From Ectothiorhodospiraceae bacterium 2226 (GTDB taxonomy: Bacteria; Pseudomonadota; Gammaproteobacteria; GCA-013348725): a stretch of 64,000 bases of DNA. Numbering within the stretch: position 1 is the stretch's first letter; each line of letters starts with the position of its first letter. The stretch is taken from assembly GCA_013348725.1 (NCBI GenBank), contig CP054689.1:236501-300500 (forward strand), read 5' to 3'. The notes beneath the pieces are model-generated. The model saw nothing but the letters and a program-made list of their open reading frames with translations, was not told the DNA's origin and searched no databases. Positions 1 to 64,000 of this stretch are shown here, one piece after another. A program made the position numbers and the translations under genes.

Positions 1-53
1 ACCACCGACCACTACCATGTCAAGGTAGTGCTCTACCACTGAGCTACGCGCCT
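1..53 (-). tRNA. tRNA-Val(GAC), 3' part cut off by the window edge
   Basis: On the minus strand the sequence begins with acceptor AGGCGCG, then TA and a GCTC D-stem. It continues to a CTACC/GGTAG anticodon stem whose loop reads TTGACAT, giving anticodon GAC (Val). The T arm and 3' end lie outside the window. The 5' end faces the mer locus. Confidence 0.85.
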
Positions 54-110
54 CTCGCTTCAAGCCGCGCAGAATAGCAAGTAGCCCCGCGCGTGACAAG
101 CCTACAGGAC

Positions 111-521
111 TCAGACGCCGCCTTGCTGTACCGCCTCGATCAACGGGCACCGCACTGCCCCGTCGCTCGTGGCGCAGTCGTGCACCAGCCCCGCCAGGAC
201 GGCTTCTATGCGGTGCAGGTCGGCGAGTTTGAGGCGCACCTCGCGCAGCTTCGCCTCGGCAAGCCGACGCGCTGCTTTGCACTCGGCCCCATCCTCCAGC
301 GCCAGCAGCGCCGCGACGCCCTCCAGCGAGAAGCCCAGCCGCTGCGCCGCCTTGATGAAGCGGATCCGCGCCAGAACCGGGTCCCCGTACCGGCGCACCG
401 TCCCGTAGCGCCGCGCCGGCTGCGGCACGAGCCCTTTGCGCTGATAGAAGCGGATGGTCTCGACGCTCACTCCCGCTGCGCGCGCCAAGCCACCGATGGT
501 CATGCCCGAGGCCTCGCTCAT
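111..521 (-). CDS. merR: MerR, Hg(II)-responsive transcriptional regulator
   Basis: This 136-residue protein has an N-terminal winged helix-turn-helix of the MerR family (about residues 7-75), followed by the long dimerisation helix. Cys81, Cys116 and Cys125 keep the spacing of the three Hg(II)-binding cysteines of Tn501 MerR (82/117/126), and the last lies in a CPLI segment as in known MerR. It is divergent from merA, and the MerR operator lies in the 64-base gap. MerR represses without mercury and underwinds the 19-bp-spacer promoter when Hg(II) binds. The cysteine pattern argues against a CueR, ZntR or SoxR assignment. Confidence 0.95.
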   Translation of the reverse strand: MSEASGMTIGGLARAAGVSVETIRFYQRKGLVPQPARRYGTVRRYGDPVLARIRFIKAAQRLGFSLEGVAALLALEDGAECKAARRLAEAKLREVRLKLADLHRIEAVLAGLVHDCATSDGAVRCPLIEAVQQGGV

Positions 522-524
522 GAT

Positions 525-2007
<1,483 letters not shown>

Positions 2008-2047
2008 ACGGCATCCCTCTAGCTTGGCGGTGGTAGATTACGCGCGC

Positions 2048-2065
2048 CCGCGGCACAGATGTGCC
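2048..2065. repeat. Perfect 8-bp-arm palindrome between merA and the exporter gene
   Basis: GCGGCACA-GA-TGTGCCGC is a perfect inverted repeat with a 2-base centre in the 173-base gap between merA and the downstream exporter gene. The very short centre disfavours an RNA hairpin and suggests a dimeric regulator site. No strong sigma-70 promoter was found near it. Nothing else was recognised in this gap except the ribosome-binding site of the next gene. Confidence 0.4.
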
Positions 2066-2180
2066 GCCGAGATCGACGGCGCCCAGCCGTTGATCACGAA
2101 GCGTCGAGAACCACGCTATGCGCTCGCGCGGTCTGAGAAATCCAGGAGGATTCATTCAGACCTGACAACAAGGAACATAC

Positions 2181-3128
2181 GTGAACCGTCTCACCCTGGA
2201 GCGCCGACAGGTCTGGATCTACTTGGTCGCCATCGGCGCCGGCCTGCTGCTCGGCGCGCGATGGCCCGGCCTCGGGCCGGTACTCGAGGTCGTGTTATGG
2301 CCGACGCTGGCACTGCTGCTGTACCTCACCTTCCTGCAGGTGCCGCTGTGGCATGTGCGCGACGCGCTGCGCGACCGGCGTTTCTTAGGTGCCGCGCTGC
2401 TCGGCAACTTCGTGCTGCTGCCCGCGCTGGTGTGGGCCCTGGTGCAGTGGCTGCCGCCCGACCCCGCCCTGCGCCTGGGCGTGCTGCTGGTGCTCCTGGT
2501 GCCCTGCACCGACTGGTTCATGGCCTTCGCCCAACTCGGCAAGGGCGACGCGCCGCGCGCACTGGCCGTCACCCCGCTCAACTTGGTCCTGCAGATCGCC
2601 CTACTACCGCTGTATCTGTGGTGGATAGCGGGCGAGACCCTGCAGGCCGCCCTCGCAGCCGGGCCGGTCGCGGCGGCGGCGCTGGTGGTACTCACGCCGC
2701 TGGTGCTGGCGGCGCTGACCGAGCGCTGGATCGATGCCATGCCCGCGCGGCGCGCGTGGCGCGCGCGTGCCAGGGCGTGGCCGGTCCCGCTGCTCGCGCT
2801 GGTGGTGTTCCTGATCGCCGGGGCGCAGGTCGATGCGGTGGCCGGCACGCTGGGCGTGTTGCCCGCGGTGCTGCCCGTGTTCCTCGCCTTTCTGCTTGCC
2901 GCCGCCCTGCTCGCCCGGCTGCTGCAGCGCGCCCTGCACCTGCCCGCCGCGCACGGGCGTACGCTCGCCTTCAGCTTCGGGACGCGCAACTCCTTCGTGG
3001 TGTTGCCCCTGGCGCTGGCGCTGCCGGCGGGGTGGGAAGTGGCGGGCGTGGTGATCGTGCTGCAAGCGCTGGTGGAGCTGTTCGGAATGCTGCTCTACCT
3101 ACGCGCAATCCCGTGGCTGATTCGTTAG
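2181..3128 (+). CDS. Acr3/BASS-superfamily exporter, probable arsenite efflux protein
   Basis: This 315-residue integral membrane protein has about ten hydrophobic segments and is similar to the bile acid:sodium symporter/arsenical resistance-3 superfamily. The PCTDWF segment at residues 108-113 corresponds to the PCT motif that carries the key cysteine in Acr3 proteins. The start is GTG with an AGGA ribosome-binding site 6 bases upstream. It follows merA on the same strand, so a role in metal or metalloid resistance is likely. Arsenite is inferred from the family; other anions are possible because this branch is divergent and there is no arsR or arsC nearby. Confidence 0.72.
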   Translation: MNRLTLERRQVWIYLVAIGAGLLLGARWPGLGPVLEVVLWPTLALLLYLTFLQVPLWHVRDALRDRRFLGAALLGNFVLLPALVWALVQWLPPDPALRLGVLLVLLVPCTDWFMAFAQLGKGDAPRALAVTPLNLVLQIALLPLYLWWIAGETLQAALAAGPVAAAALVVLTPLVLAALTERWIDAMPARRAWRARARAWPVPLLALVVFLIAGAQVDAVAGTLGVLPAVLPVFLAFLLAAALLARLLQRALHLPAAHGRTLAFSFGTRNSFVVLPLALALPAGWEVAGVVIVLQALVELFGMLLYLRAIPWLIR

Positions 3129-3146
3129 GCGCTGCGCAAGGCCGGC

Positions 3147-3554
3147 TCAAAGACTCTGTAGATAGGCCACCAGCGCCGCCAGCTCGTCTTCACCCAGCTC
3201 CTGGTAGCGCTGCTTGCGGCGGACGACGCTGGGCGGAAGGCGCTCTTCGAGGTGGTCGGCGGCCACGATCCAATCGTGGAGCTCGTCGGAAGACAGGCGC
3301 CGCCCGACGCCGTCCAGTGGGTTGCGCGGATTCCCAACTCCTTGCACGGCGTGGCAGGCGGCGCAGCCCTGCGCTTGATAGAGGTCGCGCCCGCGTGCGA
3401 TCAGCGCGCCGCCGTCGGCGGGGACTGCAGCGGCGCGTGGACGCGCGGGCGTCTCCATGGGCGCCCGGTTGTGCGCCCAGGCGAAGGCGAGCGCGAGCAC
3501 CAGGATCACCAGACCCGACAGAAACGTCACCCAGCGTGCCCATTCCTCGCGCAT
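3147..3554 (-). CDS. Membrane-anchored monoheme cytochrome c
   Basis: This 135-residue protein has one N-terminal membrane segment (about residues 9-28), which acts as an uncleaved anchor or signal. A class I cytochrome c domain follows, with heme motif CAACH at residues 64-68. An open frame extends upstream, but the ATG at 3554 lies 2 bases past the stop of the preceding reductase gene and is the better start. It should face the periplasm and accept or donate electrons. It converges on the Acr3-like exporter gene. Confidence 0.85.
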   Translation of the reverse strand: MREEWARWVTFLSGLVILVLALAFAWAHNRAPMETPARPRAAAVPADGGALIARGRDLYQAQGCAACHAVQGVGNPRNPLDGVGRRLSSDELHDWIVAADHLEERLPPSVVRRKQRYQELGEDELAALVAYLQSL

Positions 3555-3556
3555 CG

Positions 3557-4900
3557 CTACACCATATTGAACAATTCGGCGTGGATGCGGGTAGGCAGCA
3601 CGCCGCGCGCCGCCAGCGCGCGGCGTACGCCGGCGGTCATGGGCATGGGGCCGCACAGGAAGTACTCATAGTCGCGGCTCTCGGGCGGGAGTACCCGCTC
3701 CAGCAGCGCGCCGTCGACGTAGCCGTGCTCGCCGTCCCAACCACGCGGCGGGTCGGTGAGCACATGCACCAGGCACAGCTCAAGGCGCGCCGTGAGTTCG
3801 TCAAGTTCCTCGCGGAAGATCACGCCCTCCCAATCCTTGTTGGCATAGATAAGGAACAGCGGACGCCGTTCGCCGCGGTCCGCGAGGGTACGCAGCATGC
3901 CCATGATCGGCGCGATGCCCACGCCGCCCGCGATGAATACATAGCCCGGCGCGTCCGGATGGCGGTCCGGGCTGAACACCCCGAAGGGCGCGTCGAGGTA
4001 GGCGCGCTCACCGGGCTGCACATCGCCGATGCTGCGCGTGAAGTCGCCCAAGGCCTTGATGGTGAACTCCACGCGCCCCGAGCGCTCCGCGCTGCCGGAG
4101 AATGAGAAGGGATGCTCCTGAAAGCGAAACGGCGTGCTACGCAGCGTGAGCCAACCGAACTGGCCGGGCTTGTGGCGAATACCGGCATGGCCCTCGGGCT
4201 CTAGCGCCAGCGTCCAGGCCGCGCCGCGCTCGGGGCGCACCTCGGCCACCTTCCACGGCCGGCGCAGCGCGCGCCAGGGCTTGAGCACACGCACGTAAAC
4301 GATGAGCAACGCCCAGAACAGCGTGTAGCCGGTCCACAGCCACCACTTCTGCAGCGCCTCGGTGTAGTAGCCCACGCCGGTGATGTGCACCACGGCCAGC
4401 AGGAAGGCGGTGGTGGCGAGGGCCGCATGCATGATGCGCCAGGTGCTGTATTCGAGGCGCAGCGGCTTGCGCCACAGCGAGCTGACGATCAGCACCAGGA
4501 ACAACAGGAGCGCGAGGCGCCCGGCGCTCATGTGCGCGGATGCCTCGCGCGGATCAAGCGCGCCCAAGGCCTCGGGATAGAGCACGCGCAACACGCCGAA
4601 ATGGGCCAGGATCAGCGCGACGCCGAGGAGCGCGACCAACCGATGGAAGTAATACAGGATATCCATGCCAAACGGCGCGGCCGCACGTCGAAAGCGCGCG
4701 GTGAGCGCAAACTGCACGCCCATGATGGCCATGCCGCCGAAGCCGAGGGCCATGGCAAAGTCCCACCAGAAGCCGCCGCCCGGCGGCACCTCCCCGAGCA
4801 GCAGGAGCAGTAGCGGCGCGCTGATGAGCAGCAGATACGCCGCGCCCCAGCCAAAGGCGTTGCTCAGGACGGACGGGGCATTCTTGTTGTCGTTCGACAT
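3557..4900 (-). CDS. Ferric-reductase-like transmembrane FAD/NAD(P)H oxidoreductase
   Basis: The protein has about 447 residues. An N-terminal ferric-reductase-like transmembrane domain of about six helices carries two pairs of candidate heme b histidines (FHR/AHF and MHA/VHI). A ferredoxin-reductase-type FAD module (HPFSFSG) and a nucleotide-binding module (GGVGIAPI, then CGP near the C terminus) follow. It probably moves electrons from NAD(P)H through FAD and heme b across the membrane. The downstream cytochrome c gene begins 2 bases after its stop, so the two likely form one chain. An in-frame ATG at 4933 would add 11 residues; neither start has a clear ribosome-binding site. Confidence 0.85.
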   Translation of the reverse strand: MSNDNKNAPSVLSNAFGWGAAYLLLISAPLLLLLLGEVPPGGGFWWDFAMALGFGGMAIMGVQFALTARFRRAAAPFGMDILYYFHRLVALLGVALILAHFGVLRVLYPEALGALDPREASAHMSAGRLALLLFLVLIVSSLWRKPLRLEYSTWRIMHAALATTAFLLAVVHITGVGYYTEALQKWWLWTGYTLFWALLIVYVRVLKPWRALRRPWKVAEVRPERGAAWTLALEPEGHAGIRHKPGQFGWLTLRSTPFRFQEHPFSFSGSAERSGRVEFTIKALGDFTRSIGDVQPGERAYLDAPFGVFSPDRHPDAPGYVFIAGGVGIAPIMGMLRTLADRGERRPLFLIYANKDWEGVIFREELDELTARLELCLVHVLTDPPRGWDGEHGYVDGALLERVLPPESRDYEYFLCGPMPMTAGVRRALAARGVLPTRIHAELFNMV

Positions 4901-4983
4901 GGCAACAACGCGCAGAGGGGACTCACCAACCATAGCACTCGGCCGAGCCCCCCCTCGTGGCGGAGCCGCCGTTGCGCGTCGCC

Positions 4984-7005
<2,022 letters not shown>

Positions 7006-7092
7006 AGGGTTCCTGAGGCGCGCGCCGATGCAGTATATTAGCGGGGTTTTGCCCTAGCGGTTTTCGCCCTGCGTCCCACCAAGGAGCCTTGC

Positions 7093-8277
7093 TTGGACAT
7101 CCGATTGTCGAAAAGGGTCAATAGCATCAAGCCCTCGCCCACCCTGGCCGTGACCGCCCGCGCCGCCGAGCTCAAAGCGCTGGGTAAGGACATCATCGGC
7201 CTGGGCGCCGGGGAACCCGACTTCGACACCCCTGACCACATCAAGGAGGCGGCCATCGCCGCCATCCGCCAGGGCGACACCAAATACACGGCGGTGGACG
7301 GTACCCCGGGGCTCAAGCAGGCCGTCGTCGACAAGCTGGGGCGCGACAACAGCCTGGTGTACGCCCCCAACCAGATCCTGGTGTCCTGCGGCGGCAAGCA
7401 CAGCTTCTACAACCTGGTGCAGGCCCTGCTCGATCCGGGTGACGAGGTCATCATACCCGCGCCCTACTGGGTCTCCTACCCCGACATGGTGCTGCTGGCC
7501 GAAGGCGCGCCGGTGTACCTGGAGGCGGGCCTGGAACAGGGCTTCAAGATCACCCCCGAGCAGCTGGAAGCGGCCATCACCCGGCGCACCCGCCTGCTGG
7601 TGCTGAACAGCCCCTCCAACCCGACCGGGGTGGCTTACACGCTGGCGGAGCTCGCGGCGCTGGGCGACGTGCTGCGCCGCCATCCGCACGTGTTCGTGGC
7701 GAGCGACGACATGTACGAGCACATCCTGTGGGCCGACGAGCCGTTCAGCAACATCGTCAATGCCTGTCCGGATTTGGCCGACCGCAGCATTGTGTTGAAC
7801 GGCGTGTCCAAGGCTTATGCCATGACGGGCTGGCGCATCGGCTACGCCGCCGGTCCCGGCAAGCTCATCGCCGCGATGAAGAAAGTGCAGTCGCAGAGCA
7901 CCTCCAACCCCGCCTCGATCTCCCAGGCCGCCGCCAAGGCCGCCCTGGAGGGCGACCAGAGCTGCATCCAGACCATGCTGCGCGCCTTCAAGGAACGCCA
8001 TGAGTTCGTAGTTGCCCGGTTGAACGCCATGCCGGACGTGAAGTGCCTGCCCTCCCAAGGCGCCTTCTACAGCTTTCCCGACATGCGCGCGGTGATCGAA
8101 CGGCTGGACGGGGTGAACGACGACGTGCAACTCGCCGAATACCTGATTACCCAGGCGGGCGTCGCGCTCGTGCCCGGCTCGGCCTTTGGGCTGCCGGGCT
8201 ACATGCGCCTTTCCTTCGCCACCGGCCTGGAGACGCTCGCCGAGGCCCTGGATCGCATTGAAGGTGCATTGCGGTAA
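7093..8277 (+). CDS. Class I aminotransferase, aspartate aminotransferase-like
   Basis: This 394-residue PLP enzyme of fold type I resembles the AspC/AatA subgroup Ib aspartate aminotransferases. The PLP lysine lies in SKAYAMTGWRIGY, and NSPSNPTG is the cofactor-binding asparagine segment. It would interconvert aspartate and oxaloacetate with 2-oxoglutarate and glutamate; prephenate or other keto-acid substrates cannot be excluded. The start is TTG at 7093, placed by the AAGGAG site 6 bases upstream. No good ATG exists near the conserved N terminus. Confidence 0.9.
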   Translation: MDIRLSKRVNSIKPSPTLAVTARAAELKALGKDIIGLGAGEPDFDTPDHIKEAAIAAIRQGDTKYTAVDGTPGLKQAVVDKLGRDNSLVYAPNQILVSCGGKHSFYNLVQALLDPGDEVIIPAPYWVSYPDMVLLAEGAPVYLEAGLEQGFKITPEQLEAAITRRTRLLVLNSPSNPTGVAYTLAELAALGDVLRRHPHVFVASDDMYEHILWADEPFSNIVNACPDLADRSIVLNGVSKAYAMTGWRIGYAAGPGKLIAAMKKVQSQSTSNPASISQAAAKAALEGDQSCIQTMLRAFKERHEFVVARLNAMPDVKCLPSQGAFYSFPDMRAVIERLDGVNDDVQLAEYLITQAGVALVPGSAFGLPGYMRLSFATGLETLAEALDRIEGALR

Positions 8278-8413
8278 GACGTCGGTCCGGCGCCGGCGCG
8301 TCCTCGTAAGCGAAAGGCGACATCACTGACGGCGGGGGCTGACACGCGCGTCCCGCGTTCCTGACAGCGCCCGCAACGGGCCCGGCGTAAGCTGCCCCTC
8401 CTTCGGAGGGGAG

Positions 8414-9013
8414 ATGGCAGCCACACACGGAGTCCCGATAAAGGCCGCGGCAGCGCCGGCCCGCCCAGCACGGGCCCGCCCAACGCAGGCCGGCGTGACA
8501 CTCATCGAGCTGATGATGGGTCTCGCGCTGCTCGCGATCCTGGTCGCCCTCGCCCGCCCCACCCTGCAGAACTACGTCGCCGACCAGCGCCAGATCGCCC
8601 GCGTGAATCTCATGCTCGGGCACTTGCAGCTTGCGCGCAGCGAAGCCGTGAAACGTGGTGTGCCGACCGTGCTCTGCCCGAGCACCGACGGCAGCCGCTG
8701 CGCCGATCAAGCCCTGTGGCATACCGGCTGGCTGGTGTTCGTCGACCTCGACGGCGACCGGCAGCGCGGCGAGACCGAGCCTCTGCTGGTCGCCCAGGGC
8801 GCGCAAACGCCCGCGGCGCACATCACCTCCGGCAGCCGCGCCCGGATCGTCTACCAGACCTCCGGATTCACCCCCGGCAGCAATGCGACCTTCACCTTCT
8901 GCGACGGCCGCGGCGGCGAGCGGGCACGCGCGATCATCCTCTCCAATACCGGCCGCCCACGCGTCGCGTTCACCCAGGCAAACGGCGACCCGCTGCAGTG
9001 CCCTCCGCCTTGA
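8414..9013 (+). CDS. GspH/FimT-family minor pseudopilin
   Basis: This 199-residue protein has a type IV prepilin signal. After a 27-residue leader, the peptidase site G/VTLIELMMG has Glu at +5 and leads into a hydrophobic helix. A GspH/FimT globular domain with paired cysteines follows. It would be a minor pseudopilin priming type IV pilus assembly, and FimU/FimT-like proteins can bind DNA. GGAGG lies 4 bases before the ATG, within a small GC-rich dyad (8395-8411). No other pilus genes are nearby, so it is an orphan copy. The 136 bases upstream hold nothing else recognised. Confidence 0.85.
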   Translation: MAATHGVPIKAAAAPARPARARPTQAGVTLIELMMGLALLAILVALARPTLQNYVADQRQIARVNLMLGHLQLARSEAVKRGVPTVLCPSTDGSRCADQALWHTGWLVFVDLDGDRQRGETEPLLVAQGAQTPAAHITSGSRARIVYQTSGFTPGSNATFTFCDGRGGERARAIILSNTGRPRVAFTQANGDPLQCPPP

Positions 9014-9038
9014 CGCACACCCCGGCCGACCGTACCAT
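9010..9038 (+). promoter_or_regulatory. Sigma-70 promoter for tRNA-Asn, overlapping the end of the pseudopilin gene
   Basis: TTGACG (9010-9015) and TACCAT (9033-9038) are separated by 17 bp and lie 15 bases upstream of the tRNA. The -35 hexamer overlaps the pseudopilin stop codon (9011-9013). Confidence 0.6.
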
Positions 9039-9052
9039 ACGCGTCTTTCCAT

Positions 9053-9128
<76 letters not shown>

Positions 9129-9138
9129 GGTACAGAAA

Positions 9139-9169
9139 AGGGCTAGGTCTCAATGACCTGGCCCTTTTT
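9139..9169 (+). terminator. Rho-independent terminator of tRNA-Asn
   Basis: AGGGCTAGGTC pairs with GACCTGGCCCT (one G-T pair) around a TCAAT loop and is followed by a run of T. It separates the tRNA from the convergent cytochrome gene. Confidence 0.9.
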
Positions 9170-9186
9170 CGTTTCGTGTCCTGTGC

Positions 9187-10143
9187 CTACTCCGGTTCGT
9201 GATGCATGGGCTCCAGCGCGCGCAGATAGACCGCGATGGCGCGTCGGTCCGCGTCGGTCAGATGTGAGGTGCCATCATCGATCACGTCGGCCATGCTATC
9301 CCCGGCAAAATCGCCATCTCGCGTCAGCCCCATCTCCAGATAGCGGGCGATGTGGCGCGCCCCCCAGCGGCCGATGCCGGTCTCCCGCTCCGGCGTGATA
9401 TTGGGCGCGACGTCGCCACCGGGCAGCCGCGCCCCCGCGCCGAGCTGCTCCCGTTGCAAGCCGCCGGTGCGGGTGCGCGGTGTGTGGCATTCCATGCAGT
9501 GGCCCAGCGCCAGCGTGAGGTACGCCCCGCGATTCCACTCGTCGGATTCATCCGGGTCCGGCTCGAAGGTGCCCGGCTCGAAGTGGAGCCACCGCCAGCC
9601 CCTCAGGGCTGGCCGGAATCGCGCAAACCACAGCAACTCGTGGGGCGTGTTCTCCCGTGCCACCGGCGCCACCTCGGACTGCAGAAAGGCCCACAGGGCC
9701 TCGACGTCACGCGCCTGCATCTTCGTATAGGAGGTGAACGGAAATACCGGGTAATAGTGGCGTCCGTCCGGGCCGCGGCCGTCCAGCAGAGCCCGTCGTA
9801 GATCCTCCTCGGACCAGTCACCGATGCCGTGTTCCGCGTCCGGTGTGATGTTGGGGCCATAGAACGTTCCGAACGGGCTCGCGATCGGCCGTCCCCCGGC
9901 GAGAAACTCGCCCTCCTTCGCCGTATGACAGGTCACGCAGCCGCCGGCGCGCAGCACGTACCTGCCGTGGGCGATGAGGTCCTCTTCTCCCGCCTCGGGG
10001 TCATGCTCGCCAATCGCTACCTGCGCCTGAGTGGGCGCGACCCAGGCAAGGCCGGCAAGGCACAGCGCGGGAAGCCACGCTGCTGCCCCGCGCTTCACGG
10101 CGCGCCCCGCACGGATCACTCGCGGCGGAAGTCGTCGTGACAC
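9187..10143 (-). CDS. Periplasmic diheme cytochrome c
   Basis: The protein has about 318 residues. It has a signal peptide (hydrophobic to about residue 38) and two class I cytochrome c domains with heme motifs CVTCH (69-73) and CMECH (216-220). The fold resembles the cytochrome subunits of membrane alcohol and gluconate dehydrogenases, which usually have three hemes; this one has two. The start is uncertain: GTG at 10143 overlaps the upstream gene by 28 bases, whereas an in-frame GTG at 10119 would give a GTGA overlap with its stop. It probably shares electrons with, or is co-expressed with, the cytochrome c' next door. Confidence 0.85.
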   Translation of the reverse strand: MSRRLPPRVIRAGRAVKRGAAAWLPALCLAGLAWVAPTQAQVAIGEHDPEAGEEDLIAHGRYVLRAGGCVTCHTAKEGEFLAGGRPIASPFGTFYGPNITPDAEHGIGDWSEEDLRRALLDGRGPDGRHYYPVFPFTSYTKMQARDVEALWAFLQSEVAPVARENTPHELLWFARFRPALRGWRWLHFEPGTFEPDPDESDEWNRGAYLTLALGHCMECHTPRTRTGGLQREQLGAGARLPGGDVAPNITPERETGIGRWGARHIARYLEMGLTRDGDFAGDSMADVIDDGTSHLTDADRRAIAVYLRALEPMHHEPE

Positions 10144-10583
10144 GCCTGGCAGGACTGTCCCAGATTGCGGAACCGGATGGGGTACTCATCCTCCTCGCCG
10201 GCCTCCACCGCCGCATGCAGTGCGTCGACGGCCTCGCGAGTGTCATCGGCCAACTCGACGAAGCGGTCCCAGTCATCCCAGATCTCTTCGCGCGCGTCGG
10301 TCTCGGGGAAATCGCTGCCCTCGGGGAACAGTGCGGGGATGTCGCGCGTCAGATCCACGAGGTGCTGGGCATGCAGCTGCAGATTGTCGCCATAGTCGGC
10401 GCCGTCCATGATGATCGCAGCAAGCGAACCCACGTTACCGCCGATCGCCCGCATGACGCCCTGACGATAGTCGATCGTGGCCTCCTGCTCCTCGAACGCT
10501 TGCACCGAGGCGGTTGTGCCCGCCCCCAGCGCGAGTACGGCCGCCACCGAGGCCGCGGTAACCAGACGAGCGGATTTCTTCAT
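10116..10583 (-). CDS. Cytochrome c' (class II c-type cytochrome)
   Basis: This 155-residue exported protein has a signal peptide of about 29 residues. A four-helix-bundle cytochrome c'/c-556 domain follows, with the heme motif CQACH near the C terminus (residues 145-149), as the class requires. Cytochromes c' bind NO and CO and protect against nitrosative stress. A GGGGGG ribosome-binding site precedes the ATG. The 220 bases upstream (10584-10803) hold the presumed promoter and nothing else recognised. The stop overlaps the start of the diheme cytochrome gene, implying one transcript. Confidence 0.88.
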   Translation of the reverse strand: MKKSARLVTAASVAAVLALGAGTTASVQAFEEQEATIDYRQGVMRAIGGNVGSLAAIIMDGADYGDNLQLHAQHLVDLTRDIPALFPEGSDFPETDAREEIWDDWDRFVELADDTREAVDALHAAVEAGEEDEYPIRFRNLGQSCQACHDDFRRE

Positions 10584-10803
10584 GTTGATTCCCCCCCTGT
10601 AGACATTAACAAACGGCCCGCACGGACCGACGACCGCGCGCCGATCAAAGGATGACTCCGGATCACCGCCCGGCCGGAAGGCTCACGCTTCTAAAAATCT
10701 AGACCATCCATCAAGGCGTTGTGATTGCCGCCGCCACCTCGGACCGTCCACTCATGGGCGCTGCCGCGCTCTTGGGTACGCCGCAGCGCGAGGCGCCAAC
10801 AAC

Positions 10804-11520
10804 TCAAAACCAAATCGCCATACGAAGCCCGCGCGTGTCGAGCGGGGGCGCCGTCGGTACGCACTGCGCCGCGCCCCTCCAGATCCGCTCCGCGCTCCAA
10901 CAAGCGGCCATCGCATCCACGATGTCATCGCGCGCGGCGCCGGAGCCACGCACATCGCGCATCAGCGCGCCCAGCTCGCGCCCCCACGCCGTCTCCAGCA
11001 GGGCGAGGCGCCGGGCGCGCCCGACGCGCCCCTTCTTGCGCTCGACCACGGGTTGGCCGCCGTTGAGGGCGAAGAACGAGAGTTCCGGATGCACCTCGCG
11101 CACGCGCGCCTGCAGCGCAGGGGTGATGAGCGCATCGAGCTCCGCCAACTTGGGAAAGATGGCGTGGCATTGCCGGCTAATGCCGAGGCGACAGGACGCG
11201 CTGGCGCGATTGATGTCGCACGCGCGCCGGTAGTCGTCGACCGCGACCAGCGCCCCGCGCACCGGGGGGCTGAACACGCTAGAGGCGCGCGGCCGGCCCA
11301 GCAGCGCCCGGGCCCCGCGGTCGCAGGCGCGCCCGCCGGGCTCGGCCGCCTCCAGCAAGCCGATGGGCGCATCCACCGCGATCACCCGCGGCGCTTCGGG
11401 CACCTCCAGCAGTTCCTGCAGGGCAGCCACCACGCGCACGTGCAGGGCGCCCGAGTCGGTGTCGCGCAGCACCGCCACCCACCCACGAGGACAACCGTCC
11501 ACGCCCGCAAGCCACGCCAT
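10804..11520 (-). CDS. DUF429 family protein, predicted RNase H-like nuclease
   Basis: This protein of about 238 residues opens with GVDGCPRGWVAV, the N-terminal signature of the DUF429 (predicted RNase H-fold nuclease) family. IAVDAPIG and a C-terminal DDIVDAMAACWSAERI match other acidic-residue motifs of the fold. The biological substrate is unknown. The frame is open for another 47 codons upstream, but that stretch is Arg-rich and unlike the family. The ATG at 11520 is preceded by AAGGAG and is preferred. It lies about 100 bases downstream of the response-regulator gene. Confidence 0.8.
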   Translation of the reverse strand: MAWLAGVDGCPRGWVAVLRDTDSGALHVRVVAALQELLEVPEAPRVIAVDAPIGLLEAAEPGGRACDRGARALLGRPRASSVFSPPVRGALVAVDDYRRACDINRASASCRLGISRQCHAIFPKLAELDALITPALQARVREVHPELSFFALNGGQPVVERKKGRVGRARRLALLETAWGRELGALMRDVRGSGAARDDIVDAMAACWSAERIWRGAAQCVPTAPPLDTRGLRMAIWF

Positions 11521-11627
11521 CGCCCGCTTTCTCCTTCTCTTACGTCCCGATCCAGGCACCCGCTGGTAGTGAGGGTCGCGCGCCGACCGTACCTGTGCGC
11601 GAAGCCGACTCCACCGCCGTGTCCGCG

Positions 11628-12983
11628 TTAACGCATACCGAGGCGCTTGAGCTTGCGCCACAGCGAGACGCGGTCGATGCCGAGCAGCTGCGCGGCCTGC
11701 GTCTTGTTGCCGCCGGTCTGCGCCAGCACACGCCGGATATGGGCGGCCTCCTGCGCTTCCAAGGAGACATCGCCCGCCGCGTCGGCGCCCTGAAGCGCTT
11801 CGCCCGCGCCAGCGTGCAGCTCAGGCGGCAGATGGCGGGCCTCGATAACCCCATCCGGGGCCAGCGCGATGCCCCGCACCACGATGTTCTCGAGTTCGCG
11901 CACATTGCCGGGAAAGTCGTGCTGCAGCAGCCGCGCCATGGCCTCCTCGGTGACGCGCTCGGCGGGCCGCCGCAGGAGGGCGGCATGCTTCTGCATCAGA
12001 TGGGCGATCAGTAGCGGGATGTCCTCGCGCCGCTCGCGCAACGGGGGTATGTGCAGCCCGACCACGTTCAAGCGGTAGTAAAGGTCCTTGCGCAGCACGC
12101 CCGCGGCCACGGCCTCCTCGGGGTCGCGGTTGGTGGCGGCGAGAAACCGCACGTCCACCGGTACCGCGCGGGTGGCCCCCAGGGGCAGCACCTCACGCTC
12201 CTGGATCACCCGCAGCAGTTTCACCTGCATCGCGGGCGACATCTCGGTCACCTCATCCAAGAACACCGTGCCGCCATTGGCCGCCTCGATCAGACCTTCT
12301 TTGTCGTTCCCGGCGCCGGTGAAGGCGCCCTTCGCATGGCCGAACAGCTCATTGGCCAGCAGGTCCTCGGAGAAGGCACCGCAGTTGGCCGCCACGAACG
12401 GCCCCTGCGCACGCCGACCATGCGCATGCAGGTAGCGGGCGACCAGTTCCTTGCCGGTCCCGCTCTCGCCGGTGATGAGCACGCTGCAATCCACCCCGGC
12501 GACTTGGCGGGCGGTGGTGAGCAACTCGCGCATGCGCGCATGATTGCCCACGATGCGCACCGTCCCTTCCTCGGCATCCAGCAATTGGCGCAGGCGGTCG
12601 TTCTCCGCCCGCAGGCGCACCTTCTCCACCGCCTCGTGCACGATCTGGCGCACCTCGTCGAGTCGAAACGGCTTGGCCACATAGTAGAAGGCGCCTTCGC
12701 GCATCGCGTCGACCGCCGACTTGAGGGTGGCGTAGCCGGTAATGAGGATGACCTCCGTGTGCGGGTGCAGCTCGCGGCAGTGACGCAGGACCGCAATGCC
12801 GTCCACAGGCTTCATGCGCAGGTCGGTCAGCACCACCTCGAAGCGCTGCTCGTCCAACGCCGCCAGGGCGCGCTCGCCGTCGTCCAGCGCGACGACCTCG
12901 TAGCCCTCCTTTTGCATGACATGGGTCAGGTTGCGCAGGGCAATCTGTTCGTCGTCGACGATCAGGATGCGCGGTTTACTCAT
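11628..12983 (-). CDS. NtrC-family sigma-54-dependent response regulator
   Basis: The 451 residues comprise a receiver domain with phospho-acceptor Asp54, an AAA+ domain with Walker A GESGTGKE and the sigma-54-contacting GAFTGA loop intact, and a Fis-type helix-turn-helix (NKTQAAQLLGIDRVSLWRKL). It should activate sigma-54 promoters when phosphorylated by the kinase encoded immediately upstream; the two genes overlap by 4 bases (ATGA). The only strong sigma-54 promoter seen in the window lies just beyond the kinase gene, in front of the UspA-like/SulP operon, which is the likely target. I cannot assign a named system. Confidence 0.93.
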   Translation of the reverse strand: MSKPRILIVDDEQIALRNLTHVMQKEGYEVVALDDGERALAALDEQRFEVVLTDLRMKPVDGIAVLRHCRELHPHTEVILITGYATLKSAVDAMREGAFYYVAKPFRLDEVRQIVHEAVEKVRLRAENDRLRQLLDAEEGTVRIVGNHARMRELLTTARQVAGVDCSVLITGESGTGKELVARYLHAHGRRAQGPFVAANCGAFSEDLLANELFGHAKGAFTGAGNDKEGLIEAANGGTVFLDEVTEMSPAMQVKLLRVIQEREVLPLGATRAVPVDVRFLAATNRDPEEAVAAGVLRKDLYYRLNVVGLHIPPLRERREDIPLLIAHLMQKHAALLRRPAERVTEEAMARLLQHDFPGNVRELENIVVRGIALAPDGVIEARHLPPELHAGAGEALQGADAAGDVSLEAQEAAHIRRVLAQTGGNKTQAAQLLGIDRVSLWRKLKRLGMR

Positions 12984-14467
12984 GCAGGTTCCTCCTCGAG
13001 ACAGGCCGGAAGACGCACCACGAAGGTAGCGCCCTCCCCCGCCCGGCTGCTGACGCCGAGGCAGCCGCCATGGCGCTCCACGATCTCGTAGCTGACGAAC
13101 AGGCCGAGACCGGAGCCCCCGCCCGGCGGCTTCGTGGTAAAGAAGGGATCGAAGATGCGCGGCAGCAGTTCGGGCGGAATGCCGGGGCCGGCGTCCCGCA
13201 CGAATACATCCACTGCCGCGCCACCCCCGGCGGTGCAGGAGTCCATGCCGGCCAGCGCCGGATCGTCGGGGGCGGTGTCTCGGGCGGGCTGCGCCTGTAC
13301 GAGCACGCGTCCCCCGCCACGCTCGGCGGTCGCGTCCAGGGCATTCTTGACCAGGTTGAGAAACACCTGCTGCAGGCGCTGCGGATCACCGATGACGCAC
13401 AGCTGCCCCGGCACCTCGACGTCGAGCGCGACGCCCGCCGGAATGCTGCCGCGCAGGAAGGTCAGGGTGCGCTCGAGCAGCGGCAGCAGCGCCACCGGCA
13501 CGCGCACCGGCTCGCGCTCGCGCGCGAAATCCAGCAATGCCAGCACGATCAGACGGGCGCGCTCGCCCTGTTCGTCGATCTGGCGCAGCAGCTCCTGTGC
13601 GAACGCCGGATCGAGTTCGGGCAATTCTTCGCGCAGGATCTGGCACGAGGAGGAGATGTTCGCGAGGGGGTTGTTCAGCTCGTGGGCGACACCCGAGAGC
13701 AGGGTGCCGAGCGAGGCCAGCTTCTCCGACTGCACCAGGCTGCGTCGGCGGCGCTCGAGTTCGTCCAGCACGTGGTTGAAGGCGCGGGCCAGGGAGGCGA
13801 TCTCGCTGTCCGAGGCGTGCTCGTCGAGGCGACGCAGGCGGCCTTCGCCAAGTTCGCCCATGTGCCGCTCCATCGTGCGCAGAGGGCGTATCACGGCCCG
13901 CGACAGCCCCTGCCCGACTGCGACCGCGAGGCCCGCGAGGAGCACCAACGCGATCAGCAGCTGCGTGCGCGCACGCTGCAGCGCCTTCTGCAGCAATTCG
14001 CGCTCGCGGCTCGCCTTGCGCTCGGCCACATCCGTCAGCGCCCGCCCCTCGTTGCGAATGGCCGTCACCAGCGCCTCCGGCACCGCGCCGCCGCCCACAA
14101 CCGTCTCCGCGTACTGCGCCATGGCCTGCCGATAGCGCGCGAGATCCCGGCTGATCTCCTGCAGACGCTCCGGCGTCGCCACCAGGCCCAACTCCTCGCC
14201 GCGCGCGGTCATGAACACGCCGACTTCGACCGCGAGGCGACGAAACTCGCGATAGTCCTCCGGCTCGCCGTACAGAAAGTAATTCTTCTCGAAGCGGCGC
14301 ATCTCCAGCACGGTATCCAGAAACTGTGACACCGCCTGCCCCTGTGCCACGCGGTCCTCCACGGCGCGCAAGTCAGCCAGCAGCCAAGCCACCAACACGA
14401 TCAGCACCACCAGCAAACTGGCGTAGGCCCAGCGGATCTTGGCCCGCAGACTGCTCCACACGCGCAC
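12980..14467 (-). CDS. Membrane sensor histidine kinase, partner of the adjacent regulator
   Basis: This 495-residue protein has transmembrane segments at about 12-31 and 168-187 flanking a periplasmic all-helical sensor region that includes RRFEKNYFLYG, typical of four-helix sensor domains. A HAMP linker, a HisKA domain with phospho-acceptor His262 in AHELNNPL, and an HATPase domain (NALDA, DAGPGIP, GSGLGL) follow. It phosphorylates the response regulator, whose start it overlaps by 4 bases. Its ligand is not readable from the sequence; divergence from a SulP transporter gene suggests an anion-related or energy-related cue. Confidence 0.93.
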   Translation of the reverse strand: MRVWSSLRAKIRWAYASLLVVLIVLVAWLLADLRAVEDRVAQGQAVSQFLDTVLEMRRFEKNYFLYGEPEDYREFRRLAVEVGVFMTARGEELGLVATPERLQEISRDLARYRQAMAQYAETVVGGGAVPEALVTAIRNEGRALTDVAERKASRERELLQKALQRARTQLLIALVLLAGLAVAVGQGLSRAVIRPLRTMERHMGELGEGRLRRLDEHASDSEIASLARAFNHVLDELERRRRSLVQSEKLASLGTLLSGVAHELNNPLANISSSCQILREELPELDPAFAQELLRQIDEQGERARLIVLALLDFAREREPVRVPVALLPLLERTLTFLRGSIPAGVALDVEVPGQLCVIGDPQRLQQVFLNLVKNALDATAERGGGRVLVQAQPARDTAPDDPALAGMDSCTAGGGAAVDVFVRDAGPGIPPELLPRIFDPFFTTKPPGGGSGLGLFVSYEIVERHGGCLGVSSRAGEGATFVVRLPACLEEEPA

Positions 14468-14526
14468 CGCGCCTCCTCAGCAGCGCCCGCTCGATTAGAG
14501 CCGTGGCGCTGCATTCCTGAAACACT

Positions 14527-14563
14527 GTTGCACAGTGTAACGCTTACCGATGCAACATGTAAC
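14527..14563 (+). promoter_or_regulatory. Two tandem upstream activator sites for an NtrC-type regulator
   Basis: GTTGCACAGTGTAAC (14527-14541) and GATGCAACATGTAAC (14549-14563) agree at 11 of 15 positions, giving GnTGCAnnnTGTAAC. Each is an imperfect dyad. They start 22 bases apart, two helical turns, so a regulator would sit on one face of the DNA. They lie about 55-90 bases upstream of the sigma-54 -24 element, the usual enhancer distance. The first site also nests a perfect ACACTG-N5-CAGTGT dyad. Binding by the adjacent regulator is inferred. Confidence 0.6.
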
Positions 14564-14616
14564 ACACAAACCTTCGTCATGACTGTACGTCATTGACTCC
14601 ACGGGATCATTTCATA

Positions 14617-14632
14617 TGGCACGGAACCTGCT
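14617..14632 (+). promoter_or_regulatory. Sigma-54 (RpoN) -24/-12 promoter
   Basis: TGGCACGGAACCTGCT matches the TGGCACG-N4-TTGCT consensus at all but one defined position, with exactly 10 bases between the invariant GG and GC. Transcription would begin near 14643, giving a leader of about 30 bases before the UspA-like start codon. Confidence 0.88.
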
Positions 14633-14672
14633 CCTTAACGGCCAGCAAGCTATTCCATAAGGAGACACCTTC

Positions 14673-15134
14673 ATGAGCCTGTTGCGACTCCTAAGCAACG
14701 TCCAACACGCGGCACGGGGCCTGGCCGGCGAGTTTCTCTCGGCCCGCGACATGGCCGAGCAGCTGAGCGGCGCCCCCGCGTTGAATGCGGCACCCGAAAA
14801 GGGCCGGGTGCTGCTCGCCATCGAAGGGACCCGCCCCACCCCAAGCGCACTGCGCTACGCCCTGGAGGCCTGCCACCGCGCACACGCCGACCTGGATCTG
14901 CTCTTCGTCGGCCCCCGTCCCGTCGAGGCGGCGCCGAGCGCCCCCGTCGGCATGACCATCCGCGCCCTCCACCGTCCGGGTCCGCTAGCCGAGCGCATCA
15001 GCGAACACGCCCGGCGTTGCCGCGAGCTGTTGTGCATCATCACCTCGCCCGGCCCCGATGCAAGCCTGCTCTGGCCGGCGGAACCCTCCCGGCGGATGTC
15101 GGTGCCGGTGGTCATCCTGGACGCCGCGGCATGA
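14673..15134 (+). CDS. Small UspA-like (universal stress protein-like) protein
   Basis: This 153-residue protein has a core with the Usp fold pattern: an initial strand VLLAIEGT, the helix SALRYALEACHRAHA, the strand DLDLLFVG and a final strand VPVVIL. The GxxGx9GS nucleotide-binding motif of ATP-binding Usp proteins is missing and about 45 extra N-terminal residues precede the domain, so it may be a non-ATP-binding or regulatory variant. AAGGAG lies 8 bases before the ATG. Its stop overlaps the SulP start (ATGA), so the two are translationally coupled under the sigma-54 promoter. Confidence 0.68.
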   Translation: MSLLRLLSNVQHAARGLAGEFLSARDMAEQLSGAPALNAAPEKGRVLLAIEGTRPTPSALRYALEACHRAHADLDLLFVGPRPVEAAPSAPVGMTIRALHRPGPLAERISEHARRCRELLCIITSPGPDASLLWPAEPSRRMSVPVVILDAAA

Positions 15135-16876
15135 GCGACCGCACCACCAAGCTCTCCGCGCCCTGGAGCAAGCTGTTTCCCTTCCTGCGCTGGTTCCCGC
15201 TGGGCCCAGGGGCGCTGCGCACGGATGGCTTAGCGGGCTTGACGGTCGCTCTGGTGCTCATCCCCCAGTCCATGGCCTACGCCCAGCTCGCGGGTTTGCC
15301 GGTCGTGTACGGTCTGTACGCCTCCTTCGTGCCGGTGATCGTGGCGGCGCTGTGGGGATCGTGCCCGCAGCTGCACACGGGACCGGTCGCCATGCTTTCG
15401 CTGATGACCGCCGCGGCGCTGGCACCGCTGGCCGCCGCCGGCACGGATGCGTACATTGCCCTCGCGCTGCTGCTTGCCTTACTGGTCGGGGTCTTCCGGC
15501 TGGCGATGGGCCTGCTCCGCGCGGGCTTCCTCGTCAGCCTGCTGTCGAGCCCGGTGATCGCGGGCTTTACCAATGCGGCGGCGCTGATCATCGCGCTCTC
15601 GCAGCTCAACAAGGTATTCAATCTCCCGCTGGAGCAAAGCGGCGTTTTCCTGCGCGACATTCTGCAGCTCTTACTGCAGATCGCCGACGCGCACTGGCCC
15701 ACACTGGTCGTGGCGGGCGCGGCGTTCCTGTTGCTGGTCGGGCTGAAGCGTTGGGCGCCGCGCGTGCCGGGCGTGCTGGTGACGGTGGTGCTGGCCACCG
15801 CGGTCAGTGCGCTGATCGGCTTCGAACGCCTCGGCGGCCAAGTGGTGGGTCAGATCCCGCAGGGGCTGCCCGGACTCAGCCTGCCGGCGCTGGACCCGGC
15901 GGCGGCCGCACAGCTCCTGCCCTCGGCCTTCGTCATGGCGCTGATCGGCTTTCTGGAGGCCATGTCCATTTCGCGCGCCATCGCCGCCCGCACCCGACAG
16001 AAGGTCAACCTCAACCAGGAACTGGTCGGCCAGGGCCTGGCCAACATCGCGGGCAGCTTCTTCCAGTCCTTCGCGGTGAGCGGCTCCTTCTCGCGCTCGG
16101 CGCTCAACGCGGCGGCGGGCGCACGTACGGGCCTGGCGGCCATCTTCAGCGCACTCGCGGTGGTGCTCGCGCTGCTGTACCTCACGCCGGTGTTGTACCA
16201 CCTGCCGCAGGCCGTGCTGGCGGTGATCGTCATGCAGGCGGTGTCGGGGTTGATCGACGTAAGCAGCCTGCGCCGCGCGTGGCGCATCCAACGCCAGGAT
16301 GCGGTGGCCGGCTTGGTCACTTTCGTGGCCACGCTCGCCTTCGCACCACGGCTGCAGGACGGCATCCTGGTGGGCGGCGGCCTGGCGTTGGCGTTCTTCG
16401 TGGCGCGCACCATGCGCCCGCGCATCGCGGTCCTAAGCCGCGCGGACGACGGGCAGTTGCGCGATGCCGAGGTGCACCGGCTACCGACCAGCGACCGCAT
16501 CATGGTGCTGCGCATGGACCGTTCGCTGTATTTCGCCAACGCGAGCTATTTCACGCAGACGGTGCAGGCGGCGGTGCAGGCGCGGCCTGCGCTGCGCTAC
16601 GTGCTGTTGGTGGGTGACGGCATGAACGAAGTGGACGCCTCCGGCGAGGAGGCCCTGCGTGAACTGGCTCGTGAGCTCCAGCGCAAGGGGGTCACGCTTA
16701 CCCTGAGCAGCCTGAAGCGCCCGGTCTACCAGACCCTGCGCACCAGCGGACTAGTGACGGAGATCGGCGAGGACCGGGTGTTCGTGGACGAGGAAGCGGC
16801 CCTAGCGGCCTTCGCGCACCGCCTGGGGCCGGACTACGACCCGGCACAGTGTCCGCTGCGGCCGCGCGCGGCCTGA
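15131..16876 (+). CDS. SulP-family anion transporter with STAS domain
   Basis: This 581-residue protein has the SulP signature PQSMAYAQLAGLP at about residues 45-57, roughly 10-14 transmembrane helices, the SGSFSRSALN motif, and a C-terminal cytoplasmic STAS domain (about 440-560) containing EVDASGEEAL. SulP proteins carry sulfate, bicarbonate or carboxylates; the substrate cannot be read here. The chosen ATG overlaps the UspA-like stop by 4 bases. It is a paralogue of the SulP gene at 49110-51263, and both end in a CPL-containing tail. Expression probably follows the sigma-54 promoter. Confidence 0.92.
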   Translation: MSDRTTKLSAPWSKLFPFLRWFPLGPGALRTDGLAGLTVALVLIPQSMAYAQLAGLPVVYGLYASFVPVIVAALWGSCPQLHTGPVAMLSLMTAAALAPLAAAGTDAYIALALLLALLVGVFRLAMGLLRAGFLVSLLSSPVIAGFTNAAALIIALSQLNKVFNLPLEQSGVFLRDILQLLLQIADAHWPTLVVAGAAFLLLVGLKRWAPRVPGVLVTVVLATAVSALIGFERLGGQVVGQIPQGLPGLSLPALDPAAAAQLLPSAFVMALIGFLEAMSISRAIAARTRQKVNLNQELVGQGLANIAGSFFQSFAVSGSFSRSALNAAAGARTGLAAIFSALAVVLALLYLTPVLYHLPQAVLAVIVMQAVSGLIDVSSLRRAWRIQRQDAVAGLVTFVATLAFAPRLQDGILVGGGLALAFFVARTMRPRIAVLSRADDGQLRDAEVHRLPTSDRIMVLRMDRSLYFANASYFTQTVQAAVQARPALRYVLLVGDGMNEVDASGEEALRELARELQRKGVTLTLSSLKRPVYQTLRTSGLVTEIGEDRVFVDEEAALAAFAHRLGPDYDPAQCPLRPRAA

Positions 16877-16893
16877 GCGCCGACGCACATGAG

Positions 16894-16926
16894 ACTGCCG
16901 CGCCTCGACAGTCGGGGCGCGGCAGT
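16894..16926 (+). terminator. Probable terminator of the UspA-like/SulP operon
   Basis: ACTGCCGCGCC and GGCGCGGCAGT form an 11-bp perfect stem with an 11-base loop, 18 bases after the SulP stop. The T tract is weak (TCTC). Confidence 0.65.
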
Positions 16927-16982
16927 TCTCGATCAGGGATTGGGATTGGCGCGGCCGCAGACGCAACCGCGCAGCGCATGAC

Positions 16983-17330
16983 TTACATCGCGTTGGCCGC
17001 GGGTTCGCCAAGTATCCGGCCCAAGGCCCAGACCACCGGCACGTCGAGACGTCCGAAGCGAACGCCGACCCCGCTGCTGTTGGCGTAAACCACGCGCCCC
17101 GGCACCCGCCAGCGCCCGGCCAGATACGGCAGCGCCATATCCACTTCGACCACTTCACCGACGTCCAGCGCGGGGCCATCGACGAACAGCCCCTCGTGGG
17201 TGAGGTTCTCGCTACGGCAGGCGCGCTCGACCCCGTGCGCGTGATAAAGATCGACTTCCAACTCCACCGGCGCACGCGCCGTAACGCGGCGCTCGCCCTG
17301 CCACCGCGGCCGCTCTGCGTGTTTAGCCAC
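16983..17330 (-). CDS. PilZ-domain protein, putative c-di-GMP effector
   Basis: This single-domain protein of about 115 residues carries a PilZ pattern: an RR-containing N-terminal segment (GERRVTAR), NLTHEGLFV in place of the D/NxSxxG motif, and a late GVGVRFGRLD strand. PilZ domains bind cyclic di-GMP; the NLTHEG variant keeps Asn and Gly but replaces Ser with Thr. A GTG start at 17330 with GGAGG 8 bases upstream is preferred over a longer open frame. It has no operon partner. The region 17331-17566 holds its presumed promoter and the convergent terminator. Confidence 0.72.
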   Translation of the reverse strand: MAKHAERPRWQGERRVTARAPVELEVDLYHAHGVERACRSENLTHEGLFVDGPALDVGEVVEVDMALPYLAGRWRVPGRVVYANSSGVGVRFGRLDVPVVWALGRILGEPAANAM

Positions 17331-17493
17331 GCCGACCACCTCCTCAGCATCCGTCCCAAGGTATGGAAAGGGATTTCGAGGGCGACAAGACATCGACCAC
17401 TCGAAGCGAGACAAGGATAGACGCTAACTCGGCACAAGGCCAGCGTACGCCGCTGTCGCCACACGGCAACGACGGCGGGAGAGGTGGCGTAAC

Positions 17494-17522
17494 AAAAAGG
17501 CCTCCCGGCGAACCGGGAGGCC
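17494..17522 (-). terminator. Rho-independent terminator of the PRC-barrel gene
   Basis: On the minus strand GGCCTCCCGG and CCGGGAGGCC form a 10-bp stem with a 4-base loop, followed by TTTTTGTT. It lies 44 bases downstream of the PRC-barrel stop. Confidence 0.92.
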
Positions 17523-17566
17523 GATACTACTTAGGGAAGCTCTGATTCATTCAGACCTTCCTTCCC

Positions 17567-18151
17567 TTAGTTGAAGCCGCCTTCGTTGCCGGGGGCACCG
17601 GTGTCCTCGCCGGTCGCGGGGCCGGCACCGGCGTCATCGGTGCCGTCCATGCCCGGCTGAGCCGCCGGGTCGTCGCCAGCACCGTCGGCGCGCACCTCAA
17701 AGGCACTGAAGTCGGCCGGCCAGTCGTCACGATCGATGCCCGGCGCCTGCTCGATCTGCTGCTCGGTCAGGTTCACCAGCACCTCGTCCTCGTCACGCGC
17801 GGCCTGCACGTCCTCCCAAGGCACGGCGACCAGCTTCTCGCCCATCCCCAGCAGACCGCCGGAGGCGATCACGGCATGCGTCACCTGGCCGTCCTCATCC
17901 AGAACCAATTCGTCGATGGTGCCGAGGTTCTCCCCCTGCTCGTTGACGACATTTTGGCCGATGATCTCACTCGCGCGCTGCGTACGCAGCGTCTCCTGGT
18001 CGACCTGCGGCTCCGGTGCGGCCATCTGATCCTGCTGATCCTGCGCCTCAGCGCCGGTGCCGTACTGCTCCGTCTCCTGCGCCATCGCGGCACCCGACAG
18101 AATCAGGGCCAGAGCCGAAGCTGTCACCGTTGCTCCCAGATAGTTCTTCAT
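17567..18151 (-). CDS. Exported PRC-barrel domain protein
   Basis: This 194-residue protein has a cleavable signal peptide ending near AMAQE. A PRC-barrel domain (about residues 55-125: IIGQNVVNEQGENLGTIDEL, then GGLLGMGEKLVAVPWEDV) is flanked by Asp/Glu/Gln-rich tails. PRC-barrels of this exported type are frequent in stress-related periplasmic proteins, and no enzymatic role is known. A GGAGG site 8 bases before the ATG at 18151 fixes the start. The strong acidity fits a salt-exposed periplasm. Confidence 0.85.
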   Translation of the reverse strand: MKNYLGATVTASALALILSGAAMAQETEQYGTGAEAQDQQDQMAAPEPQVDQETLRTQRASEIIGQNVVNEQGENLGTIDELVLDEDGQVTHAVIASGGLLGMGEKLVAVPWEDVQAARDEDEVLVNLTEQQIEQAPGIDRDDWPADFSAFEVRADGAGDDPAAQPGMDGTDDAGAGPATGEDTGAPGNEGGFN

Positions 18152-18319
18152 TGCAAAACCTCCGTGTCTTAGCATTGTCAGTTGCCCTGCGGGCGGCCGC
18201 CCGGCAGGGGTTACGGTTATGATGCAGGAACCGTACCTGCTCCCAAGCAATTGTTTACGCGCCGTCTTCGGCCCACGGCCCGTGACGGGCCGGCCAAAAG
18301 CGTCGTCGCCTCGCGACGC

Positions 18320-18769
18320 TTACTCCGCTATCCCGGCAGGCGGCTCACTCAGCTCGGGATCCGCGCCCGGCGAGACCTGCTCGCCCGGCTCGGGCGCCAC
18401 TTCGGGCTGCGGCGACTCGCCCGGGAGTTCGCCGGCCTCGCCGGCCTGGATCGCCTCCATGAATTGCGCGAACTCCGCCTCGTCGATCACGCCGTCTCCG
18501 TCCTGATCGGCGCGGTCGAAATTCTCCGCCAGCTCGCGCATCGCGCTCGCCTCCTCGCGCGTAATATGCCCGTCACCCGCTTGGTCGAGCTGCGAGAACT
18601 CCTCACCGTACGCGGTGTCAGCCTCCCCGGTGCCCATATCGTCCATGGTGCTACCGACCCCGGGTGCCGGCGCATCCTGGGCACCCGGATCGTCGCCATG
18701 TTCGGCCGCGACCACACCCAGCGAGAACAATGCGGCCGCGATCGCCACCGCCAGTTGCTTCCTTTGCAT
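18320..18769 (-). CDS. Exported EF-hand calcium-binding protein
   Basis: This 149-residue protein has a signal peptide (about 1-22). The second EF-hand loop, residues 88-99 (DQDGDGVIDEAE), has all calcium ligands. The first, at 62-73 (DQAGDGHITREE), has Ala in place of the second Asp ligand. The C terminus is Pro/Glu-rich and acidic. It is probably a periplasmic calsensin-like or calcium-buffering protein of unknown partner. GGAG precedes the ATG. The gaps on both sides (168 and 179 bases) hold no other recognised feature. Confidence 0.82.
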   Translation of the reverse strand: MQRKQLAVAIAAALFSLGVVAAEHGDDPGAQDAPAPGVGSTMDDMGTGEADTAYGEEFSQLDQAGDGHITREEASAMRELAENFDRADQDGDGVIDEAEFAQFMEAIQAGEAGELPGESPQPEVAPEPGEQVSPGADPELSEPPAGIAE

Positions 18770-18948
18770 AACTCATCTCCTTGTCGCTCGAACCACAGCC
18801 ATTAGCTAATCAAAACCCGTGCCAGGCGAGGCCGGCCGTCCGAAGCGCGCGACGGCACGCAACGTGCGACAGGCTAGAGGCAAGCGACCGCGGTTACCGC
18901 AGGCGGAATATCGGGTTCTCCGTTGCCTGGCGACGACGCATCGTCGGC

Positions 18949-19599
18949 TCACGAACCGTCAGCGGAGTCTGATGTGGAAAGTGCCGGTGTGGCCTGGCCT
19001 CGCTCCTGTTGATCGAGGCGCTCACGCAGCCCCTCCTCGATCGAGATCAGCGCCTTCACCTTTTCTTCCAGGCGCACCGCACGTTCGGCCTGCCTGGCGG
19101 CGTGTCGGTTCTGGGCCTCGATCGAGCGCAGCACATGCACCATCAAATACGCCAAGTCGATCAACGGTTGTTCGGCCGCATCCGCCTGCTCGATCTCGCG
19201 CTCGAGCAATGACGCCGCACGCGCGGCGCCTTCCGGCTCCTCGCGCGCCAGTTCGACCATGGCCAGGTGCAGGCGACCGACCAGCCCGGTGTCCTCCGCG
19301 CGCGCCAGCGCACCTTCATACTCACGCTGCCGCACGTCGTTGCTGGTGCCGTGCAGATAACGGAAGTAATTGAGCAGCGCGGCGGCGCGCGCCGCTTCCC
19401 CTGCCCAATCGCCGCCCACACGATGGCGCTGCCCCAGCCCCTCCGAAGCGGGCGGTGTTGGGCCGGCGGGCATCGAGCGCGGGTCGGGCGGGTTCGTGGT
19501 GGAGAATGGTCCCCCGCCTACCGAAGCCGGATTGGCCGCCAAACCGCTGGCGCCCAATCCGCCTATCAGCACCAGGGCCAATGCGTACCCCCGCTTCAT
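18949..19599 (-). CDS. QseG-like protein, third gene of the GlrR/GlrK locus
   Basis: This 216-residue protein has a signal peptide and a helical, Glu/Ala-rich body ending in a coiled coil (AARQAERAVRLEEKVKAL and onward). Position, size and helical character match QseG (YfhG), the outer-membrane lipoprotein that modulates GlrK/QseE in enterobacteria. No lipobox cysteine is visible here, so it may be soluble in the periplasm. Its ATG overlaps the kinase stop by 4 bases, implying coupled synthesis. Sequence similarity to QseG is judged by eye and is weak. Confidence 0.6.
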   Translation of the reverse strand: MKRGYALALVLIGGLGASGLAANPASVGGGPFSTTNPPDPRSMPAGPTPPASEGLGQRHRVGGDWAGEAARAAALLNYFRYLHGTSNDVRQREYEGALARAEDTGLVGRLHLAMVELAREEPEGAARAASLLEREIEQADAAEQPLIDLAYLMVHVLRSIEAQNRHAARQAERAVRLEEKVKALISIEEGLRERLDQQERGQATPALSTSDSADGS

Positions 19600-21044
19600 G
19601 CGATGCTCCGTATGTCTTCGCGCGGCAGGCTTACCCGGAAATGGGCGCCGCGATCCGGCTCGCCCAGGAGTTCGATGCCGCCTCCGTGAGCCGCCACGTA
19701 CTCCCGCGCAATCGACAGCCCGAGCCCGGTGCCGCGGACATGCCCTACGGAAGCGGGTCGCCCCTGGAAAAACGGATCGAAGATCCGCTCGCGTTCCTCA
19801 AACGGAACCCCGGGCCCCTGATCGCGCACCTCCAGCACGGCCCGCTCCCCCTCCGCCCCCAGCCGTACGGTCACCTCTCCGCCGAGCGGCGAATACTTCA
19901 CGGCATTGGAGAGCAGGTTGTCGATCACGCTGCGCAGGCGCTCTTCGTCCGCTTGCACCACCAGCGGTTCGATATCGAGAGACAAGCGCAAGCGCTTGGC
20001 CAAGATGACGTGCTTGTGATCCGCCGCCACCCGCTTCACCAGACGGTGTAGCTTGACCGGCGCGCGCACGACAACCGGACCGCGGTAGCAGGCCGCGCTG
20101 AAGTTCAGCAGATCCTCGATGCGCTTCTGCAACTGGATGGTGTTCGAGTGCAGGATGGCGGCGACGTCATGCTGCGCGCTGTTGAGCGTGCCGACCGCCT
20201 CCTGCATGAGCAGATTGCTGCCCTCGCGCAATGCGGCAAGCGGCGTCTTAAGCTCGTGGGAGATGTGCCGCAGGAACTTGTTCTTTTCCTCCTCGAGCGT
20301 GAGCAGCCGCACCCGCAGCCATTCCAGGCGCTGCCCCACCACCTCCAGATCGCGCGGCCCGCGTACGGCCACCGGCGCATTGAATTGCTCGTTGCCCAGC
20401 CGCCGGATCGCGCCTTCGATTTGGTGAATCGGGCGCGCGATCAAATAGGTGAAGATGACCGCGAGTCCAATGGCGACACCGCTGAGCAACACCGCCTGCC
20501 AGAGGACTCCGCTCTTGATCTGCGTCGCTTCGCTGCGCAGCGCATCGAGTTCACCGTCGATAAAGTGCCGGCTGCCGGCGAGCATGTCGTGGGTCAACTC
20601 CGACAACTCGGAGAAGCCCTGCAGGGCCGCCCGAATCTCGGGCCCATCGTGGGGATAGGTACGCAAGGTCTCAAAGATCGCGCGCTCCTGATCGCGCAAC
20701 GCGCGCATCGAGCCCTGCTGCGCGACATCCTCCACGCCGTGCGCCAAGCGCTGCGCGGTGTGCTGAAACTGCTCGCGGCTCGCCTGATAGCTGCGAAACA
20801 CCGCCTCGTCGCCTACCACCTGAAACTGCCGGGCGCCGCGCTCCAGCGCGGTCACCTGCTCTACCAGCATGCGGCGGTCCTGGATGAAGTCCACCGCCAG
20901 CAACACCGTCTGCTGGCTTTGCGCGGCAAGCCGATCGATCGCCAGCGTGGCGGTCCATAGCGCCACCAACATGGGGATAGCGACCAACGCGAATGCGCTC
21001 AGAATGAGCGTGAGCAGCGATTTGGTGAAGTACAGTCGCATCAT
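19596..21044 (-). CDS. glrK: GlrK/QseE-like sensor histidine kinase
   Basis: This 482-residue protein has transmembrane segments at about 9-29 and 183-203 around a helical periplasmic domain. A HAMP domain, a HisKA with His263 in SHELKTPLAALREG (typical of GlrK) and an HATPase domain (NLLSNAVKYS, DQGPGVPFEERERIF, GTGLGLSIA) follow. It should phosphorylate the GlrR-like regulator encoded 51 bases upstream. The gene order is regulator-kinase-QseG-like, unlike the kinase-QseG-regulator order of E. coli. In enterobacteria the system controls glmY and responds to cell-envelope signals. Confidence 0.85.
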   Translation of the reverse strand: MMRLYFTKSLLTLILSAFALVAIPMLVALWTATLAIDRLAAQSQQTVLLAVDFIQDRRMLVEQVTALERGARQFQVVGDEAVFRSYQASREQFQHTAQRLAHGVEDVAQQGSMRALRDQERAIFETLRTYPHDGPEIRAALQGFSELSELTHDMLAGSRHFIDGELDALRSEATQIKSGVLWQAVLLSGVAIGLAVIFTYLIARPIHQIEGAIRRLGNEQFNAPVAVRGPRDLEVVGQRLEWLRVRLLTLEEEKNKFLRHISHELKTPLAALREGSNLLMQEAVGTLNSAQHDVAAILHSNTIQLQKRIEDLLNFSAACYRGPVVVRAPVKLHRLVKRVAADHKHVILAKRLRLSLDIEPLVVQADEERLRSVIDNLLSNAVKYSPLGGEVTVRLGAEGERAVLEVRDQGPGVPFEERERIFDPFFQGRPASVGHVRGTGLGLSIAREYVAAHGGGIELLGEPDRGAHFRVSLPREDIRSIA

Positions 21045-21095
21045 GCCGGCTCGACGCGCAGCGCCTCCCTCTTGGACCGACCGCCCCCTCGTGCG

Positions 21096-22466
21096 CTAAG
21101 TCGGCTTGAACAGCGACGGATCGAGGCTGTGCCTATGCAGCAGCTTGTAGAATTCCGTTCGATTTCGCTTGGCGAGGCGCGCCGCTTGGCTGACGTTGCC
21201 GTTGGTAATGCGCAGCAGCTGCACCAGATAGCGCTGATCGAAACGTCCGCGCGCCTCGGCCAAGGGCAACATCTCCCGATCGCGATCGCGCTGACGCAGT
21301 GCGCTCTCCAGCAGTGCGGCGGAAATGATCGGCGTCGTGGCGAGCGTCACGGCCTGCTCCACGACGTTCTCAAGCTGCCGCACGTTGCCCGGCCAGGGCG
21401 CCGTCACCAGCATCTCCATCGCCTCCACCGAGAACCGGCGCAAGGGCTTTCTGTACCTGCTGCACAGCTTGCGCAGCATGTGCTCGACCAACAGCGGAAT
21501 GTCCTCGCGCCGCTCGGCCAGCGAAGGCAACTCCAGGGTGACGACGTTCAGGCGGTAATAGAGGTCCTCGCGAAACTCGCCCTCGTGCATGGCGCGTTCG
21601 AGATCGCGGTGCGTGGCCGAGACGATACGCACGTCCACCGGCACCAAATCGGTGGAACCTACCCGCCGCACCAGCTTTTCGTCCAATACGCGCAGCAACT
21701 TCGGTTGCAGAGACACCGGCAGGTCGCCGATCTCGTCGAGAAACAGGGTGCCTCCGTTGGCCGCCTGGAACAGGCCCCCGTAGTCGCGCGTGGCGCCGGT
21801 GAACGAGCCCTTGCTATGGCCGAACAACTCCGACTCGAGTAACGGCTCCGGAATCGCACTGCAATTGATCGGCACGAACGGGGCTTCGGCGCGCGGGCTC
21901 GCCTGGTGGATGGCACGGGCTAGCATCTCCTTGCCGGTACCGCTCTCGCCGCGGATCATCACGCTCGCGTCGCTCTGCGCTACCAGATGCGCCTGCCCCA
22001 GCAGGTCTTCCATCAGCGGACTTCGGGTGATGATGTGCGCGCGCCACCCCGCGCGTCCCTCGTCGACGGCCTGTTCGCAGCCGAGCTGCGCCGCCCGGCG
22101 CACCTGATCAAGCAGCTCCTCGCCGTCGAAAGGTTTGGTGAGAAAACCGAACGCACCGTCGCGTGTCGCCTGGACGGCATCCGCGATCGTGCCGTGCGCC
22201 GTAAGGATAATCACCGGCAGGGTGGGGTGGTCCTGATGAATGGTGCGAAACAGCGTAATGCCGTCCATCCCGTCCATGCGCAAGTCGGTGATCACGACCT
22301 GCGGGCGCGCCATGGAAATCCGCGACAGTGCCGCCTCGCCGCTGTCCACCGCGATGACATGGTAACCGGCCGAGTTGAGCCGAATGCTCAACAAGCGCCG
22401 AAGGTCGGGATCGTCGTCGACAAGCAGCACCGTGTCCTTGTGCGGCTCTGTGCCGTTCGGACGCAT
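21096..22466 (-). CDS. glrR: GlrR/QseF-like sigma-54-dependent response regulator
   Basis: The 456 residues comprise a receiver domain with phospho-acceptor Asp61, an AAA+ domain with GESGTGKE, and a C-terminal helix-turn-helix ending NRTEFYKLLHRHSLDPSLFK, a tail characteristic of GlrR/QseF. The sigma-54-contacting loop reads GSFTGA rather than GAFTGA. It is the first gene of the locus. The 234 bases upstream (22467-22700) carry two inverted repeats and no strong sigma-70 promoter. Target genes are not visible in the window. Confidence 0.87.
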   Translation of the reverse strand: MRPNGTEPHKDTVLLVDDDPDLRRLLSIRLNSAGYHVIAVDSGEAALSRISMARPQVVITDLRMDGMDGITLFRTIHQDHPTLPVIILTAHGTIADAVQATRDGAFGFLTKPFDGEELLDQVRRAAQLGCEQAVDEGRAGWRAHIITRSPLMEDLLGQAHLVAQSDASVMIRGESGTGKEMLARAIHQASPRAEAPFVPINCSAIPEPLLESELFGHSKGSFTGATRDYGGLFQAANGGTLFLDEIGDLPVSLQPKLLRVLDEKLVRRVGSTDLVPVDVRIVSATHRDLERAMHEGEFREDLYYRLNVVTLELPSLAERREDIPLLVEHMLRKLCSRYRKPLRRFSVEAMEMLVTAPWPGNVRQLENVVEQAVTLATTPIISAALLESALRQRDRDREMLPLAEARGRFDQRYLVQLLRITNGNVSQAARLAKRNRTEFYKLLHRHSLDPSLFKPT

Positions 22467-22493
22467 AGAATTCCTCCCTGAAGTTCGAGACGC

Positions 22494-22536
22494 GCGTGAC
22501 GCCAGTCACGCACGGGCTCCGCCACATCCCTGTGGC
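22494..22536. promoter_or_regulatory. Two adjacent inverted repeats upstream of the GlrR-like gene
   Basis: GCGTGAC-GCCA-GTCACGC (22494-22511) and GCCACA-TCCC-TGTGGC (22521-22536) are perfect dyads with 4-base centres, about 26 bases centre to centre. They lie 28-70 bases before the start codon and could be operators for the locus. The protein bound is unknown; the sites do not match the TGTC-N10-GACA GlrR sites of E. coli. Confidence 0.4.
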
Positions 22537-22700
22537 ACGCGGGCTAAGTGGACACCCGTTCTTTAAGAAACGGCGGGAAGGACCGATTGTCAGCGCTCGC
22601 CTGGAACCCCACTGCGCGGACACGCCTTCCGAGCGCCCGCACCCAGGCCGCTGTTGTTATCGCCGTACTGCCCTAAAATCTAGCCGGGCGCGCGGGCATT

Positions 22701-23471
22701 TCAAGCGCGGGCGGCGCCAGACGGCGACACCTCGTCCTCGGGCGCCGGTGCCACCGCCTGCTCGATCTGCCGCCACAGGCACTGGCCGCCGCTGGCCGCC
22801 TCGATGGCGTTCAAGCGGGCTTGGTGCAATGCCGCCTCCTCGGCGCTCGGACGCACCACCGGCAGGCGAGGACGGTCCGCGGGCAGGCGCCCAGCGACGA
22901 CACACTCCGCGCCCGCCTCACTCGGACCGTGCGCGTCCAGCGACAGCGCCGTCTGCCCGCCGGTCATGGCAAGGTAGACCTCGGCCAAGATCTCGGCGTC
23001 GAGCAAAGCGCCGTGCAAGGTGCGGCGGGTGTTGTCCACGCTGTAGCGTTTGCACAACGCATCCAGGCTGTTCTTCTGGCCGGGGTGCAGGCGGCGGGCC
23101 AGCGTGAGACTGTCGATCACGCTGCAGTGGTCGCGCATACGCCCCCACTGCGGGCCGAGGCGCGCCAGCTCATGATCCACAAAGCCGACGTCGAACGGCG
23201 CGTTATGGATGATCACCTCCGCATCACGGATGAAGCTGAGGAACTCCTCCACCACGGCCTCGAACGGCGGCTTGTCCGCCAGAAACTCGTCCGTGATGCC
23301 ATGTACCTCCACCGCCCCGCTGTCGATCGCTCGATCGGGGCGCAGGTACTGGTGGAAACGCACCTCCGTGAGGCGACGATTCACCACCTCCACGCACCCG
23401 ATCTCGATGATGCGATGTCCCTGCGACGGCTCCAGGCCCGTCGTCTCGGTGTCGAGCACCACTTGACGCAT
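22701..23471 (-). CDS. dnaQ: DnaQ, DNA polymerase III epsilon subunit (3'-5' exonuclease)
   Basis: This 256-residue proofreading exonuclease of the replicative polymerase has Exo I LDTETTGLE, Exo II HNAPFDVGFVDHEL and Exo III with HGALLDAEILAEVY, giving the DEDDh catalytic set. A C-terminal tail suited to binding the alpha subunit follows. The ATG at 23471 has GGGGGAG upstream and is preferred to a 22-codon longer frame. It follows rnhA by 10 bases on the same strand, whereas in E. coli rnhA and dnaQ are divergent. Confidence 0.96.
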   Translation of the reverse strand: MRQVVLDTETTGLEPSQGHRIIEIGCVEVVNRRLTEVRFHQYLRPDRAIDSGAVEVHGITDEFLADKPPFEAVVEEFLSFIRDAEVIIHNAPFDVGFVDHELARLGPQWGRMRDHCSVIDSLTLARRLHPGQKNSLDALCKRYSVDNTRRTLHGALLDAEILAEVYLAMTGGQTALSLDAHGPSEAGAECVVAGRLPADRPRLPVVRPSAEEAALHQARLNAIEAASGGQCLWRQIEQAVAPAPEDEVSPSGAARA

Positions 23472-23481
23472 ATCTCCCCCC

Positions 23482-23940
23482 TTAGCCGGCGCTGCGGCTC
23501 GCGCCGGCAAGCATCTGGTCGATCGCCTGGTTGGCAAGGCGGTCGGCCCGCTCGTTCTCCGGATGCCCGGTATGGCCGCGGACCCAGTGCCAATGCACTC
23601 GATGGCGGTGTGCCGCGGCCTCCAGGCGCTGCCACAGATCGGCGTTCTTGACCGGCTTACGGTCGGCGGTCAGCCACCCACGCCGCTTCCAGCCGGCGAT
23701 CCAGCTGCTGATGCCCTTCTGTACGTATTGTGAATCCGTGGTGAGGTGCACCTCGCAGGGACGGCTCAAGGCCTCCAGCCCCATGATCGCCGCCATCAGC
23801 TCCATGCGGTTGTTGGTCGTGTGGCGCTCGGCCCCGTACAAGGTCTTCTCCACGTCGCCGACGCGCAACAGCACACCCCAGCCGCCCGGCCCGGGATTGC
23901 CGCGGCAAGCCCCGTCCGTATAAATCTCTACCCGCGTCAC
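23482..23940 (-). CDS. rnhA: Ribonuclease HI
   Basis: This 152-residue enzyme cleaves the RNA strand of RNA-DNA hybrids. The catalytic carboxylates lie in [31 protein letters not shown] and ENERADRLA, and His in [10 protein letters not shown] is also conserved. The length is typical. Its ATG overlaps the stop of the upstream methyltransferase gene by 4 bases, and dnaQ follows closely. Confidence 0.97.
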
Positions 23941-24734
23941 CCACGCCCCCCTTCGTCCCGACGCATACCCGGTTGTGTGAGCCCCGGCACCAACGCGCGG
24001 CGCGGCCGCCAGCGCGGCCGCACGGGGGTAAGCGTCACCACCCGCTTGCGCGCCACCAGCAGGAAGCCGCCGCCGAGCGCGGGCCAGCGCTGCCCGGCGC
24101 GCTCCATCCAGCGCAGCATGCGCATCATGCGCCCGCCGCGCAGCGGCGGGCGAAAGAAATAACCTTGAACCCCGACGATCTGTAATCCCAGAAGCTTCAC
24201 CCAGTCACGTACCCGCGCCAGCGTCAGTGCACGCCCGCACCACGGAAACTGGCCGCTGCGGGCGGCCGCCAGGCGCCATGGCGCCCAACTGCCCCACGGG
24301 CTGAACCCGAGGATCACCAGGTGCCCCTCGGGCACCAACGCGCGCTCGGCCTCGCGCAGCAGGCGGTGCGGGTCGCTGCTGAACTCCAGGCTGTGCGGCA
24401 GCACCAGCACGTCCACGCTGTCGGGCGCCAGCGGCAGGGCATGCGGTAAGGCCACCACCCCGGCCGGAGCGCAGGCATCGGTGCGCGCCTGCGGATCGGC
24501 CTCCAGGACCACCCGATGGCGCACCCGGCTGCTGGCGGTCAGGTCGTCCTCGCCCAAGCGCCCCAGCTGCAGCAGGTGATAACCGAACAGGTCCGGCAAC
24601 ACGCTCTGCAGCACCTCCTGCTCACAGCGGTACAGGTGCTGCCCGACGGGGCTCGCGTACCACGCGCGCAGCCCCTCCCACACTTCGTGGTCGGAATCAC
24701 AGTAGCGGGGGCGCGTAGCCTGACGAAATGCCAT
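23937..24734 (-). CDS. Class I SAM-dependent methyltransferase, YafS-like
   Basis: This protein of about 265 residues has a Methyltransf_11-like core lacking the classical GxGxG motif I (here [10 protein letters not shown]), then [46 protein letters not shown], given here only as the motif IV-to-VI region of this family. It occupies the position of yafS beside rnhA-dnaQ in enterobacteria; the substrate is unknown. An open frame extends 53 codons upstream; the ATG at 24734 matches the family N terminus better. The 162-base divergent gap to mltD holds both promoters. Confidence 0.78.
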
Positions 24735-24896
24735 GGTTCGCAAGCATACCTTGGGCCCTGTGCACGGACCAGGACCGGGTTCGTTGACCGCCCCGCAAAA
24801 CGCTGGCAGCATGGCCCTGCGCCGGCTGAGGATGGCCGGCACTAGGGACGCTCGACCTTCCAGGGACTGGAATAACGAACACCTGGAAGCCACGTC

Positions 24897-26633
24897 ATGC
24901 CCAAGCGACCTCTTGCCGCGCCGCCATCACAATCCTCGCTGCGTCAGCGATCCGCCCGCTCCCTTGCCGCCGCCGGCCTGTTCGCCGCCCTCAGTGGCTG
25001 CGCCAGCCTCGGTAGCGGTACCCGCGATGAAGGCGAAGCGGACACGGAGCGTCTCGCCGGCGCCGAGCCGACCTTCCTGCAGGTCAGTGCCCACCACGCC
25101 CTGGCCGAGGAGACCAAGGCCGCCGTCACCGCGCCCCCCGCACTCATTGAGGAGAGCGTGCCGGCGCCCGAAGAAATCGAAACTGCGATCGCCGATGAGC
25201 TCCCCCTCGACGACGTCTGGGAGCGCATACGCCGCGGCATGGCGATGCAGGACCACAGCCACGAGCGTATCGCCCCGTTCGTGGACTGGTACGCCCGCCA
25301 CCAGAACTATCTCGACCGCGTCGCCGAACGCGCGCGGCCGTATATCCACCACATCGTAGAGAGCATCGAAGCGCGCGGTATGCCCACCGAACTGGCCCTG
25401 CTGCCGGTGGTGGAGAGCGCCTATTACCCGTTCGCCTACTCCCACGGCCGCGCCTCGGGAATCTGGCAGTTCATTCCCATGACGGGGCGGCGCTTCAACC
25501 TGGAGCAGGACTGGTGGTACGACGGGCGGCGGGATGTGTACGCCTCGACCCGCGCGGCGCTCGACTACCTCGAGTACCTCAATGGCTTCTTTGACGGCGA
25601 CTGGCTGCTGGCTCTGGCCGCCTACAATGCCGGCGAAGGGACGGTGCGCCGTGCCGTACACCGCAATCGCAACGCCGGGCGCCCCACCGATTTCTGGTCG
25701 CTCGACCTGCCGCGCGAGACCCGCAACTACGTGCCCAAGCTGCTCGGCCTGAGCCACGTGGTCGCCGCCCCGCAGGAATACGGGCTCACCCTGCAGCCCA
25801 TCGCCAACGAGCCCTACTTCGCGCGGGTCGACGTCGGTTCCCAGATCGACTTGGCGCTCGCCGCGGAGCTGGCCGAACTGCCCCTCGAGCGGATCTACCA
25901 GCTGAATCCCGGCTTCAATCGCTGGGCCACCCGCCCCGACGGACCGCACTACCTCCTGCTGCCGCTGGAGGTCGCCGAGGACTTCCAGGCCCGCCTCGCA
26001 GAACTGGCCCCCGAGCAGCGCATCCAGTGGCAACGTCACCGCATTCGCCCCGGCGAGAACCTCGGCGCCATCGCGCGACGCTACAACACCACGGTGGGGG
26101 CGCTGCAGGAGACCAACGGCCTGCGCGGGCACGTGATCCGCGCCGGCGATGACCTGCTGATTCCGGTGGCTTCGCGCCCTGAAGGCAGCTATGCGCTCAG
26201 CGCCAGCGAGCGCCAGCGCGCCGCCGCCGAACGCCCGCGCGGCGGGCAGCGCGTGGACCACACCGTGCGCCGCGGCGACACGCTGTGGAACCTCGCGCGC
26301 ACGCACGGAGTGAACGTGCGCGATCTCGCCCGCTGGAACAGCATGGCGCCGACCGATCCGCTGATGCCGGGCAGGCGCCTCGTGATCTGGTCGCAGCGCG
26401 CCGGGGCCTCGCCGGCCGTCGCGCGCGTCCCGGCGGGACCGGCGCAGCAGGCGGTGACCCAACGCATTGGCTACACCGTGCGCCGCGGCGATTCGCTGGC
26501 GCGCATCTCGCAGCGCTTCAACGTCACCATCCGCGAACTGCGCGAGTGGAACGGGCTGCAGGAAGGGCGCCACATCCATCCCGGCCAGCGCCTGACGCTC
26601 TACGTCGACGTCACCCGCCAGTCGGGCGGCTGA
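24897..26633 (+). CDS. mltD: MltD, membrane-bound lytic murein transglycosylase D
   Basis: This 578-residue lipoprotein has a lipobox LSGC with Cys35. The SLT catalytic domain (about 125-290) has the active-site Glu in [14 protein letters not shown] and the [14 protein letters not shown] motif. Three LysM repeats bind peptidoglycan (near residues 380-425, 445-490 and 520-568), each beginning with an IRPGEN or VRRGDT/S pattern. It cleaves glycan strands to 1,6-anhydro-muropeptides. It lies next to the methyltransferase-rnhA-dnaQ block, as in enterobacteria, but the usual intervening gloB is absent. Confidence 0.95.
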
Positions 26634-26656
26634 GCCGCCCTGCCGGCGCCCCGCAT

Positions 26657-26691
26657 GGCCGATCCGGCCGCTGGTCCGGATCGGCCTTTTT
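26657..26691 (+). terminator. Rho-independent terminator of mltD
   Basis: GGCCGATCCGG and CCGGATCGGCC form an 11-bp perfect stem with an 8-base loop, followed by TTTTT. Confidence 0.95.
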
Positions 26692-26758
26692 CGGTAAGGT
26701 AGGCCGCCCGTCGCGCTCGGCGGGCCATCGGATCACGCCATACAGGACAGTCAACGAC

Positions 26759-27541
26759 ATGGGATTCTTGAACGACAAGCGCGCCTTGATCGTCGGCGCC
26801 GCCAGCACTCGCTCCATCGCCTGGGGCATCGCCCAGGCCATGCACCGTGAAGGCGCCGAACTGGCGTTCACCTACCAGAACGACAAGCTGCGCGAGCGCG
26901 TGGAGAAGATGGCGGCCGACTGCGGCTCCAGCATCGCCCTGCCCTGCGACGTCGGCAGCGACGAGGAGATCGACTCCCTGTTCACGCGTCTGCGCGAACA
27001 CTGGGACCATGTGGACGTCATCGTGCACTCGGTGGCCTTCGTGCCTCGGGCGGCCCTGGAAGGCGACTACCTCGAAGCGGTCAACCGCGATTTCTTCAAG
27101 ATCGCGCACGACATCAGTTCCTACAGCTTCGCCGCGCTGGCCAAGGCGGGCCGCGGGATGCTGCGCGACGGCGGCGCCCTGCTCACCCTGAGCTATCTGG
27201 GCGCCGAACGCGCTATGCCGAACTACAACGTGATGGGGCTCGCCAAGGCAAGCCTGGAGGCCAACGTGCGCTACATGGCCCAGAGCCTTGGGCCGCAGGG
27301 CGTGCGCGTCAATGCGATCTCCGCCGGCCCCATCAAGACGCTGGCCGCCGCCGGCATCAGCGACTTCCGCCGCATGCTGGACCACGTGGAGCAAAACGCG
27401 CCGCTGCGCCGCAACGTGACCATCGAAGAGGTCGGCAATGCCGGCGCCTTCCTGTGCTCCGACCTCGCCTCGGGCATCACCGGCGAGGTGATGTACGTCG
27501 ACTCCGGCTACAACACCATCGGCATGGGACCGCTGGAGTAA
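26759..27541 (+). CDS. fabI: FabI, enoyl-[acyl-carrier-protein] reductase (NADH)
   Basis: This 260-residue short-chain dehydrogenase-fold enzyme catalyses the last reduction in each cycle of fatty-acid elongation. It has [16 protein letters not shown] for nucleotide binding, the FabI-type catalytic tyrosine and lysine in YNVMGLAK, and the [17 protein letters not shown] segment. The ATG at 26759 fits the family start; a much longer frame upstream reads into the mltD terminator and is rejected. It stands as a single gene between two hairpins. It is the usual triclosan-target isozyme. Confidence 0.96.
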
Positions 27542-27548
27542 GCAACTC

Positions 27549-27578
27549 CGCGCTGCCGCCTCCCGGGGCGGCAGCGCG
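27549..27578. terminator. Strong hairpin between fabI and the convergent symporter gene
   Basis: CGCGCTGCCGCC and GGCGGCAGCGCG form a 12-bp perfect stem with a 6-base loop immediately after the fabI stop. There is no T tract on either side, so it may end transcripts inefficiently or protect 3' ends. Confidence 0.55.
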
Positions 27579-27600
27579 CCCGTTGTGTCCTTGCCTCGAC

Positions 27601-28896
27601 TCAGACTTGGCGGGACCCCGAAGCGGCGTCCGAACCGTTCTGCAGTATCCCTTCCTCGCCTTCGCGCCGCGCGATCACCACCGCCCCACAGGAATCGCCG
27701 AACACGTTCACCGCCGTGCGGAACATGTCGAGCAGACGGTCCACCGCGAGGATGAGCGCGATGCCCTCCAACGGCAGCCCGACCGCCGCAAGGATGATGG
27801 CGATGGCGACCAGCCCGGCGGCCGGGATGCCGGCCACACCGATCGACGTGACCAGCGCGATCACCACCACCAGCAGCTGGGTGCCGAGACTGAGGTCCAG
27901 CCCGTAGGCCTGCGCAATGAACAGCACGGCCACGCACTCGTACAAGGCGGTGCCGTCCATGTTGACCGTGGCCCCGAGCGGCAGCACGAATCCGCTGGTT
28001 CGCTGCGACACGCCGGCGTTCTTCTGTACGCACTCCAGGGTCAGGGGCAGGGTCGCCGCCGAAGAGCTGGTGGAGAACGCAGTCAGCAGCGCCGGCGCCA
28101 TCGCCCGATACTGCCGCCACGGATTGACCCGCCCCACGAAGTACATCACCAGCGGCAGCGTGATCAGGAAATGAATCGCGAGCGCGAGCACGACCGTCAC
28201 GAAGAACAAGGCCAGCGGCCCGAAAGCCGCGAGGCCGGTTTCCGCCATTACCCGCGCCACCAGAGCGAACACCCCGAGCGGCGCGAACCGCAGCACCAGG
28301 TCGGTCATGCGCATCATGACGTCGAATACGGCCTGCCAGAAGTTGGTCAGCGTTTCCCGGTACGGGCTGTCGATCCGGGTCATGAAGAATCCGAACAGCA
28401 GGCTGAAAAAGATCAACCCCAGCAGCTGCCCCTGCGCCGCGGCGTCCACGACATTCGTAGGAATCATGCGCAGGAAGATCTCGGCCACCTCGCCCGCGCC
28501 GCGCCCTTCCAACTGCGCGACCACCGGACTGTCGACCTCCGCCTGTAAGCCCATTACCTCGCCTGCCGGACGGCCGTCCAGGGTTCCCGGCTCAATGAGG
28601 TTGACCAGCATCAGCCCGACCAGGATGGCGAACAGACTGGTCGCCAGGTAATACAGCAGGGTCTTGCCGCCGAGGCGGCCGAGCGCGCCGGAGGAGCCGA
28701 TGCCCGCCATCGCGTTGATGATGGAAGCAAGCACCAGGGGCACGACCAGCATCAGCAGCGCGTTGAGAAACAGCGTGCCGACGAAGTCGAAGGCTTGGTG
28801 AAAGGTGACGCCGAACAGGCCGGCGTCGGTGCCGGCCAGCAGTCCCGCCGGCACGGCGAGCGCCAGCCCGATGAGGATTTGCCAATGTAGTTTCAC
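27601..28896 (-). CDS. Dicarboxylate/amino acid:cation symporter (DAACS family)
   Basis: This protein of about 431 residues has eight or more transmembrane helices and two re-entrant loops. The serine-rich loop [14 protein letters not shown] and the NMDGTALYE motif are the substrate- and sodium-binding signatures of GltP/DctA/GltPh-type transporters. It imports glutamate, aspartate or C4-dicarboxylates with Na+ or H+. The preferred start is GTG at 28896, preceded by AGAGGGG; an ATG at 28929 has no ribosome-binding site. The gene is convergent with fabI. Confidence 0.92.
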
Positions 28897-28997
28897 GCGT
28901 CCCCTCTGGGCCCTGCGGTTTCCGAGCATCGGATCCGCCGACCCGCCGGCCGCGCGCTGTTTCCAGCGCACGGCCGGCAGGGACCGTCCGAGGCGCG

Positions 28998-30896
28998 TTA
29001 CCGATCGTCTTCTTGTGCGTGGCGGCGAATCTCCGCCTGCGCCTTCAGGCTTTCGACGACCGCCCGGAACAAGCGGTTGCCATGCTCAGATGCCAGGGCG
29101 TCCTGCACGTCCGCGCGTTGCTCCGCGTCCGCCACGTCCCCGTCTTGCACGCGGTACACGCCCAGCACGACCGGGTCGCCGTTGTCGGCGTGGGTCATCG
29201 CGACGCTCGGCTCCCCTTCGGTCGGACGCGGCAAGGTGAACGCCCTGCGCACAACGCCGGCGGGCACCCCGGCCTCGTGACGCGTGACGCCCTCGGCGCG
29301 CTCCCAACCAAGCCCTTCGGCCGCGGCGACTTCGGCGGGGTCCTCCCCCGCCTGCGCCCGTTCGAGCATCCCCTGCGCCAAGGCCCGCGCCTCTTCGCGT
29401 GCTTTCTGCGAACGCAGCGCCTCGACAATGCGTTCCCGGACATCGTCCAGCGGCAGGGCCGCCGCGGGTTCGTGCTCGGCGACGCGCACCACGACCACCC
29501 GCTGCGGCTCGACCTCGATCGGTTCGCTGTTGTAGCCCTGCGCCAGCACATCGTCGCTGAATGCCGCCTGCACCACCCGACGGTCCTGCGCGATACCGGC
29601 GTCGCCACCGTCGCGGGTAATCCAGTCGGTTTCCTGGACCGTCAAGCCCAGCTGCTCGGCGGCCTCGTCCAAGGTGTCGGGCTGCTCGTAGGTGAGATTG
29701 GCGAGGCGCTCGCCGACGTCACGGAAGCGCATCTCCGCCCGGCGGCGCTGCAGTTCCGCGCGCAACTCGTCGCGCAACTCCTCATAGCTCGGCGCCCGCG
29801 GGCGCTCAATGGCGGTCACCTGGATGAGGTGGACGCCGAACTCGGTCTCGACCGGCTCGCTCACCTCTCCTTCGTCGAGCGCAAAGGCCGCCCTCTCGAA
29901 GCCCGGCACCATGTCGCCGCGGGCAAAGCTACCGAGATCACCACCGGCCTGCGCCGAACCCGGATCCTGCGAGTACTCGCGCGCCAGCTCGGCAAAATCC
30001 TCACCCGCAAGGATGCGTTCGCGCAGACCCTCCGCCTGCTCCAACGCTTGGCCCGGCTCATCGCCTGACAGCAGCAGGATATGGCGCGCGGCGCGCCGCT
30101 CCTCGCCGCCAAATTGCTCGGCGCGCTCTTCATAAAAGGCCCGCACGGCTTCCTCACTGACCTCGACGCCGCGCGCGACGTCGTCGATTGACAGTTCCAG
30201 GTAAGCGAGGCGGACACGTTCCTGCGTGACATACCGGCGCTGATTCGCCTGATAGTGCGCCTCGACCTCGTCGTCGGTCACTTGCACCTGGTCGCGAAAA
30301 CGCTCGACCGGCACCACCGCGTAGCCGATGTCGCGCTGCTGTTCCTGTAGACGCATGAACGTTTGAAACTCGTGCGGCGTGCTAAAGGCCGTCGCTGCCA
30401 CGCCCGCATAGAACTGCTCAAGCAGTACGTCGCCGCGCAACTGTTCTTCGAACTGTTCGGGTGTCAGTCGCTGCGAGGCGAGAAACTGCCGATAGCGCTC
30501 CGGCGAAAACGCCCCGTTCTCCCAGAACACGTCGAATCCGCGGATCTGGGCTGCGATCTGGGCGTCGGCCGTCCGGAAGCGCGCGTCGCGCAGCGCCTCC
30601 ATCAGCACTCGACGCTCGATCATCTGCTCGAGGGTTTCCCGCCGCAGCTGCTGTTCATCGATCAGTTCCGGACGGAAATGTTCGCCGAGCATGGCCTGCA
30701 GGCGCTGGCGCTGCTGCAGGTAGGCGTTCTGCAACTCGCGCTCGGTGATTTCTGCGCCGTTGACGGTGGCCACCGCCACGGTCGCTTGGCGCTGAGCGTA
30801 CTCGTGCACACCCCAAAGCGCGAAGGGAACAATGATGATGACGACGATGACCCAGCCAATCCAACCCTTGGCGGAGTCCCTGATGGCCTGCATCAT
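28998..30896 (-). CDS. ppiD: PpiD, periplasmic folding chaperone/peptidyl-prolyl isomerase
   Basis: This protein of about 632 residues has a short cytoplasmic start and one transmembrane anchor (about residues 13-34). A SurA_N-like chaperone region is followed by a parvulin domain (about 250-350: ARHILLL to FGVHLIQV) and a helical C-terminal part. It assists newly exported proteins at the Sec translocon. Two adjacent ATG codons are possible (30896 and 30893). It ends the conserved tig-clpP-clpX-lon-hupB-ppiD order, although here two tRNA genes sit between hupB and ppiD. Confidence 0.93.
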
Positions 30897-30986
30897 GGCG
30901 ACGCACTCTCCCGCCCGACGCACGCGGTGCGCCGAGCACAAAGTAAAAGGGGCGCCTGCTACGCGCCCCTGGTACTCGCTGTTGAA

Positions 30987-31063
30987 TGGCGGAGTGGACG
31001 GGACTCGAACCCGCGACCCCCGGCGTGACAGGCCGGTATTCTAACCAGCTGAACTACCACTCC
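30987..31063 (-). tRNA. tRNA-Asp(GTC)
   Basis: This 77-base cloverleaf on the minus strand has acceptor GGAGTGG/CCACTCC, anticodon loop CTGTCAC (GTC, Asp) and an encoded CCA. Confidence 0.97.
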
Positions 31064-31073
31064 GCGTGGACAC

Positions 31074-31149
31074 TGGTGGGTGCTGAGGGGATCGAACCCC
31101 CGACATTCGCCTTGTAAGGGCGACGCTCTCCCAGCTGAGCTAAGCACCC
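31074..31149 (-). tRNA. tRNA-Val(TAC)
   Basis: This 76-base cloverleaf has acceptor GGGTGCT/AGCACCC, anticodon loop CTTACAA (TAC, Val) and an encoded CCA. It lies 10 bases from tRNA-Asp and both are probably processed from one transcript with hupB upstream, since no separate promoter is evident. Confidence 0.97.
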
Positions 31150-31162
31150 AAACGGCCCCGCC

Positions 31163-31179
31163 CAGGCGCTCTGCGCCTG
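31163..31179 (-). terminator. Short hairpin between hupB and tRNA-Val
   Basis: CAGGCGC and GCGCCTG pair around a 3-base loop downstream of the hupB stop. There is no T run, so some read-through into the two tRNA genes is plausible. Confidence 0.4.
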
Positions 31180-31198
31180 AAGGGGTCCGGAGGGTGCG

Positions 31199-31471
31199 CT
31201 AGTTTACGGCATCCTTGAGGGCTTTGCCAGGCTTGAAGCTGGGGTTCTTCGCCGCGGCAATGTTGATGGTCTCGCCGGTGCGCGGGTTACGGCCGGTGCG
31301 GGCGGAGCGCTCACGCACCAGGAAGGTACCGAAACCGACCAGAGTAACCTGCTCGCCCTTCTTCATCGCGGCGGTCACCGCATCGACCATCGCATCGACG
31401 GCCCGCGCCGCAGCGGCCTTGGACAGATCGGAAGCTTCGGCAACGGCGTCAATCAGTTCAGCTTTGTTCAC
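31199..31471 (-). CDS. hupB: HU, DNA-binding protein HU-beta
   Basis: This 90-residue histone-like protein starts VNKAELID, carries the conserved VGFGTF core, the [10 protein letters not shown] beta-arm with its Pro, and a [12 protein letters not shown] terminus. It bends and compacts DNA as a dimer. The GTG start at 31471 is supported by AGAGGGG upstream and by the family start; a longer frame adds an unlikely 13 residues. It lies downstream of lon as in other gammaproteobacteria, but has its own strong promoter. Confidence 0.97.
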
Positions 31472-31554
31472 GGTTTTATCCCCTCTGCTGCTTATTATTC
31501 GCAAGGCCAAAAAAACACCGCCTGGACTCGGCGGCCGCGTGGTGGACAGTCGGT

Positions 31555-31584
31555 TTTATACCAACCGCCGGAAACAAGTGTCAA
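31555..31584 (-). promoter_or_regulatory. Strong sigma-70 promoter of hupB
   Basis: On the minus strand TTGACA (31579-31584) and TATAAA (31555-31560) are separated by 18 bp. It is the best housekeeping promoter in the window, about 84 bases before the hupB GTG. The remainder of the 303-base gap 31472-31774 holds only the lon terminator. Confidence 0.85.
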
Positions 31585-31724
31585 GCGGCATCCCGCGCCC
31601 CGCAACGAAGTTTGACGGACTTCGGACGAAACCGCGGAGCAGCGTGTCCCTGTGTCAACAAAGACGACGGACGCGGCGAACTCTCGGGACCGCAAAGACG
31701 AGAAAAGTGCGAGGAAACTCCATC

Positions 31725-31766
31725 AAAAAGGCGCGCAGCGGTGGAACTGGACTTCCGCTGCGCGCC
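31725..31766 (-). terminator. Rho-independent terminator of lon
   Basis: On the minus strand GGCGCGCAGCGG and CCGCTGCGCGCC form a 12-bp perfect stem with a 13-base loop followed by TTTTT. It lies 8 bases after the lon stop. A short T run also exists on the plus side. Confidence 0.9.
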
Positions 31767-31774
31767 TTTATCGG

Positions 31775-34204
<2,430 letters not shown>

Positions 34205-34276
34205 CGGGAAACCTCGCTGGGAAACTGCGCCCCTGCAGAACGCAAGGGCACCGGGGTAGTTGGACGGCTGAGTATG

Positions 34277-34305
34277 AGGTTGGGCCGGCGCCGGGCGAAT
34301 TCAAG
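34277..34305 (-). promoter_or_regulatory. Candidate sigma-32 heat-shock promoter of lon
   Basis: On the minus strand CTTGAA (34300-34305) and CCCAACCT (34277-34284) are separated by 15 bp. They resemble the RpoH consensus CTTGAA-N13-15-CCCCATNT, with two mismatches in the -10. The position, 73 bases before the lon ATG, and regulation of lon in other proteobacteria support it. Confidence 0.55.
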
Positions 34306-34347
34306 ACGTCCCGAGCGGCCGGCGCCCCCTCCGCCCGAGCCCCGACG

Positions 34348-35631
34348 CTACCGATCGTCGGAGGCGGCGCGCTGCTGCTCCGACCCCTCGTAGATCAACA
34401 GGGGATCGGATTCCTGCTTGATCACCGCCTCGTCGATCACGACCTTGGCGACGTTCTTCATGGAGGGTAGCTCGTACATGGTATCGAGCAGCACGCCTTC
34501 GAGGATGGAGCGCAGACCGCGGGCGCCGGTACGACGCGCCATCGCCTTCTGAGCCACCGCACTCAGGGCATCCTCGCGGAACTCGAGTTCGGCCCCCTCC
34601 ATCTCGAAGAGCTTGCGATACTGCTTGCTGAGCGCGTTCTTGGGCTCGGTGAGGATCTGGATGAGCGCCGCCTCGTCCAGTTCCTCGAGGGTCGCGATCA
34701 CCGGCAGACGCCCCACGAACTCGGGAATAAGGCCGAAGCGCACCAGGTCGTTGGGCTCCACGCCGTGCAGGACCTCGCTGGAGCTCTTCTTGTCTTCCTT
34801 GGTCTTCACCTCGGCCGCGAAACCGATACCGCCCTTCTCCGAGCGCTCGCGGATGATGCGCTCGAGGCCCGAGAAGGCGCCCCCGCAAATGAACAGGATG
34901 TTGGAGGTATCGACCTGCAGGAATTCCTGCTGCGGGTGCTTGCGCCCGCCCTGCGGCGGGACCGAGGCGATGGTGCCCTCGATCAGCTTGAGCAGCGCCT
35001 GCTGCACGCCCTCCCCGGAGACGTCACGGGTGATGGACGGGTTGTCCGACTTGCGGGAGATCTTGTCGATCTCGTCGATGTAGACGATCCCCGTCTGCGC
35101 CTTCTCGACGTCATAGTCGCACTTCTGGAGCAGCTTCTGGATGATGTTCTCGACGTCCTCGCCCACGTACCCGGCCTCGGTGAGCGTGGTCGCGTCAGCG
35201 ATGGTGAACGGCACGTTCAACAGCCGCGCCAGCGTCTCAGCCAGCAAGGTCTTGCCGCTGCCGGTCGGTCCGATCAGGAGGATGTTGCTCTTGGCGAGCT
35301 CGACGTCGTCCTTCTTGAGGCCGGCCTCCAACCGTTTGTAGTGGTTGTAGACTGCCACCGACAGGACGCGCTTAGCGCGCTTCTGACCCACCACGTACTC
35401 GTCGAGGATCTGGTTGATCTCGCGCGGCGAGGGAAGTTTGCTGCGGGCGGTCGCGGCCGACTGCTCCTGCACCTCCTCACGGATGATGTCGTTGCAGAGG
35501 TCGACGCACTCGTCGCAGATGAAGACTGACGGCCCAGCGATCAGCTTGCGCACTTCGTGCTGGCTCTTCCCGCAGAAAGAGCAGTAGAGGAGCTTGCCGC
35601 TGTCGCCCGTGCCGTGCCTATCGTCGGTCAT
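34348..35631 (-). CDS. clpX: ClpX, ATPase subunit of ClpXP protease
   Basis: This 427-residue AAA+ unfoldase has an N-terminal C4 zinc-binding domain (CSFCGKS then CDECVDLC), Walker [12 protein letters not shown], Walker [11 protein letters not shown], a GYVGEDVE pore loop and the IGF-type ClpP-docking loop replaced by IGFAAEV in the usual region. It unfolds tagged proteins and feeds them to ClpP, encoded just upstream. Confidence 0.98.
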
Positions 35632-35734
35632 AGCCCTGCCTCGTCGCCTGGTCTGTTGCTTTCAACCTTTGCAGAGAACCGGCCTGTTTGGCAAGCCCGG
35701 AAATGGTGCGGGATTTCCGGGTGGAGACGGCCTC

Positions 35735-36379
35735 CTAGCGGGCCTCCGTGGAGCCCCCCCGCTGAGTCAATACCTTGTCGATGAGGCCATACTTCACGGC
35801 CTCCTCCCCATTCATGAAAAAGTCCCGATCGGTGTCCTGCTGGATCTTTTCCATGGGCTGGCCGGTGTGGTTGACCAGGATCTTGTTCAGGCGGTCGCGG
35901 ATCTGCAGGATCTCGCGGGTGTGGATCTCGATATCGGCGGCCTGACCCTGGAACCCGCCCAGCGGCTGATGGATCATCATCCGCGAGTGCGGCAGGCAGT
36001 AGCGCTTGCCGGGGGCCCCGCCGGCGAGCAGCAGCGCACCCATGCTGGCCGCCTGGCCGATGCACATGGTGGTAACGTCCGGGCGCACGAACTGCATGGT
36101 GTCGTAGATCGACAGCCCCGCCGTGACGGCGCCGCCCGGCGAATTGATGTACAGATGGATATCCTTGTCGGGGTTCTCGGACTCCAGGAACAGGAGCTGG
36201 GCCACGACCAGGTTGGCCATGTGGTCCTCCACCGGGCCCACCAGGAAGATCACCCGCTCCTTGAGCAGTCGCGAATAGATGTCGTACGCGCGCTCGCCGC
36301 GCGCACTCTGTTCGATCACCATCGGGACGAGGCCCAGAGCCTCGATCTTGGCGCTGCCGTTATGGCTGAAATCAGTCAC
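35735..36379 (-). CDS. clpP: ClpP, proteolytic subunit
   Basis: This 214-residue serine protease forms a tetradecameric chamber with ClpX. The catalytic Ser is in [10 protein letters not shown], His in [10 protein letters not shown] and Asp in [10 protein letters not shown]. The start is GTG at 36379, preceded by AAAGGA. It lies 12 bases after trigger factor, with clpX following by about 100 bases. Confidence 0.98.
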
Positions 36380-36391
36380 GCAAGTATTCCT

Positions 36392-37708
36392 TTATGCTTG
36401 GGCCGTCGCCTGAGGGTTCATGACCTCCTGGAAGGAGGTCGGCTGCTCGACGACGTCCGCCTGCTCGAGCGCCCAGTCCACCACTTGGTCTTCCAGGTTG
36501 GCCGATTCCAGGTCCGCCAAGCGCCCCTTCTCAGCATAGTACCACTTGACCACTTCTTCTGGATGCTCGTAGCTGGCGGCGGTGTTGTCCACCATCTCCC
36601 GCACCTTGGCCGGGTCGGCCTTGAAGCCCTGACGCTTGATGATCTCGGCGAGGATCAAGCCCAGCGCGACGCGGCGGGAGGCCTCGTCGCGGAACATCGA
36701 GGGATCCATCTTGACGTCCTCCGGCCGCGCGCCCTGGGCCACCAGCTGCTGGTGCATCTGCTGCGCGAGACGCCCGGCTTCGCCGTCGATCAGGGCCGCC
36801 GGTAGGTCGATAGCATTGAGTTCGAGCAGCTTGTCCATCACCGCCCGCTTGGCCTTGGCATGCAGCCCTTGATTGAGCTCGCGCTCCATGTTGCCGCGCA
36901 CCTCGGCGCGCAGCGCGTCGGCACCGCCCTCGACCCCAAAGCCCTTGGCGAATGCCTCGTCTACCTCCGGCAAGCGCGACTCTTCCACGGCCTTGACCGT
37001 AACCTCGAACTGCACCGGCTTGCCGGCCACTTCCTTGAAGTGATAGTCCTCGGGGAACTTCAGATCCAGCGTGCGCGTCTCGCCGGCCTTGGCACCGATC
37101 AAGCCGGCCTCCAGACCTTCGATCATACGGCCCGAGCCGAGTTCGACCGGGACATCCTGGCCCCGATTGCCGGGGAAGTCCTCACCCTCGATGGTGCCGT
37201 TGTAGTCCATGACTACGCGGTCGCCCTCGGCCGCCGGCCGCTCCACCGCCTCGAAGCTGCGGCGCTGCTTGCGCAGGTTGTCGATCATGCGCTCGACGTC
37301 TTCGTCGGCCACCTGAGCCACCGACTTCTCGATCTTCACCCCCTCGAGCGGGGCCGGCTCGACCTCGGGATAGACCTCGAAGGTTGCCACGTAGCCGAAC
37401 CCGCCATCCGCGTCGCCGCTCTCCTCCGGCTCGATGCTGGGGCTGCCGGCCGGGCGCAGCTTCTCCTGCACCACCGCCTCGTAGAAGGTCGACTGGACCA
37501 CCTCGCCCACCACCTCCTGGCGCACCTGCGGGCCGTACTGGCGCTGCACCACGCCAAAGGGAACCTTGCCGGGGCGAAAGCCCTTGATACGCACCGAGCG
37601 CGTCATGCGCTTGAGGCGGCTCTCGACCTCCTGGTCGATACGTTCGGCAGGCACGGAGACCTTCATGCGGCGCGTGAGACCGCCGGTGGACTCGACAGAA
37701 ACTTGCAT
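36392..37708 (-). CDS. tig: Trigger factor
   Basis: This 438-residue ribosome-associated chaperone has an N-terminal ribosome-binding domain with the GFRPGKVP signature, a central FKBP-type PPIase domain (GDRVVMDYNG onward) and a helical C-terminal chaperone domain. It is first in the tig-clpP-clpX block. The ATG at 37708 has GAGGGA upstream and matches the family start MQVSVE. The cluster of tRNA genes lies directly upstream and may share transcription. Confidence 0.97.
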   Translation of the reverse strand: MQVSVESTGGLTRRMKVSVPAERIDQEVESRLKRMTRSVRIKGFRPGKVPFGVVQRQYGPQVRQEVVGEVVQSTFYEAVVQEKLRPAGSPSIEPEESGDADGGFGYVATFEVYPEVEPAPLEGVKIEKSVAQVADEDVERMIDNLRKQRRSFEAVERPAAEGDRVVMDYNGTIEGEDFPGNRGQDVPVELGSGRMIEGLEAGLIGAKAGETRTLDLKFPEDYHFKEVAGKPVQFEVTVKAVEESRLPEVDEAFAKGFGVEGGADALRAEVRGNMERELNQGLHAKAKRAVMDKLLELNAIDLPAALIDGEAGRLAQQMHQQLVAQGARPEDVKMDPSMFRDEASRRVALGLILAEIIKRQGFKADPAKVREMVDNTAASYEHPEEVVKWYYAEKGRLADLESANLEDQVVDWALEQADVVEQPTSFQEVMNPQATAQA

Positions 37709-37772
37709 TGCGTTCCCTCGTGGATCGGTGCTAGGCATTATGGTTGCGGTTCGCAAAGCGCGGACCGGTAAC

Positions 37773-37857
37773 TGGTGCGAAAGGAGAGACTCGAACTCTC
37801 ACGGGTTGCCCCACTGGAACCTAAATCCAGCGCGTCTACCAGTTCCGCCACTTTCGC
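37773..37857 (-). tRNA. tRNA-Leu(TAG)
   Basis: This 85-base class II tRNA has acceptor GCGAAAG, a long variable arm (TGGGGCAACCCG), anticodon loop TTTAGGT (TAG, Leu) and an encoded CCA. Confidence 0.96.
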
Positions 37858-37999
37858 AGGACGAAGCGATGATTATATCGGCAACGGCGGGGGCTTGTAA
37901 CCCACACGTGCAGCGGGCTTGAGGGAGTCGAGCAACGGCGGGGGAGGCAGAAGCGGGCCTCTGGCAAGGCCTACCGGGGCGGCACCCGGATGGGAAAGT

Positions 38000-38075
<76 letters not shown>

Positions 38076-38148
38076 GGAAGGCGAAATTAGACCATAGCGG
38101 TCTTGGCGTTTCAAGCAGCCGCCAGACGCTGCGAGTGCCGACGAAAGA

Positions 38149-38225
38149 TGGGGTGGCTGATGGGGCTCGAACCCACGACCACTGGAATCACAATCCAGGG
38201 CTCTACCAACTGAGCTACAGCCACC
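38149..38225 (-). tRNA. tRNA-His(GTG)
   Basis: Acceptor GTGGCTG pairs with CAGCCAC, and the anticodon loop is TTGTGAT (GTG, His). The extra G(-1) at 38225 faces C73, the identity element for histidyl-tRNA synthetase. CCA is encoded. Confidence 0.97.
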
Positions 38226-38248
38226 ATTGAAACCGCGATTCTACTATT

Positions 38249-38325
38249 TGGCGCGCCCGGTAGGACTCGAACCTACTACCCTCGGCTTAGAAGGCCGATG
38301 CTCTATCCGGATGAGCTACGGGCGC
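38249..38325 (-). tRNA. tRNA-Arg(TCT)
   Basis: This 77-base cloverleaf has acceptor GCGCCCG/CGGGCGC, anticodon loop CTTCTAA (TCT, Arg) and an encoded CCA. Confidence 0.96.
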
Positions 38326-38387
38326 CTGAACGCTGCCCGCCGCCGCCCCACCGGTACGCCGCGCGCCCGCGCCGGGGCCGCAGACTA

Positions 38388-38464
38388 TGGTCGGGGTAGA
38401 GGGATTCGAACCCCCGACATCCTGCTCCCAAAGCAGGCGCGCTACCAGACTGCGCTATACCCCG
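38388..38464 (-). tRNA. tRNA-Pro(TGG)
   Basis: This 77-base cloverleaf has acceptor CGGGGTA/TACCCCG, anticodon loop TTTGGGA (TGG, Pro) and an encoded CCA. It is the first gene of the minus-strand cluster Pro-Arg-His-Lys-Leu, upstream of tig. Confidence 0.96.
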
Positions 38465-38514
38465 CATACCTTCCGAGATTTTGCTCGGACCGCCAGGCGT
38501 GCGCAAGGTTGGCG

Positions 38515-38543
38515 ATATTACGCGCGCGCCCGCGGCTCGTCAA
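38515..38543 (-). promoter_or_regulatory. Sigma-70 promoter of the five-tRNA cluster
   Basis: On the minus strand TTGACG (38538-38543) and TAATAT (38515-38520) are separated by 17 bp, with a GC-rich discriminator as is usual for stable-RNA promoters. It lies about 50 bases before tRNA-Pro. Confidence 0.75.
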
Positions 38544-38630
38544 TGGCGCGATGCGCACCCGCCGAGGGTTGGCGCCCGTACACGGGCATGAGATCATTGG
38601 CGCGCCTTTTTTCCGCGTAACGGGACCCAC

Positions 38631-39506
38631 ATGACGGCGCAGATCATCGACGGCAAGGCCTTGGCCGAGAGGGTAATACAAGAGGTCAAGGCGCGCGTGG
38701 ACGCGCGTTCGGCCGACGGCGAGCGCGCCCCCGGGCTGGCCGTAATCCTGGTGGGTCAGGACCCCGCCTCCGAGGTCTACGTACGCAACAAGCGCCGGGC
38801 CTGCGAACGCGCAGGCATCCGCTCGTTTGCCCACGACCTGCCCGCCGATGCCTCGCAGGCCGAACTGCTGGCGCTGATCGACGAACTCAACGAGAACGAG
38901 GCGGTGGACGGCATTCTGGTCCAGCTCCCGCTCCCGCGTCATTTCGATCCCGAGACGGTGATCGAGCGCATCCGTCCGGACAAGGACGTGGATGGCTTTC
39001 ATCCGTACAACATCGGCCGCCTCGCCCTGCGCCTACCGGTGCTGCGCCCCTGCACCCCGCGTGGCGTCATGCGCCTGTTGCAGACCACCGGGGTGCCCTA
39101 CAAGGGCAGTCACGCGGTCATCGTCGGCGCCTCCAATATCGTCGGACGCCCGATGGGGCTGGAGTTGTTGCTCGCCGGCTGCACGGTCACCACCTGCCAC
39201 CGCTTCACCAAGGACCTCGCGATACATGTCGGGGCGGCCGACATCCTCGTGGTCGCGGTGGGTAAGCCGGGGGTGCTGGACAGTGCGTGGATCAAGCCGG
39301 GCGCCGTGGTGGTCGACGTCGGTATCAATCGCGAAGCGAGCGGGCGCCTGGTTGGCGACATCGACTTCGAAGCCGCCCGCGCACGGGCCGCCTGGATTAC
39401 GCCGGTGCCCGGCGGCGTGGGCCCCATGACGGTCGCCATGCTGCTACAGAACACCCTGGAAGCGGCCGACAAGCTGCACGCGCGCCCCACCCACGCCGTG
39501 CTTTGA
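38631..39506 (+). CDS. folD: FolD, methylenetetrahydrofolate dehydrogenase/cyclohydrolase
   Basis: This 291-residue bifunctional enzyme interconverts 5,10-methylene- and 10-formyl-tetrahydrofolate with NADP. The catalytic Lys lies in [25 protein letters not shown] is the folate-site signature, and SNIVGRPMG with [10 protein letters not shown] marks the nucleotide domain. It provides formyl groups for purines and for formylation of initiator tRNA. The gene is divergent from the tRNA cluster. Confidence 0.97.
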
Positions 39507-39537
39507 CAGGCACGCGAGCCGACTCGGCCCGCCCCTC

Positions 39538-40932
39538 TTACTCCCAACGCCAGCGGCTGCCGCCGGCGGCGTCTTCGATGGCCACCCCCATGTCCTTCAA
39601 CTGATCGCGGATGCGGTCGGCGGTGGCCCAGTCGCGGGCGGCGCGCGCGGCATCGCGCTCGCTCACCAGGCGGTCGATGGCCTGCGCCTGGTCGGCGCGC
39701 GCCCCGTCGCCGGCCTGAAAGTAGGCCTCGGGCGCGAGTTGCAGCAACCCCAGCGTGGCGCCCAACTCGCGCAGCAAGGCCGCCAAGGACGCCGCCCGCG
39801 CCGGCTCTTCACTGCGAGCGCGGTTGATCGCGTGGCTAAGCTCGAACAACACCGCCAGCGCCTCCGGGGTGTTGAAATCGTCGCGCATGGCGGCGTGAAA
39901 ACGCCCCGCGTGAGGGTCCTCGGCCGGTGCCTCGCCGGCGGGCAGGTCGCGCAGGGTGGTGTACAGGCTGGTGAGCGCGGCCTTGGCGTGCTCCAGATGC
40001 GTGTCGGAATAATTCAGCGGGCTGCGGTAGTGGCTGGCCAGGACGAAATAACGCAACACCTCCGGGTGATAACGCTCCAGCACCTCCCGCACAGTGAAAA
40101 AGTTGCCGAGCGATTTCGACATCTTCTCGTTGTCCACGCGCACGAACCCGTTGTGCATCCAGACGTTCACGAACGCATGCCCGGTCGCGGCTTCGGACTG
40201 AGCGATCTCGTTCTCATGATGCGGAAACTGCAGGTCCAGGCCGCCGCCGTGGATGTCGAAGTGATCGCCCAGGCAATGGGTGGACATGGCCGAGCATTCG
40301 ATATGCCAGCCGGGGCGCCCCGCGCCCCACGGCGAGGGCCAGCTCGGCTCGCCGGGCTTGGCCGCCTTCCACAACACGAAATCGAGCGGATCGTCCTTGG
40401 CCTCGTCGACCTGCACACGCGCGCCGGCACGCAGGTCTTCCGGGTGCTTGCCCGAAAGCTTGCCGTAGCCCTCGAACCGGCTCACGTCGTAATAGACGTC
40501 GCCGTTAGTTGCCGCGTAGGCGTAGCCCTTGTCGATCAGCGTGTGGATCATCGCGACGATCTGATCGATGTGCAGCGTGGCGCGCGGCTCCACCTCGGGA
40601 CGCAACACGCCGAGACGGTCGGCGTCCTCGTGCATCGCGTCGATAAAGCGCCCGGTGAGCGCCTCCACCGGCTCGCCGCGTTCGTTGGCGCGCTGGATGA
40701 TCTTGTCGTCGATGTCGGTGACGTTACGCACGTAGCGCACATGCTCGGCGCCATACAGCGCACGCAGGTAGCGGTACACCATGTCGAACACCACCAGCAC
40801 GCGCGCATGCCCCACGTGGCAGTAGTCGTACACGGTCATGCCGCACACGTACATGCGCACGTTGCGCGCATCGATCGGCGTGAACGCCTCTTTGCGCTTG
40901 GTGAGGTTGTTGTGGATGCTCAGGGTAGTCAC
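39538..40932 (-). CDS. cysS: Cysteinyl-tRNA synthetase
   Basis: This 464-residue class I synthetase has HIGH-type HVGHAR, zinc-ligand Cys in [30 protein letters not shown] and KMSKSLGN. The GTG start at 40932 has AGAGGA upstream; a longer frame overlaps gltX and is rejected. The gltX stop codon ends 1 base before it, so the two synthetases form one operon. Confidence 0.97.
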
Positions 40933-40933
40933 G

Positions 40934-42349
40934 CTAGTCCTCTTGGTCGCACCAGGCGGCGAAGCGCGCGCCTGCACGGGCCGTACCGATCAGCGGCAAC
41001 AGCGCCGCCAGCTCCGGCCCCTCCAACGTGCCGGTGAGCGCCGCGCGCAGCGGCTGGAACAAACCCTTGCCCTTGCGCCCGGTGCGCGCCTTGAGCGCCG
41101 CCGCCAGCGCCTTGAAGTCCGTGCCGTGCGTGTCGAGCAGCTCGGCGGCCGCGGCGAAGAACGCCCCCCCGGCCTGCTCGACCGCGCCGCGTGCGGGCCC
41201 CTCCAAAGCCAGTGGCTCGCCGTACACCGCGCGCACCCAATACTCCACATCTTCGGTCAGCCACACGTTGTCGCGCACCGCCTGCAGAAACGCCGGTTGT
41301 TCGGCGGCCGGCACCGGGCCGAGCGCCGGTGCCGCCCATGCCAGCAGGGCGGCCATGTCCAGGGCGCCCAGCGCCTCGCGCTGCCACGCCGTCAGGCGCG
41401 CCGCGTCGTGCTGCGCCGGCGCGCGCCCCACGCGCGCGAGATCGAACGCACGCGCCAGCGCGGGCAGCGGCGCCAGCGCATTGTCCTCGTAATAATGGCC
41501 CAAACGCGCAAGATGGTTGACCACGGCGAGCGGCAGGTAACCCGCCGCCCGCAGCGCGCCCAGCGCAAGGCTGTCGCTGCGCTTGGACAGCGGCTGGGCG
41601 TCCTCGCCCACCACCAAGGGAAGATGCCCATAGCGCGGGACCGGCAGATCGAGCGCTCGCAGCAACGCAATCTGACGCGGGGTGTTGCTGATGTGATCCT
41701 CGCCGCGCAGCACGTGCGTGACCCCCATCAGCGCGTCGTCCACTGCGTTGCTAAAGAAGAAGGCGGGGCTCCCATCGGCGCGCCGGATCACGAAATCGCC
41801 GATGTCCGCGGCGCGAAACTGCTGGCGTCCGCGCACCAGGTCATCGAAGTCCAGCGTAGCGCGCGCGGGCATGCGAAAGCGCAGCGTGTGCGCCTCGCCC
41901 GCCGCCACCCGCCGCGCCACCTCCGCGGCCGCCAATGCCGCGCAGCGCCCGGAGTAACGTGGCGGGCGCCCCGCCGCCCGCTGTGCGGCGCGCTCGGCCT
42001 CCAACTCGCCCACCGTGCAAAAGCAGGGATAGGCGTGGCCGCCGTTCACCAGCCGGTCGAGCTGCGCCGCGTAGACGGCGCCGCGCTCGGATTGACGAAA
42101 CGGCCCCTCCGGCGCCTCACGGTCAGGGCCCGCGTCCCACGCCAAGCCCAGCCAACGCAGATCCTCCATTAGGTCCGCCTCGTGGGAGGCCTCCGAACGG
42201 ATGGCATCGGTATCCTCGATGCGCAGCAGAAAGCGGCCGGCGGCGGCGTGGGCCAGCAGGTAGCTGAACAGCGCGGTACGCGCGTTGCCGAGGTGCAGGC
42301 GGCCGGTCGGGCTGGGCGCGAAGCGCGTGATGGCGGGTGTGACGGTCAT
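40934..42349 (-). CDS. gltX: Glutamyl-tRNA synthetase, GltX type with HLGN and LSKR motifs
   Basis: This 471-residue class I [16 protein letters not shown] [20 protein letters not shown] (HIGH motif HLGN), has [12 protein letters not shown], and a KMSKS equivalent LSKRSDS. A partial zinc motif CFC is present without an obvious second pair. The HLGN form resembles the second GluRS (GltX2) lineage of some proteobacteria rather than the HVGG form. Whether it charges tRNA-Glu, tRNA-Gln or both cannot be told here. The gene pairs with cysS and is divergent from ppiA over 114 bases. Confidence 0.92.
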
Positions 42350-42463
42350 GCGGGCGCATGTTAGCCCAAAGCGCCGGAGCGACCAAGGCGCACCGGGGCC
42401 CTCGGGTTTCGCGCCCTGCGCAAACCTTCTATCATTGCCCGCTTTACCAGGAGGAATGCCCCG

Positions 42464-43030
42464 ATGCTGCGCGCCTTATTGCTCCTCACCGGCCTGAGCC
42501 TCGCCGGTACCGCCTTCGCCGAGCAGGCAGCCCCCACCGTGCGGCTGCAGACCAACCTCGGCGACATCGTGCTCCAGCTCGACCGAGAGAAGGCGCCGCA
42601 GACCGTCGACAACTTTCTGCAGTACGCCCGCGATGGGCATTACGAGGGGACCATCTTCCACCGCGTCATCGACGGCTTCATGATCCAGGGCGGCGGCTTC
42701 ACCGCCGACTTCGAGCAGAAGCCCACCCGCGACCCGATTCCCAACGAGGCCGACAATGGTCTCAAGAACACCCGCGGCACGGTGGCCATGGCGCGTACGG
42801 GGCATCCGCACTCGGCCACGGCGCAGTTCTTCATCAACGTCGTCGACAATCCGTTCCTCGACCACCGCGCTCCCAACATGGCCGGCTGGGGCTACGCCGT
42901 TTTCGGCGAGGTCGTCGAGGGCATGGACGTGGTAGACCAGATTCGCCGCGTGGCGACCGGTCCGGGCGGACCCATGCCCTCGGACGTGCCGCGCTCACCG
43001 ATCGTCATCCAAGCCGTATCGGTCGACTAA
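42464..43030 (+). CDS. ppiA: Periplasmic cyclophilin, peptidyl-prolyl isomerase A
   Basis: This 188-residue protein has a signal peptide ending TAFAEQ and a cyclophilin domain with the active-site Arg in [14 protein letters not shown] and [12 protein letters not shown]. It speeds proline isomerisation in the periplasm. AGGAGG lies 9 bases before the ATG. ppiB follows by 13 bases. Confidence 0.95.
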
Positions 43031-43043
43031 AGAGGGATCACGC

Positions 43044-43544
43044 ATGATCAGGATGCACACCAACCAGGGCGTCATCGATATCCGTCTGCACGAGGACAAG
43101 GCGCCCGACACCTGCAAGAACTTCCTGCGCTACGTGCAGGAAGGCTTCTACGACGGCACGATCTTCCACCGCGTGATCAACGGCTTCATGATTCAGGGCG
43201 GCGGCATGGAGCCGGGTATGCGCGAGAAGCAAACCCACGGCCCGGTGCGCAACGAGGCCGACAACGGGCTGAAGAACCTGCGCGGCACGCTTGCCATGGC
43301 GCGCACGCAGGATCCGCACTCGGCCACCGCGCAGTTCTTCATCAACGTCGCCGACAACGCCTTCCTCGATCACCGCGCCCCGACCGTGGAAGGCTGGGGT
43401 TACTGCGTGTTCGGCGAAGTGGCGGGCGGCATGGACACGGTGGACCAGATCAAGCGTGTGCCGACCACCACCCGCGGCTTCCACCAGGACGTGCCGGCGG
43501 ACGACGTCGTGATCGAACGCGTCGAAGTGGTCGACGAGGCGTGA
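43044..43544 (+). CDS. ppiB: Cytoplasmic cyclophilin, peptidyl-prolyl isomerase B
   Basis: This 166-residue cyclophilin without a signal peptide has the same active-site pattern as ppiA ([26 protein letters not shown]). The two are about 60 percent alike by eye and look like a tandem duplication specialised for two compartments. Its stop overlaps the lpxH GTG start (GTGA). Confidence 0.96.
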
Positions 43545-44257
43545 TCACCCTCTTCATCTCGGACCTGCACCTCGAAGGCAACCGTCCGCATATCGCCCAG
43601 CGCTTCGTGCGGTTTCTGCAGGAGGATGCCGTACGGGCCGACGCCCTCTACATCCTGGGCGATCTGTTCGAGGCCTGGCTCGGCGACGACGTGATCGTGC
43701 CCGAGGTGCAACCGATCATGCAGGCGCTGCGCGCGACCTCGGCAGCGACGCCGGTCTACCTGATGCACGGCAACCGCGACTTCCTGCTCGGGGAAGGCTT
43801 TGCGGAGGCGACCGGCGTGCACCTGCTTCCCGATCCCAGCGTCATCGATCTGTACGGCACGCCGACGCTGCTCATGCACGGCGACAGCCTGTGCACGGAC
43901 GACGCGCAGTATCAGCAGTTCCGCGCCATGGTGCGCGATCCCGCCTGGCAGGCGCAGGCGCTCGCGCTGAATCCCGAGGCGCGCATCGCCAAGGCACGCG
44001 AACTGCGCGCCATGAGCCGCGAGGCCAACACCATGAAGGCGGAGGACATCATGGACGTCAATGCCGACGCGGTGGTGGCGGTGCTGCGCGAGCACGGCGT
44101 ACGGCGGCTGATCCACGGCCATACCCATCGCCCGGCCCACCACACGCTGAGCGTGGACGGTGCGCCGGCCGAGCGCTGGGTGCTGAAGGACTGGGATACC
44201 GAAGGGGGCGTGCTGGAATGTGATGCCGCCGGCTGCCGGGCGCGTACCCTCGACTGA
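43541..44257 (+). CDS. lpxH: LpxH, UDP-2,3-diacylglucosamine diphosphatase
   Basis: This 238-residue calcineurin-like metallophosphoesterase makes lipid X in lipid A synthesis. Metal ligands are visible in SDLHLEG (Asp8, His10), [11 protein letters not shown] (Asp41), [15 protein letters not shown] and HGHTHRP. The GTG start overlaps the ppiB stop by 4 bases. The cysS/ppiA-ppiB-lpxH neighbourhood is widespread in gammaproteobacteria. Confidence 0.96.
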
Positions 44258-44286
44258 CCGGCGGCGCGAACCGCTAGCGCGCGGCC

Positions 44287-45027
44287 TCAAAAACCGCCGA
44301 GCGAATAGCGCTCGTAGCTCTCCGGCAGGCGGAACAGGGCCTCGTCGACCGGCCAAGCGGGCTCGTGCGCGGTGAGATAGCGGCCCACCGCGCCGTCCTC
44401 GGAGCGCTCCCACACGGGCAGTCCGTGTTCCAGGTGGCGCGCCGGGGCGTAGATATGCGTCGCAAGGTCGCAGGGTCGACGCATGTCGGGCGGCACCATG
44501 GCGAGCGACGCACCATGCTGGCCGGCGAGCACGGTCAGGAACTCGCCCACCGCGGCGACTGCCTCGTCGTACAATCCCGGCACGCTCACCACCTCGTTGC
44601 ATACCTCGCCGTTGGCGATAAAGCGGTGACGCTGGGCGTCATGCCCGGCGACGGCTTCGGGCAACGCGTCCCCGAGCTCGACGCGCTCCTCGTCGAGCTC
44701 CAAGGCCATGCCCGGGGCCTCCTCCACCGCGCGCGGCTCGATCACGAGGATATTGCCGTTCATGTTGTTCACGCTGTAGATGGTCTGCGTGCCGCGGTCG
44801 AACAACACGAAGTCGTCCGCGTCCTCGCCACCGTCCATGCGCATGAACTCGCGTGTCACCAGGGTGCGCGTCAAGTAGGGCTCGGAGCCATGCTCCTGCT
44901 CCATGAACGTCAGCATCAGGCTGGCGGGCTGCTCGCCGGCGCGCTCGCAGCCCGCCAATCCAAGACCGACCGCGCCGAGACTGATCGCGACCCCGACCGA
45001 AAGCGTACGCCTCACTCCCCGTTTCAT
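44287..45027 (-). CDS. Uncharacterised lipoprotein, last gene of the ATP-grasp/DUF455 operon
   Basis: This 246-residue protein has a lipoprotein signal (lipobox LAGC, Cys27). I do not recognise the mature domain. It is mostly beta-rich and acidic, with a stretch RTLVTREFMRMDGG then DFVLFDRGTQTIYSVNN that resembles periplasmic beta-sheet proteins which read out bound ligand, and two further cysteines (EVCNEV and RRPCDL). GGAGGGG lies upstream of the ATG, which overlaps the DUF455 stop by 4 bases. Tight coupling points to a role in the same process as the three upstream genes. Confidence 0.75.
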   Translation of the reverse strand: MKRGVRRTLSVGVAISLGAVGLGLAGCERAGEQPASLMLTFMEQEHGSEPYLTRTLVTREFMRMDGGEDADDFVLFDRGTQTIYSVNNMNGNILVIEPRAVEEAPGMALELDEERVELGDALPEAVAGHDAQRHRFIANGEVCNEVVSVPGLYDEAVAAVGEFLTVLAGQHGASLAMVPPDMRRPCDLATHIYAPARHLEHGLPVWERSEDGAVGRYLTAHEPAWPVDEALFRLPESYERYSLGGF

Positions 45028-45830
45028 GCGTCCAACCCCTCCAGGAACGTCATTTCATCATCCGAGAATCCGGCCTCGCGCCGGGCCTCCCAATGGAACG
45101 GCCCCTTGAGCCGCCCCTTCATGTGGCGCGCGATCAGCGCCTTGAACGTCGCCCCCGGCTCAAGGCCCCGCGCGGCACAGGCGTAGCGATACCAGCGCGA
45201 ACCGACCGCGACGTGCCCCTTCTCGTCGCGCAGGATGATCGTCAGGATTTCCACCGCGCGGGCGTCGCCCGCCGCCGCCAAGCGCTCCATCAAGCCCGGC
45301 GTGACGTCCAACCCGCGCGCCTCCAGCACGCGCGGCACCAGCGCCATACGCGCCACCACATCATGCGCCGTCTCGCAGGCCATCTCCCACAACCCGTCGT
45401 GGGCATCGAAGTCGCCGTAGGCGTACCCGAGCGACGCGAGGTGGGCCTGCAGCAACTCAAAGTGCAGCGCCTCCTCGGCCGCGACCCGCAGCCAGTCACC
45501 ATAATACGCCGGCGGCAGACCGCGAAAGCGGTACACGGCATCCAGACCGAGATTGATGGCGTTGAACTCGATATGGCACAGGGCGTGGATCAGCGCGGCG
45601 CGCCCTTCGCGACTGCCTAGCCCGCGCTTGGGCAGAACGCGAGGCGGCACCAGGCGCGGACGTGCCGGCCGCCCCGGCACGGGCACCGGCACGGCCGCCG
45701 CTTCCTCGCCGGCGACGGCGCGCCCCGCGTCCCACGCCGTCTGCAACGCCCGGGTCGCGGCCACCTTGCGAGTGGGGTCGCACATCATCAGCGCGGCGTG
45801 GGCACCCTGCGTGAGCGAGGCGGCGCTCAT
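45024..45830 (-). CDS. DUF455 ferritin-like protein, probable di-metal oxidase or hydroxylase
   Basis: This 268-residue helical protein of the DUF455 family has ferritin-like metal-ligand patterns HIEFNAI, EEALHFELL and LRDEKGHVAVG, which supply Glu and His in EXXH-type pairs. Such proteins bind two iron (or Mn/Fe) ions; related folds include the tRNA hydroxylase MiaE, but no substrate is known for DUF455. The ATG at 45830 overlaps the ATP-grasp stop by 4 bases; a much longer frame upstream is an antisense artefact. It is co-translated with the lipoprotein that follows. Confidence 0.85.
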   Translation of the reverse strand: MSAASLTQGAHAALMMCDPTRKVAATRALQTAWDAGRAVAGEEAAAVPVPVPGRPARPRLVPPRVLPKRGLGSREGRAALIHALCHIEFNAINLGLDAVYRFRGLPPAYYGDWLRVAAEEALHFELLQAHLASLGYAYGDFDAHDGLWEMACETAHDVVARMALVPRVLEARGLDVTPGLMERLAAAGDARAVEILTIILRDEKGHVAVGSRWYRYACAARGLEPGATFKALIARHMKGRLKGPFHWEARREAGFSDDEMTFLEGLDA

Positions 45831-47089
45831 GCCCGGCTCGCCACGGGAAACAGCGGCGCCACCTCGATGTGCAATACGGCCTGCGCCGCGCGCAACGCGG
45901 CCTCGGCCTCGGCGGCCGAAGGGGCGCGCGCGAACACGAAACCAAGGTAGCTCGCACCCTCCGGCAGCGGTGTTAGCGTGTAGCCTTCCCGGACCTCGAT
46001 CACCACATCCTCCACGTACGGTATCTTGAGCGCCGCCAGCACGCCTGACACCCGTCGCAGGACGCCGGCGCGCGGCGTCGGCAACATCAGCACACCGGCC
46101 CCGCCCTGCGGCGGCGCCGACTCCGGGGCGCTGCCCAGCAGTTGACCCAACACGAGGTCCTCGAGCTCCATGCCCGTGCCCCAGCGCAGCAATCGGCCAC
46201 ACAACCCGCCGATGGTGCGCGCCGCCACTTCCAGTAGCCACACCCCTTCGTCGTTCACTCGACACTCGGCGTGCACCGGCCCATGCCGCAAGCCGTACGC
46301 CGCACAGGCGCGCGCCACCTCGGCGGCGACGGCCTGCTGGACGCCAATCGGATGGCGCGAGGGCGTCACGTAATAGGTCTCTTCGAAGAACGGGCCGTCC
46401 AAGGGATCGGGCTTGTCGAATACCGCAAGCACACGCAGCTCACCGTCCTCGAGCAGGCCTTCGAGCGCAACCTCCACTCCGGGGACGAAACGCTCGAGCA
46501 GCGCCGTCGCGCGCTCGTGTGCACAGGCGGCCTCGCGCACGATGGCGCGCAGGCGCGCGCCGGCATGCTCGAGCGCTGCGGGCGTGTCGACCCGCATCAC
46601 GCCGCGGCTGCCCGACATCGCCACCGGCTTGATCACGGCAGGAAAGGGAAAGTCGGCGGCCTGCGGCACGAGCGGCCGAGTGAGATCCACAACGCGGTGC
46701 GGCGGTATCCGCACGCCCGCCGCCGCCAGCCGTGCGCGCGCGAGATCTTTGCGCCGGGCGAGGCGAGCCGCCTCGGGTGGGTTATGTGGCAGCCCCAAGG
46801 CCCGACAGGCACGTGCCGCAAGCTCCAGGCTGGCGTCGTCCAGACCCAGCACCCCGGCGAAGGGGGCCCGCTCGGCCGCCTCGAGGATGCGCCGCAGCGC
46901 GGCGTCGGGCTGCGAAAAGTCGATGTGCAGCCCCTGTGCATAGGCGGCCACCAGAGAGTGGCGCCCTTCCGAGGCGACCAGCACCTCCGCGCCCCGGCGC
47001 AGCGCCGCACTCATGTAGGGGCCGGTGCGGTAGCTGCCGTGCGGCGCAACCAGCAGCAGGCGCGGGTTAGAAACCGGCGCCTCCACCAC
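45827..47089 (-). CDS. ATP-grasp domain enzyme of unknown substrate
   Basis: This 420-residue protein has an N-terminal Rossmann-like region (LLLVAPHGSYRTGPYMSAA), then an ATP-grasp fold (about 110-310): AVIKPVAMSGSRGVMRV for ATP binding, LLERFVPGVEVALEGLL, and a late metal-binding VHAECRVNDEGVWLLEVAARTIGGL. A C-terminal domain follows. It probably joins a carboxylate to an amine or thiol; the substrate is unknown. It overlaps the A-type carrier gene by 23 bases and DUF455 by 4 bases, so all four genes of the operon are coupled. Confidence 0.87.
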   Translation of the reverse strand: MVEAPVSNPRLLLVAPHGSYRTGPYMSAALRRGAEVLVASEGRHSLVAAYAQGLHIDFSQPDAALRRILEAAERAPFAGVLGLDDASLELAARACRALGLPHNPPEAARLARRKDLARARLAAAGVRIPPHRVVDLTRPLVPQAADFPFPAVIKPVAMSGSRGVMRVDTPAALEHAGARLRAIVREAACAHERATALLERFVPGVEVALEGLLEDGELRVLAVFDKPDPLDGPFFEETYYVTPSRHPIGVQQAVAAEVARACAAYGLRHGPVHAECRVNDEGVWLLEVAARTIGGLCGRLLRWGTGMELEDLVLGQLLGSAPESAPPQGGAGVLMLPTPRAGVLRRVSGVLAALKIPYVEDVVIEVREGYTLTPLPEGASYLGFVFARAPSAAEAEAALRAAQAVLHIEVAPLFPVASRA

Positions 47090-47438
47090 ATCCGGCGCAG
47101 GCGCCGCTGCCGCCGAGGACCTGGAACACCTTATTGAACACGAAGCTCGGCGTGTCCTCGTCGAAATCGATCTCGCAGCCGTCGAGATAGTTCATCGCCA
47201 CGCTGTCCACCACCAGACGGAAGCCCTCCCCCTCCAGCACGCGATCGTAGGCCGTGGTCTCCTCGGCAAAGGTCATGCCGTAGCTCATGCCACCGCAACC
47301 GCCGCCGGAGACGAACACGCGGATGGCCTCCACGCTGTCGTCGGCATCGGCCTGCAGTTCGGCCAGTTTGCTGCGCGCCGCCTCGCTGAGCCGCATCTCG
47401 TGGTCCAAGATGGTGTTCGAGTAGTTCGCTTCAGGCAT
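47067..47438 (-). CDS. A-type iron-sulfur carrier (ErpA/IscA family) with a CxxC C terminus
   Basis: This 123-residue protein has the HesB/IscA fold, with Cys48 in SGGGCGGMSYGM and a C-terminal cysteine pair. In IscA, ErpA and SufA the pair is CGC; here it is Cys114-Ala-Gly-Cys117 (CAGC), and an extra Cys88 is present. It should carry [2Fe-2S] or [4Fe-4S] clusters to apo-proteins. It is the first gene of the operon with the ATP-grasp and DUF455 genes and is divergent from yggX, another iron-handling gene. Confidence 0.88.
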   Translation of the reverse strand: MPEANYSNTILDHEMRLSEAARSKLAELQADADDSVEAIRVFVSGGGCGGMSYGMTFAEETTAYDRVLEGEGFRLVVDSVAMNYLDGCEIDFDEDTPSFVFNKVFQVLGGSGACAGCGGGAGF

Positions 47439-47466
47439 TCCTGCACCTCCGTGGTTCTATCGGCAC

Positions 47467-47501
47467 ATTATACAGGGTGCGCCCGGTCCCACTGATATAA
47501 T
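47467..47501. promoter_or_regulatory. Divergent -10 elements for yggX (+) and the A-type carrier operon (-)
   Basis: An extended -10 TGATATAAT (TATAAT at 47496-47501) points toward yggX. On the other strand a TATAAT (47467-47472) points toward the A-type carrier gene, 29 bases from its ATG. No clear -35 elements are present. The two promoters are interleaved within 35 bases of a 151-base gap, so one regulator could control both. Confidence 0.6.
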
Positions 47502-47589
47502 GCGGGCGTTCGCAACCGCGACTCATCGTCATTCGGGGCTGCGCGCCCGCTCCGGGGCGGCGCGCCCGGGAAACTTCTGGAGGTCCATC

Positions 47590-47874
47590 ATGACGCGCAC
47601 CGTGTTTTGCCAGGTCTTGAAGCAGGAAGCCGAGGGACTGGAGCGCCCGCCGCACCCCGGGGAACTCGGTCAGCGTATCTTTGAGAACGTCTCCAAGGAG
47701 GGCTGGCGCCAGTGGCTGGAACGCCTGTCGGCCATCATCAACGAAAACCGACTGAACACCGCCGACCCGGCCAGCATCGCCGTCATCGAGAAGCACATGG
47801 TCGGCTTTCTGTTCGGCGAGGGTGAGGCTGGGACCCTGCCGGAGGGATTTCGCCCGCCGGGGCAGAAGAAGTAG
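47590..47874 (+). CDS. yggX: YggX, Fe(2+)-trafficking protein
   Basis: This 94-residue protein starts MTRTVFCQVLKQEAEGLERPPHPGELG, given here by its conserved Cys7 and PPHPGELG segment, and contains WRQWLERLSAIINENRL and the GFLFGEG end of the family. YggX protects labile Fe-S clusters and takes part in iron movement. A TGGAGG site precedes the ATG. It is divergent from the Fe-S carrier operon. Confidence 0.96.
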   Translation: MTRTVFCQVLKQEAEGLERPPHPGELGQRIFENVSKEGWRQWLERLSAIINENRLNTADPASIAVIEKHMVGFLFGEGEAGTLPEGFRPPGQKK

Positions 47875-47890
47875 ACGAGAACCGCCCGCG

Positions 47891-49102
47891 TCACCTTATC
47901 CGCAGGCCCAGCACCAGATCCATGACGTTGGTGCCGGTCGGGCCGGTGTCGACGAGGTCACCCGCCGCTTCCAGAAACGTGCCGGCGTCTGCGTGGCGTA
48001 GCGCGCGCGCCGCGTCCTCGCCGGCGGCCTCGCCGCGCGCCACGCTCCCCCCATCGATCAGCGCACCGGCCTCCTCGGTCGGCCCGTCGCTGCCGTCGGT
48101 ACCGACCGCGAGCAGCCACACCCCACCCTGCCCCGCCAATTCGCGCGCCGCCGCGAGGGCGAGGTGCTGATTGCGGCCGCCACGGCCCGGATGCGGCGGC
48201 AGCGTCACGGTGGTCTCGCCGCCCCATACGTGCAGTCCGTCCGGCCCTTCCAGCAGGCTGCGCGCCAGCTGCTCACCCAAACCCGCCGCCTCGCCCGCCA
48301 GCGGTGCCGCATGTTCGTGCACGGCGAGCCCCCGCTCCACGGCGGCGGCCACCGCCGCACGGCGCGCGTGGCCGTTACTCGCGAGGATGTGGCTGCTCAC
48401 CCAAGCCGCCGCCGGCTCGTCCGCGGCCAGAGGCGGCGGCGCCCGATCGAGCAACGCGGCGACCCAGTGGGGCAGGTGTGCCGGCAGTGGCGGCCACGCC
48501 ACGGGATAGAGGGGAGCCGAGCCGATGATGTCGAGGCGATCGTCCGGCACATCGGAGATGACCAACTGCAGGACCCGCCGCCCTGCCAGAACGCGCGCGA
48601 GGCGCCCCGCCTTGACCAGGGAGACCCGCTGGCGCAGAGCGTTGACCTGATCGATGGGAAGGCCGCTGGCGAGCAGCCAGCGGTTCAGGCGCACCAATGC
48701 CTCCAACTCCACCCCCGCCGGCAGCGCTTCCAGCAGCGCGGAGGCGCCGCCCGAGAGCAGGAACATAAGCGAGGCATCGTGCGGTGTCCCGGCGATCCAC
48801 TCCCGGACACGCCGGCCCGCGCGCAGGCTCTCGGCATCCGGCTCCGGGTGTCCGGCTTCAATACATTCGAGAGCGCGACAGCCGGGCGCCAGATGGCCGG
48901 GCTTGGTGACCACCAGTCCGTCCAACCCCGGCCAGTGCGCCAGCGCACCGGCCGCCATGCTGCAGGCGGCCTTGCCGACGCTCAACAGCGCGCTCGGGCG
49001 CGGCGGGCGATGCGCCGCAAGATAGTCCGCAACCACCCGCTCCCCGCGCACGCTTTCCAGCGCGGCGTGGAGCAGGTGGAGCAGCGTGTCGCGCGGAGTC
49101 AC
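47891..49102 (-). CDS. Glycerate 2-kinase, GckA/MOFRL family
   Basis: This 403-residue enzyme has an N-terminal DUF4147 domain with the SVGKAA and LISGGASALLE-type motif (here LLSGGASALLE) and a C-terminal MOFRL domain with GRNQHLAL, GTDGSDGPTEEAGA and GPTGTNVMDL. It phosphorylates glycerate to 2-phosphoglycerate, feeding lower glycolysis from glyoxylate or serine metabolism. The start is GTG at 49102 with a weak ribosome-binding site. It follows the SulP gene by 7 bases, implying co-transcription. Confidence 0.92.
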   Translation of the reverse strand: MTPRDTLLHLLHAALESVRGERVVADYLAAHRPPRPSALLSVGKAACSMAAGALAHWPGLDGLVVTKPGHLAPGCRALECIEAGHPEPDAESLRAGRRVREWIAGTPHDASLMFLLSGGASALLEALPAGVELEALVRLNRWLLASGLPIDQVNALRQRVSLVKAGRLARVLAGRRVLQLVISDVPDDRLDIIGSAPLYPVAWPPLPAHLPHWVAALLDRAPPPLAADEPAAAWVSSHILASNGHARRAAVAAAVERGLAVHEHAAPLAGEAAGLGEQLARSLLEGPDGLHVWGGETTVTLPPHPGRGGRNQHLALAAARELAGQGGVWLLAVGTDGSDGPTEEAGALIDGGSVARGEAAGEDAARALRHADAGTFLEAAGDLVDTGPTGTNVMDLVLGLRIR

Positions 49103-49109
49103 GCCGCCG

Positions 49110-51263
49110 CTACGATCCCTGCTGCGGCGCGGCGGCGTCCCGTTCCGCGCGGTCGCGGCGCTTACTCGTCACGTTCTGACGCTTGAGCGGGCAGAACTTG
49201 GCATCGAAGCTTTCGTCGCCGATGCAGCCGTAGACGGTGTCGAGCGCGGCGTCTTCGGTACGGAAAAAGTTCTCGGCGCCGATCTCCTCATACAGCCCGG
49301 TGCGGTGCATCACCTGCATCACCTGCCACTTGAGGCCACTGAACACCATGGTAATGCCGTTGTCCCGCAGGCGCCGCACCAGGTTGTGAATGGTGTCTTC
49401 GCCCGATGCGTCCACCTCGTTAATGCCGTCGCCCACCACCAGCACGTACTCGGCCTTGGGATTGGCCGCGACCGCTTCCAGGATCGCATCCTCGAAGTGG
49501 GGCACATTGGCGAAGTAGAGCGAGCCGTCGAAGCGCACCGCGATAATGTGTTCGCTGGTCGGCAGGTCGTGGATACGCGCATCGCGCAGCGTGCCGTCCG
49601 GATGGCGACCGAGAATCGCCACGCGCGGCTTCATGGTGCGGAACAGATACAACACGATGGCGAGGCCGGCGCCGGCCAGGATGCCCATATCCAGATGCGG
49701 CGCGAACGACAGCGTGGCGAGAAAGGTCACCACCGCGGCGATACCGTCGTGCTTATTCGCCTGCCAGGCATGCTTGATGGCGCCGAAGTTGATCAGGCCC
49801 ACCACCGCCATCATGATGATCGCGGCCAACACCGCTTGCGGCAGGTGGTAGAGCAGCGGCGTGAGGAACAGCAGCGTGATCAGCACCACCACCGCCGTGA
49901 ACACCGCGGCCATGCCGGACTTGGCCCCGGCGTTGAGGTTGACCGCCGAACGACTGAACGAGCCGCTGACCGGGAAGGACTGACTCAGACTGCCCGTGAT
50001 GTTGGCCAGGCCCTGGCCGACCAACTCCTGATTCGGGTCGAGGCGCTGCTTGGTCTTGGCCGCCATTGCCTTGGCAATGGAGATCGCCTCCATGAAGCCG
50101 ACCAGGGCGATCACCACCGCCGAGGCCAGCAACGTGCTGATCTTGTCCCAGGTGAGGGACGGCGCCTGCAGGGACGGCAGGCCGGAGGGAATCGCGCCAA
50201 CCACTTCGCCACCGCCGACCAGCACCAACTGGTCGCCATCGACCGCGCGCACACGCCAGCGCACCGCCTCCGCGTCCAGGTGCGCAGGCACCTCGCCGTA
50301 GCGATACAGCAACGGCTCGCCGTCGGGCCCCTCGGCCCGCTGCAGACGCTGGCCGCGCAGGGCCCGCTCATGCCCCACCAGCGCGGCCTCGGCATCCGCC
50401 AGTTCCTGCTCCAGCAGCGCGCGTCGCTGGGCTGCGGGATCGCCCTCCGCGCGCCCGCGCTCGTCGGCCGCGGGTGCCGCACCCAGTGACGCCTGCAGTT
50501 CCGCGATGCGCCCCTGCACCCCGCGCACTTCGTCCACCAGCGCCTGCACATCGGCATCGGCCACCGCCGCGACCGGCACGCTGCCGGTCCGCTCGAAGCC
50601 GATCGCCCAGCTCAGCACGGTGGTGACCACCACCGCCATCAGTACGCCCGGCACCTTGGGCACGTACTTCTTGAGGGAGATCATGATCGCGAAGGCCAGC
50701 AGGCCCATCAGCAGACTGGGCCAATGCGCCGCCGCGATCTGCTGAAACACCGCCAGGATGTTGAGAAAGAAGTAGTCGCTGGTCCCCATCTGCACGCCGA
50801 GCAGCTTATTGAGCTGCGACAGGCCGATGATGATCGCCGCGGCGTTGGTAAAGCCGACGATGACCGGATGGGACAGGAAGCTGACGATCACGCCCAGCTT
50901 GAAGACGCCCAGCAGCAACTGGGTGACGCCCACCATCAAGGCGAGCAGGATGGCGAGCGCGATGAATTCCTCGGTGCCTTCAGCCGCCAGTGGAATGAGC
51001 GCCGAGGCGGTGAGCAGCGAGACCACGGCCACCGGGCCGGTCGCCAGCTGATTGGAAGAGCCCCATAGAGCGCCAACCAGGACCGGAATAAAGGAGGCGT
51101 ACAGGCCGTAGTACGCCGGCAGCCCCGCCAGCTGCGCGTAGGCCATCGACTGGGGAATCAGAACCAGCGCGACGGTGATACCCGCCATCAGGTCGGTGCG
51201 CAGGTGTTCCTTGCGTAAGGGGAACCAGCGTAAAAAGGGAAATACGCGCTGCATGTAGCTCAT
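49110..51263 (-). CDS. SulP-family anion transporter with a large internal coiled-coil insertion
   Basis: This 717-residue SulP transporter has PQSMAYAQLAGLP, SGSFSRSAVN and a C-terminal STAS domain with EVDASGEDTI. Compared with the 581-residue paralogue at 15131-16876, about 125 residues are inserted at about 226-350, between IGFER and GEVVG. The insert has two coiled-coil-like segments and a short beta region. Its end FCPLKRQ resembles the CPL tail of the paralogue. It is upstream of glycerate kinase by 7 bases. The substrate is unknown; sulfate, bicarbonate and carboxylates are all possible. The ATG at 51263 is preceded by AGGA. Confidence 0.9.
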   Translation of the reverse strand: MSYMQRVFPFLRWFPLRKEHLRTDLMAGITVALVLIPQSMAYAQLAGLPAYYGLYASFIPVLVGALWGSSNQLATGPVAVVSLLTASALIPLAAEGTEEFIALAILLALMVGVTQLLLGVFKLGVIVSFLSHPVIVGFTNAAAIIIGLSQLNKLLGVQMGTSDYFFLNILAVFQQIAAAHWPSLLMGLLAFAIMISLKKYVPKVPGVLMAVVVTTVLSWAIGFERTGSVPVAAVADADVQALVDEVRGVQGRIAELQASLGAAPAADERGRAEGDPAAQRRALLEQELADAEAALVGHERALRGQRLQRAEGPDGEPLLYRYGEVPAHLDAEAVRWRVRAVDGDQLVLVGGGEVVGAIPSGLPSLQAPSLTWDKISTLLASAVVIALVGFMEAISIAKAMAAKTKQRLDPNQELVGQGLANITGSLSQSFPVSGSFSRSAVNLNAGAKSGMAAVFTAVVVLITLLFLTPLLYHLPQAVLAAIIMMAVVGLINFGAIKHAWQANKHDGIAAVVTFLATLSFAPHLDMGILAGAGLAIVLYLFRTMKPRVAILGRHPDGTLRDARIHDLPTSEHIIAVRFDGSLYFANVPHFEDAILEAVAANPKAEYVLVVGDGINEVDASGEDTIHNLVRRLRDNGITMVFSGLKWQVMQVMHRTGLYEEIGAENFFRTEDAALDTVYGCIGDESFDAKFCPLKRQNVTSKRRDRAERDAAAPQQGS

Positions 51264-51321
51264 TCGGATCCTAGCCCCCAAGCCCGCCGCGCCGCAGCCC
51301 GGCATATCATCAAATCGTAAT

Positions 51322-51350
51322 ATGCTACCAGCGGCTGGCGCAGCTGACAA
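51322..51350 (-). promoter_or_regulatory. Sigma-70 promoter of the second SulP/glycerate kinase operon
   Basis: On the minus strand TTGTCA (51345-51350) and TAGCAT (51322-51327) are separated by 17 bp, about 60 bases upstream of the SulP start. No sigma-54 element is present, unlike the first SulP operon. Confidence 0.65.
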
Positions 51351-51362
51351 AAATGCCGCTCA

Positions 51363-51387
51363 GAAAAAAGGGCCCGAGCGGGCCCTT
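51363..51387 (-). terminator. Rho-independent terminator of pnp
   Basis: On the minus strand GGGCCC-GCTC-GGGCCC is followed by TTTTTT. It lies about 30 bases downstream of the pnp stop. Confidence 0.92.
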
Positions 51388-51418
51388 CTTCCGGTAGCAG
51401 AGGTTCAACTCCGCCGAA

Positions 51419-53503
51419 TCAACCGTGGTCGACGGCCTTCATACTGAGGCGGATACGACCCTGCTTGTCCACCTCCAGCACCTTGACCTTGACCACGTCG
51501 CCCTCGGACAACTTGTCGGCGACATTCTCTACGCGCTCTTCCGAGATCTGAGAAATGTGCACCAGGCCGTCGCGCCCCGGCAAAATGGTCACGAAGGCGC
51601 CGAAGTCCATCAGCTTGGCGACGCGCCCCTCGTACACCATCCCCACCTCGACATCGGCGGTGATCTGCTCGATACGCTTGCGCGCCTCGTCGCCGGCCGC
51701 CTTGTCGACCGACGCGATCTTCACCACGCCGTCATCATTGATGTCGATGGTTGCGCCGGTCTCTTCGGTGATGGCGCGGATGGTGACCCCGCCCTTGCCG
51801 ATCACGTCGCGGATCTTGTCCGGGTGGATGCGCATGGTCACGATCCGCGGCGCATACTCGGACATCTCTTCGCGCGGCTTGTGGATCGCTTCGTTCATGC
51901 AGCCGAGGATATGCAGGCGGCCATCCTTCGCCTGCGCCAGCGCTTGCTCCATGATTTCGCGGGTGATGCCGTCGATCTTGATGTCCATTTGCAGGGCGGT
52001 CACGCCCTGCTCGGTACCGGCCACCTTGAAATCCATGTCGCCGAGGTGGTCCTCGTCGCCCAGGATGTCGCTCAGCACTGCGAAGCCATCGGCCTCTTTG
52101 ATGAGGCCCATGGCGATGCCCGCCACCGGCGCCTTCACCGGCACACCGGCGTCCATCAGCGCGAGGCTGGTACCGCAGACCGTCGCCATGGAACTGGAGC
52201 CGTTGGACTCGGTGATCTCGGAGACCACCCGAATCACGTACGGGTAGCTCTCCATGTCCGGCATGGCGGCGGCGATGCCGCGCTTGGCGAGGCGGCCATG
52301 GCCGATCTCGCGGCGCTTGGGGCTGCCCACAAAGCCGGTCTCGCCTACGCTGTAGGGCGGGAAGTTGTAATGCAGCATGAAGGGCTCTTTACGCTCGCCC
52401 TCGATCGCATCGATGACCTGCGCGTCGCGCCCGGTGCCCAGCGTCGTAATCACCAGCGCCTGGGTCTCGCCGCGCGTGAACAGCGCCGAACCGTGGGCGC
52501 GCGGGAGCACGCCGGTACGAATCGTGATCGGACGCACGGTCTTGGTGTCGCGTCCGTCGATGCGCGGCTGGCCGGCGATGATGTTGCCGCGCACCACCCG
52601 CTTCTCGACCTTATCGAACGCACCTCGCACCTCGTCGGCGCTACGCCCGCTCTCCTCGCCGGTGAACCGCGCGAGTATATCGTCGCGGATCTCGCCGACA
52701 CGCGCGTAGCGCGCCTGCTTCTCGCGAATCTGGTATGCCTCGGTCAAGGCACCTTCGCAGGCCTCGGCGACGGCCTGATGCAGCGCCTCGTCTTGCGCCG
52801 GCGGCTGCCAGTCCCAGCCCGGCTTGGCGGCCTCGCGCACCAGCTCCTGGATCATGCCGATCACCGCCTGGATCTGCTCGTGACCGTACATGACGGCCCC
52901 CAGCATGACGTCCTCCGGCAGCTCCTTGGCCTCGGACTCCACCATCAACACAGCGCGCTCGGTGCCCGCCACGACGAGGTCGAGCTGCGAGTCCTTGAGT
53001 TGGCTGAGGGTGGGATTCAGCAGGTAGTCGCCGTCCTTATAGCCGACCCGGGCGCCGCCGATGGGCCCGTTGAAGGGGGCACCGGAGAGCGCCAGGGCGG
53101 CGGACGCACCGATCATGGCGGGAATATCGGGATCGATCTCGGGATCGAGCGAGACCACCGTGGCGATGATCTGGACTTCGTTGGTGAAACCGTCGGGGAA
53201 GAGGGGGCGGATCGGGCGATCGATGAGGCGGCTGGTGAGGGTTTCCTTTTCGCTGGGTCGCCCTTCGCGCTTGAAGAAACCGCCGGGGATCTTGCCGGCC
53301 GCGTAGGTGCGCTCCTGATAGTTGACGGTGAGCGGGAAGAAATCACGCCCTTCCACCGCCTCCTTCATGGCCACCGCGGTGACCAGCACCACCGTGTCGC
53401 CCAGGCTCACCATGACGGCGCCCGTGGCTTGGCGAGCGATCTCCCCCGTCTCCAGTTTGAGCTTGTGCGCGCCCCATTGAATCTCTTTGCGTACCGATGC
53501 CAT
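51419..53503 (-). CDS. pnp: Polynucleotide phosphorylase
   Basis: This 694-residue 3'-5' exoribonuclease degrades RNA phosphorolytically, usually in the degradosome. It has two RNase PH domains (second core with [11 protein letters not shown] and [13 protein letters not shown]-type residues), then a KH domain ([15 protein letters not shown]) and an S1 domain ([18 protein letters not shown]). It is the last gene of the rimP-nusA-infB-rbfA-truB-rpsO-pnp array and follows rpsO by 42 bases. Confidence 0.98.
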
Positions 53504-53545
53504 GCGATCTCCTCGACCCCTAGTGAGTTACTGCCTGCGTAACGC

Positions 53546-53815
53546 TTACCTGCGCAGGCCGAGGCGCGCGATCAGTTCGCGGTAACGCTCCAGATCCTTG
53601 CGCTTCAGGTAGTCCAGCAACTTGCGGCGCTGGCTCACCAGGCGCAGCAGACCCTGACGCGAGTGGTGGTCGTGAATGTGGCTCTTGAAGTGGTCGGACA
53701 GGTGCTCGATACGCGCCGACAACAGCGCCACCTGCACCTCGGGCGAGCCCGTATCGTTCGATGACCGACGGTATTCGCCGACCACCTGCTGTTTCGCTTC
53801 ACTGTTCAGCGGCAT
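53546..53815 (-). CDS. rpsO: 30S ribosomal protein S15
   Basis: This 89-residue protein contains the S15 signature [23 protein letters not shown], noted by its TGSPEVQ start, and [20 protein letters not shown]. It binds 16S rRNA early in assembly and in enterobacteria represses its own translation. It precedes pnp, as usual. Confidence 0.98.
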
Positions 53816-53860
53816 GAGTACCCAACTCCTGACAAATGTTCGTAATGACTAAGGTGCGAT

Positions 53861-53889
53861 ATGTTACCGGTCCGCCAGCGGCCTAACAA
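53861..53889 (-). promoter_or_regulatory. Candidate sigma-70 promoter of rpsO-pnp
   Basis: On the minus strand TTGTTA (53884-53889) and TAACAT (53861-53866) are separated by 17 bp, leaving a leader of about 40 bases before the rpsO ATG. Confidence 0.5.
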
Positions 53890-53951
53890 GCAGTGGAGCG
53901 CGGCCGCGTCCAGCACCCCGGGAGGCCATGGTTCCTGAGCCCCGCGGTCAC

Positions 53952-53979
53952 AGGCTTGCGCGACCAACGGCGCAAGCCT
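53952..53979. terminator. Stem-loop in the truB-rpsO gap
   Basis: AGGCTTGCGC and GCGCAAGCCT form a 10-bp perfect stem with an 8-base loop in the 214-base gap after truB. On the minus strand no T run follows, so it may be a weak terminator or a processing site. On the plus strand it is followed by TTT. Confidence 0.45.
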
Positions 53980-54029
53980 TTGACTGAGTACGCGACTGCG
54001 CCGCAGCCCGATGAGGGTGCCGCGCTTGG

Positions 54030-54947
54030 TCAAGCCACGCTGACCAGACGCTTGGGTGCGACCCGCCCGTCGTCCAGGATCTGCCCAACCCCAAGAAAGC
54101 GCTGCGTCGGCCCGAACAGGCGCACCCACCCCCGCGTGGGAGCGCGAGGAATCAGCACCGGCTGGCCCTGACGCAGGTAATGACTCGTGTTCTCGGTGAG
54201 CTGCAGCGCCGGCCAGTCGGCGAGGGCGGTGTCCAGAGGCAGCAGGCGCGCGTCCATCGCCGCGCTGCCCTGCTCCGCGAGCTCGGCCAACTCGTCCAGC
54301 CCCACGGCGTCGGCGATGTCGAACGGGCCGACCATGCTGCGCCGCAGGCTGGCCAAGTGGGCACCGCAACCGAGCGCCGCGCCGATGTCCTCGGCCAGGG
54401 TGCGGATATAGGTCCCCTTGGAGCAATGGACGTCGATCTCGAGCTCATCGCCCTCGAGACGCACCAGCTCCAGGACATGGATGTGCACCGTACGCGGGTC
54501 GCGTTCGACCTCGATGCCCTGATGGGCGAGCTTGTAGAGCGGCTGTCCTTGGCGCTTGATGGCCGAGTGCATGGGCGGAATCTGCTCGATGGTACCCGTG
54601 AATCGGGCCAGCACCTCGCGCACCTGTGCCTCGGTCAACTCGGGCACGGGCCGGCGCTCGATCACCTCGCCCTCCGCGTCCCCGGTGTTGGTGCGCTCGC
54701 CCAGCTTGCATACGCCCTGGTAGCGCTTGTCGGCGTCGAGCAGGAACGCCGACATCTTGGTGGCCTCGCCGAGACACACCGGCAGCAAGCCGGTAGCAAG
54801 CGGATCGAGGTTGCCGGTGTGGCCGGCCTTGCGCGCGTTGAACAGCCGCTTCACTTCCTGCAGCGCGGCGTTGGAGGTCAGCCCGGCAGGTTTGTCGAGC
54901 AATAAGATGCCGTTGACCGGCCGGCCCCGGGTATATCGACGTGCCAA
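54030..54947 (-). CDS. truB: TruB, tRNA pseudouridine-55 synthase
   Basis: This 305-residue enzyme converts U55 of the tRNA T-loop to pseudouridine. NGILLLDKPAGLTSN is the family start, the catalytic Asp is in GHTGNLDPLATGLLP, and YQGVCKLGERTNTGDAEG and a C-terminal PUA-like domain follow. It lies 17 bases downstream of rbfA. Confidence 0.97.
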   Translation of the reverse strand: MARRYTRGRPVNGILLLDKPAGLTSNAALQEVKRLFNARKAGHTGNLDPLATGLLPVCLGEATKMSAFLLDADKRYQGVCKLGERTNTGDAEGEVIERRPVPELTEAQVREVLARFTGTIEQIPPMHSAIKRQGQPLYKLAHQGIEVERDPRTVHIHVLELVRLEGDELEIDVHCSKGTYIRTLAEDIGAALGCGAHLASLRRSMVGPFDIADAVGLDELAELAEQGSAAMDARLLPLDTALADWPALQLTENTSHYLRQGQPVLIPRAPTRGWVRLFGPTQRFLGVGQILDDGRVAPKRLVSVA

Positions 54948-54964
54948 ACTGTCGCCCTCAGTCC

Positions 54965-55330
54965 TTAACTCTTGTTGCGATCCCCCGCCACCGCCTCATC
55001 AATCAGGCGGCTGAGCGCGCTGCCGCGCTCGACGGAGGTGTCGTATACGAAATGCAATTCGGGAATGCTGCGGATCGCCATGCGCCGCCCAAGCTCGTGG
55101 CGCAGGAATCCGGCGGCTTGGCGCAGATGGGCCACCACCGCCTCGTGCGGCTCCTCGGTATTCAATGCCGTGACGAACACCTTCGCGTGCGAGAGGTCCC
55201 GCGAGACCTCGACCGCCTGCACGGTGATCAGCCCAAAGCGTCGATCCGTTAGTTCCTGCTGAATCAGCGCGGCGAGCTCGCGCTGCATCTGCTCGCCCAC
55301 GCGCCGATGCCGGGTTCCCTGCTTCGCCAT
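54965..55330 (-). CDS. rbfA: RbfA, 30S ribosome-binding factor
   Basis: This 121-residue KH-like protein starts RHRRVGEQMQRELAALIQ and contains DLSHAKVFVTAL and FVYDTSVERGSAL-type motifs. It acts in late maturation of 16S rRNA and in cold adaptation. It lies between infB (48 bases upstream) and truB. Confidence 0.96.
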   Translation of the reverse strand: MAKQGTRHRRVGEQMQRELAALIQQELTDRRFGLITVQAVEVSRDLSHAKVFVTALNTEEPHEAVVAHLRQAAGFLRHELGRRMAIRSIPELHFVYDTSVERGSALSRLIDEAVAGDRNKS

Positions 55331-55378
55331 AGAAGTGCGCCCTTGCTGTCCCTGTCCGTGCCCGCAGGCCGGCCGTCC

Positions 55379-57928
55379 TCAGAGCGTGCGACGCACCTGC
55401 ACGCGCTCGTAAACCTCGATGTGGTCGCCGGCTTTGACGTCATTGTAGTTTTTCACCGCAATGCCGCATTCCATACCGGCCTTCACCTCGCCCACGTCGT
55501 CCTTGAAGCGGCGCAGCGACTCCAGCGCCCCCTCGTAGATCACCACGTTGTCACGCAGCACGCGGATGGGGTTGTTGCGCTTTACGACGCCCTCGGTGAC
55601 CATGCAGCCGGCCACTGCGCCGAACTTCGGCGAGCGGAACACATCGCGCACCTCGGCGACACCGATGATCTCTTCCTTGAACTCGGGCGCCAGCATGCCG
55701 GTCAGGGCCTGCTTGACTTCGTCGATCAGGTCATAGATCACGCTGTAGTAGCGCAAATCCAAGCCTTCTTCTTCCACGCGCCGCTTGGCGGCGGCATCGG
55801 CACGCACGTTGAACCCGAGCATTACCGCGTTGGACGCGATCGCAAGGTTGGCGTCCGACTCGGTGATGCCGCCCACGCCGCTGGCGATGACCCTGACCTG
55901 CACCTCGTCCGTGGACAGCTTGTTCAGCGCATCGCTGATCGCCTCCACCGACCCCTGCACGTCGGCCTTGAGCACCACGTTGAGCGTGCGGACCTCGCCC
56001 TCCTCCATCTGGGCGAACATGTTCTCCAGCTTCGCCGCCTGCTGACGGGCGAGTTTGACCTCGCGCAGCTTGCCTTGACGGTGCAGCGCGATCTCACGCG
56101 CCTTGCGCTCGTCGGCCACGACAACCGCTTCCTCACCGGCATCCGGCGCGCCGGACAGACCCAGGATTTCCACCGGCGTCGACGGACCCGCCTCGTCGAT
56201 GGGCTTGCCGAGATCGCTCAGCATGGCGCGCACGCGCCCATACTCCTTGCCGGCCAACAGCACGTCGCCCTTGCGCAGCGTGCCGCGCTGCACCAGCACG
56301 GTGGCCACGGGGCCGCGCCCCTTGTCCAGCCGGGACTCGATTACCACGCCGCGTGCGGGCCCCTCGATCGGCGCGCGCAGTTCCTGAACCTCGGCCTGCA
56401 GCAGCACCGTCTCCAGCAGCGCGTCGACGCCCTCGCCGGTCTTGGCGGAGACGTTCACGAACATGGTGTCGCCGCCCCATTCCTCGGGGATGACCTCCTC
56501 CTTGACCAGCTCCTGCTTGACCCGGTCGGGATCGGCCTCCGGCTTGTCGATCTTGTTCACCGCCACCACGATGGGAACGCCGCCGGCGCGCGCGTGCTGC
56601 ACCGCTTCCTTGGTCTGCGGCATGACGCCGTCGTCCGCGGCGACCACCAGGATCACGATGTCGGTCGCCTTGGCGCCGCGGGCGCGCATCGCCGTGAAGG
56701 CGGCGTGGCCCGGAGTGTCCAAGAAGGTGATCATGCCGCGATCGGTCTCGACGTGATAAGCGCCGATGTGCTGCGTGATGCCGCCGGCCTCGCCCGCCGC
56801 CACCTTGGCGGCACGGATGTGGTCCAGCAACGAGGTCTTGCCGTGATCGACGTGACCCATAATGGTGACCACCGGCGCGCGCGGAGTCGCCTCGCCCTGC
56901 TCTTCGGCCATCTCGAGCGCCTCTTCGAGCGCATTTTCTTTGAGCAGTTTGACCTTGTGACCCATCTCCTCAACCACCAGGGCGGCGGTCTCTTGGTCGA
57001 GCACCTGATTGATGGTCGCCATCACGCCCATCCTCATCATGCCCTTGATGAGCTCGTTGACCTTGACGGTCATCTTCTGGGCAAGCTCGCCCACCGTGAT
57101 CGTTTCCGGTAGCGCGACCTCTCGCACGATCGGTGCGGTCGGTGCCTGGAAGCCATGGCGACCAGCGGGGGTCACCACGCGCCCTGCGCCGCGCCCACGC
57201 TTCTTACCGCGCCGCCCGCCTTTGCCGGCCGCGACGTGCAGCTCCTGACGCCCATAGCGCGTCGCCGCTCCCTCGCGCTCGCCACCGCCGCGGCGCGCAC
57301 CGCGCGCATCGGCAGGCCGGCGTTCAGGCGTCGCCCGGGCAGGTGCCGGCGCGGCGACCCGCGCAACATCCGCTTCGGCGCGCCGCGCCTCATCTTCCGC
57401 CGCACGACGGGCCGCCTCGGCGGCCTCTTCCTCGGCCTTACGCTTGGCCTCTTCTTCCCGCTGGCGGGCTTCTTCCTCGGCGCGCTTGCGCTCCGCTTCC
57501 TGCGCCTCGCGCAGCCGTGCTTCCTCTTCCGAGCGCTGGCGGGCTTCTTCCTCGGCGCGCTGGCGGTCGGCCTCTGCCTGCTCGGCCGCCTGCGCCTCCT
57601 CGGCGGCGCGCTCAAGTTCGCTGCGCTTGATGTAAGTGCGCTTCTTACGCACCTCCACCGTCACGGTCTTGCCTCGGCCCTGGCCGGTCTGACGGAGCTC
57701 GCTGGTGGTCTTGCGTTTGAGCGTCACTCGGCGCGGGGCCGCCAGCGTACTGGCCTCCTCGGACCCGTGCTTGCGCTGCAGGTATCCCAACAGCTCCACC
57801 TTCTCCTTGTCGGTGATGGGGGTGTCCGCGTCCTTCACGGGCAGACCGGCCTCCTTGAGCTGCACTAGCAGCCTGTCCACCGGGATGCCCACGACATCGG
57901 CAAATTGCTTGACGCTCACTTCCGACAT
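55379..57928 (-). CDS. infB: InfB, translation initiation factor IF-2
   Basis: This protein of about 849 residues has an N-terminal IF2-N domain ([18 protein letters not shown]), then a long charged linker of repeated Glu-Glu-Glu-Ala-Arg blocks (about residues 110-210). The GTPase domain has [22 protein letters not shown] and NKIDKPEAD, followed by the C-terminal initiator-tRNA-binding domains. It brings fMet-tRNA to the 30S subunit. The ATG at 57928 follows GGGG and matches the family start. It lies 16 bases after nusA. Confidence 0.97.
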
Positions 57929-57944
57929 ACCAACCCCCTGCGCA

Positions 57945-59438
57945 TCAACTCCTACGCTCTTCTTCAAACCACGGCGCGCGGGCCGTCATGATCAGCCGCG
58001 CTGCGCGCTCCTCGTCCATGCCCTCGACCTCCAGAAGGTCGTCCACGGACTGCTCCGCAAGGTCCTCCATGGTCACCACACCGCGGCTGGCGAGCACATA
58101 CGCGAGCGGCGAGTCCATACCTTCCATCTCCAGCAGATCCTTGGCGGGCTCGGCCGCGTGCTCTTCCTGTGAGATCGCGCGCGTCAGCAGCACGTCTTTG
58201 GCACGCCGGCGCAACTCCTCGACCATTTCCTCGTCGAACTCTTCGATCTCGAGCATCTCGTCCACGGGGACGTAGGCCACCTCTTCGATGCTGGAGAAAC
58301 CCTCCTGCACCAAAATGGCGGCGACCTCCTCGTCCACGTCGAGCTGCTCCTGGAACAGGGCCTGCAGCGACTTGGCTTCGGCCTCGCTCTTCTCCTCGTA
58401 CTGCGCCTCGGTCATGACGTTAATCTCCCAGCCGGTCAACTGGCTGGCAAGCCGCACGTTCTGCCCGTTGCGCCCGATCGCCTGCGCCAACTGCTCGTCC
58501 ATCACCGCGACGTCCATGCTGTGCGCCTCCTCGTCCATGACGATGGAGACCACCTCGGCAGGCGACATGGCATTGATCACGAATTGCGCCGGGTTCTCGT
58601 CCCAAAGGATGATGTCGACCCGCTCGCCACCGAGTTCGTTGGACACCGCCTGCACGCGCGATCCACGCATGCCCACGCACGCGCCGACCGGATCGATGCG
58701 CGGATCGTTCGAGCGCACCGCGATCTTGGCCCGCAGCCCCGGGTCGCGCGCGGCGCCCATGATATCGATCAGCCCCTCACCGACTTCCGGCACCTCCAAT
58801 TCGAAGAGCTTGACGAGCATCTGCGGATCGGTACGGCTCACGAACAACTGCGGGCCACGGGCCTCGGGGCGCACGTCCTTCAGATAGCCGCGCAAGCGGT
58901 CGTTGGGACGCAAGGCCTCACGCGGAATCAACTCTTCGCGCGGAATCAGCGCCTCGGCATTGCCGCCGAGATCCAGAATCACGCTGCCGCGATCCATGCG
59001 CTTGACCACGCCGTTGACCAACTCGCCCACGCGGTCCTGGTAGGCATCGACCACCTGCTGGCGCTCGGCCTCGCGCACCTTCTGCACGATGACCTGCTTG
59101 GCCGTCTGCGCCGCGATGCGCCCGAACTCCACCGACTCCATGGGCTCTTCGACGAAGTCACCCACGTTCAGTTCCGGATTCTTCTCGCGCGCGTCGGTGA
59201 GGACGATCTGCCGGTCCGGCGCCTCCACGGCGTCGGCGTCTTCCACCACTTCCCAGCGACGAAAGGTACGGTAATCACCGCTCGTGCGGTCGATCTCGAC
59301 ACGCACCTCCATATCCGCCAGATAGCGCTTCTTGGTCGCCGTCGCCAGAGCCGCCTCGATCGCCTCGAAGATAATCTCCTTGTCGACGCCCTTCTCGTTC
59401 GAGACGGCTTCCGCCACCAACAGGATCTCTTTCGTCAT
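57945..59438 (-). CDS. nusA: NusA, transcription elongation/termination factor
   Basis: The 497 residues comprise an N-terminal RNA polymerase-binding domain ([16 protein letters not shown]), an S1 domain ([18 protein letters not shown]), two KH domains ([34 protein letters not shown]) and two C-terminal acidic repeats as in E. coli. It modulates pausing and antitermination. The ATG at 59438 has GGAGGCGGGG-type Shine-Dalgarno sequence upstream. Confidence 0.97.
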
Positions 59439-59511
59439 AGCCCCGCCTCTACCGCGCCCGCCGCACCCCACGGGACGCATCATCCGCGCTTACCAGCCGG
59501 CGCACCCGCCC

Positions 59512-59970
59512 TCAGTTCTCCGGGACCAGGTTCGCCTTCTCCACGTTCACCAGCGGCACGGCATACTCCGCGCCGTCTTCTTCCAGCACCACCGTCTCGT
59601 CACGCACGGCGACGATGACACCGGTGATCTTGCGCCGCCCTTCCACCGGTTGCTGCAGGCGCAGCCGCGCCCGGCGACCGAGGAAGCGGTTATAGTGCGC
59701 GGCGCTGAACAGCGGCCGATCCAATCCCGGCGATGACACCTCCAGGGTGTAGCGCCCCGGGATCGGGTCCTCGACCTCCAGCACGGCGCTCACCTGGCGA
59801 CTCACCCGCTCACAGTCGTCCAGCGTGATACCCGCCTCGGCATCGATATACAGTCGCAGCAGTCCGCCGCGGCCGCCCTGGGAGTGAAACTCGGCGCCGA
59901 CGAGTTCGTAACCGAGCGCCGTCACGGCCGGCTCAATCAAGTTCTCCAAGGCCTTGCCTGCGCGCGCCAT
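59512..59970 (-). CDS. rimP: RimP, ribosome maturation factor
   Basis: This 152-residue protein starts LENLIEPAVTALGYELVGAEF and contains YIDAEAGITLDDCERVSRQV and YTLEVSSPGLDRPL, the family signature. It assists 30S assembly. The ATG at 59970 is preferred over a longer frame that reads through a terminator. It is first in the nusA-infB operon, downstream of tRNA-fMet. Confidence 0.95.
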   Translation of the reverse strand: MARAGKALENLIEPAVTALGYELVGAEFHSQGGRGGLLRLYIDAEAGITLDDCERVSRQVSAVLEVEDPIPGRYTLEVSSPGLDRPLFSAAHYNRFLGRRARLRLQQPVEGRRKITGVIVAVRDETVVLEEDGAEYAVPLVNVEKANLVPEN

Positions 59971-59987
59971 TTCACATTCCCGTAAAC

Positions 59988-60007
59988 AAAAAAAGGGCCA
60001 TAGGCCC
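59988..60007 (-). terminator. Second terminator between tRNA-fMet and rimP
   Basis: On the minus strand GGGCC-TAT-GGCCC is followed by TTTTTTTG, ending 17 bases before the rimP start codon. Such a site directly in front of an operon suggests attenuation. Confidence 0.75.
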
Positions 60008-60069
60008 ACTTCCTTAAACCGCCGACTCGTCGCGTGTTCCGCTACTACTAACCCGCCGCAGCGGTTAAC

Positions 60070-60090
60070 AAAAAGCCCCGATACCGGGGC
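60070..60090 (-). terminator. First terminator after tRNA-fMet
   Basis: On the minus strand GCCCCG-GTAT-CGGGGC is followed by TTTTTG, about 20 bases after the tRNA 3' end. Confidence 0.9.
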
Positions 60091-60109
60091 CCTTCGCACT
60101 ACCAGGATG

Positions 60110-60186
<77 letters not shown>

Positions 60187-60198
60187 TCTGATTCGTGC

Positions 60199-60227
60199 AT
60201 TGTACCCAGCCGCTCCAGGCATTTCAA
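60199..60227 (-). promoter_or_regulatory. Sigma-70 promoter of tRNA-fMet and the rimP-nusA operon
   Basis: On the minus strand TTGAAA (60222-60227) and TACAAT (60199-60204) are separated by 17 bp, ending 12 bases before the tRNA. Confidence 0.85.
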
Positions 60228-60284
60228 GCGACAAAACCGCTCCACCGGGTGTCCCTGCGGCACCCGGGCGCTCGCGGCGGCCGG

Positions 60285-60602
60285 TCAATGACGCTGCAAG
60301 TGCCTTTTCAGATCATAGCGATAGATGAACCCAGGGAAGGCGAACACGAGGAAGAGGCAGGCCGTGATGACGTAAAACTCCCACCCCTGTTCGTAGCGCT
60401 GGCCGGTAGCCGCCTGTTCCAGACCAAGCGCCATGGCCCCCACGATGAAGTACAGCACGAACCACTCCAGCAAGCGCACATAGAAGGGCTTCACCCCGTC
60501 GCGCGGCTGCTTGATGAAAAAGATGCGCTCGCTCAGCCATGGCAGATTGGCGGCCACTATCGCGATCACGAACAAAATGCCTATCGCCAGGCTGTAGGAC
60601 AT
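60285..60602 (-). CDS. DUF2818 small membrane protein
   Basis: This 105-residue protein has three predicted membrane helices (about 4-22, 42-60 and 76-96). It belongs to DUF2818, which is found directly downstream of nuoN mainly in betaproteobacteria and some gammaproteobacteria. The function is unknown; an accessory role in complex I is inferred only from position. GAGGGA lies before the ATG. It follows nuoN by 76 bases and is the last gene of the nuo operon. Confidence 0.8.
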   Translation of the reverse strand: MSYSLAIGILFVIAIVAANLPWLSERIFFIKQPRDGVKPFYVRLLEWFVLYFIVGAMALGLEQAATGQRYEQGWEFYVITACLFLVFAFPGFIYRYDLKRHLQRH

Positions 60603-60678
60603 CGAATCCCTCCATCGTGGATGCCCGCCGAAGCCGGCATCCGGTTCTATCCGTCGGTGCCGAGCGCGGCGCGGCGCC

Positions 60679-62118
60679 TCAAGGCACCAGCACCGCCACG
60701 CACACTGCGAGCAGCGCGCCGGGGAACAAGCCGAACCCCAATACCGCCAAGCTGTTCGCGCTCAGCATGAAGCGCATATCGCTGCTCGCGACGATCGGGG
60801 CGGTGTCCTCGGGCTTGTCGAAGTACATCAGCTTGACGATGCGCAGGTAATAGAACGCCCCGATGATGGAGAACACCACCGCTACGATCGCCAGCCACCA
60901 CAACTCGACCGCCACCACCTCGCGCAGCACGGCGAGCTTCGCCCAGAAGCCCAGAAACGGCGGCACACCGGCCAACGAGAACATGAGGATCAACATCATG
61001 AACGCGTACCACGGACTGCGCTCATTGAGACCCTTGAAGTCATCGAGCCGTTCCGCCTCGAAACCTGATCGGCTGAGGAACACGATCATGCCGAAGGCAC
61101 CCAGCCCCATCAGCACGTAGGCGATGGTGTAGAACATCGCCGCCGCATAACCCTCCGGCGTGCCCGCCAGCAGGCCGAGCAATAGAAAGCCGACGTGCGC
61201 AATCGTCGAATAGGCCAGCATGCGCTTGATATTCGACTGCGCGATGGCTACGACGTTCCCCACCGCGAGCGAAAGCACGGCGAGGATGATGATGATGCCC
61301 TGCCAGTCCCCGTGCAAACCCTCCAGGCCGTCGACCATCACGCGCATGAACATGGCGAACGCGGCCAGCTTGGGGGCGGTGCTGAGGTACAGGGTCACCG
61401 CCGTCGGCGCGCCGTGGTAGACGTCGGGGATCCACATGTGGAACGGCACCGCACCGAGCTTGAAGGCGATGCCGACGATGACGAACACCAGGCCAAAGGC
61501 CAGCAAGACCCGGTTGTGGTCGCCCTCGGCGATCAAGGTGCCCAACTCACGGAGGTCGAGCGTGCCGCTCACGCCGTACAGCATGGAGATGCCGTACAGC
61601 AGCATGCCGGAGGCGAGCGCACCGAGCACGAAGTACTTCATGGCCGCCTCGGAAGCGGCGACCGAATCGCGACGCAGGGCCACCATCGCATACAGCGACA
61701 ACGACAGCAGCTCAAGGCCCAGGTAAATGGTGAGGAAATTGTTGGCGGACACCAGCACCATCATGCCCAGCATGCCGAACAGGCCGAGCACGTAGAACTC
61801 GCCCTTGAACAACTGGCGCATGCGCAGGTACTCACGCGAGTACAAGAACACGACGAACACCGCGACATAAATGGCGATCTTGAGCAGATCGCTCATCGGG
61901 TCCGCAACGAAGGTGTCATTGAAGGCAAACCGCGTCTCGCCGGTGGATACCCCCAGGGTTATGGCCACTGCCCCGACCAGGGTGGCCTGCGAGAGCAGGT
62001 AGGTCACCCCACGGTTGGTGTCGGACAGGAAGAGGTCCACGACGAGGATCAAGCACACCATCGCCAGAACGAAGATTTCCGGCGCCAGCGGCAGCAAATG
62101 GGCGGTCGCGAAGGTCAT
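60679..62118 (-). CDS. nuoN: NuoN, NADH-quinone oxidoreductase subunit N
   Basis: This 479-residue antiporter-like membrane subunit of complex I has about 14 helices. Conserved Lys and Glu residues of the proton channel lie in [16 protein letters not shown] and [21 protein letters not shown]-type segments, and [17 protein letters not shown] is present. It moves protons in the membrane arm. nuoM lies 12 bases upstream. Confidence 0.97.
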
Positions 62119-62130
62119 GTTCTTTCAGTC

Positions 62131-63642
62131 CTACAGCTTGGATTCGACGATGTGGGCGAGCAGGTTGTCCACAGTGACCTGCATCACGGCCAGCAGCGGT
62201 TCGGGCCACACGCCAAGGAGCAGCACGAAGAACGCCAGCACCGCGAGCACCAGGAACTCGCGCCCGTTCACATCCTGCAGCGCAGCGACTTCGGCACTAC
62301 GCACCTTGCCGTACACCACGCGTTTGACCATCCACAGGGTGTAGGCCGCACCGAGAATCAGCGTGGTCGCCGCCAGGAAGGCGTACCAGAAGTTGGCCTG
62401 GAAGGCGCTCAGGATAACCATGAACTCGCCGACGAAGCCGGACGTGCCCGGCAGGCCGGCGTTGGCCATCGCGAACAGCACCATGAAGGCGGAGAAGATC
62501 GGCATACTGGCGGCGACACCGCCATAGGTGCTGATCTCGCGGCTGTGCAGGCGGTCGTACAGCACGCCGACGCACAGGAACAGCGCGCCGGAGACGAAGC
62601 CGTGCGAGATCATCTGCACCATACCGCCCTGCACGCCGAGCGCTGCCCCCTGGGGGCCGGTATTCAGCATCACCGCAAAGGCGATGAAGAAACCGAGCGT
62701 GACAAAACCCATGTGCGAGATCGACGAATAGGCGATCAGTTTCTTCATATCGCGCTGCGCCAGCGCCACGAAGCCGATGTACACCACCGCGATCAACGAC
62801 AGCACGATCATCAGGATATCGAGCTCGCGACTGGCGTCCGGCGTGATGGGCAGACTAAAACGCAGGAAGCCGTACCCGCCCAGTTTGAGCATGATCGCGG
62901 CCAGCACCACCGAGCCCCCGGTCGGCGCCTCCACGTGGGCGTCGGGCAACCAGGTGTGTACCGGCCACATCGGCACCTTCACCGCGAACGCAATCAAGAA
63001 GGCGAGGAAGATCAGGATCTGTGCCGTCAGGCCGATCTGGACCGCATGCATGTCCAGGATCGCGAAGCTGTCCGCCTGCATGGCCAGGTAGATCAGCGCG
63101 ACCAGCATGAACACCGAGCCGAAGAAGGTGTACAGGAAGAACTTGATCGTGGCGTAGACGCGCCGCGGGCCGCCCCAGATACCGATAACCAGGAACATCG
63201 GGATCAGCAGCGCTTCCCAGAAGACGTAGAACAACGCCGCGTCGAGCGCGGCAAACACGCCCACCATCAGGCCTTCGAGGATCAGGAACGCCGCCATGTA
63301 CTGCGAGGGGCGGTACCGAATCACCTCCCACCCGGCGATGACCACCAGGATGGTGATCAGCGTGGTGAGCAGGATGAGCGGCATCGAGATGCCGTCCACC
63401 CCCAAGTGGTAGTTAATCCCGAAGGTCTCGATCCACGGCCGGAACTCGACGAACTGCATCTGCGCCGTGGTGATATCGAACTGGAAGTACAGCGGCAGCG
63501 AGAGCCCGAAGGTGACCAGCGACACCACCAAGGCCAGCACCTTGGCCTCCAACGCGTGGCGGTCGCCGGCCGCGAGCACGAGCAGGCCGCCGAGGATCGG
63601 CGTCCAGATAACGAGGCTCAGCAATGGCAAATCGGAAAACAT
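62131..63642 (-). CDS. nuoM: NuoM, NADH-quinone oxidoreductase subunit M
   Basis: This 503-residue antiporter-like subunit of complex I contains WEALLIPMFLVIGIWGG, KVPMWPVHTWLPDAHVEAPTGGSV-type and DMKKLIAYSSISHMGFV segments with the conserved channel Lys, Glu and His residues. It lies between nuoL (26 bases upstream) and nuoN in the usual order. Confidence 0.97.
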   Translation of the reverse strand: MFSDLPLLSLVIWTPILGGLLVLAAGDRHALEAKVLALVVSLVTFGLSLPLYFQFDITTAQMQFVEFRPWIETFGINYHLGVDGISMPLILLTTLITILVVIAGWEVIRYRPSQYMAAFLILEGLMVGVFAALDAALFYVFWEALLIPMFLVIGIWGGPRRVYATIKFFLYTFFGSVFMLVALIYLAMQADSFAILDMHAVQIGLTAQILIFLAFLIAFAVKVPMWPVHTWLPDAHVEAPTGGSVVLAAIMLKLGGYGFLRFSLPITPDASRELDILMIVLSLIAVVYIGFVALAQRDMKKLIAYSSISHMGFVTLGFFIAFAVMLNTGPQGAALGVQGGMVQMISHGFVSGALFLCVGVLYDRLHSREISTYGGVAASMPIFSAFMVLFAMANAGLPGTSGFVGEFMVILSAFQANFWYAFLAATTLILGAAYTLWMVKRVVYGKVRSAEVAALQDVNGREFLVLAVLAFFVLLLGVWPEPLLAVMQVTVDNLLAHIVESKL

Positions 63643-63668
63643 CGAAATGTCACCTTTTTCTTATGGGC

Positions 63669-64000
63669 TCAGGCGAGCACGAAGCCGATCAGTAGCAGCA
63701 GCAGGCCGATGATCATCGCAAACGCGTAGTGGTACAGGTAACCCGACTGCACCTGACGGGCGACGCCCGACACCCAGCCGACCACGCGCGCACTGCCGTT
63801 GACGATCAGCCCGTCGATCAGCCGCACATCGCCGACCTGCCATAGGGTGCGGCCCAGCCCGCGGCTACCGCCGGCGAAGAACCAGTCGTTGAAGGCATCG
63901 AAGCCGTACTTGTTCTCCATCACGCGGTGCACCAGCGAGAAGCGCTCCTTGATGGCCGCCGGGATGTCCGGCCGCTTGAGGTACAGATACCAAGCGGTCA
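63669..64000 (-). CDS. nuoL: NuoL, NADH-quinone oxidoreductase subunit L, C-terminal part
   Basis: The last 109 residues of NuoL are present; the frame is open to the window edge and the start lies outside. The part seen includes ENKYGFDAFNDWFFAGG and ends in a final hydrophobic helix (IIGLLLLLIGFVLA), as in NuoL. The lateral helix that spans the membrane arm of complex I is in this region. Confidence 0.93.
   Translation of the reverse strand, partial: TAWYLYLKRPDIPAAIKERFSLVHRVMENKYGFDAFNDWFFAGGSRGLGRTLWQVGDVRLIDGLIVNGSARVVGWVSGVARQVQSGYLYHYAFAMIIGLLLLLIGFVLA

Follow-up and report, generated by a model that had tools for sequence, protein, structure and literature searches.

A conserved two-component/sigma-54 module with a Usp-like partner protein and an anion transporter, probably for inorganic-carbon uptake, in chemolithoautotrophic proteobacteria

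Bicarbonate uptake by SulP transporters of the BicA type is described in cyanobacteria and in Thiomicrospira pelophila. The SulP family also includes sulfate carriers, as does the SLC13 family, which in addition comprises dicarboxylate carriers. In some cases a small soluble protein is encoded together with a secondary transporter and regulates it: TeaD acts on TeaABC in Halomonas elongata, and SbtB, which is PII-like and not Usp-like, acts on SbtA. As to transcription, the regulators usually cited for carbon uptake in chemoautotrophs are of the LysR type, such as CbbR and CcmR, which control carbon-acquisition genes from beside their targets. In T. pelophila, a plain SulP did not rescue a carbonic-anhydrase mutant, whereas a carboxysome-linked SulP did (PMC12628692). 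In Thioalkalivibrio thiocyanoxidans, RNA-seq revealed a sigma-54 activator with a GAFTGA motif, G372_RS0112645, that rises with RuBisCO and is encoded six genes upstream of RuBisCO and the carboxysome, and sigma-54 was suggested to be a perhaps common regulatory actor (PMC5744179).

The locus analysed here lies in a window of 64,000 nucleotides from the genome of Ectothiorhodospiraceae bacterium 2226. Its composition matches no system that we found described in the open-access literature, in agreement with the initial annotation, and goes unmentioned in the searched portions of reviews and experimental papers on inorganic-carbon uptake in chemoautotrophs. The features of the locus, in window coordinates, are the following, with the supporting evidence in brackets:

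11628..12983 (-), NtrC-type response regulator (Pfam Response_reg, Sigma54_activat, HTH_8)
12980..14467 (-), membrane histidine kinase (Pfam, hydropathy, relatives)
14527..14541 (+), distal putative activator site GTTGCACAGTGTAAC (12/12 against GTTRCANNNTGYAAC, genome-wide rarity)
14549..14563 (+), proximal putative activator site GATGCAACATGTAAC (11/12 against GTTRCANNNTGYAAC, position kept in relatives)
14617..14632 (+), predicted sigma-54 -24/-12 element TGGCACGGAACCTGCT (11/12 match; RpoN in genome)
14660..14665 (+), ribosome-binding site AGGAGA (sequence, 7 nt 5' of ATG)
14673..15134 (+), gene of a small Usp-like protein, 153 aa (alignments, HMM, structure model of a relative)
15131..16876 (+), SulP/SLC26 anion transporter with STAS domain, 581 aa (Pfam, TIGR00815)
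16893..16927 (+), strong hairpin 3' of SulP, possible terminator (MFE)

The start of the regulator gene overlaps the stop of the kinase gene, and an ATGA overlap joins the stop of the small gene to the start of SulP. The coupling of this last pair, pointed out by the initial annotation, holds in the window but is no general feature of the relatives. The hairpin after SulP spans 35 nt without a clear T tract, and the 69-nt stretch that holds it has an MFE of -40.9 kcal/mol (z -5.0). A search for sigma-70 promoters in the region found none.

The transporter contains PF00916 and a STAS domain and scores 426 bits with TIGR00815, against a threshold of 380, as expected of a SulP/SLC26 protein. With BicA it shares the SulP fold and the STAS domain, autotrophic hosts and, in relatives, a carboxysome neighbourhood; an identity with BicA was nonetheless rejected, as the BicA model NF050096 gives 156.7 bits against a cut-off of 880 and a Glu, in the motif GFLEAMSIS, takes the place of the BicA Asp on TM8. 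The best solved relative is instead AtSULTR4;1 (PDB 7LHV), a plant H+/sulfate symporter, to which the window SulP aligns with 342 bits, compared with 125 bits for BicA. In particular, the residues that in AtSULTR4;1 bind sulfate and carry the proton are kept, including the equivalents of Gln112, Tyr116, Glu347, Ser392 and Arg393. The window SulP differs from the plant protein in being bacterial and encoded in operons of autotrophs, and its substrate is a prediction. Its greater proximity to a sulfate symporter than to BicA makes sulfate transport a real rival to any role in carbon uptake. In most carriers SulP is about 680-710 aa long, with an insertion of some 110 aa that the window protein lacks. 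In three loci (L024, L025 and L027), SulP is replaced in the cassette by an SLC13/CitMHS protein with TrkA_C domains together with a protein that, by eye, we take to be NhaD-like, a pair that may serve Na+-coupled bicarbonate uptake.

The distribution of the module was followed with the kinase, homologs of which were found in 13 genomes besides that of the window among 369 genomes of the class, giving 14 carriers; comparison at the level of order or family is uninformative, as the order holds one genome. A profile of the small protein matches in 11 of the 369 genomes, ten of which are kinase carriers with the two genes adjacent. Moreover, in 19 informative loci from named genomes the kinase-regulator pair faces the small gene, and the long SulP comes next wherever the contig extends far enough. 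All carriers (14/14) possess a true RuBisCO, compared with 11-12 among 40 controls (p about 1e-6 by Fisher's test), the controls being, for each family, the genome that comes first in the class sample, with no matching for lifestyle. DsrA is present in 12/14 carriers and 8/40 controls; among RuBisCO-bearing genomes, its enrichment is not significant. The carboxysome was considered as a specific correlate and discarded: csoS2 occurs in 8/14 carriers, and the comparison with 7/11 RuBisCO-bearing controls reveals no enrichment.

Accordingly, all 14 hosts are RuBisCO autotrophs, and in several relatives the module adjoins carbon genes, while in the window genome it stands about 1 Mb from cbbL and csoS2. 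In one genome (G044) the genes that precede it are DabB and DabA, one PII-like gene, a SulP of BicA type, CbbR and an entire alpha-carboxysome operon; in another (G125), SulP is followed by csoS1D, NUDIX, cbbL, cbbS, csoS2 and csoSCA; in two more (G042 and G183), genes of the csoS1D-NUDIX-cbbLS-csoS2 type lie within about 10 kb. Furthermore, csoS1D and SulP are separated by no more than about 0.3-4 kb in loci L038, L041, L048 and L053, acRAF/ParA and CbbR occupy the two flanks of the module in L049, and an LCIB-like carbonic anhydrase adjoins the regulator in L027, one of the loci with the SLC13 and NhaD-like pair. The module lies within 20 kb of RuBisCO in three of 13 genera, a proximity with a chance of about 6e-4 under random placement.

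On account of the universal RuBisCO and of the carbon-gene neighbours, we consider it probable that this is a dedicated uptake module for inorganic carbon, most likely bicarbonate, of chemolithoautotrophic and mostly sulfur-oxidising proteobacteria. Points against are the SULTR-like nature of SulP, the frequency of DsrA, the lack of carboxysome enrichment, the distance from cbbL and csoS2 in the window genome, the sulfate and dicarboxylate carriers known in SLC13 and the failure of the plain T. pelophila SulP to rescue the carbonic-anhydrase mutant (PMC12628692). The first two of these would be explained if the module dealt with sulfate, the transporter either moving sulfate derived from cytoplasmic sulfur oxidation or importing it, with a kinase that senses sulfate or a sulfur intermediate and carboxysome neighbours that reflect a shared lifestyle. 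The conservation of all key AtSULTR4;1 residues and the occurrence of sulfate carriers within both SulP and SLC13 speak for such a role, which we nevertheless regard as unlikely: RuBisCO is the stricter correlate, two carriers are devoid of DsrA, the excess of DsrA fades among RuBisCO-bearing genomes, CbbR, csoS, DAB and LCIB genes recur as neighbours in several lineages, and a proton symporter is suited to import rather than to export. Still less probable is a function in pH or sodium homeostasis, whereby anion/proton and Na+/proton movements would offset the acid of sulfur oxidation and the kinase would sense pH or ionic strength. The NhaD-like antiporter of the three loci with SLC13, the conserved SULTR-like proton-coupling glutamate and the frequent link of Usp proteins with stress would fit this function; however, loci of the SulP type do without NhaD, their context is carbon fixation, and no recurring pH- or salt-regulated neighbour gene was seen at the loci.

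The small protein had been called UspA-like, a definition that stands at the level of fold, on the model of a relative, but not at that of Pfam, as the window protein scores 20.3 bits with Usp (PF00582), below the cut-off of 24, and six relatives searched with the same model give no match. Alignments reveal a family architecture made of a conserved N-terminal helical motif (consensus MKxLTxxxKxMLxALAxAxAGExLSxxxK), a linker and a Usp-like alpha/beta domain, in which the Usp ATP motif G-2x-G-9x-G(S/T) is absent, by inspection, from the window protein and its relatives. The window protein's own structure model is too weak for a structure search (pLDDT 56), whereas that of the relative from L036 is confident only for residues 61-155, with a core block at pLDDT 72-89. 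On this model a Usp alpha/beta fold is predicted, with a Foldseek E of 9.8e-05 to the Usp domain of KdpD and, with VIA, top rows that are Usps (Z 11.1, rmsd 3.0, 111 aligned). TeaD (3HGM) is among the structural matches of the model (Z 9.5, rmsd 3.1, 108 aligned). Like TeaD and SbtB, the small protein is soluble and encoded with a secondary transporter; it differs from them in the missing canonical ATP motif, the extra N-terminal helical motif and the kind of transporter. It represents an undescribed family, in which an N-terminal motif is joined to a Usp-like domain that lacks the customary ATP motif. Its members are so divergent that the window protein, as sole query, matched nothing in a contig scan or in a plasmid collection.

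Both L022 and the G333 lineage have shortened forms of the small protein, of about 30-90 residues and with the N-terminal part kept. The shortened genes recorded are at L023 3486-3692, L077 8643-8736, L078 3321-3545 and L022 7865-8062. The promoter sites persist in these loci, and the transporter is absent after the shortened gene in L077 and L022. The retention of the N-terminal part suggests that it may be essential. In G131, a family member with one in-frame TAG and no kinase nearby (L067 8544-9053), apparently a pseudogene or split gene, lies beside a carboxysome operon, directly upstream of csoS1D-NUDIX-cbbLS.

Control of the operon would be entrusted to the divergent gene pair. The kinase has two transmembrane segments (18-36 and 170-188) that flank a periplasmic segment of some 130 aa with the motif MRRFEKNYFLY, followed by HAMP, HisKA and HATPase domains. 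The regulator, encoded alongside its cognate kinase, has the organization of an NtrC-type activator, with a receiver (Asp in TDLRM), an AAA+ domain with GAFTGA at residue 219 and a Fis-type HTH. Its recognition helix GIDRVSLWRKLK is near-invariant and common to nearly all relatives, and GAYTGA or EAFTGA replaces GAFTGA in some of them. G372_RS0112645 of T. thiocyanoxidans, likewise a sigma-54 activator with GAFTGA, may be a counterpart of the window regulator; its position fits the layout of locus L034, and the RNA-seq study did not go into its targets (PMC5744179).

In the intergenic gap that separates the kinase from the small gene, the predicted -24/-12 element TGGCACGGAACCTGCT is one base off the consensus TGGCAYRN4TTGCW (11/12) and precedes the start codon of the small gene by 40 nt; RpoN is encoded in the window genome. 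When the gap is shuffled 300 times, three of the shuffles contain an equally good match, and matches with up to two mismatches are no more numerous than in shuffles. The two 15-mers GTTGCACAGTGTAAC and GATGCAACATGTAAC, which the initial annotation had described as phased sites, share the palindrome GTTRCANNNTGYAAC; their centres are 22 bp apart and precede the -24 GG by 85 and 63 bp respectively, which puts them at about -110 and -88 relative to the predicted transcript start. With at most one mismatch, GTTRCANNNTGYAAC has four sites in the whole 2.96-Mb genome, two of which are in this gap. None is found at the carboxysome operon of the window genome, and a search for a wider regulon, covering that genome and, in relatives, the loci of the carboxysome and DAB genes, found none either. 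The rarity of the palindrome makes the regulator look dedicated.

As a lone -24/-12 match and two 15-mers constitute weak evidence, both were tested by comparison among relatives, using 24 non-redundant kinase/small-gene gaps drawn from the regions around the kinase carriers and from 20 named-genome loci retrieved by means of the small protein, of which six belong to genomes already among the carriers. With a threshold of at least 10/12 for both motifs, the -24/-12 element is present in 24/24 gaps, 31-60 nt before the small gene, and the palindrome in 23. Its centre precedes the -24 GG by 62-64 bp in 18 gaps and by 72-75 bp in five, two classes separated by a step of 10-11 bp, that is one helical turn; a distal copy is common at -114 to -117 from the -24 GG. 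The one gap with no detected palindrome is shortened by the kinase start call. Conservation of the sites in relatives, on which the initial annotation had made its regulatory reading depend, is therefore borne out, and the predicted arrangement of tandem upstream sites and -24/-12 promoter is kept. That the sigma-54 control is a product of chance or a leftover, with a constitutive operon and palindromes bound by another protein, is most improbable, for despite the weakness of single-sequence consensus matches the elements keep position and sequence across divergent loci, the recognition helix is conserved, and in G316 a regulator without GAFTGA goes with a gap, not firmly bounded, that also has no -24/-12 element.

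This G316 kinase/regulator homolog (L033) is an apparently altered copy. Elsewhere in the window, a second near-consensus -24/-12 element, TGGCACGGGTTTTGAT at 18809-18824 (-), about 40 nt upstream of an ORF at 18320-18769 (-) that by eye we take to encode an EF-hand protein, may be another sigma-54 promoter. In a second kinase/NtrC-type regulator pair (19596-21044 and 21096-22466, (-)), the kinase gene is followed by a small ORF (18949-19599), a layout that to our eye resembles QseE-QseG-QseF/GlrKR, and at 9187-10583 (-) a cytochrome c' gene precedes an ORF that contains two haem motifs of the CxxCH type and resembles a diheme cytochrome c.

Taken as a whole, comparison of sequences confirms the four-gene module and its predicted control elements as real and conserved, each at the position assigned by the initial annotation, the divergent kinase and NtrC-type regulator with GAFTGA included. 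The conserved architecture argues for a dedicated sigma-54/two-component promoter module that would drive the small protein and the transporter in autotrophs. The two-component reading put forward by the initial annotation is upheld for the activator, the tandem sites, the sigma-54 promoter and the Usp-like/transporter pair, but its proposed cues of energy state or stress find no specific support. The link with RuBisCO, the exchange of SulP for SLC13 and NhaD-like proteins and the N-terminal motif of the small protein are additions to that annotation.

In the carbon-uptake reading, we infer that the substrate is bicarbonate, the cue carbon shortage and the small protein a gate. Specifically, the membrane kinase would respond to a cue, most likely a shortage of inorganic carbon or some condition that goes with it, and phosphorylate the NtrC-type regulator. 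Bound to the GTTRCANNNTGYAAC palindromes, the regulator would work together with the sigma-54 form of RNA polymerase at the -24/-12 element and so turn on the small protein and the transporter. The latter, SulP or, in some carriers, the SLC13-like and NhaD-like proteins, would most likely import bicarbonate to feed RuBisCO, inside or outside carboxysomes, as the genomic context suggests. By analogy with TeaD for TeaABC or SbtB for SbtA, the probable role of the Usp-like protein is to gate the transporter or to adjust its activity. In its most complete form, namely a carbon-limitation switch in which a kinase senses inorganic carbon in the periplasm and commands, through sigma-54, one bicarbonate operon gated by the Usp-like protein, with SLC13 and NhaD providing Na+-driven bicarbonate uptake, the scheme is tentative and rather doubtful.

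The module differs from known uptake systems for inorganic carbon, or at least for anions, by its undescribed partner protein and its unusual control. Unlike BicA, it comes with a Usp-like partner and with a two-component system of its own that would act through sigma-54; unlike CbbR and CcmR, it employs a phosphorelay, sigma-54 and upstream sites, and in some loci CbbR is a distinct gene alongside. Little is known of how chemoautotrophs perceive a shortage of inorganic carbon and switch on its uptake. A portable cassette of sensor, activator, promoter, small partner and pump, found beside carboxysomes in many lineages, would offer a handle on carbon sensing, and it puts forward a Usp-like family, as yet unnamed, as the partner of a transporter and the SLC13/NhaD-like pairs as candidate bicarbonate carriers.
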